Assembly: GCF_036409155.1 (NCBI RefSeq)
Contig: NZ_JAZGLW010000002.1
Coordinates: 682,001-746,000 of the forward strand
Origin: Mycobacterium sp. 050128
GTDB taxonomy: Bacteria > Actinomycetota > Actinomycetes > Mycobacteriales > Mycobacteriaceae
Length of the DNA stretch: 64,000 bases
Direction of reading: 5' to 3'
Below the pieces are notes generated by a model. The model ran no database searches. It saw only the letters and a program-made list of their open reading frames with translations, and was not told where the DNA came from. Position numbers and translations under genes: made by a program. Within the stretch, counting starts at the first letter, position 1. Each line of letters starts with the position of its first letter. Positions 1-64,000 of the stretch are shown one piece after another.

Positions 1-297
1 ACCGGGCCACTGCCCGAAGCGTCGGATGTAAGACACCCGGACAACGAGAGCGCGGCGGCGCGGGCAGCCGGGCTGGAGATCGTCAATATGCGGCCGGAGC
101 GCCTCCGGCAGGAGTACTTCGACATCGGCGCGGTGGTCTACGTCCTGCGCAAGGTGATCTGGTGGGTGCCGGACTTCACCGTCGAGCGCTACCGCGATCG
201 GCTGCGCGAGCTGCACGAGCGCATCGAATCCGATGGCCCCTTCGTCGCGCATGCGACGCGGGTTCTCGTCGAGGCCCGCAAGCCGGATGTCAGCTGA
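1..297 (+). CDS. Methyltransferase-like protein, C-terminal part (cut by window start)
   Basis: The frame is open from base 1 to the TGA at 295-297, so this is the 3' end of a gene that begins before the window. The visible 98 residues match the C-terminus of the next gene closely: both have a Y/F-F-D-I-G-A-V segment, then L-R-K-x-I-W, V-P-D-F-T-V-E, and the ending T-R-V-L-V-E-A-R-K-P. The two are therefore tandem paralogues. The catalytic N-terminal part is not visible, so the class I SAM-methyltransferase call is borrowed from the downstream copy. The next gene's ATG at 287 overlaps this 3' end, suggesting co-translation. Confidence 0.7.
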   Translation, partial: TGPLPEASDVRHPDNESAAARAAGLEIVNMRPERLRQEYFDIGAVVYVLRKVIWWVPDFTVERYRDRLRELHERIESDGPFVAHATRVLVEARKPDVS

Positions 298-1063
298 GCC
301 CGGGATGCGACGGTCGTTCGACGAGCTGATGGCGGAGGCCGTCGCGGCGCCCCTCGTGGGCTGGGACTTCTCCTGGCTGGATGGCAGGGCCACCGAGGAA
401 CGCCCGTCCTGGGGATACCAGCGGCAGATCAGCGCCCGGCTCGCCGCCGTGTCGGCCGCCCTGGACATCCACACCGGTGGCGGCGAGGTGCTCGTCGGTG
501 TGCCGTCGTTCCCGCCCACGATGGCGGCCACCGAATCATGGCCGCCCAACGCCGCACTGGCCACCCGGCGATTAGGGCCCCGCGGCGTGGTGGTCATCCG
601 GACCAGCGACGAGCCCCCGCTGCCGTTCGCCGCCGAGGCATTTGACCTGGTGACCAGCCGGCATCCAATTGCGGTGTGGTGGAGCGAGATTGCCCGCATG
701 TTGCGGCCCGGTGGCACCTACTTCGCGCAGCACCCCGGCCCGGCGACGGTGTGCGAGCTGGTCGAATTCGTGATGGGGCCGCACCCCGAGTTGGGTGCCC
801 ACCTCGAGCCGGCCGTGCAGCGCGCCGACGCACAGGCCGTCGGGTTGCAGATCGTGGACATCCGCATGGAGACGCTGCGCGCGGAGTTCTTCGACATCGG
901 CGCGGTGATCTACTTCTTGCGCAAGCTGATTTGGACCGTGCCGGACTTCACCGTCGAGCCGTACTACGGGCGACTGCGCGCCCTGCACGACATCATCGAG
1001 GCGGACGGCCGGTTCGTCACGCACCCGACGCGGGTGCTGGTCGAGGCCCGCAAGCCCGGCTGA
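287..1063 (+). CDS. Class I SAM-dependent methyltransferase-like protein
   Basis: A 258-residue protein with a late Rossmann-like core: a D-L-V-T-S-R-H-P segment, then M-L-R-P-G-G-T-Y-F, the usual post-motif loop of class I methyltransferases. The substrate is unknown. I chose the ATG at 287, which overlaps the previous stop by 11 bases; an in-frame ATG at 233 sits deep inside the previous gene and one at 305 is also possible. The classical glycine-rich motif I is poorly preserved (around G-G-G-E-V-L-V-G), so SAM binding is likely rather than proven. It ends flush with the convergent pseudouridine synthase gene. Confidence 0.65.
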   Translation: MSAEPGMRRSFDELMAEAVAAPLVGWDFSWLDGRATEERPSWGYQRQISARLAAVSAALDIHTGGGEVLVGVPSFPPTMAATESWPPNAALATRRLGPRGVVVIRTSDEPPLPFAAEAFDLVTSRHPIAVWWSEIARMLRPGGTYFAQHPGPATVCELVEFVMGPHPELGAHLEPAVQRADAQAVGLQIVDIRMETLRAEFFDIGAVIYFLRKLIWTVPDFTVEPYYGRLRALHDIIEADGRFVTHPTRVLVEARKPG

Positions 1064-1990
1064 TCAGCCCTCGTCGCGCAGCACGCCCAACGCGTGGCGC
1101 AGGTCGGTCGGGTACGGGCTGACGAATTCCACCCACCGCCCGTCGGCCGGATGGGCGAACGCCAGCGACCGGGCATGCAGCCATTGACGTTCCAGGCCAA
1201 GCCTTTTCGCGAGTTTCGGGTCGGCGCCGTAGACGAGGTCGCCGCAGCACGGATGGTGCAACGCGGCGAAATGAACCCGAATCTGGTGGGTGCGACCGGT
1301 TTCCAGGTGCACATCAAGCAGGCTGGCGGCGGCGAACGCTTCGACGGTGTCGTAGTGGGTGACGCTGTGCCGACCGTTCTGGGTGACCGCGAACTTCCAC
1401 TCCCCGCCGCGATGCCGTCCGATCGGCGCGTCGATGGTCCCGCTGGACGGGTCCGGATGTCCTTGCACCAGAGCGTGATAGCGCTTATCGACGGTGCGTT
1501 GCTTGAACGCCCGCTTGAGCAGGGTGTAGGCCCGTTCAGAGATCGCGACCACCATCACCCCGGAGGTCCCCACGTCGAGGCGGTGCACGATGCCCTGCCG
1601 TTCGTGCACACCCGACGTGGTGATCCGGTAGCCCGCGGCGGCCAGGCCGCCGAGCACGGTCGGCCCGCTCCAGCCCACCGAGGCGTGCGCGGCCACCGCC
1701 GCCGGCTTGTCGATGACGACGATGTCGTCGTCGGAGTACAGGATGGCCATGCCCTCGATCTCGACGGGCGTGTTCTCCAGCGGCGCCGGCGCCTCGGGCA
1801 ACCGCACCTCCAGCCAGGCGCCGGGTGTCAGTCGGTCGGACTTGCCCGCCTGTACACCGTCGAGTTCGACGCCGCCGTCCTCGGCGATGGCCGCGACCGC
1901 GCTGCGGGACAGCCCCAACAGGCGCGACAGCCCGGCGTCGACACGCATGCCCGCCAATCCCTCCGGAACGGGCATCGAGCGGTTGGTCAT
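1064..1990 (-). CDS. RluA/RluD-family pseudouridine synthase (Rv1540-like)
   Basis: This 308-residue protein isomerises uridine to pseudouridine in RNA, probably 23S rRNA. An S4-like N-terminal RNA-binding segment (residues about 15-75) precedes the catalytic domain. The RluA-family motif [10 protein letters not shown], with the catalytic aspartate, lies near residue 145, and G-R-T-H-Q-I-R-V-H is present downstream. Length and sequence agree with M. tuberculosis Rv1540 as I remember it. The start was set at the ATG at 1990, which overlaps the lspA stop as ATGA; the longer open frame upstream is the shadow of lspA. It is co-transcribed with and probably translationally coupled to lspA. The exact target uridine is not known. 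Confidence 0.9.
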
Positions 1991-2589
1991 TTGGTCGGGT
2001 CGGGCTTGCGACGACCTACCGAGTCGAAATCGAAGCCGAACACCGAGAGCACGACGAGCAGGATCGCGCCGCCGACCACGGCCGGGTCCGCGACGTTGAA
2101 CACCGGCCACCAGCCGATCGACAAGAAATCCACGACATGGCCCCGAAGCGGTCCCGGCGCGCGAAAGAAGCGATCGACCAGGTTGCCGGTGGCGCCACCG
2201 AGAATCATGCCCAGGCCCACCGCCCACCACGGCGATACCAGCCGCCGGCCCATCCAGAAGATGCCGAGCACCACACCGGTGGCGATCAGCGTCAGCATCC
2301 AGGTGTAGCCGGTCGCCATCGAGAACGCGGCCCCGGAGTTGCGCACCAACGTCCAGGTCACCGTGTCGCCGATGATCGACACCGGCTGCCCAGGCGGCAG
2401 CAGTCGGACGGCGAGCACCTTGGTCACGACGTCGAGCGCGAGCACGACGGCCGCGACCGACAGCAGCAGCCGCAGCCGCCTCGGAGCGGACCGCGGCGTA
2501 CCGGCTTCGGGTTCTGCCACTTCCCCGGACGTTTCGGCCTCCCCCGCGGACGTCACCGGCTCGGCCGATCCTGTTGGTTCTTCAGGCAC
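1987..2589 (-). CDS. lspA: Lipoprotein signal peptidase (signal peptidase II)
   Basis: This 200-residue inner-membrane aspartyl protease cleaves signal peptides from diacylglyceryl-modified prolipoproteins. A charged N-terminal tail rich in Glu and Ala (about 35 residues) precedes four hydrophobic segments. The conserved blocks [17 protein letters not shown] and F-N-V-A-D-P carry the two catalytic aspartates. Like the M. tuberculosis protein it has the extended N-terminus. The GTG start at 2589 (V-P-E-E-P-T) follows the conserved mycobacterial N-terminus; the much longer open frame upstream is antisense to ansA and was discarded. The stop overlaps the pseudouridine synthase start. Confidence 0.95.
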
Positions 2590-2606
2590 CTCCCCATCAT
2601 CCCCTA

Positions 2607-2627
2607 GCACCCGGCTCGGTCGGGTGC
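2607..2627. promoter_or_regulatory. Inverted repeat between divergent lspA and ansA
   Basis: The arms GCACCCG and CGGGTGC form a 7-bp perfect inverted repeat with a 7-base loop in the 75-bp gap between the divergent lspA (GTG 2589) and ansA (ATG 2665) starts. The position fits an operator or a 5' hairpin of either transcript. Nothing further supports a specific regulator. Confidence 0.3.
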
Positions 2628-2664
2628 GGCCTCGCCGCCCCGGCGCGTGCGGAATGATTCGGCT

Positions 2665-3591
2665 ATGGGCCGCATCACCGTCATCGCCACCGGCGGCACG
2701 ATCTCGACCAGCACCGGCGCCGACGGCGTGCGCCGTCCCAGCCGCAGCGGATCCGACCTCACCGCCGGTCTCGACGTCGACGTCGTCGACCTGATGGCAG
2801 TGGACAGCTCGGAGCTGACGACGCCCGACTGGGACCGGATCGCCGATGCGGTGCGGGTCGCGGTCGCCGACGGCGCCCAGGGCGTGGTCGTCGCGCACGG
2901 CACCGACACCATGGAGGAGAGCGCGCTGTGGCTCGACCTCACCTATGCCGGCAGCCCGCCGGTCGTCCTGACCGGCGCGATGCGCAGCGCCGACGCCCCG
3001 GACTCCGACGGGCCCGCCAACCTGCGCGACGCGGTGGCGGTCGCGGCCAGCCCGGCCGCGCGGGGTCTCGGTGTGCTGGTGTCGTTCGCCGGGCGGGTGC
3101 TGCAACCGCTGGGCATGCACAAGGTGGCCACCCAGGACCTGAGCGGCTTCGCCGGCGAGCTGGTCGCCGCGACGCCGGGCGGCCTGCCACGCTACGGCGC
3201 CAAAATCCGCCCCTACCTCGGTGAGCTGCGGGCGGCCGACGCGCCGCGGGTCGACATCGTCGCGGCCTACCTGGGCAGCGACTCGGTGGCGCTGGATGCC
3301 TTCGTGGCCGCGGGAGCGCGGGGCGTCGTGCTCGAGGCGCTGGGGTCGGGCAATGCCGGGGCCGCGGTGGTCGACGGCGTGCGCCGGCACTGCGCCAACG
3401 GGATCGTCGTCGGGGTGTCCACCCGGGTGCCCGGCGGCGGGGTCAGCGCGGGCTACGGCCCCGGCCACGAACTGGTCGAAGCCGGTGCCGTGATGGTGCC
3501 GCGGTTGCGGCCGCCGCAGGCCAGGGTGCTGCTGATGGCCGCGCTGGCCGCACAGTCACCGGTCGGCGACGTCATCGCCCGCTGGGGCTGA
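2665..3591 (+). CDS. ansA: L-asparaginase
   Basis: This 308-residue enzyme hydrolyses L-asparagine to aspartate and ammonia. Both type I/II asparaginase signatures are visible: I-A-T-G-G-T-I-S near the N-terminus with the nucleophilic Thr, and [11 protein letters not shown] near residue 80 with the second Thr-Asp pair and, downstream, the catalytic Lys region (around L-T-G-A-M-R-S). The ATG at 2665 gives the usual short N-terminus M-G-R-I-T-V; an upstream GTG in frame at 2647 is less likely. It is divergent from lspA and its last 36 bases overlap the 3' end of the convergent dinX. The order matches the M. tuberculosis Rv1537-Rv1540 neighbourhood. Confidence 0.93.
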
Positions 3592-4980
3592 GGCCCCGGC
3601 GGCGTCCCCGGTGCGCAGCTCGCCCAGATAGTCACGCCAGTCCAGCGAATCGATCGGGTTGGCGCCGGCGAGATCGGCGGTGTCGGCGGGGAATGTCCGG
3701 GCCTGACCCGGCCCGCTGCTTCGGGTTTCGAACCGCACGGTGACGACGCCGTGGCCGGCGCCCTGCACCCAGCCGTGCCCGAGTTCGCGGTGCTCGACGT
3801 CGAGGCCCACCCGCCACGGCGAGGCCTCGGGGGCCGCCGCGAACATGGCGTCGGTCGCGGTCTCGGTTGTCGTTTGCAAGGAGTGCGGCGCCTCCGGTCC
3901 GGGCGCCGCGAGCTCGAGGTCCGGGAACAGCGACTCCTGGCGCACGTCGCTCAACCCCGAAAACCCAACGCCGAGTAGCCGAATCGGCCCGATCTCGCGC
4001 GGATCGAGCAGCAGCCGCCGGGCCAGCGCGACCAGCGCGGCGGCCTCCGTCGTCGCATACGGCAAGGTCGCGGAGCGGGTCAGCGTGCTCATGTCGGACT
4101 TCTTCAGCTTCACCGTGACGGTGCGGGCGCCACGGCCGTCGCGCAGCAGGCGCTGATGCGCATGCTCGGCGATCGGAGCGATCGCCTCGTGCAACTGCTC
4201 GAGGCTGGTCAGGTCGACGGCGAAGGTGGATTCGGCGCTGATCTGCTTGGCCTCGGCGCGCTCGGCGACGGGGCGATCGTCGATGCCGCGGGCCAGCCGG
4301 TGCAGCGCCAGGCCGACCGTCGCGCCCAGGATGTTGGCGACCTCGGCTTCGGTCAGCGCGGCCAGCTGCCCGATCGTCTCGATGCCGAGCCGATTCAACT
4401 TCTCCTCGGCGACCGGGCCGATTCCCCACAGCCGCCGCACCGGCAACCCGTCGAGCAGCAACCGTTCCTCGGCGCGCCGGACCACCCGAATGCCGTCGGG
4501 TTTGGCCAGCCCGGAGGCGATCTTGGCGATTTGCTTGCCCGAGCCGGCGCCCACCGAGGCGATCAACCCGGTCTCGTCGCGCACCCGTCGTCGCAACCCC
4601 TCGCAGAACTCCTCGACGTCCTGCGCGGACGCCCCGGCGAGCTGCGGCGGCTCCCCGAAAGCCTCGTCGAAGGACAGCTGCTCGACGACCGGCACCACGG
4701 CGCGCACCACGTCGAACACCCGCCGGCTGGCGACCCCGTACACCACGCCGCGCGGCGGCAGCACCACCGCGGTCACACCGATCATCCGGCGGGCCTGGTG
4801 CATCGGCATGGCCGACCGCGCCCCGAACACCCGCGCCTCGTAACTCGCCCCGGCCACCACTCCCCGGCCGCCCAGCCCGCCGACCAGCACCGGCCGACCT
4901 CGCAGCGTCGGCCGGGTGAGCTGCTCGACGGAGGCGAAGAACGCGTCCATGTCCAGGTGCAGGACCCAACGCGACTCCAT
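3556..4980 (-). CDS. dinX: Y-family DNA polymerase IV-like (DinX)
   Basis: This 474-residue translesion polymerase has the palm carboxylates in [12 protein letters not shown] near the N-terminus and in the Q-L-S-F-D-E-A-F motif near residue 105. These are followed by the helix-hairpin-helix region ([12 protein letters not shown]) and the little finger (V-K-L-K-K-S-D-M). The C-terminal tail extends beyond a minimal DinB, as in mycobacterial DinX. The ATG at 4980 gives the M-E-S-R-W-V-L-H start; the longer open frame upstream runs into the divergent methyltransferase. Its 3' end overlaps ansA. In M. tuberculosis dinX sits next to ileS, whereas here about 4 kb separate them. Confidence 0.95.
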
Positions 4981-5020
4981 CCGACAAATGCTATTGCGCT
5001 GCTGGGCTAACGTTTTCCAC

Positions 5021-5593
5021 ATGGCCATGAACCTCGCGCACCGACGGATCTGCAGCTCGGACCGCTGGGCCAAAGCAGTCGAAGACGATCTGCTGCCCTG
5101 GGCGCTGGCCGACGTCGATCTGGGCGACAACACCCTCGAGATCGGGCCCGGCTACGGCGCCATCCTGCGGGTGCTGGTCGACAGGACGCCGAAGCTCACC
5201 TCGGTGGAGATCGACACCCCGATGGCGCAGCGACTGCAGCGCCTCTACGGCGACCGGGCGCGAATCATCAACGGCGACGCCACCAATACCGGGTTGCCGG
5301 CCGACGAGTTCAGCTCGGTGGTGTCGTTCACGATGCTGCACCACGTCCCGACGGTCGATCTGCAGGATCGGTTGTTCGCCGAGGCTTTCCGGGTGCTGCG
5401 CCCCGGCGGTGTTTTCGCCGGCAGCGACAGCGTGAATTCGCTGCGGTTCCGGATCCTGCATTTCCGCGACACCTGCAACACCGTCTCGCCGGACACCCTG
5501 CCGGATCGCTTGCGCGCGGCGGGATTCGGCGACGTCGAGGTCGAGGTGCGCGGCGGCCGGCTGCGCTGGCGAGCGGTAAAGCTAACCGGCTAG
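5021..5593 (+). CDS. Class I SAM-dependent methyltransferase, small
   Basis: A 190-residue single-domain methyltransferase. SAM motif I is [11 protein letters not shown], the acidic motif II is S-V-E-I-D, and the post-core motifs are F-T-M-L-H-H-V-P and [12 protein letters not shown]. The N-terminus [11 protein letters not shown] resembles small phospholipid/ubiquinone-type methyltransferases, but the substrate is unknown. ATGs at 5021 and 5027 are both possible starts. It begins 40 bp from the divergent dinX and is the first gene of a block inserted between dinX and ileS. Its 3' end overlaps the convergent epimerase by 12 bases. Confidence 0.85.
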
Positions 5594-6553
5594 CTCTTGC
5601 GGCTGGGCTTTCGCCCACTCGATGTAGCGGTCGATGCCTTCCCAGATGCCGACCTTGGGTGCAAACCCGATGCTTTGTGCCAAGGCGATGCTGGCGGGGA
5701 ACCGACTCACCTCGCCCGGCCGCGCGGGTCCGTTGACCACTCGGGTGTCGAATTTCGCGGCGATGTATTCGGCGATGTCGCGCACCCGGGTATTCGTGCC
5801 GCTGGCGAAGTTGATCGCGCGGCCCTTGAGATCTGGGGTGTCGAGCACCAGTAGGTAGGCGTCCACCGCATCGCTGACGTGGAGGTAGTCCCGGGTCGCG
5901 GAGCCGTCGCCGAAGACGGTGAGTTCTTCACCGGCGATGGCGCGGCGCACCAGGATCGGAATCAGCGCACCGAAGGCTCCACTTTTCTGTCGCTCACCAA
6001 AGATGTTGAACGGACGAACAATCGCGATGTCCATGCCGTACGAGCGGAAGTACGAGTAACACAGCCGGTCGGCGGCGGCCTTCGACGCGGCGTATGGGCT
6101 GTTGGGTCTCGGTTCGGCCGTTTCGTCGAGCAGCGCATCCGGCGCGAGGCTGTGACCGTCTCCGTACACCTCACAGGTCGACGCGAAGATGACTCGCGAC
6201 CCGTACTCGCGTGCGGCCTCGAGAATGTGGTGCGTGCCCATCACATTGGTCTCGAGAAAGCTTCTCGGATCGTCAAGTGACTTGTCCACGTTGATATTCG
6301 CCGCCAGGTGGAAAATGACGTCGTGGTCGCGCGCCGTCTTGCTGACCAACTCCCGATCGGTCACGGAGCCGAATACGACGTCCGCCGATTCGTTCATCTG
6401 GAAACTACGCAGATTTCCCTTGGCGGCAACGGACAAGGTGTTGAGGACGGTCACGTGGTGTCCCGTGGCGAGCAAGGCCTCGCACAGATGGCTGCCCTGG
6501 AAGCCCGCCCCGCCAGTTACGAGAATTCGCACTACTTTCCGCTCTCCCGTCAT
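5582..6553 (-). CDS. NAD-dependent epimerase/dehydratase (extended SDR)
   Basis: A 323-residue nucleotide-sugar SDR. The Rossmann motif G-G-A-G-F-Q-G-S is at the N-terminus, H-L-A-A-N near residue 80, the catalytic S-T-C-E-V-Y-G and Y-A-A-S-K (YxxxK) motifs near 125-160, and the nucleotide-sugar segment R-P-F-N-I-F-G-E-R at 185. This is the UDP-glucose 4-epimerase / dTDP-glucose 4,6-dehydratase type; the exact reaction cannot be told from sequence. The open frame extends to 6715, but the extra residues look unlike SDRs. The ATG at 6553 (M-T-G-E-R-K) or the GTG at 6532, preceded by GGGAGAG, are the likely starts. It diverges from the unknown gene at 6703. Confidence 0.88.
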
Positions 6554-6702
6554 ATGCGTGTTGTGGCGCATCCTAGCCACTGCATCGGCCGAATTTGTCG
6601 CTAATGCAAATTCGGTGAAGTGCGCGGTGGGTGCCCGTATTGGCGGTACGTTGTGAATCGCCCCACGAGCGCCCAGCTTTCGAAGGAACAGGGAAACGTC
6701 AC

Positions 6703-7722
6703 GTGTGTTCGTCACATGCCGGGTCGGCCGCGATCGACACCTGGGAACTCGAGCGGCAGGTCGCGTCGTGGTCGGCCCACCCCGCGCTGGCGGAGCTCGT
6801 CGCGGTGTTCGGCGGTACCATCCCCGACGGACTGAGCCTGAGCGACCGGCTGGCGTTCCTCGACGAGTTCAGCGACGCGTGGGACTACCGGGGCCGGGCC
6901 CGCGCAGCCGCCGCGGAACGGCTCAGCAGCCAGGACGCCGCGGGCGCGGCCCGGTGGCTGATCCCTCGATTGCCGCTGGCCGCCTCGCGGCAAGAGAGGA
7001 TCGAGGCGGCGACGGCCGCGTTGGGCGTGACGGGCGAAACCAAGCCTGAGGGAACGGATTTCGATCACATCCTGGTGATCGGCGGGGCGCGATACACCAA
7101 CCTGCTGCGCGCCCGCTATGCGCGTGAGATCGCCACCGGTCGGCGCATCGGCCACGTGGTGCTGGCCGCCGCGTCCCGGCCCGTGCTGGACTCCGAGCAG
7201 GACGCGATCGACGCGTGTGCGCCGGGTGCCCGCACCGAATTCGAGTTGATGACCTTCGGCGCGGCCGACGCGTTCGAGCTCGACACCCGCGAGCTGATGG
7301 AGCACGTGCGCGGGCGGGTCGGTAAGGCGCAGGGCGACGAGACGGTGTGGCGCTTCGCACCGGAGACCAACGAGCTCGGCGTGCCGATCACGCTGCTCGA
7401 GACGCCATCGCCGGACCCCGACCGTCGCCGGGCGAACTCGTCGGACACCTACACCTTCGCCGCTCGGACGGTAGGCATGCGCGGCTCGTCATGTCTGATG
7501 GTGACCGGCCAACCGGTGGGCTACTACCTGCACTTCGAGGCGCTGCGATCGTTGGCGGTGCCGTTCGGGATACGGGTGGAATCAGCGAGTTTCGGCGTCG
7601 AGCGCTACAACCGGCTCGGCGAAAAAGACGAGCAGCATCCTGCCAAGGTGCTGCAGGAGGTCCGCTCGGCGATTCGGTCCGCGCGCGGGCTGCTGGAAGA
7701 TCTCGAACAGCTCACCCGGTGA
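6703..7722 (+). CDS. Conserved hypothetical protein, possibly DUF218/YdcF-like
   Basis: A 339-residue soluble protein that I do not recognise with certainty. The middle segment [14 protein letters not shown] near residue 125 and the later [13 protein letters not shown] block recall the nucleotide-like Rossmann core of DUF218 (SanA/YdcF) proteins, but the match is weak. There is no signal peptide or membrane segment. A GTG start at 6703 was chosen because the region upstream is promoter-like and overlaps the divergent epimerase leader; the longer open frame begins at 6631. It lies in the block between dinX and ileS and overlaps its convergent neighbour by 11 bases. Confidence 0.7.
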
Positions 7723-8944
7723 TGGTGCACGGCGAGGACGCCGGGAAGGTCCCCGACACCGGTCGCGGGCGCCCCGCCGGAGGCCACGGTTGCAGCCCCA
7801 GGTTGGCCAGATAACGCACCGGACTGGTGTGCTCGCCGTCGATGCGAACCTCGAAATGCAAGAAGCCGTCCCGGGATTGGGTTTCCGGGCCGAGGGCGCC
7901 GATTCGTGCTCCCGCGGCCACCCGGTCGTCGACCGCGATCCGGCTCTCGTCGCCGGGACGGAACACGTAGACGGTGTCGAGGCCGCGGCACGAGACGGTC
8001 ACCGACCGAAGCCCACCGGGGTCGAGATCGCGTACGGCCGAGACGGTTCCCGACGTCACCGCGTGGATCGGCGTCCCGGGATCCGCGGCGAAGTCGACGC
8101 CGGGATGAAACGTCGCGGCCCGGCGCCCGTAGCCGGAACCGAGCGCCAGGCTGCCGCGATCGATGGGTAGACGGGTGCCCGGCTCGGCCGGGTCGAAGTC
8201 GCCGCGCACCCGGCGCTGGTAGTCGGCCTTGAGCAGGTCGATCTCCTCGTAGGCGTAGCCGAACAGCAGGGCACGGTCGTAGGGCACGCCGTAGTTCATC
8301 TCGGAGTCCGGATCGATCTTGCGGTAGTGCTCGACCTTGCCGATCCGTTCGGCCAGGGTTGCCCATCCGGTGTGGTGCAAGCGGATCTCGTTCACCAGTC
8401 CGATGCGGCCGTGCTCGGTGATATTGGCGGGCCAGTGCGGATTGTGGATCACCCGGGTTCCGGCCCGCAGCCCGGGGCGCCACCGCCAGAACGGCCCGCG
8501 CACCGATTCCGCCGTTCCCATCACGGGGATCATGTCCGGATAATCCGGGTCGTTCCAGGCCGGGATCATCGGGCACATCAGCGCCGCGACGTCGTCCGGC
8601 GTGCCCGCCAACACCTCGCGGACGTCGACGTCCGCCTCGACGATCTGATCGGAGTCGATCATCACGATCCAGTCCGGGCGGCAGAAATCGGCCATCCGGT
8701 ACAGCAGTTCCAGCCCGGGCGGTTCGGGGATCAGCCACGGCGTTCGTGGCAGGTCGGAGCGGGCCCGCACCAGGTTGGTCACCGCGGGGTGCCGGCGCAG
8801 GATCTCCGCACTGTCGTCGGTGCTGCGGTCGTCGATCGCGTAGATGTCGTCGCACCAACCGGCCAGCCCGTCCAGGACCCGGGGCAAGACGTCGGCACCG
8901 TTGTGCACCCGGAACACACCCAGAATCCGCAACGACGCCTCCAT
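7712..8944 (-). CDS. Glycosyltransferase family 2 fused to an M23 (lysostaphin-like) domain
   Basis: A 410-residue two-domain protein. Residues 1 to about 260 are a GT-A-like transferase: [12 protein letters not shown] at the N-terminus, I-D-D-R-S-T-D-D near 38, and a DxD-type motif M-I-D-S-D-Q near 95. Residues from about 270 look like an M23/LytM fold: H-P-G-V-D-F-A (the HxxxD zinc pair), then [12 protein letters not shown], and the final strand F-L-H-F-E-V-R. In active M23 enzymes that strand reads H-x-H; the first His, the catalytic one in LytM, is Phe here, so hydrolysis is doubtful. No signal peptide is seen. Its role is unknown. The ATG at 8944 starts the family N-terminus. Confidence 0.8.
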
Positions 8945-9026
8945 CTGATGGTTTCCGTAACCGGACGCTACCCGAATCGCGCGCCGTCAACAGGCGGCGT
9001 GCCACGCCACCCCGGCACGTCCGCGG

Positions 9027-12000
9027 TCAGGATTTGGCGATCTCGACCCGCACGCCGTCGCCGATCTCCGTGCCGGCGACGGGATCGCCGAATTCGAAAC
9101 TGGTGGCCAGGATTTCACCCGCGATCAGGTCGCGGTGAGCGCGCGCCCAGTCGGCCCGCTCGGCGGGCACCGACATCACCACACGAATGCGATCCGAGAC
9201 GTCCAGTCCGGTCGACTTGCGCAATTCCTGCAGCTCGCGGATCCGATCCTTGGCCCAACCTTCGGCCTCCAGCTCCGGGGTCACCGTGCCGTCCAGCACC
9301 ACCAGGCCGGCTCCCCCGGGCAGCGCCGCGGTGAACTCCGGGTCGGCGGCCACCAGCCGCGAGCTGTACTCCTCGGGCTGCAGCACCGCGGGGCCGGCGG
9401 TCAAGGTGCCGTCGGGGTTGACGACGCCCTCGCCGGCCTTGACCGCCTTGATCGCGGCCTGCACGTCCTTGCCCAGCCGCGGGCCGGCCACCCGGGCGTT
9501 GACGGTGAGCTCGAAGCGGCCGTAGGTGTCGATCGCGTCGGTCAGTTCCACCTGCTTGACGTTGAGTTCGTCGGCGATCAAGTCGGTGAACGGCACCAGC
9601 TGCTGCGGATCCTCCACCGCCACAGTCAGTTTCGGCAACGGCAGCCGGACCCGCAGCTTCTTGGCCTTGCGCAGCGACGACGCGGCCGAGCACACCTCGC
9701 GCACCTGGTCCATCGCGGCCACCAGCTCGGCGTCCGCGGGCAGCGCGTCGGCCCGCGGCCAGTCCGTCAGGTGCACCGAGCGCTCGCCGGTGAGACCACG
9801 CCAGATGATCTCGGTGATCAACGGCAGCAGCGGTGCGGCCAGTCGTGAGGTCACCTCCAGCACCGTGTGCAGGGTGTCGATCGCGTCGGCGTCCTCCTCC
9901 CAGAACCGCGAACGTGACCGTCGCACATACCAATTCGTCAGCGCCTCGGTGAACTGACGCAGCTGCTCGCAAGCCCCGGAGATGTCGCAGACCTCCAGCG
10001 AGTCGGTGAGGTCGTCGCGCAGCACGGCCAGCTTCGCCAGGATGTAGCGGTCCAGCACGTGTGCCGAATCGGTGCGCCAGGCACCGACTTTCGGCGCGTA
10101 AAGAGCCAGGAAACTGTAGGCGTTCCAGAGCGGCAGCAGCACCTGGCGCACCCCCTCGCGGATGCCCTGCTCGGTGACAATCAAGTTGCCCCCGCGCAGG
10201 ATCGGTGAGGCCATCAGGAACCAGCGCATCGCGTCGGAGCCGTCGCGATCGAACACCTCGCTGACGTCCGGGTAGTTGCGCAGCGACTTGCTCATCTTCT
10301 GCCCGTCGGAGCCGAGCACAATCCCATGTGCCACACAGGTTTTGAAGGCAGGACGGTCGAACAGCGCGGTGGCCAGCACATGCAGCGTGTAGAACCAGCC
10401 GCGGGTCTGCCCGATGTATTCCACGATGAAGTCACCCGGATAGTGCCCACCCTCTCCCGCCGCCCCGCCCGCGAACCAGTCCGCGTTCTCGAACGGGAAG
10501 TGCACCTGGGCATACGGCATCGATCCCGAGTCGAACCACACGTCGAGCACGTCGGGAATGCGCCGCATCGTGCTGTTTCCGGTGGGATCGTCGGGGTTGG
10601 GCCGGGTGAGTTCGTCGATGTAGGGCCGGTGCAAGTTGGTGGGCCGCACCCCGAAGTCGCGCTCCAGCTCGTCGAGGCTCCCGTAGACGTCGATGCGGGG
10701 GTAGGCCGGGTCGTCGGATTTCCACACCGGAATTGGGCTGCCCCAGTAGCGGTTTCGCGAGATCGACCAGTCGCGCGCGCCCTGCAACCACTTACCGAAC
10801 TGGCCGTCCTTGACATGGTCGGGGTACCACGTGATCTGCTGATTGAGTTCCACCATGCGATCCCGGAATTCGGTGACAGCGACGAACCACGACGAAACCG
10901 CCCGGTAGATCAGCGGATTGCGGCATCGCCAGCAGTGCGGGTAGGGATGCTCGTAGGTTTCGTGACGGATCAGTACCGGCTGGTTCACCGCCGCCGGACC
11001 GCTCTGGTTCTTCAGGTCGCGGATGATGTGCGGGTTGGCGTCAAAGACGTGCTGCCCCCGGTAATCCGGGACCGTGACGTCGAAGCGGCCCTTGGAGTCG
11101 ACCGGCGTGACCGGCACGATGCCCACCTTGTCGGTGGTCGCCATGTCGTCTTCACCGTAGGCGGGCGCCATGTGCACGATTCCGGTGCCGTCGTCGGTGG
11201 TCACGAAGTCGCCCGGCAGCACCTGAAATGCCTTGGCGCTCTCCATGAAATAGGGAAACGGGGGCAGGTAGCGGGTCCCCAGCAGGTCGGCACCCGAATA
11301 CGTGCCAAGTATCTCGGGCTCTTCACCGAGTTCTTTTGCGTAGGCCGCCAGGCGCGCTTCGGCCAGCACGAAGCGCCTGTCCCCGACCTTGACCTGGACG
11401 TAGGTCACCTCCGGGTTGACGGCGACGGCGAGGTTGGACGGCAGGGTCCACGGCGTGGTCGTCCACACCAGCAAGTAGGCGCCGGCTAATCCTTTCGGGG
11501 CACCACCGGCTGCTACCCGGAAACCGACCGTCACGGCCGGGTCCTGGCGGCTTTGATAGACGTCGTCATCCATCCGCAATTCGTGGTTGGACAACGGGGT
11601 TTCGTCGCGCCAGCAGTACGGCAGCACCCGGTAGCCCTCGTAGGCCAGGCGCTTGTCCCACAGCTGTTTGAACGCCCAGATCACCGACTCCATGTAGGGC
11701 AGGTCGAGCGTCTTGTAGTCGTTGTCGAAGTCGACCCAGCGCGCCTGGCGGGTGACGTAGGCCTGCCACTCGGCGGTGTAGCGCAACACCGATTCCCGGC
11801 AGGCCTCGTTGAACGCGGCGATGCCCATGTCGTCGATTTGGGACTTGTCGGTGATGCCCAGCTGGCGTTCGACTTCGAGTTCGGCGGGCAGCCCGTGGGT
11901 GTCCCAGCCGAAGCGGCGGTCCACCTTGTAGCCGCGCATGGTGCGGTAGCGCGGGACGATGTCTTTCACATACCCGGTCAGCAGGTGCCCGTAGTGCGGC

Positions 12001-12197
12001 AGCCCGTTGGCGAACGGCGGGCCGTCGTAGAACACGTATTCTTCGGCGCCGTCGCGCTGCGAGATGCTGGCCCGAAAGGTGTCGTCGCGGGTCCAGGAGT
12101 CGAGGACTTCGAGTTCCAGCGCCGGGAAGTCGGGGGCTCCCCCGGCGAGCTTCGGATAAGCCCTGGCGCCGGCTTCGCCGGTGATTGAGTCGGTCAC
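9027..12197 (-). CDS. ileS: Isoleucyl-tRNA synthetase
   Basis: A 1056-residue class I aminoacyl-tRNA synthetase that charges tRNA-Ile. The HIGH-type motif appears as G-L-P-H-Y-G-H-L and the KMSKS motif as G-Q-K-M-S-K-S-L-R. The editing domain with [11 protein letters not shown] lies between them, and Cys-rich segments such as [12 protein letters not shown] follow. It is very similar to M. tuberculosis IleS, which I recall as 1041 residues. A GTG at 12197 (V-T-D-S-I-T-G) is preceded by CAGGAGA and was preferred; the open frame continues to 12293, but that stretch is the T-box leader. Translation is likely controlled by the T-box. Confidence 0.97.
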
Positions 12198-12204
12198 GGT
12201 GCGC

Positions 12205-12412
12205 GTCGTCTCCTGCGTGCCTACGGTCAGGCCGGGGACGAGGTCGCGCAGTCTGCGCGAGCACCGCGGTACCACCCCGCTTGCCGCGCTCACGCGCGGC
12301 CGCTCGATTCGGGCTGTGACGGGCCTACCCGTTCGGTTCTACTGGGCTGCCCCGATCGTGGAGCGGGCTGTTCTTCCGAAGGCTCCCCGGTGATATCCGG
12401 ATCGACGCCGTG
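12205..12412 (-). promoter_or_regulatory. Isoleucine T-box riboswitch upstream of ileS
   Basis: On the minus strand this leader contains GGAUAUCACCGGGGAGC, with AUC as the probable Ile specifier codon (plus positions 12392-12394), followed by CUUCGGAAGAAC. About 120 nt further on is the canonical T-box sequence GGGUGGUACCGCGG (plus 12264-12279), which pairs with the uncharged tRNA acceptor end. The ileS Shine-Dalgarno CAGGAGA lies just after it. Actinobacterial ileS T-boxes of this short-stem-I type are known to act on translation. No terminator-like U-tract is seen, which agrees with translational control. Confidence 0.9.
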
Positions 12413-12450
12413 CACAAGATTCTACGGACCACCGCAAATCCATCACTGCC

Positions 12451-12509
12451 GGCTCCAAGGGGCTAGCTGGCCGCACATCGTTTCTGCGGTCGACTAGCCC
12501 CTTGGAGCC
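12451..12509. terminator. Long perfect inverted repeat downstream of the Rv1535-like gene
   Basis: The arms GGCTCCAAGGGGCTAG (12451-12466) and CTAGCCCCTTGGAGCC (12494-12509) are exact 16-bp complements around a 27-base loop, with a smaller CCGCA/TGCGG stem nested inside. The repeat lies 22 bases past the stop of the Rv1535-like gene and about 40 bases before the ileS T-box leader, so the simplest reading is a rho-independent-type or attenuating terminator insulating ileS. There is no T-tract, which is common for mycobacterial terminators. A small transposon remnant is an alternative. Confidence 0.55.
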
Positions 12510-12531
12510 ATCAGCCGGGCCACATCCGTCG

Positions 12532-12765
12532 TCAGCGAACCTCGATGACCCCGACGCGCCACAGCGCCGCGTAGAGGTGACGGACGGGGACGCTCAGCAG
12601 GCGGGCGGCACCGGTCACCAGCGGGTCGCCGGCGCCGAAGTATCCGGCCTCGGCGGAAGGGGCCTTCCTGGGCGCGGGGGCCCGCGTGGGCGTGGTGTCG
12701 CGCACCACCCGCAGGTTGCGGACGGGCGCTACGGCAACTACTTCGTCGAAGAGTACTGCGGTCAT
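12532..12765 (-). CDS. Rv1535-like small conserved protein
   Basis: A 77-residue protein of unknown function. The segment V-R-N-L-R-V-V-R-D-T-T-P, a Pro/Arg/Ala linker, and the ending G-Y-F-G-A-G-D-P-L-V-T-G-A-A-R-L-L-S with L-Y-A-A-L-W-R-V-G-V-I match my memory of M. tuberculosis Rv1535, which also sits next to ileS. No signal peptide or clear transmembrane helix is seen; the C-terminal half could form an amphipathic helix. The ATG at 12765 has TTAGGAGA seven bases upstream. Expression is probably governed by the M-box upstream (about 310 bases from its 3' end) and perhaps by the 26-codon ORF between them, suggesting a role in Mg2+ limitation. Confidence 0.85.
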   Translation of the reverse strand: MTAVLFDEVVAVAPVRNLRVVRDTTPTRAPAPRKAPSAEAGYFGAGDPLVTGAARLLSVPVRHLYAALWRVGVIEVR

Positions 12766-12866
12766 GATCGTCTCCTAACGGAATTGCAAACGGGTTCTGA
12801 CTGGACTGATGTGTCCCGACCCGTCCGGGTTCCGATCCGAGAACGCTTGAGCGCTAAGTTGATTCG

Positions 12867-12947
12867 CTAGCTCGAGGCGTCGGGCCGGAGGTCGGATTGG
12901 GACGGAGCTTGTCCTGGATATCCATCCGGACTGCCACTGGAACTCAT
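12867..12947 (-). CDS. 26-codon leader ORF between M-box and Rv1535-like gene
   Basis: An ATG at 12947 is preceded by GAGGAGGTGAG, an almost ideal complement of the 16S rRNA 3' end, with about seven bases of spacing. The ORF runs 26 codons to the TAG at 12867. The peptide begins M-S-S-S-G-S-P-D-G-Y-P and ends in D-L-R-P-D-A-S-S; it holds four prolines and three aspartates. The central codons GGA, TAT, CCA, GGA, CAA and GCT are A/T-ending and unusual for this GC-rich genome. It ends about 100 bases before the Rv1535-like start. I infer a regulatory leader peptide. The larger in-frame ORF starting at 13103 would run through the 3' part of the M-box and lacks this ribosome site. Confidence 0.55.
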   Translation of the reverse strand: MSSSGSPDGYPGQAPSQSDLRPDASS

Positions 12948-13074
12948 ACGTCCCTCACCTCCTCTACGGCCACGACGCGTGCGGTTACCCGCGCCTATCT
13001 GCGCGCACCAAAAGGAGTTCAGAATCCGGCGACCGCCGGAAATCCGCACCCCTCTCGTCAGAGCTTTGGCACCA

Positions 13075-13215
13075 CACGACGTGTCCGGAACTCCGGAAGC
13101 CACTTGGACTCAACCCTTAAGCCGGGAGGAGCTGTCCTGACCCGGGGCGTCTTTCGACGTTCGGGGTCAGTGGCCTGTGTTCGTGTAGCCGCCTCACCTA
13201 ACGAGGTGCTGCCGT
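13075..13215 (-). promoter_or_regulatory. M-box (ykoK-type) Mg2+ riboswitch
   Basis: The minus strand reads through the conserved M-box blocks in order: CGUUAGGUGAGGC (plus 13191-13204), ACACAGGCCACUGACCCC (plus 13163-13180), GUCGAAAGACGCCCCGGGUCA (plus 13137-13158) and GGCUUAAGGGUUGAGUCC (plus 13106-13123). These match the class consensus as I know it. M-boxes are reported upstream of Rv1535 in M. tuberculosis, so location agrees with sequence. High Mg2+ should switch the downstream genes off. No intrinsic terminator with a U-tract was seen between it and the leader ORF, so the output could be Rho-dependent or translational. Confidence 0.92.
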
Positions 13216-13217
13216 AA

Positions 13218-13246
13218 ATACTCCACGAGGCACCCGCCCCGGTCAA
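13218..13246 (-). promoter_or_regulatory. Putative SigA-type promoter for the M-box transcript
   Basis: On the minus strand TTGACC (plus 13241-13246) is followed after exactly 17 bases by GAGTAT (plus 13218-13223), which ends about seven bases before the M-box P1 region. The -35 is five of six to TTGACA; the -10 keeps the important A2 and T6 positions. The position fits transcription starting right at the riboswitch. The remaining stretch to the next gene at 13383 shows no other feature that I can name. Confidence 0.5.
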
Positions 13247-13382
13247 TGTGATCTAAGCCGTGTCGCGCAACTTTATGGGTTTATTACGCCGCTTCACAGC
13301 TTTCGATCAGCTTTGACGCCGCTGACCTGGTCAAACACCGCGCTGTGGCATGGTTCACACCCATCCGAACGCGCCCCGACAG

Positions 13383-14507
13383 TCAGTTGTCAGCTAAGTC
13401 TTCCAGCCGTCCGATGGTGTCGGCGAACTCCTCGATCATGTCGAGCACAACCGCACGTGTTGGCCGGACGCGGTCGAGCGAACCGACCACCTGGCCGACG
13501 AAATAGGTTGCCAGCTCACGTGCCTTGGCGCCGGGATGGGCGGCCGCTTGGTTGATGCGCAGTTGTGGTTCGGTGACGAGGTTGGTCTGCAGCGGCATGC
13601 CGAGCGGAGCCGGGTTTTCGGGCCGCTCCCACTCGTCGGTCCAAGCCGTCCGCAGCATCCGCGCCGGCTTGCCCGTCATCGATCGCGATCGCACGGTGTC
13701 CGAGGAACTGGCGGCCAGGAACTTCTCCTTGACCACCGGGTCGGTCTCGGCCTCCTCGGTGGTCAGCCAGACCGAGCCGCACCACACGCCCTCGGCGCCC
13801 AGGGCCAGGGCCGCCGCGATCTGGCGCCCGCGGGCGATCCCGCCGGCCGCCAGGACCGGGACCGGCGCGACCGCGTCGACGACTTCGGGAACCAGGACCA
13901 TCGTGGCCACCTCGCCGGTGTGGCCACCGGCTTCGGTGCCCTGCGCGACGATCAGGTCGACGCCGGCCGCCGCGTGCCGTCGCGCGTGCGCGGTGGTGCC
14001 CGCCAGCGCGGCCACCAATACGTTGTGGCCGTGCGCGCGTTCGACGAGATCGGCCGGGGGCGGCCCGAGCGCGCTGGCGATCAACCGAATGTCATGCGCG
14101 AAAGCCACTTCCAGTAGTGGCTCGTAACCCTTGGGTGAGATGTTGAGGCCGCCGACGGATGCCCGCGGCGGTTCGGCCGGAGCCGTGATGCCGTACCGGG
14201 CGAGCAAGTCTTCGACGAACGCACGATGCTCCTCGGGGAGCAACTCCCTGACTTGCTTCGCGTCGATGCCACCTTCCTCGGCGCCGACGTATTTGGGCGG
14301 CAACAACAGGTCGACCCCGTAGGGCTTGCCGCCGGTCTGCTCCTCGATCCAGGCCAGTTCGTTCTGCAGCCGTTGTGGGCTGTGTGCGACGGCGCCCAGC
14401 ACGCCGAATCCGCCCGCGTTGGTGACCGCGGCGACGACGTCGCGACAGTGGCTGAAGGCACATATCGGGAACTCCACACCGAGCATCTCGGCGACCCTGG
14501 TCCGCAT
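13383..14507 (-). CDS. Nitronate monooxygenase-like flavoprotein (Rv1533-like)
   Basis: A 374-residue TIM-barrel FMN enzyme of the 2-nitropropane dioxygenase / nitronate monooxygenase family. Visible features are the N-terminal F-P-I-C-A-F-S-H-C-R-D-V-V-A-A-V-T-N-A-G-G-F-G segment, Q-G-T-E-A-G-G-H-T-G near residue 190 (the FMN/active-site loop with His), and A-A-G-G-I-A-R-G-R-Q near 225 for phosphate binding. It matches my memory of M. tuberculosis Rv1533 closely in length and sequence. The physiological substrate is not known; propionate-3-nitronate or enoyl-type substrates are possible. The next gene upstream lies 35 bases away on the same strand, so they may be co-transcribed. Confidence 0.9.
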   Translation of the reverse strand: MRTRVAEMLGVEFPICAFSHCRDVVAAVTNAGGFGVLGAVAHSPQRLQNELAWIEEQTGGKPYGVDLLLPPKYVGAEEGGIDAKQVRELLPEEHRAFVEDLLARYGITAPAEPPRASVGGLNISPKGYEPLLEVAFAHDIRLIASALGPPPADLVERAHGHNVLVAALAGTTAHARRHAAAGVDLIVAQGTEAGGHTGEVATMVLVPEVVDAVAPVPVLAAGGIARGRQIAAALALGAEGVWCGSVWLTTEEAETDPVVKEKFLAASSSDTVRSRSMTGKPARMLRTAWTDEWERPENPAPLGMPLQTNLVTEPQLRINQAAAHPGAKARELATYFVGQVVGSLDRVRPTRAVVLDMIEEFADTIGRLEDLADN

Positions 14508-14542
14508 TCCTCGACGCTAGGAGTTATCGCCGGGCATGGCAA

Positions 14543-15112
14543 TCAACTCGCCGGAGCACGCCCGTCCGGCGGCCAGCCCGCCACGCCGTCCTCCAACGGG
14601 ACCTCGAGGCTCTGCAGGATCGACGAGATCATCCGCCACGCGCTGATCGCGGTGACGAGCTCGACGAGAGTCGTTTTGTCGCCTTGCAATTCGCGCTCGC
14701 AGGCGGCCCAGCTGTCGCCGCTGACCGCGCCGTCGCGCACCACGTCGTCGGTGGCCGCCAGCACCGCCCGCTCGCGGGGCCCGAAACCCTCGTGCTGTTG
14801 CCAATCGCGCACAGCGAGCAGGTCCTCGGTCGTGACACCCAACCGGGTGGCGACGCGCCAGTGCTGCGTCCATTCGTATTCGCACGCGGTGAGCCAACCG
14901 ATCCGCATGATCACCAGCTCCCGCAACCGCGCGTCGAGCGAACCGTGCCACAGCATCGTCGCGAGCAGATCGTTGACCGCGCGCGCCAGCGGCGGATGGT
15001 TCAACAACACCTGGAAGATGCTGAGCTCGGCCATGTAATCGGGTACCGCCGCCTCGTCGGCAGCGGCCTTGGCCTCGCCGAGCGGCAGTCCGGGCACGCG
15101 GGCTGTTGTCAT
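14543..15112 (-). CDS. Carboxymuconolactone decarboxylase-like protein (Rv1531-like)
   Basis: A 189-residue helical protein of the AhpD/CMD superfamily. The core R-L-R-E-L-V-I-M-R-I-G-W-L-T and the E-Y-E-W-T-Q-H-W segment are typical. The family's CxxC pair is reduced to a lone Cys (T-A-C-E-Y-E-W), so thiol peroxidase activity is doubtful. It resembles M. tuberculosis Rv1531, and its closeness to the nitronate monooxygenase gene is shared with that genome. Function is unknown. In M. tuberculosis Rv1532c and Rv1534 lie nearby; neither is visible here. The 296-base gap to the next gene holds the divergent promoter region, with no gene. Confidence 0.82.
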   Translation of the reverse strand: MTTARVPGLPLGEAKAAADEAAVPDYMAELSIFQVLLNHPPLARAVNDLLATMLWHGSLDARLRELVIMRIGWLTACEYEWTQHWRVATRLGVTTEDLLAVRDWQQHEGFGPRERAVLAATDDVVRDGAVSGDSWAACERELQGDKTTLVELVTAISAWRMISSILQSLEVPLEDGVAGWPPDGRAPAS

Positions 15113-15408
15113 CGTGTGGGCACTCCGATCAACTGGCGGAACGTCTGCAATCGTAGTCAGCGGTATCCGGGCTGTTCAGGGTGCGGCGGTCAACCAAGGC
15201 CGTTCGCAGATAGACACGTGTTGAACGACGGGCGTTTGCCGGTGAACGTTCTACGAAAATGCGGCTGTTCACCCCGCTTCCCGGGCGCAATCACAACTAC
15301 GGTTTGAACAAAAGGGCGTAAATGAATTACTCGCCCTCGCAGCTGAATTCGGGGCCGGCTGTCTAAGGCGCTGGCTGTCCCCACACGTCCGCAGATTGGG
15401 TGTAAGCC

Positions 15409-16302
15409 ATGGCGCAACAGCCCTCGGTCACGATCGTCATCCCCGCCTACAACGAAGAACGGTTCATCGGCAATTGCCTGGAATCGTGCATCAACCAGAC
15501 TTCGGCGCCGGACGAAATAATCGTCGTCAACAACAAGTCGACCGACGACACCGCGTCGATCGTGCGCAAATATCAAGCAGCGGCGCCGCACCTGGACATC
15601 CAGCTACTCGACCAAAGCGCCTACCAAGGCGCCGCGCCGACCCGGGACTACGGATTCGATCATGCACGCTGCGACGTGTTTGGTCGCATTGACGCCGATA
15701 CCGTCATTCCGCCGGATTGGGTCGAGAAGGTTCGCAACTACTTCCAGGATCCCGACATCGACGCCGCGAGCGGTCCGATCGCCATTTACGACCTGCCGTT
15801 GCGGGCATTTCTGTTCTGGGTCGATTCCACGCTTCGCTACCGGCTGCACAAGCACGTCAAGAGCGAACGGTTTCTGCTCGGCTGCAACATGGCAATTCGC
15901 GCAACGGCATGGAAGGGCGTTCGTCTTCAGACGCAGCTGGACCCCGAAATGCTCCTGCACGAAGATATCGACCTCGCGCTGACGCTGTTCGAGAACAATT
16001 TCAAGATTTCCTATGCGCCGTCCATGGTCGCCGCTATCTCGGGCCGACGGGTGGAAGACTCACCGCGCGATTTCTACCGATATGCCACGCGTTACACGCG
16101 GACGACCAAACTGCACGGCATCAAGAGCCCCACGGCACATACGACGATTGCCACCCTGCTGCTGCTGTATTACCCGTTCCGCACGATGCGGTTCTTCTAC
16201 GACGCCGACCGACAGAGATTCACGTTGGCAAAGCTGCGGGACCGCCTGCCACGCGCAAGGGCGCGTAGTGCGCCCGGCGCGCAGCAACCAAGCGCGGCTT
16301 AA
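15409..16302 (+). CDS. Glycosyltransferase family 2
   Basis: A 297-residue GT-A glycosyltransferase. It opens with V-T-I-V-I-P-A-Y-N-E-E-R-F-I-G, continues with I-I-V-V-N-N-K-S-T-D-D-T, and has the metal-binding D-A-D-T in F-G-R-I-D-A-D-T-V-I-P. L-L-H-E-D-I-D-L-A near residue 187 is the ED/catalytic-base motif. A hydrophobic patch near 245-260 (T-L-L-L-L-Y-Y-P-F) may attach it to the membrane. The donor and acceptor are unknown. It sits tail-to-tail with mps2, across a short hairpin, and borders the GPL locus, so a role in decorating surface lipid is plausible but not shown. Confidence 0.88.
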   Translation: MAQQPSVTIVIPAYNEERFIGNCLESCINQTSAPDEIIVVNNKSTDDTASIVRKYQAAAPHLDIQLLDQSAYQGAAPTRDYGFDHARCDVFGRIDADTVIPPDWVEKVRNYFQDPDIDAASGPIAIYDLPLRAFLFWVDSTLRYRLHKHVKSERFLLGCNMAIRATAWKGVRLQTQLDPEMLLHEDIDLALTLFENNFKISYAPSMVAAISGRRVEDSPRDFYRYATRYTRTTKLHGIKSPTAHTTIATLLLLYYPFRTMRFFYDADRQRFTLAKLRDRLPRARARSAPGAQQPSAA

Positions 16303-16324
16303 TGCTTGGCAGCAGTTGACAATC

Positions 16325-16340
16325 CGGGCGGATTCGCCCG
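16325..16340. terminator. Short hairpin between convergent glycosyltransferase and mps2
   Basis: CGGGCG and CGCCCG form a perfect 6-bp stem with a GATT tetraloop in the 42-base gap between the two convergent stop codons. The position suits a bidirectional terminator. There is no T-tract on either side. Confidence 0.45.
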
Positions 16341-16344
16341 TCGA

Positions 16345-19300
16345 CTAGAGCAATCCCACCAGTTGCAAGTCGGTGACGTACTTGATGATGACCGGTGCCG
16401 TGATGTGCGGGATGTCGTTGTCCGCACCGATTTTCGCTTCCTGCACCGCGGCGCGGAATCGGTCGGTTGGCGCGAACGACCCGCGGGTCGGCTCGAGCGG
16501 CTGGATCTGCTCGGGGTTGTGCAGCATCAACTGCAGCATCTGAAGCACGGAATGCTGGCGCTGCCGGTCCGGCAGGGCCCGCAGGCCGATCTCGAACTGC
16601 CGCACCCACTCCGCGAAGTCGTCGATGCGCTGGATCGGATAGCCGGCCTCGATCAGCCAGTCGACGTAGGTGTCGATTCCGATGCCGTCGTCGTGCGGGT
16701 TCATCACGTGATAGGTCTCGAACCCGTCGACCACTTGGGCCCCCAGGGTGGCGATCGACTCGGCGACGAATTCGACGGGCAGCGCGTCGTAGTGCGCCCG
16801 CTGCCGATTGCCGTTCTCGTCACGGCGGTAGAACGAAGCGGGCGCGACGCCGGTGGCCACCAGGCTCAGGATCATCCGGGTGACGATATCGGTCACGTTG
16901 AACTGACCCGCATAGCTGACGTCGGACAGGATCATGTCGCTGCGGAACACCGAAACCGGAAGCCCGAACTGCTCATTGGCCTCCCGCAGCAACACCTCAC
17001 CGGCCCACTTGCTGTTGCCGTAGCCGTTGGCGTAGCTGCCGTCGAGGACGCGGGTCGGACTGACCACGCGGATGTCGGCATCCTCGGTGAACAGCGCCGG
17101 CTCGACCTGGCGACCGAGGTCGGAGGTCGACACGTACGCATACGGCTTCATCCGGGAGGTCAGCGCGAACTTGATCAGCTCGCCGGTACCAACGACGTTG
17201 GGCCCGAACAACTCTCGGTACGGCAGCACGCCGTTGACCACGGCTGCCGAGTCGACGATCAGATCGACGGTATCGGCCAGCCGCTGATAGGTCTGCTCGT
17301 CGAGACCCAGATTGGCTTCGCCCTTGTCGCCGGCGACGACCTCGAGATGATCGGCGGCCAGCTGGTGGAAGTGGTCCACCAACTGCGGGTCGCCACTGTC
17401 GAATGTCTTCTCCAGCCGACGCCACGCCTCCTGATCGGAGCCGGCTCGCACCAGGCAGATCAGCTTGCCGTCAACACGTTTCAGTTGCTTGAGCCACTCC
17501 AGCGCCAGGTAACGCCCCAGGAACCCGGTCGCCCCGGTCAACAACACCGTGCGCGCTTCGGCGCTCGGGGCCGGCAGCGTCGGAGCGCCGAGCAACGTCG
17601 TCTCGTCGATGAACTTGTCCAGGGTGAGGTCGCTGGCGCGCAGCTCCTCGGTGTCGCGGCCGTGCACGGCGACGTAACTCGGGCCGTTGGCATCGGTCTC
17701 GTCGGCGTCTGCGGCACTGTCCAGGCGCTGGCTCATGGCGCGAACCGACGGCGCCTCGAACAGCGTGCGCACCGACAGGTTGGAATCGAACGCCGTGTTG
17801 ATCGCGGCGACCACGCGCATCGCCGACAGCGAATCGCCACCCAGGTCGAAGAAGGAGTTCTCGACGCCGACCCGCTCGATGCCGAGCACCTGGCCGTAGA
17901 TCCCGGCCACGATCTCCTCGGTGGGTGTCGCGGGCGGGATGTAGCGGACCGCACTCTGGTATTCGGGTGCGGGCAGGGCGCGTTTGTCGAGCTTGCCGTT
18001 GACGGTGCGCGGCAGCGTGTCGAGCACGACGATCGCCGTCGGAACCATGTAGGCCGGCAGCCGCTCGCCCAGCAGGCCGCGCATCTGGGCAGTGTCGACA
18101 TCGCCGGTGACCGTGACGTACCCGACCAGCCGCTTGTCACCGGGACGGTCCTCGCGAGCGATCACCGCCGCGGCCTGCACCCCGTCCAGGGCGGCCAGCG
18201 CCGCCTGCACCTCACCGAGCTCGATGCGGTAACCGCGGATCTTGACCTGCTCGTCGGCACGGCCCAAGTACTGCAACTGCCCGTCGGCACCCCAGCGCAC
18301 CAAATCGCCGGTGCGATACATCCGGTCGCCCCGCTCGCTGAACGGGCACGCCACGAACCGCGACGCGGTCAGGCCGGCCCTGCGCAGATAGCCGACGGCC
18401 ACACCCCGGCCCGCGATGTACAACTCGCCGACCACGCCCTCGGGAGCCGGCCGCAGCCACTTGTCCAGCACGAACAACGCCGCACCCGGTACCGGCACGC
18501 CGATCGGCGCGCCCTCGCCGGCCTTCATCGGCGCACTGATCGCGGCATAGATGGTGGCTTCGGTCGGACCGTAGGCGTTGATCATCACGCGTCCCGGCGC
18601 CCACTTGTCCACCAACTCGTTGGGGCTGGCCTCCCCGGCCATCACCAACGTCGCGGACTCCAACCCCTCGCCCGGCATCATCGCCAGCGCCGACGGAGTT
18701 TGACCCACCACGGTCACCTGCTCGGCGACCAGCAAGTCGCGCAGCTCGTGAGCCGACGCCGCTGCCGATTCGGGCACCACGACCAGCCGTGCACCGTGCA
18801 GCAGTGCGGTGAAGATCTCCCACACCGAGACATCGAAGCTGTAGGAGTGCCACTGCGACCACACCTGGTCCGGGCCGGTCGGCGCGCCGGGGTCGGGCGC
18901 TTCCAGCAACGACGTCGCGTTGTGGTGGGTGATCGCCACGCCCTTGGGCACCCCGGTCGTCCCCGAGGTGTAGATCGTGTACGCCAGGTCCTCCGGCATC
19001 GGCACCGGGAAGGTGATGTCCGAAGGGATCGACAGGTCCGGGTCGTGGACGTCGATGACCGGCAGGTCGGCCCCGTCGAACCGGGACCGCATGGTCGCGT
19101 CGGTCATCGCGGCGACCGGCGTGGCGTCACCGAGCATGAACTCCAGCCGCGCGTCGGGCATCGCCGGGTCGATCGGCAGGTAGGCGGCTCCGGACTTGAG
19201 TACCGCAACCATCGCGATGATCGCCTCGGCCGACCGGTTGAACAGCAGCGCCACACATTCGCCCGGGCGTGCGCCCTTACTGACCAGCACTCGCGCCAAT

Positions 19301-22300
19301 CGCTCGGCCGCCTCGTCGAGCTCGCGGTAGGTCCACGACCGGTCGCCGTCCACCAGCGCCACCCCATCCGGGGTCCGGGCCACCTGCGCGGCGAACATCG
19401 CCGGGATCGTCGTGCCCTCCACCGGCTGGGCCAGCACGGCGCGGTTGCCCCACTCGTCCAGGCGGGCATGCTCACCGGCATCCAGCACGTCCATCGACGA
19501 CAGTCGCTGGCTCGGGTCGGCGGTCATCGCGACCAGCACCCGCTGGAATCGCTCCACCAGCGTTTCGATGCTCGCCGGGTCGAACACGTCCGTGTCGTAC
19601 TCGACGCGGATGCCCAATTCGTGGCCCGGCAAGGCCATCACGGAAAGCGGGTAGTGGTTGTATTCGCGGTTCGTGACGTCGGTGATGGCCAGCTCGTGCA
19701 CACCCACCGGCACGTTCGTGTCGATCGGGTAGTTCTCGTACAGGAACAGCGTGTCGAACAACTGGTCGTGGCCGGTGGCGCGGTGAATGTCGGACAGGCC
19801 CAGGTGCTCATGCTCGAGCCGGTTGTTGTGCGCGGTCTGCAGTTGGTCGAGCAGCTCGGCGACCGTGGTGGCCACGGTGGTGTTCGCCCGCACCGCAACG
19901 GTGTTGATCAGCAGCCCGACAATCGATTCCGAGCCCAGCACCTCGGGGGGCCGGCCCGAAACCGCGGTGCCGAACGCGACGTCGCGCTGGCCGGTCAGCC
20001 ACATCAGCAACTGTGCCCATCCGGCCTGCAGCACCGTGTTGACGGTGGTGTGGCAGGAGCGAGCCAGCGTGCTCAGCTCGCGGGTGGTCTCGGCGGACAC
20101 CCGGTACGAGTCGACGCGTCGCCGCCCGAGTCCTATCCGCGTTGCGGGGCCGACCAGGGTCGGGTTGTCGAAGCCTTCGAACATCTGGCGCCATGCCGCC
20201 TGCGCCGCCGGGCGGTCCTGCTCGGCGAGCCAGGTGAGAATGCTGCGGTACGACGCGGGCGCCGGCAGGCGCTCGCCGAAGTAACTGGCGAAGATTTCGC
20301 GCAGCAGGATCGGCAGCGACCACCCGTCCATCACGATGTGGTGATTGGTCAGCACGAACCGATGCTTGTTCTCGGCGATCCGGATCAGCGCCCCGCGGAA
20401 GGCCGGCCGGCCGAGCAGGTCGCTGACCGCGTCGCGCTCGTCGGCGCACAGCTGCTCGATTTGCTCGTCGTGGCCGGCTTCGTCGCTGTCGAGCTGGATG
20501 TACCGCCAGGCCATGACGGGCTCGGCGGGGATGACCTGCACCGGCTCGTCGAACTGGGCGGAGAACCGGGCCGCCAGGTTGGGGTGCCGGTTGACCACCG
20601 TCTGCACCGCCTCCCGCAGCCGCTGCGGGTCAATGGCGCCGGCGATCGTGATACCCAGCTGCACCGCGTAGACGTCGTCGCCGTTGTCGCCGCCCTGGGC
20701 AACGCTGGCGTGAAACAGCAGACCCTGCTGCACGGGGGTCAGCGGCAAAACGTCGGCGAGATGGTACTGCTGCTCGAGTTGGTCGAGCTGCTGCTGGGTC
20801 AGCCGTGCCGGCGCCAGGTCGGACGGCGTCAGGCCGCCGCCGCCGTTGCGCACGTGGGCACAGATGCCGGTCAGGGCCTCGAACCACAGCGTGCTCAGCC
20901 GGCTGATCTGCTCGCCGTCCAGCGCCGAGGGCGCCCAGGTCCAGCTGGCGTGCAGGTGCGGGCCCGCTTCGGTGTCCATGGTGCCGGCGTTGAGGTCGAC
21001 GGTGTGCATGAGTGGCAGCGGTACCGCGGTGGCCGCGCCGGCGACCGACAAGCCTTCTTCGGAGATCCGCCACAAATCGCCGGAGAGCTCCGCGGCCGTG
21101 CCGGCGCCGAGCCGGCCGAGGTAGTTGAACCCGATCGCCGGGTCGTTGCCGTGCAGCTCGACCTCGTTGTTCGCGTAGCGCAACAGTCCGTAGGTCAGCG
21201 GGTCGGGCAGACCGCGCAGTTGCTCCTTGGCGTCCTTGATCACCGGCCCCAGCGCGGTGTCACCCGCGACCACCTGCGACCAGTTCAGTCCGGCGACGGC
21301 CAACGACACCGGGTACTTGGTGGTGAACCAGCCGACGGTGCGCGACAAGTCGACGTTGGGCGCCAACTCTTCGTGGCGGCCGTGGCCCTCGACACCGATG
21401 CCGATCGGCGCGCCGGTGCCCAGGAATTCCGCCCAGGCCAACCCGAAGGCGATCAGCAGAATGTCTTGCACCCCAGCGTGAAACGCCGCCGGCACCTCGC
21501 CCAGCAGCAACCGCGTCGTCTCGACGTCGAGCTCGGCCGACATCTGCTCGGCGCTGACGTAGGTGTCCAGCTCGGGACGCACCGCGGGCAGCGCGGCCGG
21601 GACCGATGCCACTCGCCGCCACGCCTCGGCCTGCTCGGTTACCGCGGGGCGCTGCGCGTACTCCTCGAGCAGCGACGACCAGCGGGCAAACGACGTCCCG
21701 CCCGGGGGCAACTCGATCGGTTGTCCGCTGTGGTGCTGAGCCCAGGCAATGTTCAAGTCTTCCAACAGGATTCGCCACGACACCCCGTCGACGGCCAGGT
21801 GATGAATGATCAGCACCAACTGCGACGTGGAGCTCACCCACAGCGCGCTCAGCATCACACCGGCGGCCGGGTTCAGCCGCGACCGCGCCTCGACGAGCGC
21901 CTCGTCGGTCAACACCTCGACCGACTGCAGCAGTTCGGTGGCGTCCACGGTCCCCACTTCGGGTACCTGAAGCGACCATTCGCCCGCGTCGTCGTCCTCG
22001 ACGCGCAACCGCAGGGTGGCATGCCGATCGATCAACGCCTGCAGCACCGGCGCCACGTCGGCCTCGGTCACTGCGGACGGAGCCTGCACCACCATGGTCT
22101 GGTTGAACTGCTCGACGGGACCCACCACGCCTTGCAGCCAGCGGATGATCGGGGTGGCGACCACATCGCCGATACCCTCGTCGACGACGCCGTCGGCTCC
22201 GTCGGTCATCGTGGCCACCCGGGCCAGCCGCGCTACCGTCTGCTCGACGAAAATGTCACGGGGACGGCACATTACGCCGGCGGCCCGGGCGCGCGCCGAC

Positions 22301-24005
22301 ACCTGCATCGACAGGATGCTGTCACCGCCCAGGTCGAAGAAGGAGTCGTCCACACCGACCCGCTCGACGCCGAGCACCTGCGCGTAAATTCCGGCCAGTA
22401 TTTCCTCGACCGCGTCCGACGGCGCGCGATATTCGCCGCCACCGGCGTATTCGGGGGCGGGCAGGGCGCGTTTGTCGAGCTTGCCGTTCACGGTCAACGG
22501 CAGCGTGTCGAGCACGACGATCGCCGTCGGAACCATGTAGGCCGGCAGCCGCTCGGCCAGCGTGCTGCGCATCACCGCGGTGTCCACGTCCGCGGTGACG
22601 GTGACGTAACCGACCAGCCGCTTGTCGCCCGGGCGGTCCTCGCGAGCGATTACCGCCGCGGCCTGCACCCCGTCCAGGGCGGCCAAAGCCGCCTGCACCT
22701 CACCGAGCTCGATGCGGTAACCGCGGATCTTGACCTGTTCGTCGGCACGGCCCAAGTACTGCAACTGGCCGTCGGCACCCCAGCGCACCAGGTCCCCGGT
22801 GCGATACATCCGGTCACCCGGCTCGCCGAACGGGCACGCCACGAACCGCGACGCGGTCAGCGGCGACCGGCGCAGGTACCCGCTGGCCACACCGCGACCG
22901 GCGATGTACAACTCACCGGTCACCCCCTCGAGCGCCGGCCGCAGCCACTTATCCAGCACAAACAGCGCCGCTCCCGGCACCGGCGAACCGATCGGCGCGC
23001 CCGTGTCCGGGCTCAACGGCGCGCTCATCGCCGCATAGATCGTGCCCTCGGTCGGGCCGTAGGCGTTGATCAGCACCCGCCCGGGCGCCCACCGATCGAG
23101 CACCTCGGATGGGAGCGCCTCGCCGGCCACGAACACCACGGTCGACTCCAGGCCTTCCGACGACAACATCGCTGCCGCAGAAGGGGTTTGGCACAGGACA
23201 TTGACCTTTTCGGCGATCAGCAGTGCATGCAGATCGTCCGGCGAACTGGCCACCGCTTCGGGGACGATCACCAGCCGCCCGCCGTGCAGCAGGGCGCCGA
23301 AGATCTCCCACACCGAAACGTCGAAGCTGTAGGAGTGCCACTGCGACCACACCTGCCCCGGACCGGGCGGCACCGCCGAGTGCAGCTTCTCCAGTAGGGA
23401 CGTCGCATTTTGGTGAGTGATCGCCACGCCCTTGGGCACCCCGGTCGTCCCCGAGGTGTAAATCATGTACGCCAGATCCGCCGGCGCCGGCGCGGACAAT
23501 TCGGTGCCGGGGTCCTCCCCCGGCTCGTCGAAGTCGACGACGACCAGGTCGGCGCCGTCTAACCGGGACCGGTGGGCCGCGGTCGTGAGCGCCGCGACCG
23601 GTGTGGCGTCGCCGAGCATGAACTCCACCCGCGCGTCCGGCAGTGCGGGGTCGATCGGCAGGTAGGCCGCTCCGGCCTTGAGTACCGCCATCATCGACAC
23701 GATCGCCTCGGTCGAGCGCGAAAACAGCAGTGCCACAGTCTGTCCCGGGCCCGCACCGTGGGCGGTCAGCACCCGCGCCAAGAGCTCCGCAGTCTCATCG
23801 AGCTCGCGGTAGGTCCACGACCGGTCCCCGCACACCAACGCGACGGCCTCCGGGGCGTTCGCGACCTGCGCCGCAAACAGCTCGGGAATCGTCACGCCCT
23901 TCGCCGGGCGGGTCAATACGGCGCGGTTGCCCCACTCGTCCAGCCGCGCGACTTCGCCCCCGTCGAGGAGATCAATCGATAAGAGCCGCCGTTTACCGTC
24001 GGCCA

Positions 24006-24006
<1 letters not shown>
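16345..24006 (-). CDS. mps2: Nonribosomal peptide synthetase Mps2 (GPL modules 3 and 4, reductive release)
   Basis: A 2553-residue NRPS that finishes the GPL tetrapeptide core. Order by motif: A3 (Y-T-S-G-T-T-G near 185), carrier T3 (L-G-G-D-S near 558), epimerase E3 (H-H-L-A-V-D-G near 735), C4 (H-H-I-V-M-D-G near 1223), A4 (near 1682), carrier T4 (L-G-G-D-S near 2057), and a thioester reductase from about 2150 (G-A-T-G-F-L-G and Y-G-N-S-K). My manual pocket alignment gives DVWCFAAIY for A3 and DVWGVAAIY for A4: two similar pockets, consistent with D-Ala and L-alaninol. The terminal reductase would release the amino alcohol. The ATG overlaps the mps1 stop as TAATG, with AGGGGATGAG upstream. 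It is called pstB in some MAC papers. Confidence 0.95.
17970..18330 (-). repeat. A4-domain tract nearly identical to the A3-domain tract
   Basis: About 360 bases covering the C-terminal part of adenylation domain 4 match 22455-22815 in domain 3 with only scattered differences, including long runs of exact identity at the nucleotide level. The shared protein segment runs from Y-L-G-R-A-D-E-Q-V through [11 protein letters not shown]. This suggests recent duplication or gene conversion. Confidence 0.75.
22455..22815 (-). repeat. A3-domain tract nearly identical to the A4-domain tract
   Basis: This is the partner of 17970-18330. Both lie within mps2 in direct orientation, about 4.5 kb apart, which makes the gene prone to in-frame recombination or assembly collapse. 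Confidence 0.75.
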
Positions 24007-34274
<10,268 letters not shown>

Positions 34275-34318
34275 GTGAGTCCCCCAAAGCTCCACCCGAG
34301 TCCCCATACCCAGGCGGT

Positions 34319-34549
34319 TTACTTATCAAAACTCCGACCCGCTGCCAGCCGCTCGCGCAGACTCTTCGGCCGGATATCTGGCCAGTTCTGCTCGATGTAC
34401 TCGAGACACGCCGCACGGTCGGCCTCGCCATATACCACCCGCCATCCAGCGGGGACATCGGCGAAGGTCGGCCACAGACTGTGTTGCTCCTCGTCATTGA
34501 CCAACACGAAAAAACTGCCATTATCGTCGTCGAACGGATTGGTGCTCAC
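34319..34549 (-). CDS. mbtH: MbtH-like protein, NRPS adenylation partner
   Basis: A 76-residue MbtH-family chaperone. It shows the invariant [28 protein letters not shown] and D-I-R-P-K-S-L blocks, including the two tryptophans that clamp the A-domain. The GTG at 34549 (V-S-T-N-P-F) follows GGAGAACT and gives the normal family length; the open frame continues to 34633 but those residues are not MbtH-like. It lies 44 bases upstream of mps1 on the same strand, so mbtH-mps1-mps2 form one operon. It should be needed for A1-A4 activity. Confidence 0.95.
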
Positions 34550-35414
34550 AGTTCTCCAGGCGGTCTCTCGATATAGGTGGGGTCGTTCCAAACCATACTG
34601 GAGGCCCACAGGCTCGGTCGGAGGTTTCGACAAAGTTCCTGATGTGATCTGTTAAGCACTCGTGACACCTGTTGGCAATTCGGTGCCGGGCGCAACGCTG
34701 CGACGTTGGCGCCGTGAAGTGCAGTGACCTGCAGCGACGGTACGGGCTGTCTGCCGACCGTCAAGAGTACGTTACCTACGCGTAGAAAACGACCAAGTTA
34801 CGCTCTCGTTGCTCGTTAGTTGCCGCGCCGGAATACCGTCGCGCGGCCTCGGCGGTGGACCCGCAGATCAGGACGGAAACGACGGCGGGACGGCTCCAGC
34901 AAATACGGGCACAGCACGGTAGCTACCGGGTTCAGAGGGCCGTCGAGAGGGCCATGTGATCGCGCGACTGCACCGTTCCCCCATTGCCGCGGGGCTGGCT
35001 CACGCGACGTTGCTGCGACGACGACAAATCGCGCGTTCAGCCACCTCAGCGAACCACTCGTACTTCGTTAGCTGACCGCGGGAAGATGACGTCCTCGGCA
35101 CGAGATCGCCCCGGAATGTAATGTGTGTCACCATTGCTCGGGACAATGACGCATACAACACCTGCCGCACGGGTGGATTCCACTCATTGATAGCGTCCTC
35201 TTACGCACGCGATACGAGTTACGATCCCATATCGGGTTACCAAAGATCTGATGTCGGGGGCAATGGCATGGTTTACTCATCAAGATCTGGTTGCACTCGC
35301 CGAACGCCGCTCGTTTGAGCTGACCGCCGCAGGTCTGGTGTGGTGCGATCGAGGTACAGGTACGTTATCGAGCGATTGACATAGCGAGTCTGGGAACGGG
35401 TTGAAGGGGGTGCG
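34550..35414. promoter_or_regulatory. Divergent control region between mbtH-mps and mmpS4 operons
   Basis: This 865-base region separates the two divergent GPL operons. I see no convincing gene in either direction: small frames are short and lack ribosome sites. The part around 34750-34820 and 35120-35400 is visibly richer in A and T than the neighbours. TTGACA at 35376-35381 lies close to the mmpS4 start, but no good -10 follows at the normal spacing. The promoters of both operons, and probably their regulator sites, must lie here. No operator repeat is clear. Confidence 0.6.
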
Positions 35415-36002
35415 GTGGTCGAGCATGACGTTCGAGCCCGGTCCGACGTCGCCACGGAAGGTAGCCAGAACGTGAGCCAGCCCTCCGGCCGCTTCCGGCG
35501 GTTCGGTCGTCAGTCGGGGCCCCAGGAGCCCGATCGAGTTCGCAGGGGTCGGCGCAACTCGGGGGGCGGCGCGATCAAGCTGCTGGGGCGGCTCTGGATC
35601 CCACTGCTCATCGTCGCCGTCCTGACCGCCGGCGGATTCACGGTGTCGCGGCTGCACGGAATATTCGGCTCCGAGAAGCGCCAGTCGTATGCCGACTCCA
35701 GAGTCAAAGACAGCAAACCGTTCAACCCCAAGCATCTGAAGTACGAGGTCTTCGGCGCGCCCGGGACGGTGGCCGACATCAGCTATTTCGACGTCAACGC
35801 CGACCCGCAGCACATCAACGCCGTCACACTGCCATGGTCGATGGATCTCTCGACGACACTGCCGTCAATCGTGGGAAACGTGGTGGCACAAGGCGATACC
35901 GACACCATTGGCTGCCGCATCATCGTTGATGGCACCGTCAAGTCCGAGAAGGTTTCACACGAGGTGAATGCCTTCACGTACTGCGTGCTTACGGCTGCAT
36001 GA
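35415..36002 (+). CDS. mmpS4: MmpS4-type membrane accessory protein
   Basis: A 195-residue MmpS protein, partner of MmpL transporters. A basic, Arg/Gly-rich cytoplasmic tail (residues 1-55) is followed by one transmembrane segment ([14 protein letters not shown]). The periplasmic domain carries the family blocks [18 protein letters not shown] and two Cys residues (C-R-I-I-V-D-G and Y-C-V-L) that probably form a disulphide. The tail is longer than in many MmpS proteins. GTG codons at 35415 and 35472 both have purine-rich sites; the second, with GGAAGG at better spacing, would give 176 residues. The stop overlaps mmpL4a as ATGA. Confidence 0.9.
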
Positions 36003-38893
36003 GCGACGAAAGCTTAGGCACGGAGCGGCCCTCGCGACCCTTCATCGCGCGGAACGTCCACCGGTTTTCAATACTCATCATCTTGGGCTGGCTCGGCCTC
36101 ACCGTCTTCTTCACCGTCGGCGTCCCGCCCCTGGAGGTCGTCGAACAAGGGCATTCGGTATCGCTGAATCCCGCAGACGCACCGTCCTTCAAGGCGATGG
36201 CACGCCTCGGCCAGGACTTCAAGGAATCCAATTCGGGCGCCCTGGCGATGATTGTCCTCGAGGGAGACCAACCTCTCGGCCACGACGCGCACCAGTACTA
36301 CGACGAATTGGTGCGCCGGCTCGAAGCCGATACCAAGCACGTCCAGCATGTCCAGAACTTCTGGGGAGATCCGGTCACCGCCGCCGCCGCGCAAAGTATC
36401 GACGGCAAGGCCGCGTATGTGCAGCTAAACCTTGGCGGCCTCCAGGGCGCATCCGCGGGAGACGAATCCGTAGCGGCCATCCGCGGCATCGTGGCCGGGC
36501 TGCCCGCGCCGCCCGGACTCAAGGTCTATGTGACCGGCCCCGCCGCAACCGTCGCGGATATGAACAAGGCAGGCCAGGAGACCGTCACGACGGTCACACT
36601 GGCGAGCCTTTCCGTGATCTTTATTACGTTGCTGCTCGTCTACCGCTCGATTACTACTGTCATCTTGTTGTTGCTGACGGTCGGTCTGCAATTAACGATA
36701 GCCCGAGGAATGGTCGCATTTCTCGCTTATCACGGGTTCATTGGCCTTACTACTTTCGCAGTCAACCTCTTGGTGGCCGCGGTCATCGCTACGGGTACCG
36801 ACTATGGAATCTTCTTTGTTGGGCGATATCAGGAGGCCCGGCAGGCGGGCGAAGATAAAGAAACCGCTTTCTATACCACATTCAGTAGTGTCGCGAAGGT
36901 TGTGCTGGCCTCCGGATTGACGATTTCCGGAGCGGTTCTTTGCCTGAGCTTTACCCGGCTGCCCTATTTCCAGCCGCTGGGACTTCCCAATGCAACGGGT
37001 ATCGCCGTCGCTGTTCTCGTCGCGCTCACGCTCACACCCGCACTGCTCGCCGTGGGCGCTCGTTTCGGCCTGTTCGAACCGAAACGGAAGCTCCGGGTGC
37101 GCGGCTGGCGACGAATAGGCACCGCGATCGTTCGCTGGCCGGCGCCGATCTTCATTGCCACATTGGCGATTGCCCTTATTGGGCTGCTGACACTGCCGGG
37201 CTACAACCCCAGCTATGACGACCAGAAGTTCATCCCTGCAGACATTCCCGCCAGCGTAGGAAACGCGGCCGCGGCGCGACATTTTCCCGAGTCACGAATG
37301 ATGATGCCGGAAATCCTGTTGGTCGAAGCCGATCACGACCTGCGCAATCCCACGGACATGCTGGTGTTGAATCAATTGGCCAAAGGGATCCTCGCGGTGC
37401 CGGGTGTTTCTACGGTTCAAAGCGTGACTCGCCCTGAGGGAACTCCGTTGGCGCACACCAGCATTCCATACATCATGAGCATGTCGCAGTCGTCTCAGCT
37501 GACCAATATGGCGTTCCAGAAGGATCGCATGAACGACATGCTGAAACAGGCCGACGAAATGGCCAAGATGATTAAGCTGATGCAGCACATGGTCGAGTTG
37601 ATGAAGGAGCTTACCGCCACGACCCATGACATGGTCGGCCAGACGCATCAAATTCAGAAGACCACCGCAGAATTGCGCGACCGTGTTTCGGATTTCGAGG
37701 ATTTCTTCAGGCCGCTCCGCAGTTATTTCTACTGGGAAAAGCATTGCTACGACGTTCCCGTCTGCTTCGCGATTAGATCGGTGTTCGACGCAATCGATGG
37801 CGTCGACGAGGTCAATGACAAGTTCACCGAATTGGTGGCAGACCTCGATAAATTAGATGCGATCCTGCCGCAGTTGCTTATACAAATTCCGCAGTTGATC
37901 GAAACCATGCAGAGCATGCGGACCATGATGCTGACCATGCACAGCACCATGGAGGGGACAATCGGCCAGATGGAGGTGAATGGCGGCCAAAACCCGAACG
38001 CTATGGGTCAGGCGTTCGACACCTCTAAGAATGACGATAGTTTCTATATCCCGCCGAGCATTATCGATGGCTCGGATACCTTCAAGCGGGTCATGAAGAT
38101 CTTCCTGTCGCCCGACGGAAAGAACGCCCGCCTGCTGATTGCGCAAAAGGGCGACCCGGCGACGCCCGAGGGGCTTTCCCGCGTCGATCCGATCAGGACG
38201 GCCGCCGAGGAATCGCTCAAGGGCACGCCCCTGGAAGACGCCAAGGTTTATCTGACCGGAACCGCTGCCGTGGTAAAGGACTTGGTCGAAGGCGCCAAAT
38301 TCGATCTCTTGATCGCGGGAGTCGCCGCGCTTTGCCTTATTTTCATCATCATGCTGATCATGACGCGTAGCTTCCTCGCCGCGCTGGTCATCGTTGGTAC
38401 GGTATTGCTTTCATTGGGCGCCTCCTTCGGGATGTCCATCCTGGTTTGGCAGTATTTGCTTGGGCTGCAAATTCACTGGACTGTTCTTTCGATGTCGGTG
38501 ATCGTGCTGTTGGCCGTCGGTTCCGACTACAACCTGCTCCTGGTTTCCCGGATGAAAGAGGAATTGTCCGCCGGCATACACACCGGCATCATCCGCGCCA
38601 TGGCGGGCACCGGAAAAGTCGTCACCAACGCGGGCCTGGTATTCGCCTTCACGATGGCTTCCATGGCGGTCAGCGACCTGCGCAGCATCGCCCAGCTGGG
38701 CACCACGATCGGGATGGGCCTGATGTTCGACACCCTGGTGGTGCGCGCCTTCATGACACCGGCCGTCGCGGCGCTGCTCGGACGCTGGTTCTGGTGGCCC
38801 CAACAAGTGCGCACCCGCCCCGCAAGTCAGATGCTGCGGCCGTTGGGGTCTCGCCCGTTGGTGCGCTCATTGCTGCTGAAAGAAACGCGGTGA
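35999..38893 (+). CDS. mmpL4a: MmpL4a, RND-family lipid transporter
   Basis: A 964-residue RND transporter expected to export glycopeptidolipid using the proton gradient. One transmembrane segment near the N-terminus precedes a porter loop, and two five-helix bundles lie at about 195-375 and 755-935. The proton-relay Asp-Tyr pairs of MmpL proteins are present as G-T-D-Y-G near residue 268 and G-S-D-Y-N near 843. The second porter loop contains a Met-rich helical stretch near 500-560 (repeated M-x-x-M patterns) that should form the long coiled-coil. Start by ATGA overlap with mmpS4; mmpL4b follows after 7 bases. Confidence 0.95.
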
Positions 38894-38900
38894 GGAACGC

Positions 38901-41837
38901 ATGACAACCGAACCGATAGCCACCCAGCACGAAGCACCCCCCGTCCAGAAGCCGTTCGTAGCGCGAACAATCCGCAGCCTTTCGCTGATCTTCATCCTGG
39001 CGTGGGTGGCACTGACCCTGCTGGTCACCTTCGCAGTTCCCTCGCTGGAACGGGTGGGCCGAGAGCACTCGGTGCCATTGGCACCGCAAGACGCGCCCGC
39101 CGTGCAGGCGATGATGCGGATGGGCAAGGTCTTCAAGGAGTCGGACTCGGACAGCTTCGTGATGCTCGTGCTCGAGGGGCAACAGGAGCTCGGGGACAGT
39201 GCGCACAAGTACTACGACAAATTGATGCGGCTGTTGAAGGCCGACACGAAACATGTTGAGCACGTTCAGGATCTGTGGGGCGATCGACTCACCGCGGCGG
39301 GTGCCCAAAGCGCCGACAGTAAGGCCGTATACGTCCAGATGAATCTGGCCGGCAACCAGGGCACGACGCAGGGCCAAGATTCCATTGCTTCCGTCCGGGA
39401 CATCATCGCCAAGAATCCGCCACCTCCAGGCCTCAAGGCCTTTGTCACCGGCCCGTCAGCGCTGTTCTCGGACATGCAGGAGGCCGGTGACAGATCGATT
39501 CTGAAGATGACCGCGGTCGGCGCGGCGATCATTTTCGTGGTGCTGCTGTTCGTCTATCGGTCGATCATCACGGTGATCCTGCTGTTGATCACCGTCGGGA
39601 TCGAGGTACTCGCCGCCCGCGGAATCGTCGCATTTCTGGGCGACCACAGCATGGTGCAGTTGTCGACGTTTGCCGTCAACCTGCTGGTGGCCCTTGCGAT
39701 GGCGGCCGGAACCGACTACGGGATCTTCTTCTTCGGCCGGTATCAAGAGGCGCGTCAGGCCGGCGAGGATCGAGAAACCGCCTACTACAACACCTTCCGC
39801 GGGGTCGTCCCCGTCGTATTGGGTTCCGGTTTGACGATCGCCGGAGCAATGTTGTGCCTGAGCTTTACCCGGATGCCCATCTTCCAGACCATGGGCGTGC
39901 CGTGCGCGATCGGCTTGGTCGTTTCCGTCGTAATCGCGCTGACGTTGGTTCCGGCGATGCTGACCATCGGCGGTCGCTTCGGGTTACTCGATCCCACGCG
40001 AGCCATCCGGTTCGGTCGGTGGCGGCGAATCGGCACGGCAATTGTCCGCTGGCCGGTGCCCATCCTCATCGCGACCATCGCGGTCGCGCTGGTCGGGTTG
40101 GTGACGCTGCCGGGCTACCAGACCAGCTACAACAACCGGCTCTACATGCCCGACGACATTCCGGCGAACATCGGCTATGCGGCCGCCGACCGGCATTTCT
40201 CCCAAGCGCGGATGTTGCCCGAAATTCTGATGATCGAATCCGATCACGATATGCGCAATCCGGCCGATTTCATCGTCCTGCACAGGCTGGCCAGAGCCAT
40301 CTTCAAGGTTCCCGGAATTGCCCGGGTTCAGGGCATAACCCGGCCCGAAGGCACACCGATTGAGCACACCTCGATACCGTTTATGCTCGCCATGCAGAAC
40401 TCCGCTCAGTCGCAAAACATTAAGTATATGAAGGCTCGCATGGACGACATGCTCGAGCAGGTCCACATGATGGATATCCAGATCGCGTCGATGACGCGGC
40501 TTTACGAACTCCAGAAGGAACTTACCGCGCTTACGCACGAGTCGATCACCAAGACCGACGAGATGACGCTGCTCTTGTACGAGTTGAGAAATCACTTCGC
40601 GGACTTTGAAGATTTCCTCCGACCAATTAAGAGCTACTTCTACTGGGAAAAGCACTGCTTCGACATCCCGATATGCTGGTCGTTGCGGTCGATCTTCGAC
40701 ACGCTCGACGGGATTGACGAGCTGAGCGACAAGCTTGCCGACCTGGAGATCGATCTCCACAAGATGGATGTACTGCTACCGCAACTCCTCGAGCAGTACC
40801 CGCAGATGCTCGCGTCAATGCGGTTCTTCAAGGAAACGACGCTGACGATGCACAGCACGATGTCGGGGATTATCGGGCAGGTGAACGTCGACAACAAGGA
40901 CGCCACCACCATGGGTCAGGCGTTCGACAACTCCAGAAACGACGATTCCTTCTACCTGCCACCCGAGATTTTCAAGAACGCGGACTTCCAGAAGGCGATG
41001 AATCAATTCCTGTCCCCCGACGGGAAGGCAGCCCGGTTCATTATTTCCCACAAGGGTGACCCCGCGACTCCCGAGAGCGTGGAGCGGGTTGACAAAATCA
41101 AGACGGCGGCCGAAGAGGCACTCAAGACCACGCCGCTGGAAGACGCCAAGATCTATCTCGCTGGCACCGCGTCGACCTTCAAGGACTTCAAAGACGGCTC
41201 GAAATTCGACCTACTGATCGCCGGAATCGGCGCGCTCTGCCTGATTTTCACGATCATGCTGATCATCACGCGAAGTTTTGTGGCCGCGCTGGTCATCGTC
41301 GGTACGGTGGCACTTTCGTTGGGCTCATCGTTCGGGCTCTCGGTGCTGATCTGGCAGTACATTCTCGGGATCAAGCTGTACTGGATGGTCCTGCCGATGT
41401 CGGTGATCGTCCTCCTGGCCGTGGGGTCCGACTACAACCTGCTGCTCGTATCCCGGATGAAAGAAGAAATCGGCGCGGGCATCAATACCGGCATCATTCG
41501 GGCAATGGGCGGTACCGGCAAGGTCGTCACCAACGCAGGGCTGGTGTTCGCATTCACGATGGCGTCGATGGCGTCCAGTGACTTGCGCATCATCGGTCAG
41601 GTCGGGACGACCATCGGCCTGGGTCTGATGTTCGACACCTTGATCGTGCGCTCGTTCATGACTCCGACCATTGCCGCCATTCTCGGGCGCTGGTTCTGGT
41701 GGCCGCAGGTGGTCCGTCCACGCCCGGCCAGTCAGATGCTGAGGCCGGAAGGTTCGCGCCCGGTGGTGCGCGCTTTGCTGGGCCGGGATTTCCCCGACGA
41801 TGCACCTACGGCCGAGATCCCTAGGCAATCGGTCTAG
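38901..41837 (+). CDS. mmpL4b: MmpL4b, RND-family lipid transporter
   Basis: A 978-residue paralogue of the preceding gene, similar throughout, with the same topology. Asp-Tyr relay pairs are at G-T-D-Y-G near 272 and G-S-D-Y-N near 844. The coiled-coil stretch near 500-560 has [12 protein letters not shown]. The shared W-E-K-H-C-(Y/F)-D-(V/I)-P-(V/I)-C segment near 580 holds two conserved Cys. In GPL producers both MmpL proteins are required for GPL display, which suggests a heteromeric exporter. The ATG follows GAGGAACGC. The next gene, drrA, follows closely on the same strand, so all six transport genes may be one transcript. Confidence 0.95.
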
Positions 41838-42004
41838 TTCGTCACCCGGATTACGCAGGCAGCAAACGCCGAACGCTGCTGACAATTTGTCGACGGTTGC
41901 GCTCCAGACCATTGGAGTGGCGATTGAATAGCAATCGCGAGGGCCATCGTCCTCTACAGCCAATTCGGCCAAGTGGCCGGGACCAACATGAGATACTCCC
42001 TACT

Positions 42005-42952
42005 GTGTATCCACTGGCAATCGAGGTTGCAGATCTCACAAAGACTTTCGGGGGAAACACGTCTGCGCTGTCCGGCGTAAGTTTCTCGGTTCCGGCCGGG
42101 ACCGTCTGCGGTTTGCTCGGCCACAACGGCGCCGGCAAGACAACCACGATCAACATCCTGTCGACACTGCTGCGCCCCACATCCGGCAGCGCCACCGTCG
42201 CCGGATACGACATCGTCCGCCAACCCGCCAAGGTGCGCGCCAGCATCGCGATGACCGGACAGTTCGTCGCGCTGGATTCGTTGCTCACCGCGCGGGAGAA
42301 CCTGGTGCTGTTCGGCAGGATGCGCGGGCTGCGGCGCCGCGAGGCAAAGGCCCGCGCCGACGAGCTGATCGAACGGTTCGACCTCGTCGCGGCCGCGGAC
42401 CGCCATGTGTCGACGTATTCCGGTGGCATGCAGCGCCGCGTCGACCTCGCCGCCGCCCTGATGGTGCTGCCGAAAGTGCTCTTTCTCGACGAGCCGACCG
42501 CCGGACTCGATCCTCGCAGCCGCCGCGACGTCTGGGCGCTGGTGAGTTCGTTGGCCCAGCAAGGGATCACCGTGCTGCTGACCACGCAGTACCTGGATGA
42601 GGCCGATGTGCTCAGCGACTCGATCGTTGTCATCGACCAGGGAAAGGTGATCGCCAGCGGCACCGCCGAGGACCTCAAGCGCCGGGTGGGCGCCGGCTAC
42701 TGCCAGGTCAGTCCGGCCAATCCGGACGACCTGCCTCAGGTCGCGACGGCGCTGACCGGACTCAGCGGGATCGACGTCGACGGCGACGCCAACTCGGTGT
42801 CGGTGCTTGCCCCCGACGGAGTGGCGACGCTCGCGGAGGTCTTTCGCCGTATCGACGCGCTCGGCGTCGAACTCGCCGATATCTCGTTGCGGAAGCCCTC
42901 ATTAGACGAGGCATTCCTGCACATCACCGAGCGGACCGCCGCCCGATCATGA
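42005..42952 (+). CDS. drrA: ABC transporter ATP-binding protein DrrA-like
   Basis: A 315-residue ABC ATPase of the daunorubicin-resistance (DrrA) type. Walker A is G-H-N-G-A-G-K-T-T-T, the signature is Y-S-G-G-M-Q-R-R, and Walker B is V-L-F-L-D-E-P-T-A-G-L-D-P. A DrrA-like C-terminal extension carries the final L-D-E-A-F-L-H-I-T motif. GTG at 42005 (V-Y-P-L-A-I-E-V) was preferred; the frame is open upstream to a TTG at 41897 without homology. In MAC and M. tuberculosis drrABC encode exporters for complex lipids (GPL and PDIM). The stop overlaps drrB as ATGA. Confidence 0.92.
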   Translation: MYPLAIEVADLTKTFGGNTSALSGVSFSVPAGTVCGLLGHNGAGKTTTINILSTLLRPTSGSATVAGYDIVRQPAKVRASIAMTGQFVALDSLLTARENLVLFGRMRGLRRREAKARADELIERFDLVAAADRHVSTYSGGMQRRVDLAAALMVLPKVLFLDEPTAGLDPRSRRDVWALVSSLAQQGITVLLTTQYLDEADVLSDSIVVIDQGKVIASGTAEDLKRRVGAGYCQVSPANPDDLPQVATALTGLSGIDVDGDANSVSVLAPDGVATLAEVFRRIDALGVELADISLRKPSLDEAFLHITERTAARS

Positions 42953-43692
42953 GCGCTTTGGCGGCTCTCACCGAACGGTCGCTGGTGTCAGCGACACGCG
43001 ACGGCGAGATGATTTTCGAGGTACTGTCGCCGATCGCGTATCTGGCCGGCTTCAGCGTGGCTCTGCATGGCCTGATCGACACCGGTCCGGTGACCTATTC
43101 GCAATATCTGGTGCCCGCCGTGGTCGTCCAGTCGATGATCTTCGTCGGCCTGCTTACCGCGGACCGCGCGATCCGCGACCACCTCAGTGGCCTGGGCGTG
43201 CGATTGAAGACGCAGCCGATCTCCGCGGCAACCCCCGTTGCCGCGCGTATGGCCGCTACCCAAATCCGCGCTGTACTAGCCCTTTTGGTGGCGCTCGTCG
43301 CCGGGTATGCCTTTGGATTCCGGATGACGGGTGGGCCGGGCCATGCGATTGCTTTCGTGCTGATCTCGTTGCTGCTGTGCCTGGCGGTGGGGTTGGGTGC
43401 CGATGCACTGGGATCGAGTTCGAACAGCCTTCAGGGAGCCAGTTACATGCTGTTCGTCCCCCAGTTGCTGCTGTTCCTGCTGTCCACCGGCATCGCCCCC
43501 GAGAAGACCTTCCCCGCCTGGCTACGTCCGTGGGTACGCAACCAGCCGGTCTCTCAGGTCGCCGAGACGCTGCGTGGGCTCGGCAGCGGACACGTCGGGG
43601 TCAACAACTTGATCATCAGCCTGGCCTGGTGTTTCGGTATGGTGCTGGTCTTCGGCACGATCACGATGCGGATGCAGAGGCGCAGCGCGTGA
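42949..43692 (+). CDS. drrB: ABC transporter permease DrrB-like
   Basis: A 247-residue ABC-2 type membrane protein with about six transmembrane segments. The N-terminus L-A-A-L-T-E-R-S-L-V is followed by helices near residues 28-46, 52-68, 100-120, 130-150 and 160-185; the conserved ABC-2 segment F-P-A-W-L-R-P-W-V-R-N-Q-P-V lies near 190. It forms the membrane channel with DrrC. Start and stop overlap the neighbours (ATGA at 42949 and GTGA at 43689), so the three drr genes are translationally coupled. Confidence 0.9.
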   Translation: MSALAALTERSLVSATRDGEMIFEVLSPIAYLAGFSVALHGLIDTGPVTYSQYLVPAVVVQSMIFVGLLTADRAIRDHLSGLGVRLKTQPISAATPVAARMAATQIRAVLALLVALVAGYAFGFRMTGGPGHAIAFVLISLLLCLAVGLGADALGSSSNSLQGASYMLFVPQLLLFLLSTGIAPEKTFPAWLRPWVRNQPVSQVAETLRGLGSGHVGVNNLIISLAWCFGMVLVFGTITMRMQRRSA

Positions 43693-44483
43693 CATCGCAT
43701 GCCGCAGACCAAGGCTCATTGCTGAGCCAGAGCTGGTTGCAAGCCATTCGGCTCCTTATCCGGTGGCGGCGCGACCGAGCGGTGCTGATGGGTTCCTTGC
43801 TCTTGCCGGTCTTTCTGCTCCTGCTGTACCAAGTGGTGTTGGGTGAGCAGGTGCGCAAGGTGACCGGCGTGGACAGCCTTTACGGGCTCGTCCCGTTCTG
43901 TGCGGTGCTGTCCGCGCTGTTCGGCGCCTTGGGCAATGCGGTGGGCATCACGATGGATCGCCAGTCGGGGTTGCTCAGCCGGATGTGGGTGCTTCCGGTG
44001 CATCGGGCGAGCGCGCTGACCGGGCGGCTCACCGCGGAGGTCGCGCGGGCACTGGTCGGAACGATCCTGATCACTGCGCTCGGAGTGATGATGGGACTGC
44101 GGTTCAAGCACGGGTTGGCCGGGGCGCTACTGTACGTCCTGGTTCCGTCGATCATGGTGGTCGGATTCACGGCATTGGTGATCGCGCTGGTCCTTCGCAC
44201 CACCAGCCCTGCCGTGTTGACCTGGATCATGGGCGGGACAATCACATTGGCATTCGTGAATCCCGGGACCACACCGATCGGGATGTTCCCGGATTGGCTT
44301 CGGCCGTTTGTCCGCTTCCAACCGATATCGCCGCCCATCGAGACCATGCGGGCACTGGCGTACGACGGTCCGATTGTCTGGCCCCTGGCGATGACCGTCC
44401 TCTGGACCGTCGCGATGCTCGTGCTATTCGTCCCGGTGGGCTTGCGCGGGTATCGGATCTGCGCCGAGACCAGCAACCTGTAG
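43689..44483 (+). CDS. drrC: ABC transporter permease DrrC-like
   Basis: A 264-residue ABC-2 permease, partner of DrrB. A cytoplasmic N-terminus ending in R-W-R-R-D-R-A precedes about six hydrophobic segments, and the ABC-2 motif F-P-D-W-L-R-P-F-V-R-F-Q-P-I lies near residue 200, matching the equivalent site of DrrB. The GTG at 43689 overlaps the drrB stop; the longer upstream frame is an overlap shadow. It ends eight bases from the convergent glycosyltransferase. In MAC strains drrC marks one edge of the serovar-variable GPL glycan region, and here too sugar genes start immediately beyond. Confidence 0.9.
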   Translation: MTSHAADQGSLLSQSWLQAIRLLIRWRRDRAVLMGSLLLPVFLLLLYQVVLGEQVRKVTGVDSLYGLVPFCAVLSALFGALGNAVGITMDRQSGLLSRMWVLPVHRASALTGRLTAEVARALVGTILITALGVMMGLRFKHGLAGALLYVLVPSIMVVGFTALVIALVLRTTSPAVLTWIMGGTITLAFVNPGTTPIGMFPDWLRPFVRFQPISPPIETMRALAYDGPIVWPLAMTVLWTVAMLVLFVPVGLRGYRICAETSNL

Positions 44484-44491
44484 CTGTCGAA

Positions 44492-45298
44492 CTACGTTCC
44501 GGCGTTGTCTGCCCGGGCCTTCGAGGCGGCCTTGAAACGGGTGCGCCAGGCACGCACCGCCAACTGGCGGTTCTCCTTTTCCTTGAAGAACGTCAGCATT
44601 CGGTTGCCGGTTTCCATGGCCCCGACCCAGAAGTACATCGGCAGCCGCTTTCTGAACTCCTTGTCCGTGCCCGTCCGCATGCTGAGGCCGGTCATGTCGT
44701 TGTAGTCGGCAACGACGATGTCCATGTACCGGATGTTAAGCGCGGGGTTGGAGAAGCAGCGGATGTTGAAATCCCAGTCGGCCCAGATCGGGTAACGCAG
44801 GTTGTACGGGCCGATGCCGGCGAAGAGCTCGCGACGATAGAAGATCGACTGGTGGCAGATGTTGGTCTCGAACTGTAGCCGGTCGAGGTCGAATTCCCCG
44901 GCGTGGCGGGCACCGGTCGAGCCCATGATCACATCGCCGTACACCAGGTCGCAGGGCGCGTTGTCGCCGATGAACTTGGCCACCCGGGCCAGGGTATCCG
45001 CGTCGTGCAGTCTGTCGTCGGACCCGAGAAAGAGCAACCACTGCCCTGTCGCCATGCTGACACCGCGGTTCATCGCGTCGTAGATGCCCTTATCGGGCTC
45101 ACTGTGCACGACCAAACGATCGCCGAAGTCGCCGGCATAGCTCTTGACGACGTCGAGGGTCCCGTCCGTCGAGGCGCCGTCCACCACGACCAGCTCGAAA
45201 TCGGTATAGGTCTGGCGGAGAAGGCTCTCGGCGCAGCCACCCACGTGCCCCGCCGCCTTCCAGGTCGGGACAATGATCGAAAACATCGGTCCGCTCAT
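44492..45298 (-). CDS. Glycosyltransferase family 2
   Basis: A 268-residue GT-A enzyme. It has F-S-I-I-V-P-T-W-K-A-A-G-H, V-V-V-D-G-A-S-T-D-G-T and the metal site L-G-S-D-D-R-L, followed by N-I-C-H-Q-S-I-F-Y-R and a W-A-D-W-D-F-N motif for acceptor/catalytic Asp. The overall pattern is that of WcaA-like transferases, and I recall a similar gene next to the GDP-sugar genes in the M. tuberculosis Rv1511-Rv1514 region. The donor is unknown. It is the last gene of a five-gene minus-strand group. Confidence 0.87.
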   Translation of the reverse strand: MSGPMFSIIVPTWKAAGHVGGCAESLLRQTYTDFELVVVDGASTDGTLDVVKSYAGDFGDRLVVHSEPDKGIYDAMNRGVSMATGQWLLFLGSDDRLHDADTLARVAKFIGDNAPCDLVYGDVIMGSTGARHAGEFDLDRLQFETNICHQSIFYRRELFAGIGPYNLRYPIWADWDFNIRCFSNPALNIRYMDIVVADYNDMTGLSMRTGTDKEFRKRLPMYFWVGAMETGNRMLTFFKEKENRQLAVRAWRTRFKAASKARADNAGT

Positions 45299-45358
45299 GC
45301 GCGACTCACGGTTCTCGGCATATGGGCTCGGCCCTCCCCAGCATCGCTGTGCATTTGA

Positions 45359-46090
45359 TCACGAATCGTCACGGAAAAAGATGCCGTCGGCCTGCAACAT
45401 CCGGCCGTTACGAATGTCGGTGAAACAGGGCAGCATTCCGGTCAGGGTGAACCCCAATGAGTATGCCAAGTCCAGCGCTTCCCGGATCAGCATTCCGCCC
45501 TCGTACAACGGCAGGAAGGAAAGTTCGAGTTGCATGCCGACGCAGCGATCGTTCGCCGTTGCCTTGCTCCCGGCGAGTACCTGTTTCTCGAACCCCTGGA
45601 CGTCGATCTTGAGGAAGATTTGGTCCGACGGCCGCAGAATCTCGGGCACCACTGTGTCAAGCCGGTGAATCGAAACCTCTTCGGCACCAACATAATTCGC
45701 TGCCGGGAAGACGTCTTGATGGCTTTTCAGCATCGGTAAGACGGAACTGCTTTCACCGGAGTTGCCCGCGACATTGATCGAGATCGTCCCATCGACATCG
45801 CCCAGCGCGTGCCGCCGGCAGTCCCAAAGCGGGTCTTTGGACGCGTTGCTCAGCAACTCGGAAAACGGCCCGGCCAGCGGTTCGAACGAGACGAGGCGCC
45901 CCCGGTAGCCCCGCTTGCGCAGGCCCATGGCGTATTGGCCGGAGTTGGCGCCCACGTCTAACACCACGTCAACCTGCCGTGATTTGAGCTGGTTGACGAA
46001 CTGGCGCTTCCAGGCCCGCTCAGAAAGATAGCGTGGCACCTCGAGGGAGACGCCACGCGCTATCAAGCGGGCATTGTCCAACAAAGACAC
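45359..46090 (-). CDS. FkbM-family SAM-dependent methyltransferase (Rv1513-like)
   Basis: A 243-residue methyltransferase. Motif I is V-V-L-D-V-G-A-N-S-G-Q-Y-A, followed by V-S-F-E-P-L-A and the FkbM signature I-F-L-K-I-D-V-Q-G-F-E near residue 160. Members often O-methylate sugars. The length equals that of M. tuberculosis Rv1513 as I remember it, which also follows epiA. A GTG start at 46090 (V-S-L-L-D-N) has no strong ribosome site. It lies about 90 bases after the GDP-fucose-synthase-like gene in the same operon; methylation of the sugar that operon makes is a fair guess. Confidence 0.87.
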   Translation of the reverse strand: MSLLDNARLIARGVSLEVPRYLSERAWKRQFVNQLKSRQVDVVLDVGANSGQYAMGLRKRGYRGRLVSFEPLAGPFSELLSNASKDPLWDCRRHALGDVDGTISINVAGNSGESSSVLPMLKSHQDVFPAANYVGAEEVSIHRLDTVVPEILRPSDQIFLKIDVQGFEKQVLAGSKATANDRCVGMQLELSFLPLYEGGMLIREALDLAYSLGFTLTGMLPCFTDIRNGRMLQADGIFFRDDS

Positions 46091-46180
46091 GGCGTCACGT
46101 TAACACGCCAGTACCCCTGAGCAGGCAGCTTCGCTCACAAGCGTTGTTGTCGATCCGCGCCCCGGTTGGTGTCTCGCTAA

Positions 46181-47122
46181 TCAGCTCAGGCGCAACGCAT
46201 CTGACTCGAGGAACCAGTCGTACATCTTTTTCAAGCCGGCTTCGATGGTCACCGAAGGCCGCCATCCGAGCGCGGTGAGGTTCGTGTTGTCCATGATCTT
46301 GCGGGGCGTGCCGTCGGGGCGAGAGCGGTCGAACTCGACGCGCCCGTCGAACTCGACGATGGATTTGATCAACAGGGCCAAGTCTCGGATCGAAATCTCC
46401 TCACCCGAGCCAACATTGATCATTCCGCCACCGTCGTACGAACGCAGCAGCAGGACGCACGCATCGGCGAGATCGTCGGCGTCGATGAGCTCACGCAGCG
46501 GCGAGCCACTCCCCCATACGACAACCTCGTCGGCGCCGGCCGTTTTGGCCTCGTGGAACCGGCGCAACATGCCCGCGACGACGTGGGAGTGCTCGGGGTG
46601 AAAATTATCGCCGACGCCGTAGACATTCGACGGCATCACCGTAAATGCGTTGAAGCCGTACTGCTTTCGATAGGCATCGCACATCGTCTTGCCCGCGATT
46701 TTGGCCACCGCATAGGGCAGGTTGGTTTCCTCCAACGGACCGGTGAGCAGCGCATCCTCACGAATCGGTTGCTCGGCGTCTCTCGGATAGATGCAACTCG
46801 ATCCCAGGAAGAGCAGCTTCTGTGCGCCGTACCGATAGGCAGCATCGATGACATTCGTCTGGATCTTGAGGTTCTCCCGGATGAAGTCGGCACCGTAGGT
46901 CGCATTCGCGACGATCCCACCGACCTTCGCGGCCGCCAGGACGACGTACTGCGGGCGCTGCGCGGCGAAGAATTCCTCGACCGCCGCGGGGTCGTCGAGG
47001 GGCAATTCGTCATGTGTGCGGGTCACGACGTCGGTGAAACCCTCGCCCACCAGCCGCCGGGTGATCGCCGAACCCACCATGCCGCGGTGACCGGCAACGT
47101 AAATCCGTGAACCTAGATCCAT
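46181..47122 (-). CDS. GDP-L-fucose synthase-like epimerase/reductase
   Basis: A 313-residue SDR resembling Fcl/WcaG (EpiA in M. tuberculosis), which turns GDP-4-keto-6-deoxymannose into GDP-fucose. It opens I-Y-V-A-G-H-R-G-M-V-G-S-A-I, has A-A-A-K-V-G-G-I near 70, L-F-L-G-S-S-C-I-Y-P near 105 and Y-A-V-A-K near 135, all typical of Fcl. A second ATG at 47143 lies inside the upstream gene; the ATG at 47122 has GAGGTGTCA upstream. The partner dehydratase gene (gmd) is not in the window, so its supply of substrate must come from elsewhere, or the enzyme uses a different sugar. Confidence 0.85.
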   Translation of the reverse strand: MDLGSRIYVAGHRGMVGSAITRRLVGEGFTDVVTRTHDELPLDDPAAVEEFFAAQRPQYVVLAAAKVGGIVANATYGADFIRENLKIQTNVIDAAYRYGAQKLLFLGSSCIYPRDAEQPIREDALLTGPLEETNLPYAVAKIAGKTMCDAYRKQYGFNAFTVMPSNVYGVGDNFHPEHSHVVAGMLRRFHEAKTAGADEVVVWGSGSPLRELIDADDLADACVLLLRSYDGGGMINVGSGEEISIRDLALLIKSIVEFDGRVEFDRSRPDGTPRKIMDNTNLTALGWRPSVTIEAGLKKMYDWFLESDALRLS

Positions 47123-47129
47123 TGACACC

Positions 47130-48119
47130 TCACAACAACTCATTGGTCACGGCGTCGCTGCCGTGTCGAAGGTACCAAGCGGCGGTGCGCTTCAGGCCTT
47201 CGTCCAGGCCGACGGCGGGCTGATAGCCAAGGCCGCGCATCTTCCGAATATCGGGGCACCGGCGCGGGGTCCCACCCTCGGCCTCCTCGGTGGGACGAAT
47301 CTCCACCTCGATCCCCACCGCCGCCGCCACCCGACCGGCCAGGTCCCGAATCGACACCTCTTCGTCGTTGCCGATGTGGAAAACCTCGCGGTGGCCGCCG
47401 TTCTGGTACATCGTGAGCACGCCGTCGACGATGTCGTCGACATAACAGAACGCTCGCGTCTGGGTGCCGTCGCCCTGGATTTCAAACGGCGCCGGCCCGC
47501 TCGGTGTCGCGTCCCGCGCCGCCCTGGCCCGGGCGATGAATTGCGGTATCACGTGTTTGTAACCCATGTCGGGGCCGTACACGTTGTGCGGGCGAAACAC
47601 CTGAACCTTGCGGTAATGGTCTTGCGCGTAGTCGAATGCGATCAACTCGCTGACGATCTTGGATCCGCCGTACGAATACCTGGGATTCAGGCTGTCCGGC
47701 AGCATCAGCGGAATCGTCTCCGGTGTGGGCACTACCGAGGGCGTCTGATACACCTCCGCGCTGGAGGCCACCACCAGATCCGGCACGCCGGCGCTGCGCC
47801 CGGCATTGACCACTGCCAACGCACCGCGTAATCCCACGTCCAACACCAACTCTGGGCGTTTGTAGAAGTTTTCGGTGCCATTGATCGCCGCGAGATGCAT
47901 GACGACCTCGGCGCCGGCGAACGCCCGCTCGAGCGCCTCCTGGTCGCGGACGTCGCAGGTGAAAAGCTCGATATCGTCGGCTACTTCGGCCAGCCGCCCG
48001 GCCTCGCCGCGCACCATCGTGTCGATCACGGCAACGTCCCAGCCGTCGCGCACCAGACGTCTGACCAAGTAGGCGCCGATGAACCCGCCGCCGCCGGTCA
48101 CCACCACGCGAGTGCTCAT
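47130..48119 (-). CDS. NAD-dependent nucleotide-sugar epimerase (extended SDR)
   Basis: A 329-residue extended SDR. Features: V-V-V-T-G-G-G-G-F-I-G-A-Y at the N-terminus, M-H-L-A-A-I-N near 72, S-S-A-E-V-Y-Q and Y-S-Y-G-G-S-K (YxxxK) near 115-155, and the nucleotide-sugar motif R-P-H-N-V-Y-G-P-D. The nearest general classes are UDP-glucose/UDP-glucuronate 4-epimerases and UDP-xylose synthases. Its ATG overlaps the stop of the nucleotide-sugar dehydrogenase gene (ATGA), which suggests that it acts on that enzyme's uronate product. The reaction itself is inference. Confidence 0.83.
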   Translation of the reverse strand: MSTRVVVTGGGGFIGAYLVRRLVRDGWDVAVIDTMVRGEAGRLAEVADDIELFTCDVRDQEALERAFAGAEVVMHLAAINGTENFYKRPELVLDVGLRGALAVVNAGRSAGVPDLVVASSAEVYQTPSVVPTPETIPLMLPDSLNPRYSYGGSKIVSELIAFDYAQDHYRKVQVFRPHNVYGPDMGYKHVIPQFIARARAARDATPSGPAPFEIQGDGTQTRAFCYVDDIVDGVLTMYQNGGHREVFHIGNDEEVSIRDLAGRVAAAVGIEVEIRPTEEAEGGTPRRCPDIRKMRGLGYQPAVGLDEGLKRTAAWYLRHGSDAVTNELL

Positions 48120-49456
48120 GAAAGCTCCGCCCTGCTGTTGCCGACCGCGAAGTACGAGTTGCCCAGCTCGGACGTTGGCAAGTGGCTGAAATGATTCCAG
48201 TAGTCGAACACGAAGCCGTCTGGCGCGATGAACTCGCTGATGGTGCGCGGCGAAATTCGGCCGAGCTCAGGATGATTGTTGGCGATAATCACCACCGACG
48301 CACCGCTCACCGCATCGCCGAGCCGATCGAATGCCTGCTCGTCGGGGAAGGTCGTCCCCAAGTGCCCGGTCGCGATGACCGGGTCGAATAGCCGGATTTC
48401 GGCGTCGGGATGGGCCTTCTTCAGTTGGTCCAACACTTTGATGGACATCGATCCGCGAAGATCGTCGGTGGCCGGGATACCCTTAAAAGCCATGCCTAAC
48501 AAGGCTATTCGTAAAGGCGAGGGCAGGTTGCGCCTGGCGACTTCGTCGCTGATGAATTTGACGGTCTCCGCCGGCTGTCGCTCGTTGACGAGCCGGCCCG
48601 CGATGGTGATCTCCAGTTCGATTCCGCGAGTGCGAGCGCTCTGCAGCAGGATGTGCGGGTCCTTCTCCAGGCACGGACCACCCACTAGGCCAGGCAGCGG
48701 CACACTCGTCCGCTTGTAACCCAGCTTCCCCGAGGAGATCACCTCGTGCGCGTTGACCCCGAACGCATCGCACAATCGCGCCACCTCGTTGGCGAACGCG
48801 AAATGCACGTCGCGATAAGTGTTGTCGACGAGCTTGATGATCTCGGCGGCCTCCGGGCTGGACACCGCGACGATGGAGTTGGTCAGCCGCCGGAAGACCG
48901 CCGCGGCACGGTCGCTGACAGCGGGGTCATCCGCGCCCACAATCTGCGGCAACTCGCGCAGTTCTTGCAGCGCTTGGCCTTCGAGTGTTCGCTCGGGGCA
49001 CATCGCGATGTCGAAGCGCTTGCCGGACTCGGCGAGGATGGGCGAGACCACATCCCGGGTGGTCCCGACTTTGACCGTGGAACGCAGGATCACCAGCGCG
49101 CCGTCGCTCATGTTCGCGGTGACCTCGCGGCTGGCCGCCTCGATCATGTCGGTGCGCACGAGTCCCTCGCTGGACAGCGGCGTGCCGACCGTGATGATGT
49201 ATGTGTCGCACACCGCATCTGGACTGAGTTGCCCGACGGCCACCAGGCTTCCCGAGCCGACCACCCGCGACAGCGCTTCGGGCAATCCGGTTTCGGAGAA
49301 GTGTGGGAGACCGGCGTTGGTCTGTTCAACGACCTCGGACCGCTTCTCAACGCCGATCACCTTGTTGCCGGCCTCGGCCAGCACGGTCGCGAGCGTCAGC
49401 CCGACGTAGCCAAGACCGATGACGCCTACGTCGTAGTGCGAAACTGGCAGACCCAT
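48116..49456 (-). CDS. UDP-sugar 6-dehydrogenase (UDP-glucose/ManNAc dehydrogenase family)
   Basis: A 446-residue enzyme that oxidises a nucleotide sugar twice to the uronic acid. The N-terminal NAD domain starts V-G-V-I-G-L-G-Y-V-G-L-T; the central domain has M-C-P-E-R-T-L-E-G near 165 and the catalytic Cys in G-G-P-C-L-E-K-D-P near 261; the C-terminal domain has G-M-A-F-K-G near 335. These details fit the WecC/UDP-ManNAc dehydrogenase branch at least as well as plain UDP-glucose dehydrogenase, so the donor is left open. The ATG at 49456 follows GGGAGGGAAC. It is the first gene of a minus-strand operon with the SDR, Fcl-like, FkbM and glycosyltransferase genes. Confidence 0.88.
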   Translation of the reverse strand: MGLPVSHYDVGVIGLGYVGLTLATVLAEAGNKVIGVEKRSEVVEQTNAGLPHFSETGLPEALSRVVGSGSLVAVGQLSPDAVCDTYIITVGTPLSSEGLVRTDMIEAASREVTANMSDGALVILRSTVKVGTTRDVVSPILAESGKRFDIAMCPERTLEGQALQELRELPQIVGADDPAVSDRAAAVFRRLTNSIVAVSSPEAAEIIKLVDNTYRDVHFAFANEVARLCDAFGVNAHEVISSGKLGYKRTSVPLPGLVGGPCLEKDPHILLQSARTRGIELEITIAGRLVNERQPAETVKFISDEVARRNLPSPLRIALLGMAFKGIPATDDLRGSMSIKVLDQLKKAHPDAEIRLFDPVIATGHLGTTFPDEQAFDRLGDAVSGASVVIIANNHPELGRISPRTISEFIAPDGFVFDYWNHFSHLPTSELGNSYFAVGNSRAELS

Positions 49457-49677
49457 GTTCCCTCCCGACAGTCGATGTGCCAATCATTGCCGAACCGGCC
49501 GGATCTGCGGCGCGAAATGCTCTCCAAGCACGGCTTCGACATGCGGTAAACATCTCCTTCGTCCTTGCCCTGCAACGCGCCGCACCCGGTAGTGTGCCAC
49601 CCAATGGGTCTGGGCTGCCCGGCGGCAGTTGAAGTCCCTGCTTTGCTTCGTTTCGCGCAGAACCGAGGAGAATGCAG

Positions 49678-51171
49678 ATGAATCAATCCGCCACTTTGCT
49701 ACGCAATCCGGTCACGTCGATCCGTGCGGGATACACGGCCATCACCAGCCAATCCCCGCGCACCCTCGTGCTCGGCACCATCTTGCTGGCATCAGCGGTT
49801 TCAGGGTTCACCGGTTTCGTTCTCACGCAATACTTCGCGATCGACGCCATTTCGTCGCTACTCGCCTTCCCGTACGCGGATTGCTATCTCGACTGGGGCA
49901 CCAACATCGGTCGCCACTGCTTTAGTGACTACGCATATGAAGTGATGTTCGGCATGCGCGCCAACCCATGGCAACCATTCGAGATCATTCTGCAGCCGGA
50001 CATCCATCAGATGGCCGTGAACAACTACCCGGCGGCCGGAACGCTTCCACCACTCATTTTCGGGTGGGTGGGCAAATTGGTGGGTGCGCCGGTCATTGGG
50101 ATCCTGGGTTACCTGCTCGCGTTGGCAATCGCGGTCCTTTCGCCCGCCGTCTGGGCGGCTCGGGGCGCTCGTGGTCTCGAGCGGATCGTGGTTTTCGTGG
50201 CCTGCGGCGCCGCGGCCGTCCCGGTGTGGTCGGTGATCGATAGGGCCAACTCGGTCGGCTTCCTGGCCCCGGTCGGCCTGGTGTTTCTGATTGCGCTGGT
50301 TCGGCAACGGTGGGGACTCGTGGCGGCCATGGTGGTGCTCGCCGCCCTGTTGAAGCCACAATTCGTTGTCCTGGCCATCGTGCTGTTCGCGGTCCGCCAA
50401 TGGCGGTGGGGCGGCATCGCGATCGGCAGCGCCGTGGTGTTGAACGCGGCCGCATATCTGTTCTGGCCGCAGGACTTTCCGCACACCATCATGCAATCGG
50501 CGGCCAGCACCCTTGGTTACGCAAGCGGCAGCGTCGGCGTCGTCGCGACCTCAAACGTGTCGTTTGGCAGGTCACTCCTCTTGGCGCCGGACATTCTGAT
50601 GTTCATGCAGACAGGCGGCAAAATGCCCGACGGCTATCTGGCGGCCCCGCGAGCGCTGATCGGGTACGTCGTCCTCGTCATCGTCATCGTCGCCATACTG
50701 GCTCTTGGGCGGCGCATCCCGCCCGTCATCGCGGGGATCGTGCTGCTGGTTACGGCGTCCCTGTTCCCCATCGTGGCCATGAGCTACTACTACGTGTTCG
50801 CATTACCGATCGCGGCGCTGCTGGTGCGGGATCCGAACGGGCCGCCGGGCACCGGGATCCTCGACCGGCTCGCAACCGTCGCCGGCCAACATCGCAGCGT
50901 CGGCATTTGGCTGAGCCTGTCCACGGCGCTCACCCTCGCGACGATCGCCCTGCCGAGTCCGCCGATGCAGGTGCTGTTGTACCGCAAAGACGGCCCGCCG
51001 ATCTCGGAGCTGACGGTGATCACCACGGCGACGCTGGTGCCGATGCTGTGGCTCGTCACGATCGCCATCGTCATCGTCACGTATGCGCGCAGACCGGCTA
51101 CCAACGAACCGTCACAGGAGACAAGCGCGACAGTGGAGTCGCCCGAGCCTGCGGCCACGACCACGTCCTAA
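49678..51171 (+). CDS. Polytopic GT-C-like glycosyltransferase (DUF2029/GT87 type)
   Basis: A 497-residue integral membrane protein with about 10-12 transmembrane segments. The first helix near residue 30-50 is followed by a long extracytoplasmic loop containing F-P-Y-A-D-C-Y-L-D-W and N-N-Y-P-A-A-G-T-L-P-P-L-I-F, where GT-C enzymes keep their acidic and loop motifs. L-K-P-Q-F near residue 220 is the common L-K-P-x-x motif of GT87 mannosyltransferases. It would use a polyprenyl-phosphate sugar outside the membrane. ATGs at 49672 and 49678 compete; GAGGAG lies seven bases from the second. Substrate unknown. Confidence 0.75.
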   Translation: MNQSATLLRNPVTSIRAGYTAITSQSPRTLVLGTILLASAVSGFTGFVLTQYFAIDAISSLLAFPYADCYLDWGTNIGRHCFSDYAYEVMFGMRANPWQPFEIILQPDIHQMAVNNYPAAGTLPPLIFGWVGKLVGAPVIGILGYLLALAIAVLSPAVWAARGARGLERIVVFVACGAAAVPVWSVIDRANSVGFLAPVGLVFLIALVRQRWGLVAAMVVLAALLKPQFVVLAIVLFAVRQWRWGGIAIGSAVVLNAAAYLFWPQDFPHTIMQSAASTLGYASGSVGVVATSNVSFGRSLLLAPDILMFMQTGGKMPDGYLAAPRALIGYVVLVIVIVAILALGRRIPPVIAGIVLLVTASLFPIVAMSYYYVFALPIAALLVRDPNGPPGTGILDRLATVAGQHRSVGIWLSLSTALTLATIALPSPPMQVLLYRKDGPPISELTVITTATLVPMLWLVTIAIVIVTYARRPATNEPSQETSATVESPEPAATTTS

Positions 51172-51188
51172 GCCACGGCGCACCCGCT

Positions 51189-51692
51189 CTAGGTGGTGTG
51201 CGAAGTCTCATCTCCGGTGGTCTGCGCGTCAGCGGCACCGCGCCGGAAAGAAAAGAAGCGGTGGCCAACATAGTTCAGCAGCAGGATGGGCACAAAGACT
51301 ATCGCCTGCGCTACGACGCGCTGCACGCCCAACTCGACCAGCACAGTCAGGGCGACGGCGTTGAGGCCAAACGTGGTGAGGTAGACGGTCTCGAAGCGCG
51401 CAAGGTCACGCAGCACGTGGCCCCGGACACGGAACACCAGCCGGCGGTGCATCACGAAGGCGAACAGCACGCTCAGGATGTGCGAAATGCTGACGGTCAC
51501 CAGCGCCCCGGCTACCGCGCCGAACTGTCGATCGATGAGGTGGCCCACGGTCACCGAGCAGGCGACGAAGAGGCCGAACCCGACGACGGTGTTGATGCCT
51601 CCTACCAACAGGAACGCCATGCGCTGGTCTCGGACGAGCCGGATCAGTGGCCCCGGGGGCGCCGATTCGGGCGGGAGGTCGAATTCAGTCAT
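51189..51692 (-). CDS. GtrA-family membrane protein
   Basis: A 167-residue GtrA-like protein with four predicted transmembrane helices (about residues 26-46, 56-76, 88-108 and 118-138). M-A-F-L-L-V-G-G-I-N-T-V-V-G-F-G-L-F is the classical GtrA opening, and F-V-M-H-R-R-L-V-F-R and N-Y-V-G-H-R-F-F-S-F are the two short conserved loops. GtrA proteins are thought to flip polyprenyl-linked sugars or assist their use. The ATG at 51692 has GGGAGG upstream. A GtrB-like GT2 is encoded at 60206-61207 and could be its partner. It lies 59 bases after the methyltransferase on the same strand. Confidence 0.85.
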   Translation of the reverse strand: MTEFDLPPESAPPGPLIRLVRDQRMAFLLVGGINTVVGFGLFVACSVTVGHLIDRQFGAVAGALVTVSISHILSVLFAFVMHRRLVFRVRGHVLRDLARFETVYLTTFGLNAVALTVLVELGVQRVVAQAIVFVPILLLNYVGHRFFSFRRGAADAQTTGDETSHTT

Positions 51693-51751
51693 TCGAGGCG
51701 ATCTGCTCCGGGTCACCGCAGGCCTGTCTGAGTGCCATATACCGGCCGCAC

Positions 51752-52642
51752 TCAACCGGGGACGCGACCCGCGAAGACGGTCTCGGCGCCCAGGCCATCG
51801 TCGGACCCTGCGTAGACCTCAGGTTCGAATCCCGCCTCACGCACGAAATCGACTATGTCGCGGCCGAATTCGGTGAATGTCAACATGTCGACGCCCACCG
51901 GGATGTACCGGTAAGCGCCGCTGCCCCTCCCGTGGTAAAGGGCCGGCAGCAGATGCTCGATCTCACCGTCGTCGCCAATCCGCGCGCGCGTTTCCGTCGC
52001 CGCGCGCGTCCACACGATCGGCACCGTGAAGATGTGACGGCCTCCCGGCCGCAGTACCCGCCGCGTCTCGGCCAGCGCGACCCGGAAGTCCGGGACATGC
52101 TCCAACGTGTCGGACGACAGGACGATGTCGAAGGAGGCGTCGGGGTAGGTAAGCCGACAGATGTCTTCATTACGGCTACCGTCGACGACCTCGCCCAGGC
52201 CGTCTGGCCCCCGGTAGTCGGAGAACATGAGCCGCGGCAGTCGCCGGAGCAGTCCGTGCAGCGAATCGGGCGGGCCGATCGTGTTTATTTCTGCGACATC
52301 GAGTTTGCGGAACGCGGGGTCCTCGACCAGTTCGCGGAACGACATACATCCGGGGGCACCGTAGAGAGCGACGAGGACCTCGGCGATCCGCCTCACTCTC
52401 AGGTTGCTGCAGCAGGACCGGCAGAACATGCTCTCGCGCCGGGTGTATGCGCGGGACACATCGGCATCGGCCCAGAAGGTATGCAACTCATCGGGGAGGG
52501 TCCAGGAATTGAAGGCGAACGTCGTGTCGGCGCCGCATGAGACGCAGCGGCCCGCTTCGTCGGTCCGGCGATCGCGCAGCGGGCGCACGTTGAGGAGCAC
52601 GGGCGTCCCGAACCGGGCTTTGACTTTCGCCACCAGGCTCAC
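51752..52642 (-). CDS. SAM-dependent methyltransferase with N-terminal Cys-pair motif
   Basis: A methyltransferase of about 296 residues. An N-terminal C-V-S-C-G pair (near 33) and C-R-S-C-C pair (near 75) look like a treble-clef zinc site. The catalytic domain lacks a textbook GxGxG but carries L-S-S-D-T-L-E-H-V-P-D-F near 180 and V-L-R-P-G-G-R-H-I-F-T-V-P, the post-motif blocks of Methyltransf_11-type enzymes. GTG at 52642 (V-S-L-V-A-K-V-K) is a reasonable start; the frame is open to 52678. It begins a minus-strand pair with GtrA. Sugar O-methylation is possible but unproven. Confidence 0.78.
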   Translation of the reverse strand: MSLVAKVKARFGTPVLLNVRPLRDRRTDEAGRCVSCGADTTFAFNSWTLPDELHTFWADADVSRAYTRRESMFCRSCCSNLRVRRIAEVLVALYGAPGCMSFRELVEDPAFRKLDVAEINTIGPPDSLHGLLRRLPRLMFSDYRGPDGLGEVVDGSRNEDICRLTYPDASFDIVLSSDTLEHVPDFRVALAETRRVLRPGGRHIFTVPIVWTRAATETRARIGDDGEIEHLLPALYHGRGSGAYRYIPVGVDMLTFTEFGRDIVDFVREAGFEPEVYAGSDDGLGAETVFAGRVPG

Positions 52643-52913
52643 TTCGCCGAAGCCCCCATCGGCGCAGCCTGGGGGCACCCAGATAGCGCCTCGGTCGGGC
52701 TCATAGTCGATTCCGCGATCTCATATGCGGACACAGCGTTGAAAGCTATCACGCAAACCGTGGCCGTAGCGCAGAACATATTGGATCTACGAGGACTCGC
52801 AGCTGGCCATCGTCACACCGGACCGTGTTATACGGTGGGTTCGCGCTTGGGGGCGCGTCCCTCCCCCGTAACCCCGCCGAATTCCGCCCAGCCGAGCAGT
52901 AGGAGGCAGCGTT

Positions 52914-53777
52914 GTGACGCCATTGGTTTCGGTCGTCGTGCCCGTGTACAACAACGTCGCGTACGTGGATGCGACCGTCGAGTCGATTTTGGCGCAGACT
53001 CTGCCCGACTTCGAACTAGTGATTTCGGACAATGCGTCCACCGACGGCACCTGGGAGGCACTGCAGCGTCACACCGCCGACCCGCGGGTCCGATTGACCA
53101 GGCTGCCCTCCACCGTTTCGGCAAACGAGAACTTCAATCACGTCACCAAGCTCGCCACGGGCGAGTTCGTCAAATTGGTGTGCGCCGATGATCTGCTCTA
53201 TCCCGATAATCTCGAGGTGCTGGTCACGGAATTGAAAGCGGACCCGTCGGCGGTCCTGGCTGTCAGTTCCCGAGACGTCATCGACGCCAGCGGAAAGACT
53301 GTGCTGCGCAACCACGGGTTGGCCGGACTGCGCGGCCGCGTCCCCGGTACCGAGGCGGTTCGGCGCAGCGTGCTCACCGGCACAAATATTTTCGGCGAGC
53401 CACCCTCCGCCTTGTTCAGGCGCTCTGCCCTGATGGAAATCGGCGGGTGGGACTCGCGTTTTCCCTACCTCATGGATTTCGTGACTTACAGCGCGCTGCT
53501 ACTGCGGGACAACGCCAATCTCGTAGCGGTACCCCGACCATTATGGGCATTCCGCATGAGCGGTTCTCAGGTGAGCGTCGGAACGCAGATACAGGCCCAG
53601 GCCAGCCAGGTCGTGGATTTCTTCCACGCGTTGGCTGCCGAGCACCCCGGGCTGCTTGGCCGCCGCGACCTGCTGATCGGCACCACGCGAGCCCGAATCA
53701 ACGCCCTGGCCCGGCACGCGATGTACCGCTGGCTTGGCCGGCGGATGCGCCCCGCCGCCACCGATGACGGCGCATAG
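52914..53777 (+). CDS. Glycosyltransferase family 2
   Basis: A 287-residue GT-A transferase opening V-S-V-V-V-P-V-Y-N-N-V-A-Y, with I-S-D-N-A-S-T-D-G-T and the metal-binding C-A-D-D-L-L-Y. F-G-E-P-P-S-A-L-F-R-R and G-W-D-S-R-F-P-Y-L-M-D-F near 180 form the acceptor region. The GTG start has GTAGGAGGCAG upstream, an excellent ribosome site. Donor unknown; the position between drrC and the deoxysugar genes suggests a glycan-specific transferase. Confidence 0.88.
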   Translation: MTPLVSVVVPVYNNVAYVDATVESILAQTLPDFELVISDNASTDGTWEALQRHTADPRVRLTRLPSTVSANENFNHVTKLATGEFVKLVCADDLLYPDNLEVLVTELKADPSAVLAVSSRDVIDASGKTVLRNHGLAGLRGRVPGTEAVRRSVLTGTNIFGEPPSALFRRSALMEIGGWDSRFPYLMDFVTYSALLLRDNANLVAVPRPLWAFRMSGSQVSVGTQIQAQASQVVDFFHALAAEHPGLLGRRDLLIGTTRARINALARHAMYRWLGRRMRPAATDDGA

Positions 53778-54188
53778 CGCGACGCGCGCAATCCGTAGAA
53801 AGCCGCAGTCGAGAGGCGGCACCGCGGGGGAGCCAATTCGACCGAGATGGGCCGGTCCCGGTATCTGCGTTGCGCGCGAACTTGTTGTGGCAGCTTGGAA
53901 TTGATCAGAGCCAGGTTGCGGCGGACGGTCGGCCGGACAGCAACCTCGAGCGTTGGCACCAGCCGCGAGGGCGGGTGGTCCTCAAACATTCGATGGCAAA
54001 CACCAGACTCTTTGCCGCTTGGTAGTCGGTTGGCCCGATAATCAGCCCGTGGCTCTTCGAAGCGGTCATACTACGTTGGCGTGCGAGATCTTGATAAGGA
54101 GCTTCGGTGAAGGAGACGTGAATATCGACACGTGCGTCATTTTTGCCCGGCAGACCCGGCCTCCTACCCGATCCACGCCGGGGTTGCC
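53778..54188. other. Non-coding gap, nothing recognisable
   Basis: This stretch of 411 bases separates the glycosyltransferase and the SDR gene on the same strand. Short open frames in several phases have no ribosome site and no family resemblance. It is plausibly the promoter region of the SDR-methyltransferase pair, and it may include a degraded gene end. No repeat or hairpin stands out. Confidence 0.5.
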
Positions 54189-55022
54189 ATGACTATCACC
54201 TTGACCGGGGCAACCGGCTTCGTCGGAAGACAGATTCTGCATCACCTCCTGGAGCGCGGCTGCCCGGTGCGGGTGATCGTTCGCGATCCGTCTCGCATGC
54301 AAGGCATCTCGTCAGGCGGGCGGCTGGAGATCGTGCAAACTCCCGACTTGTTCGCGGAACCAACCGGCAGGCTGGAAGAGTTGCTCGAAGGTTCGGAGAC
54401 CTTGGTGCATGCGGCGTGGTACGCGAAGCCAGGCGAATATCTCACGTCGCCACTGAACCTCGATTGCCTCACCGGCACACTCAATCTTGCCCGCGCCTTC
54501 ACCGCGGTCAACGGCAAGCGTTTCGTCGGTGTCGGAACCTGCGCGGAGTACGACACTTCAGCAGGCCTGATGACGACCGATACCCCGTTGGCGCCGAATA
54601 CCCTGTATGCGGCGTGCAAGGCCGCTGTCTTTCAAGTACTCGGGTGTCTTCTCGATACGGAGGGCATGACGTTCGCGTGGTGTCGGATCTTTTACCTGTA
54701 TGGGGAAGGTGAAGACGAGCGCAGGCTGATTCCCTACATCCGGAAGCAAATTGCGGCGGGCCAAGAAGTGCTCCTCACGCGCGGGGAGCAGGTCCGCGAT
54801 TTCCTCGACGTAAAGGAAGCCGCCCAGATGATCACTGACGTCGCGCTGGGGCAACAGCGAGGCGCGGTGAATATTTGCTCGGGCGAAGAGACGACCGTTC
54901 GGCAACTCGCCGAACGCATTGCCGACGAATATGGTCGGCGGGAATTGTTGCGTTTTGGGGCACGGCCAGAAAACGCATTTGACCCACCGCGAATCGTCGG
55001 TGCGCGGAAGGACATAGGGTGA
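54189..55022 (+). CDS. NAD(P)-dependent nucleotide-sugar reductase (SDR)
   Basis: A 277-residue SDR. The cofactor motif is T-L-T-G-A-T-G-F-V-G-R, followed by V-H-A-A-W-Y-A-K, G-V-G-T-C-A-E-Y-D and the Y-A-A-C-K (YxxxK) pair near residue 140. The C-terminal region D-F-L-D-V-K-E-A-A is typical of sugar epimerases and reductases. Next to a CDP-glucose 4,6-dehydratase, an RmlC-like epimerase and a C-methyltransferase, the likely job is 4-keto reduction of a branched CDP-deoxysugar. ATG at 54189 was chosen; the open frame begins at 54132. The stop overlaps the next start as GTGA. Confidence 0.83.
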   Translation: MTITLTGATGFVGRQILHHLLERGCPVRVIVRDPSRMQGISSGGRLEIVQTPDLFAEPTGRLEELLEGSETLVHAAWYAKPGEYLTSPLNLDCLTGTLNLARAFTAVNGKRFVGVGTCAEYDTSAGLMTTDTPLAPNTLYAACKAAVFQVLGCLLDTEGMTFAWCRIFYLYGEGEDERRLIPYIRKQIAAGQEVLLTRGEQVRDFLDVKEAAQMITDVALGQQRGAVNICSGEETTVRQLAERIADEYGRRELLRFGARPENAFDPPRIVGARKDIG

Positions 55023-56077
55023 CTCAGATTACACAGCTTTACGAACAGTCCGATTTTCCCATCTTTCAGAATCGGATGTACAACTCCGTCCAGGAGGCAC
55101 GCGACTGTCCCCGCGGCGACATTCGCCTGGTTCAGAACGGCATCAGCGGACTCATCTACAACGACGCCTTCCAGCCGGACTTGATGAACTACGACGCGGC
55201 ATACCAAAACGAGCAGGCGCACAGTCAGCTGTTCCAAAGTCATCTTGAGCAAGTTGCCGCCATCGTCGAGCAGAACTTGGGCACCGATCAGCTGGTCGAG
55301 GTCGGTTGCGGCAAAGCGCATTTCCTTGAGTTGCTGCTGTCACGCGGTTGCTCTATCACCGGCTTCGATCCCACCTATGAGGGTGACAATCCCGATGTCC
55401 AGCGACACTATTTCGGCGAGGGCGTGACGGTGTCGGCCAAAGGAATCGTCCTGCGTCACGTGCTGGAACATGTGCAGGACCCCTTCAGCTTTCTCGAAGG
55501 CTTGCGCGACGCCAACGGGGGAGGGCTAATTTACATCGAGGTGCCGTGCTTCGAGTGGATTCTTGACGCCAACGCCTGGTTCGACATCTTTTACGAGCAT
55601 GTGAACTACTTCCGGCTCGGGGATTTTTCGAGAATGTTCGGCAAGGTGCAAGACAGCGGGCACCTGTTTGGTGGCCAATATATCTATGTGGTCGCTGACC
55701 TCGGAAGCCTGCGGCCACCTGTTGCCGGCCCGGCCGATCGGGTGGACTTCCCGCAAGATTTTCTGGCCATGGCGAACCTCGCACCATCCGGCGGAGCAGG
55801 CGGGCTCAGTGCCGTATGGGGCGCGGCATCGAAAGGCGTCATCTATTCGCTGTTGCGGGAACGCTGCGGCAATCCGGTCGATGTTCTTATCGATATCAAC
55901 CCCGATAAGTGCAACAAATTCGTGCCGGCCACTGGTCTACGCGTGATGTCCCCGGACGAGGGGATGGCGAAGCTCGCTCCCGGTGCAGACATCTATGTGA
56001 TGAACTCCAATTACTTGGAGGAGATCCGCATGATGACAAAGGATCAATTCACGCTGATTAGCATTGAGCGCCAATAA
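55019..56077 (+). CDS. SAM-dependent methyltransferase with C-methyltransferase-like C-terminus
   Basis: A 352-residue protein. The SAM domain has L-V-E-V-G-C-G-K-A-H-F-L-E near residue 91 and L-R-H-V-L-E-H-V-Q-D-P-F near 142. The region D-I-F-Y-E-H-V-N-Y-F near 190 recalls the Y-H-E-H segment of sugar C-methyltransferases, and the C-terminal block V-W-G-A-A-S-K-G-V-I-Y with D-I-N-P-D-K-C-N-K-F-V-P resembles their C-terminal domain. Unlike the enzyme at 56117-57340, it lacks the N-terminal Cys zinc motif. It is translationally coupled to the reductase upstream. It may be a second sugar methyltransferase. Confidence 0.8.
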   Translation: MTQITQLYEQSDFPIFQNRMYNSVQEARDCPRGDIRLVQNGISGLIYNDAFQPDLMNYDAAYQNEQAHSQLFQSHLEQVAAIVEQNLGTDQLVEVGCGKAHFLELLLSRGCSITGFDPTYEGDNPDVQRHYFGEGVTVSAKGIVLRHVLEHVQDPFSFLEGLRDANGGGLIYIEVPCFEWILDANAWFDIFYEHVNYFRLGDFSRMFGKVQDSGHLFGGQYIYVVADLGSLRPPVAGPADRVDFPQDFLAMANLAPSGGAGGLSAVWGAASKGVIYSLLRERCGNPVDVLIDINPDKCNKFVPATGLRVMSPDEGMAKLAPGADIYVMNSNYLEEIRMMTKDQFTLISIERQ

Positions 56078-56116
56078 ATTTCACCCGCGGTCGCTCTGAT
56101 CGCTCCCTGCCGGGCT

Positions 56117-57340
56117 TCACAGGAAGCTCAACTCGGGAACCGCCGTCACGAATCTCGCGCCTCCCTCGGCAAGATCTTTCAACTGCGTCCGCACTTCTTG
56201 AGCGATGTTCCTGGGCAAGATCACCACATAGTCTGGCGGATTTTCCCACAGCACCTCAGGCGCGCGGATCGGAATATGGCTTCCCGGCAGGAATTTCCCC
56301 TGTTTCGATGGTGCGGCATCACACACGTACGGCAGCAAGTCGGGCCTGACACCGGCGTAGTTCAGCAGAGTATTACCTTTTGCGGCCGCTCCGTAGGCCG
56401 CCACGCGCCGACCGGCACGCTTTTGCTCGATCAGGAAGACCAGCAGATCGTCCTTGACCCGGTCGGTACGCTTCTGAAACTCGGTGTAGGTCTCCAGCCG
56501 AGTCACCCCGAACTCGTCCTCGCGCGCGAGCAGCGCAGCGACGCGGTCCATCGTGGCGATCGTCGCGTCGGCGTGGCAGCCGTACACCCGCAGGCTGTTG
56601 CCGTGGGTCGGCAGTTCCTCGACATCCCACACGCGCAAGCCGGCTTCGGCGAAGATGCGGGCCACCGTGGTGAGTGACAGGTAAGAGAAATGTTCGTGGT
56701 AAATCGTGTCGAACTGGGTCTGTTCGATCAATGGGACGAGGTGTGGAAATTCCAGTGTGACAGTGCCTTCGGGCTTCAGCGCGGCAGCCAATCCACGGGT
56801 GAAGTCGTTGATGTCGGGCACGTGGGCGTACACATTGTTGCCCGCGATCAGATCCGCCGACCGCCCTTCATCCGCCAGTTGACGCCCTAGGGCTTCACCG
56901 AAGAACTCCCGCAAGACGGGGATACCCAACGCCTCGGCGGCCGCGGCCGTGCTCGCCGTTGGCTCGATGCCGAGGCACGGAATACCTGCTGCCACAAAGT
57001 TTTTTAAAAGGTAGCCATCGTTGGATGCCACCTCGATGACAAAACTCCCGGGCCCAAGCCGCAACCGGTCGCTGATCACGCGCGCGTAGCCGGCCGCATG
57101 GTCGAGCCAACTGCTGGACGTGCTGGAGAAGTAGGCGTAGTCGGCGCTGAACAATTCCTCGGCACGTGCGTAGTCCTCGGTCTGTACCAGCCAGCACCGG
57201 TGGCACACCTTCACCCGCAGCGGGTAGTGCACCTCCGGGTCAGACAGCGCTTCGGCATAAACGTACGCATTAGACGGGGGCGCAAAGCCCAGATCGACAA
57301 AGCTGTGCTCCAAGTTGATGCCGCAGTGTCGGCATTTCAT
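56117..57340 (-). CDS. Sugar C-methyltransferase (TylC3/NovU type)
   Basis: A 407-residue three-part enzyme. The N-terminal zinc-binding module has C-R-H-C (residues 3-6) and a later C-H-R-C pair; the SAM domain has F-V-I-E-V-A-S-N-D-G-Y-L-L; the catalytic Y-H-E-H-F-S-Y motif lies near 215; the C-terminal domain has V-A-A-Y-G-A-A-A-K-G-N-T and G-K-F-L-P-G-S-H-I-P. This is the architecture of enzymes that add a methyl to C-3 (or C-5) of 4-keto-6-deoxysugars. The ATG at 57340 overlaps the stop of the RmlC-like gene; the frame open to 57931 is its shadow. It is the last gene of the rfbF-rfbG operon. Confidence 0.93.
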   Translation of the reverse strand: MKCRHCGINLEHSFVDLGFAPPSNAYVYAEALSDPEVHYPLRVKVCHRCWLVQTEDYARAEELFSADYAYFSSTSSSWLDHAAGYARVISDRLRLGPGSFVIEVASNDGYLLKNFVAAGIPCLGIEPTASTAAAAEALGIPVLREFFGEALGRQLADEGRSADLIAGNNVYAHVPDINDFTRGLAAALKPEGTVTLEFPHLVPLIEQTQFDTIYHEHFSYLSLTTVARIFAEAGLRVWDVEELPTHGNSLRVYGCHADATIATMDRVAALLAREDEFGVTRLETYTEFQKRTDRVKDDLLVFLIEQKRAGRRVAAYGAAAKGNTLLNYAGVRPDLLPYVCDAAPSKQGKFLPGSHIPIRAPEVLWENPPDYVVILPRNIAQEVRTQLKDLAEGGARFVTAVPELSFL

Positions 57341-57888
57341 AACGCGACTCCGGTGAAATCGGCACCCATTAGCGGATGGGACAGGTCTCGAGGGGAAAGG
57401 TCCTGTGGTGGCAGTGGCCACGCAATGGCCAGCCGCGGATCGTCGTGACGTAACCCGCCCTCGGAAGGCGGGTGATAGAACGCGGTGTGCAGATAGAGCA
57501 ACTCGCTGTCGGGCTCCAAGACTTGGAAGCCGTGCGCGAAACCTTCTGGGATGACCAGCATTTGCGCGTCGTCCTGCGCCAGTTCCTGGGCGTGCCAATG
57601 CAAGAACGTGGCGGATCCGGCACGCAGGTCGACCGCGACGTCCCAGACCCGCCCACGAAGGCATCGGATCATCTTCATTTCCGCGTGCGGCGGGTATTGG
57701 AAATGCATGCCGCGCACGGCCCCGACGCTGCTGGTTCTGGAGTGATTGATCTGGACGATCTGGCGCTGGTTCAACGCAGGCCGAAGTTCCTCGGCGCAGA
57801 AAAGGCGAGTGAACGCGCCACGCGCATCCCGGTGCGGCACCGACTGGGCAATCTTCAGATCGGCCAACGGCGTATCGAGGATTTTCAT
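57337..57888 (-). CDS. RmlC-like NDP-4-keto-6-deoxysugar 3,5-epimerase
   Basis: A 183-residue cupin of the dTDP-4-dehydrorhamnose 3,5-epimerase family. R-G-M-H-F-Q-Y (catalytic His) near 63, G-R-V-W-D-V-A-V-D-L-R near 80 and V-I-P-E-G-F-A-H-G-F near 110 are the family marks. Given its coupled position after the CDP-glucose 4,6-dehydratase, it probably epimerises C-3 and/or C-5 of CDP-4-keto-6-deoxyglucose, not the dTDP sugar. The ATG at 57888 overlaps the rfbG stop (ATGA); its own stop overlaps the C-methyltransferase start. Confidence 0.9.
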   Translation of the reverse strand: MKILDTPLADLKIAQSVPHRDARGAFTRLFCAEELRPALNQRQIVQINHSRTSSVGAVRGMHFQYPPHAEMKMIRCLRGRVWDVAVDLRAGSATFLHWHAQELAQDDAQMLVIPEGFAHGFQVLEPDSELLYLHTAFYHPPSEGGLRHDDPRLAIAWPLPPQDLSPRDLSHPLMGADFTGVAL

Positions 57889-58973
57889 GCTGTCGCCCAA
57901 CCCAATCCGGCGCTGGCCGCATCGGCGACATAGGCCGTCAATTCGTCGGTGCTCGGCAGTTCACCCGATTCCATCAGGACGCGATACCAGTTGGCCGTGT
58001 GATGGATTGCCTTTTCAAGCTTCCAGACCGGACGCCACCCCAATTGCATCCTTGCCTTGGCGCTGTCCAGTTGCAGCAGGCCCGCCTCGTGCGGCTGGGG
58101 ATCAGATGTCACCTGCCATCTAAGCTGCGGCCAGGTGCGAGCGAGGTCTCCGAGTACCTGCTCGACGGTCCGGTTTCCTTCGCCGTCGGGGCCAAAGTTC
58201 CATGCGGTGGCGCATGTGGCGTCGCCCGCAAGAAGCCGCTGACCCAGCAGCAGATAGCCGCTGAGACAATCCAATACGTGCTGCCAGGGGCGCGTGGCGT
58301 GCGGAGAGCGAATGACGAGTGGCTCGCCGGCGGCAACCGAGCGCACCAAGTCTGGAATCAGTCGGTCCTCAGACCAGTCACCACCGCCGATTACGTTGCC
58401 GCCCCGGGCAGTTGCGAGCTGCGGGGCCGACGGCTGTTGCAGAAACGCGGTCCGATAACTCGCGGCCACCAACTCGGCGCCGGCCTTGGACGCGCTGTAG
58501 GGGTCGTGACCCCCCAGCCGGTCTCGTTCTCGGTAGGCCCAAGGCCATTCGCGGTTTTCGTAGCACTTGTCTGTCGTGACGACGACGATGGCACGCACGT
58601 CGGGCGCTTGGCGGGCGGCCTCGAGCACATGCGCGGTGCCCATCACGTTGGTGGCCCAGGTGGTGATCGGTTCACGATAGGAGCGACGGACCAAAGGCTG
58701 TGCTGCCAAATGGAATACAATCTCGGGCAGTGCGGTGGCGAAGACCCCGCGGACGGCCGCTTCGTCGCGGATGTCGAGACGGTGGTCCTGGATCGGCAGC
58801 TTCAACAGGTCCCAGTGGCTGGGCTCAGATGTCGGGTCCAACGCCAGCCCCGTCACCTCCGCGCCCAGCGATTTCAGCCACAGACAAAGCCAGCTGCCTT
58901 TGAAGCCCGTGTGACCGGTGACCAACACCCGGCGCCCTCGATAAGCCGAGTCGAAGGCGTTCAATTCCAGCAT
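57885..58973 (-). CDS. rfbG: CDP-glucose 4,6-dehydratase
   Basis: A 362-residue SDR that converts CDP-glucose to CDP-4-keto-6-deoxyglucose. [12 protein letters not shown] is the characteristic RfbG cofactor motif; [13 protein letters not shown] follows near 78, then V-V-T-T-D-K-C-Y (Thr-Asp-Lys acid pair) near 125 and Y-S-A-S-K near 150. [11 protein letters not shown] is also diagnostic. The ATG at 58973 lies 13 bases inside the end of rfbF; the open frame running to 59240 is the shadow of rfbF. Confidence 0.95.
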
Positions 58974-59734
58974 CTCCACGGCGCCTTGCCGCTGTTCCAG
59001 AGGTCTTCGAGCATGTTCTTTTCCCGGAGCGTGTCCATCGGCTGCCAGAAACCGGAATGTTCGAACGCCATCATTTGGCCGTCGGCGGCCAGCCGAGTCA
59101 GCGGTGCACTTTCCCAGGAGGTCTGGTCGCCGTCGATGTAATCGAGCACCGCGGGCGAGAGGACGAAAAATCCGCCGTTGATCAGACCGCCATCGCCACG
59201 TGGCTTCTCCGCAAAGCCGGTGACCACGTCGCCCTGACATTCGAGGGCCCCATATCGCCCGGGCGGAAGCACCGCGGTAACCGTGGCGTGCCGACCGTGT
59301 TGTCGATGGAATTCGATGCTCGCGCCAATATTCACGTCGCTGAGGCCGTCACCGTAGGTGAAGCAGAACGCATCGTCGTCGCGGATGTAGCTTCCTACCC
59401 GCTTGAGGCGCCCGCCCGTCATGGTGTCCTCACCGGTATCGACCAGCGTCACGCGCCAGGGTTCCGCATGACGTCGATGCACTTCCATTTTGTTGGCCGA
59501 CATATCAAAAGTGACGTCGGACATGTGTAGGAAATAGTTGGCGAAATACTCCTTGATGACGTAGCCCTTATAGCCACAGCAAACGACGAATTCATGAATA
59601 CCGTGGTGCGAGTACAGCTTCATGATGTGCCACAGGATCGGTCGGCCGCCGATCTCGACCATCGGTTTGGGGCGGAGCGTGGTTTCCTCGCTCAGGCGAG
59701 TGCCCAGACCGCCGGCCAGCAGTACAGCTTTCAT
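58961..59734 (-). CDS. rfbF: Glucose-1-phosphate cytidylyltransferase
   Basis: A 257-residue nucleotidyltransferase that makes CDP-glucose from CTP and glucose-1-phosphate. [13 protein letters not shown] with R-P-K-P-M is the nucleotide-binding loop; Y-G-D-G-L-S-D-V near residue 130 holds the metal Asp; the E-K-P segment, the G-G-F-F-V block and the late [10 protein letters not shown] motif are typical of RfbF. It is the first gene of a four-gene operon and commits glucose to CDP-linked deoxysugars. Its role with rfbG is well established in O-antigen pathways; in mycobacteria it is less usual. Confidence 0.95.
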
Positions 59735-60205
59735 CGGGCCCGCCCTGGTGCGAAATATCCCGAAAGCCGACGAATACGGAAAAGTGACCCCAACGGCCGC
59801 CCGAACACCGGAGCTGTGACCACGGACACGCGGTGAGCGTACACCGGCGACGGCCCTCGTGATGGCCGGGGCCGGACCATAAAGGCCGGTCGCGGCGGCT
59901 GTCTCGTCCGACGATGCACCGTCGCGGTTCGGTGTTCTCTCGTCATTGGCATTTCAGCTCAGCCAACGCTTCGGTCCTGGTTTCCTGTGTTCGGGTTCGA
60001 CACGTGCCACGCCCATCTCGATACCCGCTCACTCAGCTCCGCGGCAAATTACCCGACATCACCGCACCCTGTCCAAGAGTTGCAGTGTCGGGAAGTCTTG
60101 GCGCCGTTCTCGGCGGCTCGCTTCCACAAAATCGGTGTTGGCCTCACTTGCTCGGTAATCCATCGGTACAGTTACTCCCCGGACCGTCCGTTCGGGAGGC
60201 AATGG
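59735..60205. other. Divergent non-coding gap
   Basis: This stretch of 471 bases lies between rfbF (-) and the glycosyltransferase (+). I see no convincing gene, repeat or RNA; short frames lack ribosome sites apart from the GGGAGG used by the downstream gene at 60206. It presumably holds the two divergent promoters. Confidence 0.5.
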
Positions 60206-61207
60206 GTGACTGGCGACCGTCAATCGGCCCGTGTGGATTCGATCAGCGTTGTGATCCCCGTCTACAGCGGAGCCGCGACTTTGCCCGATGTGGTGAAGGA
60301 GCTCGAGCAGCTACGTTCGCCCCAGAAAACACCGGCCGGTCGGCAGTTCCGTGTTGACGAGGTGCTCTTGGTGTGGGACCGGGGCATTCGCGGCAGCGAA
60401 GAAGCCGTCCGTGAACTGGCCGAGCGCGACGAATGGATCCACCCAGTTTGGTTGTCCCGCAACTTCGGCCAGCACCCCGCCACCCTCGCGGGCATGACGT
60501 CGTCGGGCGGCGACTGGATCGTCACGATGGACGAGGACGGTCAGCACGATCCGGCATACATCGGCGAATTTCTCGACATCGCCTATCGTGATCGCACCCA
60601 GCTGGTGTACGCGTCCCCGACGAACCGGCCGCCGCACGGTGTTTTTCGCAACGCGGCGTCCTGGTTGACCAAGTGGATATTTCTGCACATCCTCGTGGCG
60701 GCCGACGGGGTACGGGCCTTCAACAGTTATCGACTGATCCTCGGCGAGGCCGGGCGCAGCGTCGCCGCGTACGCCGGCGCGGGCGTCTTTCTAGACGTCG
60801 CGCTGTCGTGGGTTGTCGCGAACCCCTCGACCTGTCCGGTGGCGATGCGCCAAGAAGGGAGACCCGCCAGCGCGTACACCCTGCGTCGTCTGGTCTCGCA
60901 TTTCTGGCGGCTCGTCATCTCTTCGGGAACGCGGCCGCTGCGCTTCGTATCCACGATGGGCATTGTGTTGGCGCTGCTGGGTTTCGGCGTGGCGATCTAC
61001 AGCGCCATCCAGAAAGCGGTCGGCGACATCAGCGTGGAAGGGTGGACATCAGTCTTCGTGGCGGTACTTGTCGTCGGCGGAGCCGTCTTGTTCGCCCTGG
61101 GAATCATCGCTGAATACATCGCCGCTTCAGCCAGCATGGCAATGGGTAAGCCGGTGTACGTCGTGGTACGCGATCCCGCTGAGGTATTCGACAGCCCGGC
61201 GGGGTGA
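60206..61207 (+). CDS. GtrB/DPM-like membrane glycosyltransferase family 2
   Basis: A 333-residue protein. The GT-A domain has V-V-I-P-V-Y-S-G-A-A-T-L near the N-terminus, L-S-R-N-F-G-Q-H-P-A near 85 and the metal motif T-M-D-E-D-G-Q-H-D-P near 105. Two transmembrane helices follow at about 252-272 and 285-310, as in polyprenyl-phosphate glycosyltransferases such as GtrB and ArnC. It likely charges undecaprenyl/decaprenyl phosphate with a sugar for extracytoplasmic transfer. The GTG at 60206 follows GGGAGG by seven bases; the upstream frame is long but unlike the family. It lies 3 bases from the next gene. Confidence 0.88.
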   Translation: MTGDRQSARVDSISVVIPVYSGAATLPDVVKELEQLRSPQKTPAGRQFRVDEVLLVWDRGIRGSEEAVRELAERDEWIHPVWLSRNFGQHPATLAGMTSSGGDWIVTMDEDGQHDPAYIGEFLDIAYRDRTQLVYASPTNRPPHGVFRNAASWLTKWIFLHILVAADGVRAFNSYRLILGEAGRSVAAYAGAGVFLDVALSWVVANPSTCPVAMRQEGRPASAYTLRRLVSHFWRLVISSGTRPLRFVSTMGIVLALLGFGVAIYSAIQKAVGDISVEGWTSVFVAVLVVGGAVLFALGIIAEYIAASASMAMGKPVYVVVRDPAEVFDSPAG

Positions 61208-61210
61208 CGC

Positions 61211-62128
61211 GTGCTCACCTGGATCGTGGGCCGCGGCGGGCTGCTCGGCAGCGCCGTATCGCGGGCCATGGGACCAACGTTCGTCGAACAGCCAGTGCCG
61301 TGGCAGAACCACGACGCCGCGGCCGACGTGCTGGACTCCGCAGTCGAGCGTTTCATCCGAGCGGCGGGAAACGACGACTGGTCGGTTATTTGGGCGGCCG
61401 GTAGCGGCGTAATCGGTTCTACTACAGAGACACTCGCGGCCGAGACGCGCATTCTGGCTCACCTAGTCACCCGCCTGCGCGACTCACGGCCGGCCGGCCG
61501 GGGGGCGTTCTTCCTGTCGTCCTCGGCGGGGGGCATCTACGCCGGATCGACTCATCCGCCGTTCAGCGAGTCCACCACGCCACGTCCGCTGAGCCCGTAC
61601 GGCGAGACGAAACTCGCTCAGGAAGAGATGCTGCGGGCAACGCTCGGAGGCTGCACCCCGGTCGTCATCGGCCGGTTCTCAAATCTCGCCGGGCCCGGTC
61701 AGAACCTGACGAAGCAGCAGGGTCTCGTCAGCCAGCTCTGCCGAGCCGCCGTCACGAGGCAATCGCTGAATGTTTTCGTGCCGATGGAGACTCTCCGCGA
61801 CTACCTGTACGTCGACGATGCCGCCGCGATGGTGCGCACACTGGTCGAGAACGCGGTGCGCAACCAGCCGTCGACACCGGTGCTACGCAATATCGCATCG
61901 CAACGACCCGTGTCCGTGTGCACCGTTATGCGGACGGTGCAACAGGTCGCCCACCGCACCGTGCGCATCGCACTCGGCTCCAGCCCCTCCTCCCGCTATC
62001 ACGTGCGGGATCTGCGGGTACGCACCGACTTCCCGCACGAGTTCCGGGGCGTGCCGATCACGCCATTCCCCGTCACGGTCAAGCGCGTGTACGACGACCT
62101 CCTACGGCAACAGGCCGTGTCCCACTAG
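61211..62128 (+). CDS. NAD-dependent epimerase/reductase-like SDR
   Basis: A 305-residue SDR. The N-terminus is V-G-R-G-G-L-L-G-S-A, an atypical but workable dinucleotide motif; I-W-A-A-G-S-G near 60 replaces the usual H-x-A-A; S-S-S-A-G-G-I-Y-A and Y-G-E-T-K (YxxxK) form the active site, and R-D-Y-L-Y-V-D-D is the C-terminal epimerase motif. The substrate is unknown. It follows the GtrB-like gene by 3 bases and is probably co-translated with it, so it may make or modify that enzyme's sugar. Its TAG stop shares the sequence CTAG with the convergent acyltransferase stop. Confidence 0.8.
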   Translation: MLTWIVGRGGLLGSAVSRAMGPTFVEQPVPWQNHDAAADVLDSAVERFIRAAGNDDWSVIWAAGSGVIGSTTETLAAETRILAHLVTRLRDSRPAGRGAFFLSSSAGGIYAGSTHPPFSESTTPRPLSPYGETKLAQEEMLRATLGGCTPVVIGRFSNLAGPGQNLTKQQGLVSQLCRAAVTRQSLNVFVPMETLRDYLYVDDAAAMVRTLVENAVRNQPSTPVLRNIASQRPVSVCTVMRTVQQVAHRTVRIALGSSPSSRYHVRDLRVRTDFPHEFRGVPITPFPVTVKRVYDDLLRQQAVSH

Positions 62129-64000
62129 TTCAAGGCGAGCGTGCGATCGGCCAGCAGACCCATGACCGGAGCCAGCAGCCGGGAGTATTCGTACGTCACG
62201 TGCACCCTGTCGAGGTACACCAGGGCATTGCCCACGATCACCGGGCAACGTTCGGCAGTGCAGAACAACGGGGTGACGTCGGCGTACTGTCCCCCACCGG
62301 CCTTCGTGGCAATTGCCTCGGCCGCGATGCCCTCTTCGTTCACGGCAATCGACCGTCGCGGTGAGCAGGCCGTCGCGTCATCAAGGTGGCCGGAGAGGCA
62401 AGTCGGCACCGCTGACTGCGGATCCGGAATCGGTCCGAGGACCAGCACCCTCGCGCCGGTGCCGCGTAGTTGCTGCATCAGCCGGGTCAGGCCGGCGATC
62501 CACGCCGCGTCGTAGGACGTGAAACCTTGGTTGAGGTAGGCGCGCGAGATGCCCAGCACGATCAGCCGCGGGTGCTCGGCCTGTAATCGGGTGATGACGT
62601 GCGCCCGCCACTGCTCACACTCCGTGTACTCCCGACGCAGGTGCGGGGTAGTCAGCGGCAGATCGAGCAGTGCGCAGCCGACCTTGTCCATGCTCTCCAG
62701 CCGCCAGTGCCGCCGCGCGGCGGCCCACTCGAACGCCGGGTTCCACATCGCGGCATTCGAATCGCCGACCAACGCCACCGTCGTGTTCGATGCGATGTCG
62801 CCAGAGGCGCACGCGGGCAGATCGACCTGGAAGAAATCGCGCATGCAGCCGTGGACATACATCCGTGGTTCTTCGGCGGCCGCATCGGCAAGGGGCGGTT
62901 CGAGATTCGAGGGTACGGCGTTCAGGTTGGCGGACGCCGCGACCGCCGCCTGCACCTGCTCGAACGCATAGTTAACTGCCGCGTTGTAGCTGTCGAAGTT
63001 CTGGACCGCGGGACGGGATGGCTCACTGACCGTCAGTACTGGAGCGGCGGGGCCGCGGCCCACCGGGATTGGCACCAACATCAGCAGCACCATGCCCACA
63101 CCCACGGCTAGCGCGGTGGCGGCACCCCCGACCGCGAGACTGCGACCTGGCGACCGGTTCACCCCGGCGGAGAACCGGAAGGGATTCTCGATGTAGTGCA
63201 GCGTCAGCACGGCCAAGCCGCCGGAGACGACGACCGTCACCAGCCTGCCCGTCAGTCCCAGTGGATGACCGAGCAACGGCGCCGCAAGCAGCAGCACAGG
63301 CCAGTGCCACAGATACCACGAGTACGACACGCGGCCGATCGCTCGCATCGGCCCCAACGACAGCGCCCGCCCGGCGCCCTTGACGGGCGTGGCACACCCC
63401 GCCCCGATGACCAGCGCGGTGCCGAGCACCGGAACCAGCGTGGCGAGACCCGGATACTGTGTGGTCGAGTTCAAGAAAACACAGGTCAGCAGCACTGCGG
63501 CCAACCCGACCCAACCCGCGGTCGCGGTGAGTCGTGGCGACAGTCGGCTCCAGTGCCCGGCGGTGAGCGCCACCAACCCGCCGGCGGCCAACTCCCAGGC
63601 TCGGGTGGGCATCAAAAAAAATCCGGCGGGAGGCCACATGCCGGTAATCACCAGCGCTGCCGCAAACGACGCCGCGCCGATCAGCACAAGAGTGAACAGG
63701 TATGGGGTCTTCGACGACGTACCAGCCGCGCCGGTGCGCCCGCGCGCCCGGCGGATCACCCACGCGACGCCGAGCATGATGGCCGGCCAAACGAAATAGA
63801 CCTGCTCCTCTACGCCCAGCGACCAATAGTGCAGGAACGGCGACGCATTGGCGCTATCGGAGAAGTAGTCGGTGGCCTCGAGAAAGAACCAGCAATTCCC
63901 GACATACAGCGCGCTGGTGATCCCGTCCAGGAGGACAGGCCGGATTGCCAATGGGGGCAACAGCAGGAACGCCGCGATCGCGGTAACCACGCCCACTGTG
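62125..64000 (-). CDS. OafA-type membrane O-acyltransferase with C-terminal SGNH domain (N-terminus beyond window)
   Basis: The visible 625 residues begin inside an Acyltransf_3 membrane domain, and the usual start with the active-site His lies past base 64000. The segment F-L-H-Y-W-S-L-G-V-E-E-Q-V-Y-F-V-W-P is diagnostic, and about eight transmembrane helices follow. A periplasmic SGNH domain follows from about residue 350: V-A-L-V-G-D-S-N (block I Ser) and the final V-Y-L-D-R-V-H-V-T (Asp/His dyad). Such proteins add acetyl or longer acyl groups to cell-envelope sugars. It could acylate the branched deoxysugar or another glycan made here. Confidence 0.88.
   Translation of the reverse strand, partial: TVGVVTAIAAFLLLPPLAIRPVLLDGITSALYVGNCWFFLEATDYFSDSANASPFLHYWSLGVEEQVYFVWPAIMLGVAWVIRRARGRTGAAGTSSKTPYLFTLVLIGAASFAAALVITGMWPPAGFFLMPTRAWELAAGGLVALTAGHWSRLSPRLTATAGWVGLAAVLLTCVFLNSTTQYPGLATLVPVLGTALVIGAGCATPVKGAGRALSLGPMRAIGRVSYSWYLWHWPVLLLAAPLLGHPLGLTGRLVTVVVSGGLAVLTLHYIENPFRFSAGVNRSPGRSLAVGGAATALAVGVGMVLLMLVPIPVGRGPAAPVLTVSEPSRPAVQNFDSYNAAVNYAFEQVQAAVAASANLNAVPSNLEPPLADAAAEEPRMYVHGCMRDFFQVDLPACASGDIASNTTVALVGDSNAAMWNPAFEWAAARRHWRLESMDKVGCALLDLPLTTPHLRREYTECEQWRAHVITRLQAEHPRLIVLGISRAYLNQGFTSYDAAWIAGLTRLMQQLRGTGARVLVLGPIPDPQSAVPTCLSGHLDDATACSPRRSIAVNEEGIAAEAIATKAGGGQYADVTPLFCTAERCPVIVGNALVYLDRVHVTYEYSRLLAPVMGLLADRTLALN

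What the first reader, a model, noticed from the sequence alone, without database searches (positions are those of the whole stretch)
12867..13246. M-box riboswitch followed by a strongly initiated 26-codon leader ORF ahead of the Rv1535-like gene
Seen: on the minus strand a clear M-box is followed, about 130 bases later, by an ATG with a near-perfect Shine-Dalgarno (GAGGAGGTGAG) and a 26-codon ORF with four Pro, three Asp and a run of A/T-ending codons; the Rv1535-like gene starts about 100 bases further. Known: M-boxes sense Mg2+; in enterobacteria, Pro/acid-rich leader peptides such as MgtL let low Mg2+ destabilise translating ribosomes and control Mg2+ genes. Inference: this leader may combine an RNA Mg2+ sensor with a translation-based one, or the ORF may expose or hide a Rho site. 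I do not know of a described leader of this kind for this gene.
Basis: partly seen in the sequence, partly recalled or inferred. Interest (0 to 1): 0.75.

Follow-up and report, generated by a model that had tools for sequence, protein, structure and literature searches.

The report
Self-closing leader ORF behind magnesium riboswitch
Behind a magnesium-sensing RNA switch in this mycobacterium lies a tiny gene, already described in relatives, whose second half appears to be kept by evolution mainly as an RNA flap that folds back over its own start signal.

Summary
In detail: an M-box (13212..13043, minus strand, 147 bits), a very strong Shine-Dalgarno (SD2), a 26-codon ORF (12947..12867) and the Rv1535-like gene. 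The leader kind is published: D'Halluin et al., RNA 2026 (PMC12810186), show for the pe20 M-box a translational platform, Rho termination and a conserved, translated 'uORF2', and propose the same for rv1535. An MgtL-like Pro/Asp sensor is not supported here: two of the four Pro and none of the three Asp are at well-conserved positions.

Not in the published text I read: the ORF's conservation looks mainly like RNA conservation. Third codon positions are hardly freer than the others, and codons 15-24 are complementary to the ORF's own start region (GGGACG:CGUCCC, GAGG:CCUC, GGCCG:CGGCC). This pairing exceeds synonymous recodings in 112 of 115 mycobacterial loci tested, is not seen in the downstream gene, and follows the start region across classes and genera (60 of 72). 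DSPYP-type uORFs also occur outside Mycobacterium; an acid/Pro 'MDDPPS' type follows M-boxes in two genera. I propose a leader ORF that closes its own start region unless a ribosome loads early. The fold is computed; its kinetic role is hypothesis.

The parts
13043..13212 (-). M-box riboswitch aptamer (RF00380)
   Evidence: cmscan 147.1 bits, whole model 1-169
13047..13056 (-). SD1 / anti-anti-SD (GAGAGGGGTG), 3' end of the aptamer
   Evidence: sequence; role from PMC12810186; pairs the anti-SD with P 0.76-0.98 when the whole leader folds freely
12867..13049 (-). uORF1 reading frame: GTG at 13049, here open and in frame into uORF2
   Evidence: poor conservation of uORF1 stated in PMC12810186
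13025..13040 (-). hairpin H1 (TCCGGC-GGTC-GCCGGA) between SD1 and anti-SD
   Evidence: MFE folds
13010..13017 (-). anti-SD (CTCCTTTT), can pair SD1 or SD2
   Evidence: the shuffle test of this pairing was inconclusive
12981..12992 (-). hairpin H2 (GCGG-GTAA-CCGC) between anti-SD and SD2; short here, mostly longer in class A relatives, covarying in class B
12954..12964 (-). SD2, GAGGAGGTGAG
   Evidence: pattern in 118 of 297 genomes
12867..12947 (-). uORF2, 26 codons plus stop, MSSSGSPDGYPGQAPSQSDLRPDASS
12949..12977 (-). 5' arm of the start-region hairpin (SD2, GGGACG and upstream CGTCGTGGCCG)
   Evidence: 22 pairs in the local MFE; helix GGGACG:CGTCCC 95.6% paired in 53 class A sequences
12878..12904 (-). 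3' arm of the start-region hairpin = anti-TIR inside uORF2 codons 15-24 (CGTCCC...CCTCCGGCCCGACG)
   Evidence: GTCCC in 53 of 53 class A loci
12532..12765 (-). downstream Rv1535-like gene, 77 aa, own SD (TTAGGAGAC)
   Evidence: relatives in 7 named loci; no Pfam match

Best explanation
This is the rv1535-type M-box leader with its uORF2. When Mg2+ is bound the aptamer holds SD1, the anti-SD pairs SD2 and no ribosome loads; when Mg2+ is scarce SD1 takes the anti-SD and SD2 is available (model of PMC12810186, compatible with folds of this window). What I add: the 3' half of uORF2 is a second, built-in anti-TIR. Once RNA polymerase is about 60 nt past the start codon, codons 15-24 pair with the region from upstream of SD2 to just before the start codon. 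A ribosome must therefore load early; a loaded ribosome keeps the flap open (and may shield the RNA from termination), while an unloaded transcript closes. In this reading the ORF is kept mainly for its RNA fold and its translation, and less for its peptide. Shown by computation: conservation of the ORF, excess and co-varying complementarity, order of folds in the window. Shown by others for pe20: translation of uORF2, Rho dependence, effect of anti-SD deletion. Inferred: the kinetic gate, the shielding and the effect on Rv1535.
For: uORF2 present behind 46 of 49 Mycobacterium M-boxes not chosen for it: 31 of 33 chosen by M-box alone and 15 of 16 from genomes without an exact pattern hit (one of the 15, L111, is divergent); read. 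Position 1/2/3 entropy in class A: codons 2-11 0.37/0.40/0.50 and, in the 45 of 53 that are 26 codons long, codons 12-26 0.71/0.94/0.71, against 0.75/0.53/1.09 in the Rv1535-like gene of the same loci. P(start region paired with codons >=13) against synonymous recoding: class A 0.70 v 0.34 (higher in 53 of 53), B1 0.65 v 0.33 (21 of 24), B2 0.73 v 0.46 (34 of 34), B3 0.66 v 0.38 (4 of 4); against codon-order shuffles higher in 51, 17, 33 and 4 (the 7 B0 loci were not given to it). Negative control, Rv1535-like genes: 0.08 v 0.15, higher in 12 of 53. Variable start-region letters pair their own ORF better than the median ORF of another class in 60 of 72; examples GACCACCGU:ACGGUGGUC and GACCGCCGU:ACGGCGGUC (read). 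Pairs formed 81.5%, 85.6% and 97.0% in A, B2 and B1, against 32-62% when slid. Window order of folds with the aptamer left out: anti-SD holds SD2 (0.73-0.82) up to +59 nt, then uORF2's 3' half (0.71-0.74).
Against: Within-class covariation of the start-region hairpin is weak (8 pairs with double changes against 5.1 shuffled in A; 0 in B2; 2 against 0.9 in B1), as expected if SD2 cannot change but short of proof. B1 and B0 show no class preference in the swap test (3 of 7 each). In other genera 8 of 34 ORFs do not beat their recodings, and three (L225, L229, L230) show none. With the whole leader free SD2 is still only 0.15-0.56 unpaired before the flap exists. The anti-SD pairing was no stronger than shuffles. 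Published fusions that run to the end of uORF2 are well expressed, so the flap does not block translation in steady state. The recoding control also makes codons more GC-rich; codon-order shuffles, which keep composition, give smaller differences (B1 0.65 v 0.59). Position 3 is slightly more variable than 1 and 2 in codons 2-11, so some peptide constraint is not excluded.
Confidence: 0.45

Rival explanations
1. uORF2 encodes a functional small protein (Rv1805A/Rv1535A/Rv0115A family) co-regulated with Mg2+ genes; RNA features are secondary.
For: A D-S-P core and a length of 21-30 codons (one of 34) run through the 122 ORFs; uORF2 persists in three M-box-free loci (L123, L173, L174); the authors of PMC12810186 hypothesise a peptide role.
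Against: Codon-position pattern is not clearly protein-like in either half; where residues change the third base mostly stays: class B codon 6 reads S, N, C, G, Y or R in 64 ORFs in register and ends in T in 63; in L036 a one-base shift before codon 15 changes the whole C-terminus while GTCCC stays; biofilm test negative in the paper.
Confidence: 0.25
2. Published model is sufficient: SD1/anti-SD/SD2 switch plus Rho; complementarity inside uORF2 is a by-product of codons avoiding structure near the start and of pyrimidine-rich 3' codons.
For: Codons 2-12 are less structured than synonymous versions in 47 of 53 (A) and 68 of 69 (B); a strong purine SD pairs readily with any pyrimidine tract.
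Against: Codon-order shuffles keep the pyrimidines and still pair less in 105 of 115; the complementarity extends to the variable letters between SD2 and the start and follows them across classes; the neighbouring gene shows none.
Confidence: 0.2
3. uORF2 is a translation-based Mg2+ sensor of the MgtL/MgtQ type: Pro/acid residues near the N-terminus destabilise the ribosome at low Mg2+.
For: D5-S6-P7 core in 37 of 53 class A ORFs by D5; MD[DE]PPS uORFs in 11 loci of two other genera; in Salmonella mgtQ, Asp2 and Glu5 are needed (abstract of PMC8092293).
Against: In the window residue 5 is Gly; class A D+E ranges from 0 to 4; abortion in uORF2 at low Mg2+ would be expected (inference) to lower, not raise, expression if translation protects the message.
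Confidence: 0.05

Closest known systems
Mbox-uORF2 leaders of M. tuberculosis pe20 (Rv1805A) and rv1535, D'Halluin et al. 2026 (PMC12810186)
   Same: Same aptamer family, SD1, anti-SD, SD2 and a uORF2 of the same motif; by gene order the window fits their rv1535 type (tRNA synthetase gene further downstream).
   Different: A word search of the main text has no 'hairpin', 'stem' or 'synonymous'; pairing between SD2 and uORF2's own 3' codons, the H2 hairpin and relatives outside Mycobacterium are not in the parts I read (1-4 of 6). Figures and supplement not seen.
B. subtilis ykoK M-box
   Same: Aptamer family RF00380.
   Different: Transcriptional off-switch with an intrinsic terminator, as told in PMC12810186; I ran no terminator scan here.
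MgtL / mgtQ leader ORFs of enterobacteria
   Same: Short ORF inside stem-loops in a Mg2+ gene leader.
   Different: mgtQ translation frees the next gene's ribosome site (abstract); here the ORF covers its own start. Pro/acid positions of the window's ORF are not conserved beyond P7 and P11. MgtL is recalled, from no call.
Fold-back mRNAs in which later sequence covers the translation start (e.g. type I toxin mRNAs; recalled, from no call)
   Same: Start region paired with later sequence of the same message.
   Different: There RNA processing opens the fold (recalled); here early ribosome loading is proposed, behind a riboswitch.

Membership tests
M-box riboswitch (RF00380) | match over the gathering score to the whole model | tested here: met
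   147.1 bits v 44, positions 1-169
M-box riboswitch (RF00380) | Mg2+-dependent switching | not testable with these tools
   leader-dependent Mg2+ control of pe20 is told in PMC12810186
Mbox-uORF2 leader, rv1535 type | uORF2 with SD2 downstream of the aptamer, small gene of unknown function and then ileS after it | tested here: met
   class I tRNA synthetase by Pfam; no direct comparison with Rv1535 or its uORF2 was made
Mbox-uORF2 leader, rv1535 type | anti-SD able to pair SD1 or SD2 | tested here: inconclusive
   both pairings appear in folds, but pairing energy is no better than shuffles (L001 z -0.8 and +0.8)
Mbox-uORF2 leader, rv1535 type | uORF2 translated; Rho-dependent termination | not testable with these tools
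   published for M. tuberculosis; Rho effect marginal for rv1535
MgtL-like Pro/acid leader peptide | conserved Pro/acid codons near the N-terminus | tested here: not met
   P7 53/53, P11 47/53; D5 37/53 (Gly in the window), D8 33/53, P15 19/53, P22 6/53, D19 17/53, D23 29/53
Protein-coding small gene under amino-acid selection | third codon positions clearly freer than first and second | tested here: not met
   class A entropies 0.37/0.40/0.50 and 0.71/0.94/0.71 v 0.75/0.53/1.09 in the neighbour gene

The most novel reading that the evidence does not exclude
M-box leaders across this bacterial family use a leader ORF as a one-chance lock: the ORF's own 3' codons close its start region about 60 nt after it is transcribed, so the Mg2+ state is read once, by whether a pioneer ribosome loads in time, and the ORF's conservation in M. 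tuberculosis relatives (Rv1805A, Rv1535A, Rv0115A) reflects this RNA lock, not a peptide. The lock may also work without the M-box (L123, L173, L174).
Probability: 0.35. Interest if true: 0.75.

Novelty: new variant of a known kind. Interest (0 to 1): 0.6.

Why it matters
A recent paper leaves the role of the conserved uORF2 open and looks for a peptide function. If its conservation is an RNA flap over its own start, peptide assays would stay negative, and the leader becomes a testable case of a riboswitch whose decision is fixed by an early ribosome before the message closes. It would also show that the leader-ORF part is older than Mycobacterium and can persist without the aptamer.

Tried and rejected
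MgtL-like sensor: Pro/Asp conservation tested and rejected for the window's class. Peptide selection: codon-position test negative. Anti-SD energy against mononucleotide shuffles: inconclusive. The idea that conserved codons 2-7 form a hairpin with SD2 (consensus fold): dropped, since codons 2-12 are less structured than synonymous versions. First genus-wide pattern had a wrong spacer (2 of 297 genomes); repeated with a variable gap. Chance hits set aside: L073/L124, L130, L098/L182, and rows with CTG starts, a doubled start or identical letters (136 found, 122 distinct kept). A simple text pattern for aptamers missed many, so Rfam positions were used. The near-absolute use of AGT at Ser2 and Ser6 is only partly explained by an open start region.

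Of the M-boxes, only the 30 given as loci plus those I fetched were read, and its table of places is cut short; so is that.

Full report
What is there. A class I tRNA synthetase gene, by place ileS, follows (Pfam); a sub-threshold T-box match lies between.

What is published. D'Halluin et al. 2026 (PMC12810186; outline, parts 1-4 of 6 of the main text and two word searches) describe four classes of mycobacterial M-box, a translational platform (SD1 / anti-SD / SD2), Rho-dependent termination, a well-expressed conserved uORF2 (Rv1805A) before pe20, the same platform proposed for rv1535, and an M-box-free homolog Rv0115A. For rv1535 they report that Rho depletion changed the pattern only marginally, and that the main termination site lies upstream of uORF2. 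They call the peptide specific for mycobacteria and its role unclear. So the finding as posed is known. My literature searches (open-licence PMC library) listed no other title on this leader's uORF; two further papers that name Rv1535 with M-box (PMC3207917) or Rv0115A (PMC10824437) were seen in listings only.

Distribution. RF00380 occurs in 153 of 297 genomes of the genus. The SD2-start pattern occurs in 118 of 297 (backward control 3 of 297); 116 of these 118 have an M-box. Of 33 M-boxes chosen by M-box alone (3 of the own genome; 30 best-scoring loci) 31 have uORF2 (not L002, whose site reads ATT, nor L028); of 16 from genomes without an exact pattern hit 15 do (not L118; L111 is divergent). 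Downstream genes vary: Rv1535-like, PE/PPE, a small 'LTxxERAN' ORF, MgtC (L105), a PRC-barrel protein (L106-L109). Among 64 fetched loci (L121-L184) Rfam finds no M-box over its gathering score in six; three of these are chance hits and three (L123, L173, L174) carry a clear uORF2. L173 and L174 have the same upstream gene (SGNH domain) and the same small downstream ORF as M-box loci such as L003 and L081, so the aptamer was lost or gained around a kept H2-SD2-uORF2 unit.

Not a protein-like gene. I kept 122 distinct uORF2 sequences: class A (rv1535 type, 53) and B (69; sub-classes B1 24, B2 34, B3 4, B0 7). In class A Ser2 is AGT in 51 of 52, Ser6 AGT in 52 of 53, Tyr10 TAT in 33 of 33, Arg9 CGA in 45 of 45; in the 64 class B ORFs in register Ser6 is AGT in 58 of 58 and, in the 64 counted, Tyr8 is TAT in 52 of 53. 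These are minor codons in the four window genes counted (AGT 6% of Ser, CGA 6% of Arg, TAT 17% of Tyr; GC3 88%). Position entropies in class A are 0.37/0.40/0.50 (codons 2-11) and 0.71/0.94/0.71 (codons 12-26, the 45 of 53 ORFs of 26 codons), while the Rv1535-like gene of the same 53 loci gives 0.75/0.53/1.09; class B codons 2-11 give 0.70/0.54/0.88 in 61 of 69 ORFs, somewhat more protein-like. Codons 2-12 are less structured than synonymous versions (47 of 53 in A, 68 of 69 in B), which explains the A/T-ending codons as an open start region.

The flap. In the class A alignment GTCCC inside codons 15-17 is invariant (53 of 53) and GGGAC stands before the start in 52 of 53. In the window the local minimum-energy fold joins -30..-2 with +43..+69 by 22 pairs: CGTCG/CGACG, GGCCG/CGGCC, GAGG/CCTC, GG/CC, GGGACG/CGTCCC. 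The GGGACG helix is 95.6% paired over 53 sequences; the whole is 81.5% paired against 35-50% when slid. B2 replaces GGGACG by GAGCGA and CGTCCC by TCGTTC or TCGCTC (85.6% paired, slid 32-62%, no double changes); B1 pairs through the start codon (97.0%, slid 35-57%, one pair GC 15 / AU 4 / GU 4). Probability that the start region pairs with codons >=13, native against synonymous, in A, B1, B2, B3: 0.70 v 0.34, 0.65 v 0.33, 0.73 v 0.46, 0.66 v 0.38 (higher in 53/53, 21/24, 34/34, 4/4, together 112 of 115; B0 not run); against codon-order shuffles higher in 51, 17, 33 and 4 (105 of 115). The downstream Rv1535-like genes give 0.08 v 0.15 (12 of 53). Class swap: A and B2 start regions prefer their own class's ORFs (-22.3 v -16.9; -18.6 v -16.9 kcal/mol), B1 does not (-19.7 v -22.5 with A).

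Across genera. RF00380 occurs in 35 of 121 genomes and 18 of 31 genera sampled in the family. In 43 M-box loci read (42 outside the genus), 36 have a short ORF after an SD-like site (35 of 42 outside). Fifteen resemble uORF2 by a loose text pattern (e.g. MKPGDSPYPS, MPSGDSPYSRP), against 'specific for mycobacteria'; eleven begin MD[DE]PPS. There the flap shows exchanged letters: L185 GACCACCGU:ACGGUGGUC, L187 GACCGCCGU:ACGGCGGUC. Using only the letters after GGAGGT up to the start codon, native pairing beats the median ORF of another class in 60 of 72 distinct start regions; B1 and B0 do not (3 of 7 each). Against recoding, 26 of 34 other-genus ORFs pair better (0.63 v 0.42). In seven of the 43 no short ORF was found; in L191 and L222-L224 an ORF that resembles MgtC by eye follows directly.

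H2. About 8 nt before SD2 in class B lies a five-pair hairpin with exchanged pairs (G-C 42 / A-U 20; A-U 58 / G-C 8; 96.2% paired, 32 double-change cells against 9.7 shuffled). In class A it is weaker (82.7%) and in the window only four pairs. It is kept in the M-box-free loci.

Order of events in the window. With the aptamer and SD1 left out (a stand-in for the bound state) SD2 pairs the anti-SD with 0.73-0.82 from its emergence to +59 nt, then the ORF's 3' half with 0.71-0.74. With the whole leader free, SD1 takes the anti-SD (0.76-0.98) and SD2:anti-SD is 0-0.03, but SD2 is unpaired only to 0.15-0.56 before the flap takes it. These are equilibrium folds of growing RNAs, not kinetics.

Mechanism. 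I favour: aptamer state decides whether SD2 is free during the roughly 60-nt gap; an early ribosome opens and keeps open the flap; otherwise the flap closes. The fold's conservation is reasonably supported, the gate is hypothesis, and a part for Rho in this rv1535-type leader is doubtful on the published data. Results against are listed in the Against line.

Noticed in passing
window 12250..12414 (-): Sub-threshold T-box match (23.4 bits, gathering 93, E 0.007) just before the ileS-like gene; fits the rv1535-type 'T-box/ileS' synteny told in PMC12810186.
   Followed up: no
window about 12437..12521: Long near-perfect inverted repeat (GGCTCCAAGGGGCTAG...CTAGCCCCTTGGAGCC) between the Rv1535-like gene and ileS; Rfam lists it only as a sub-threshold miRNA match.
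   Followed up: no
L002 (own genome, C2:260017-260189): Second M-box of the same genome has a uORF2-like frame whose start position reads ATT: either a rare start or a decayed ORF.
   Followed up: no
L123, L173, L174: uORF2 units without an M-box over the gathering score; L123 before PE/PPE genes, L173 and L174 beside an SGNH-domain gene and a small conserved ORF.
   Followed up: partly
L185, L187-L189, L192, L194, L202, L205, L208, L209, L211: uORFs beginning MD[DE]PPS behind M-boxes in two other genera, in L185 with its start 138 nt before that of MgtC: acid/Pro residues at 2-5 like Mg2+ leader ORFs of enterobacteria.
   Followed up: partly
L003, L081, L110, L114, L174 and others: Small downstream ORF family (...LTPQERAN...SPxAVxxASLGxHP) follows many M-boxes; found in 26 loci by tblastn, no Pfam match.
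   Followed up: no
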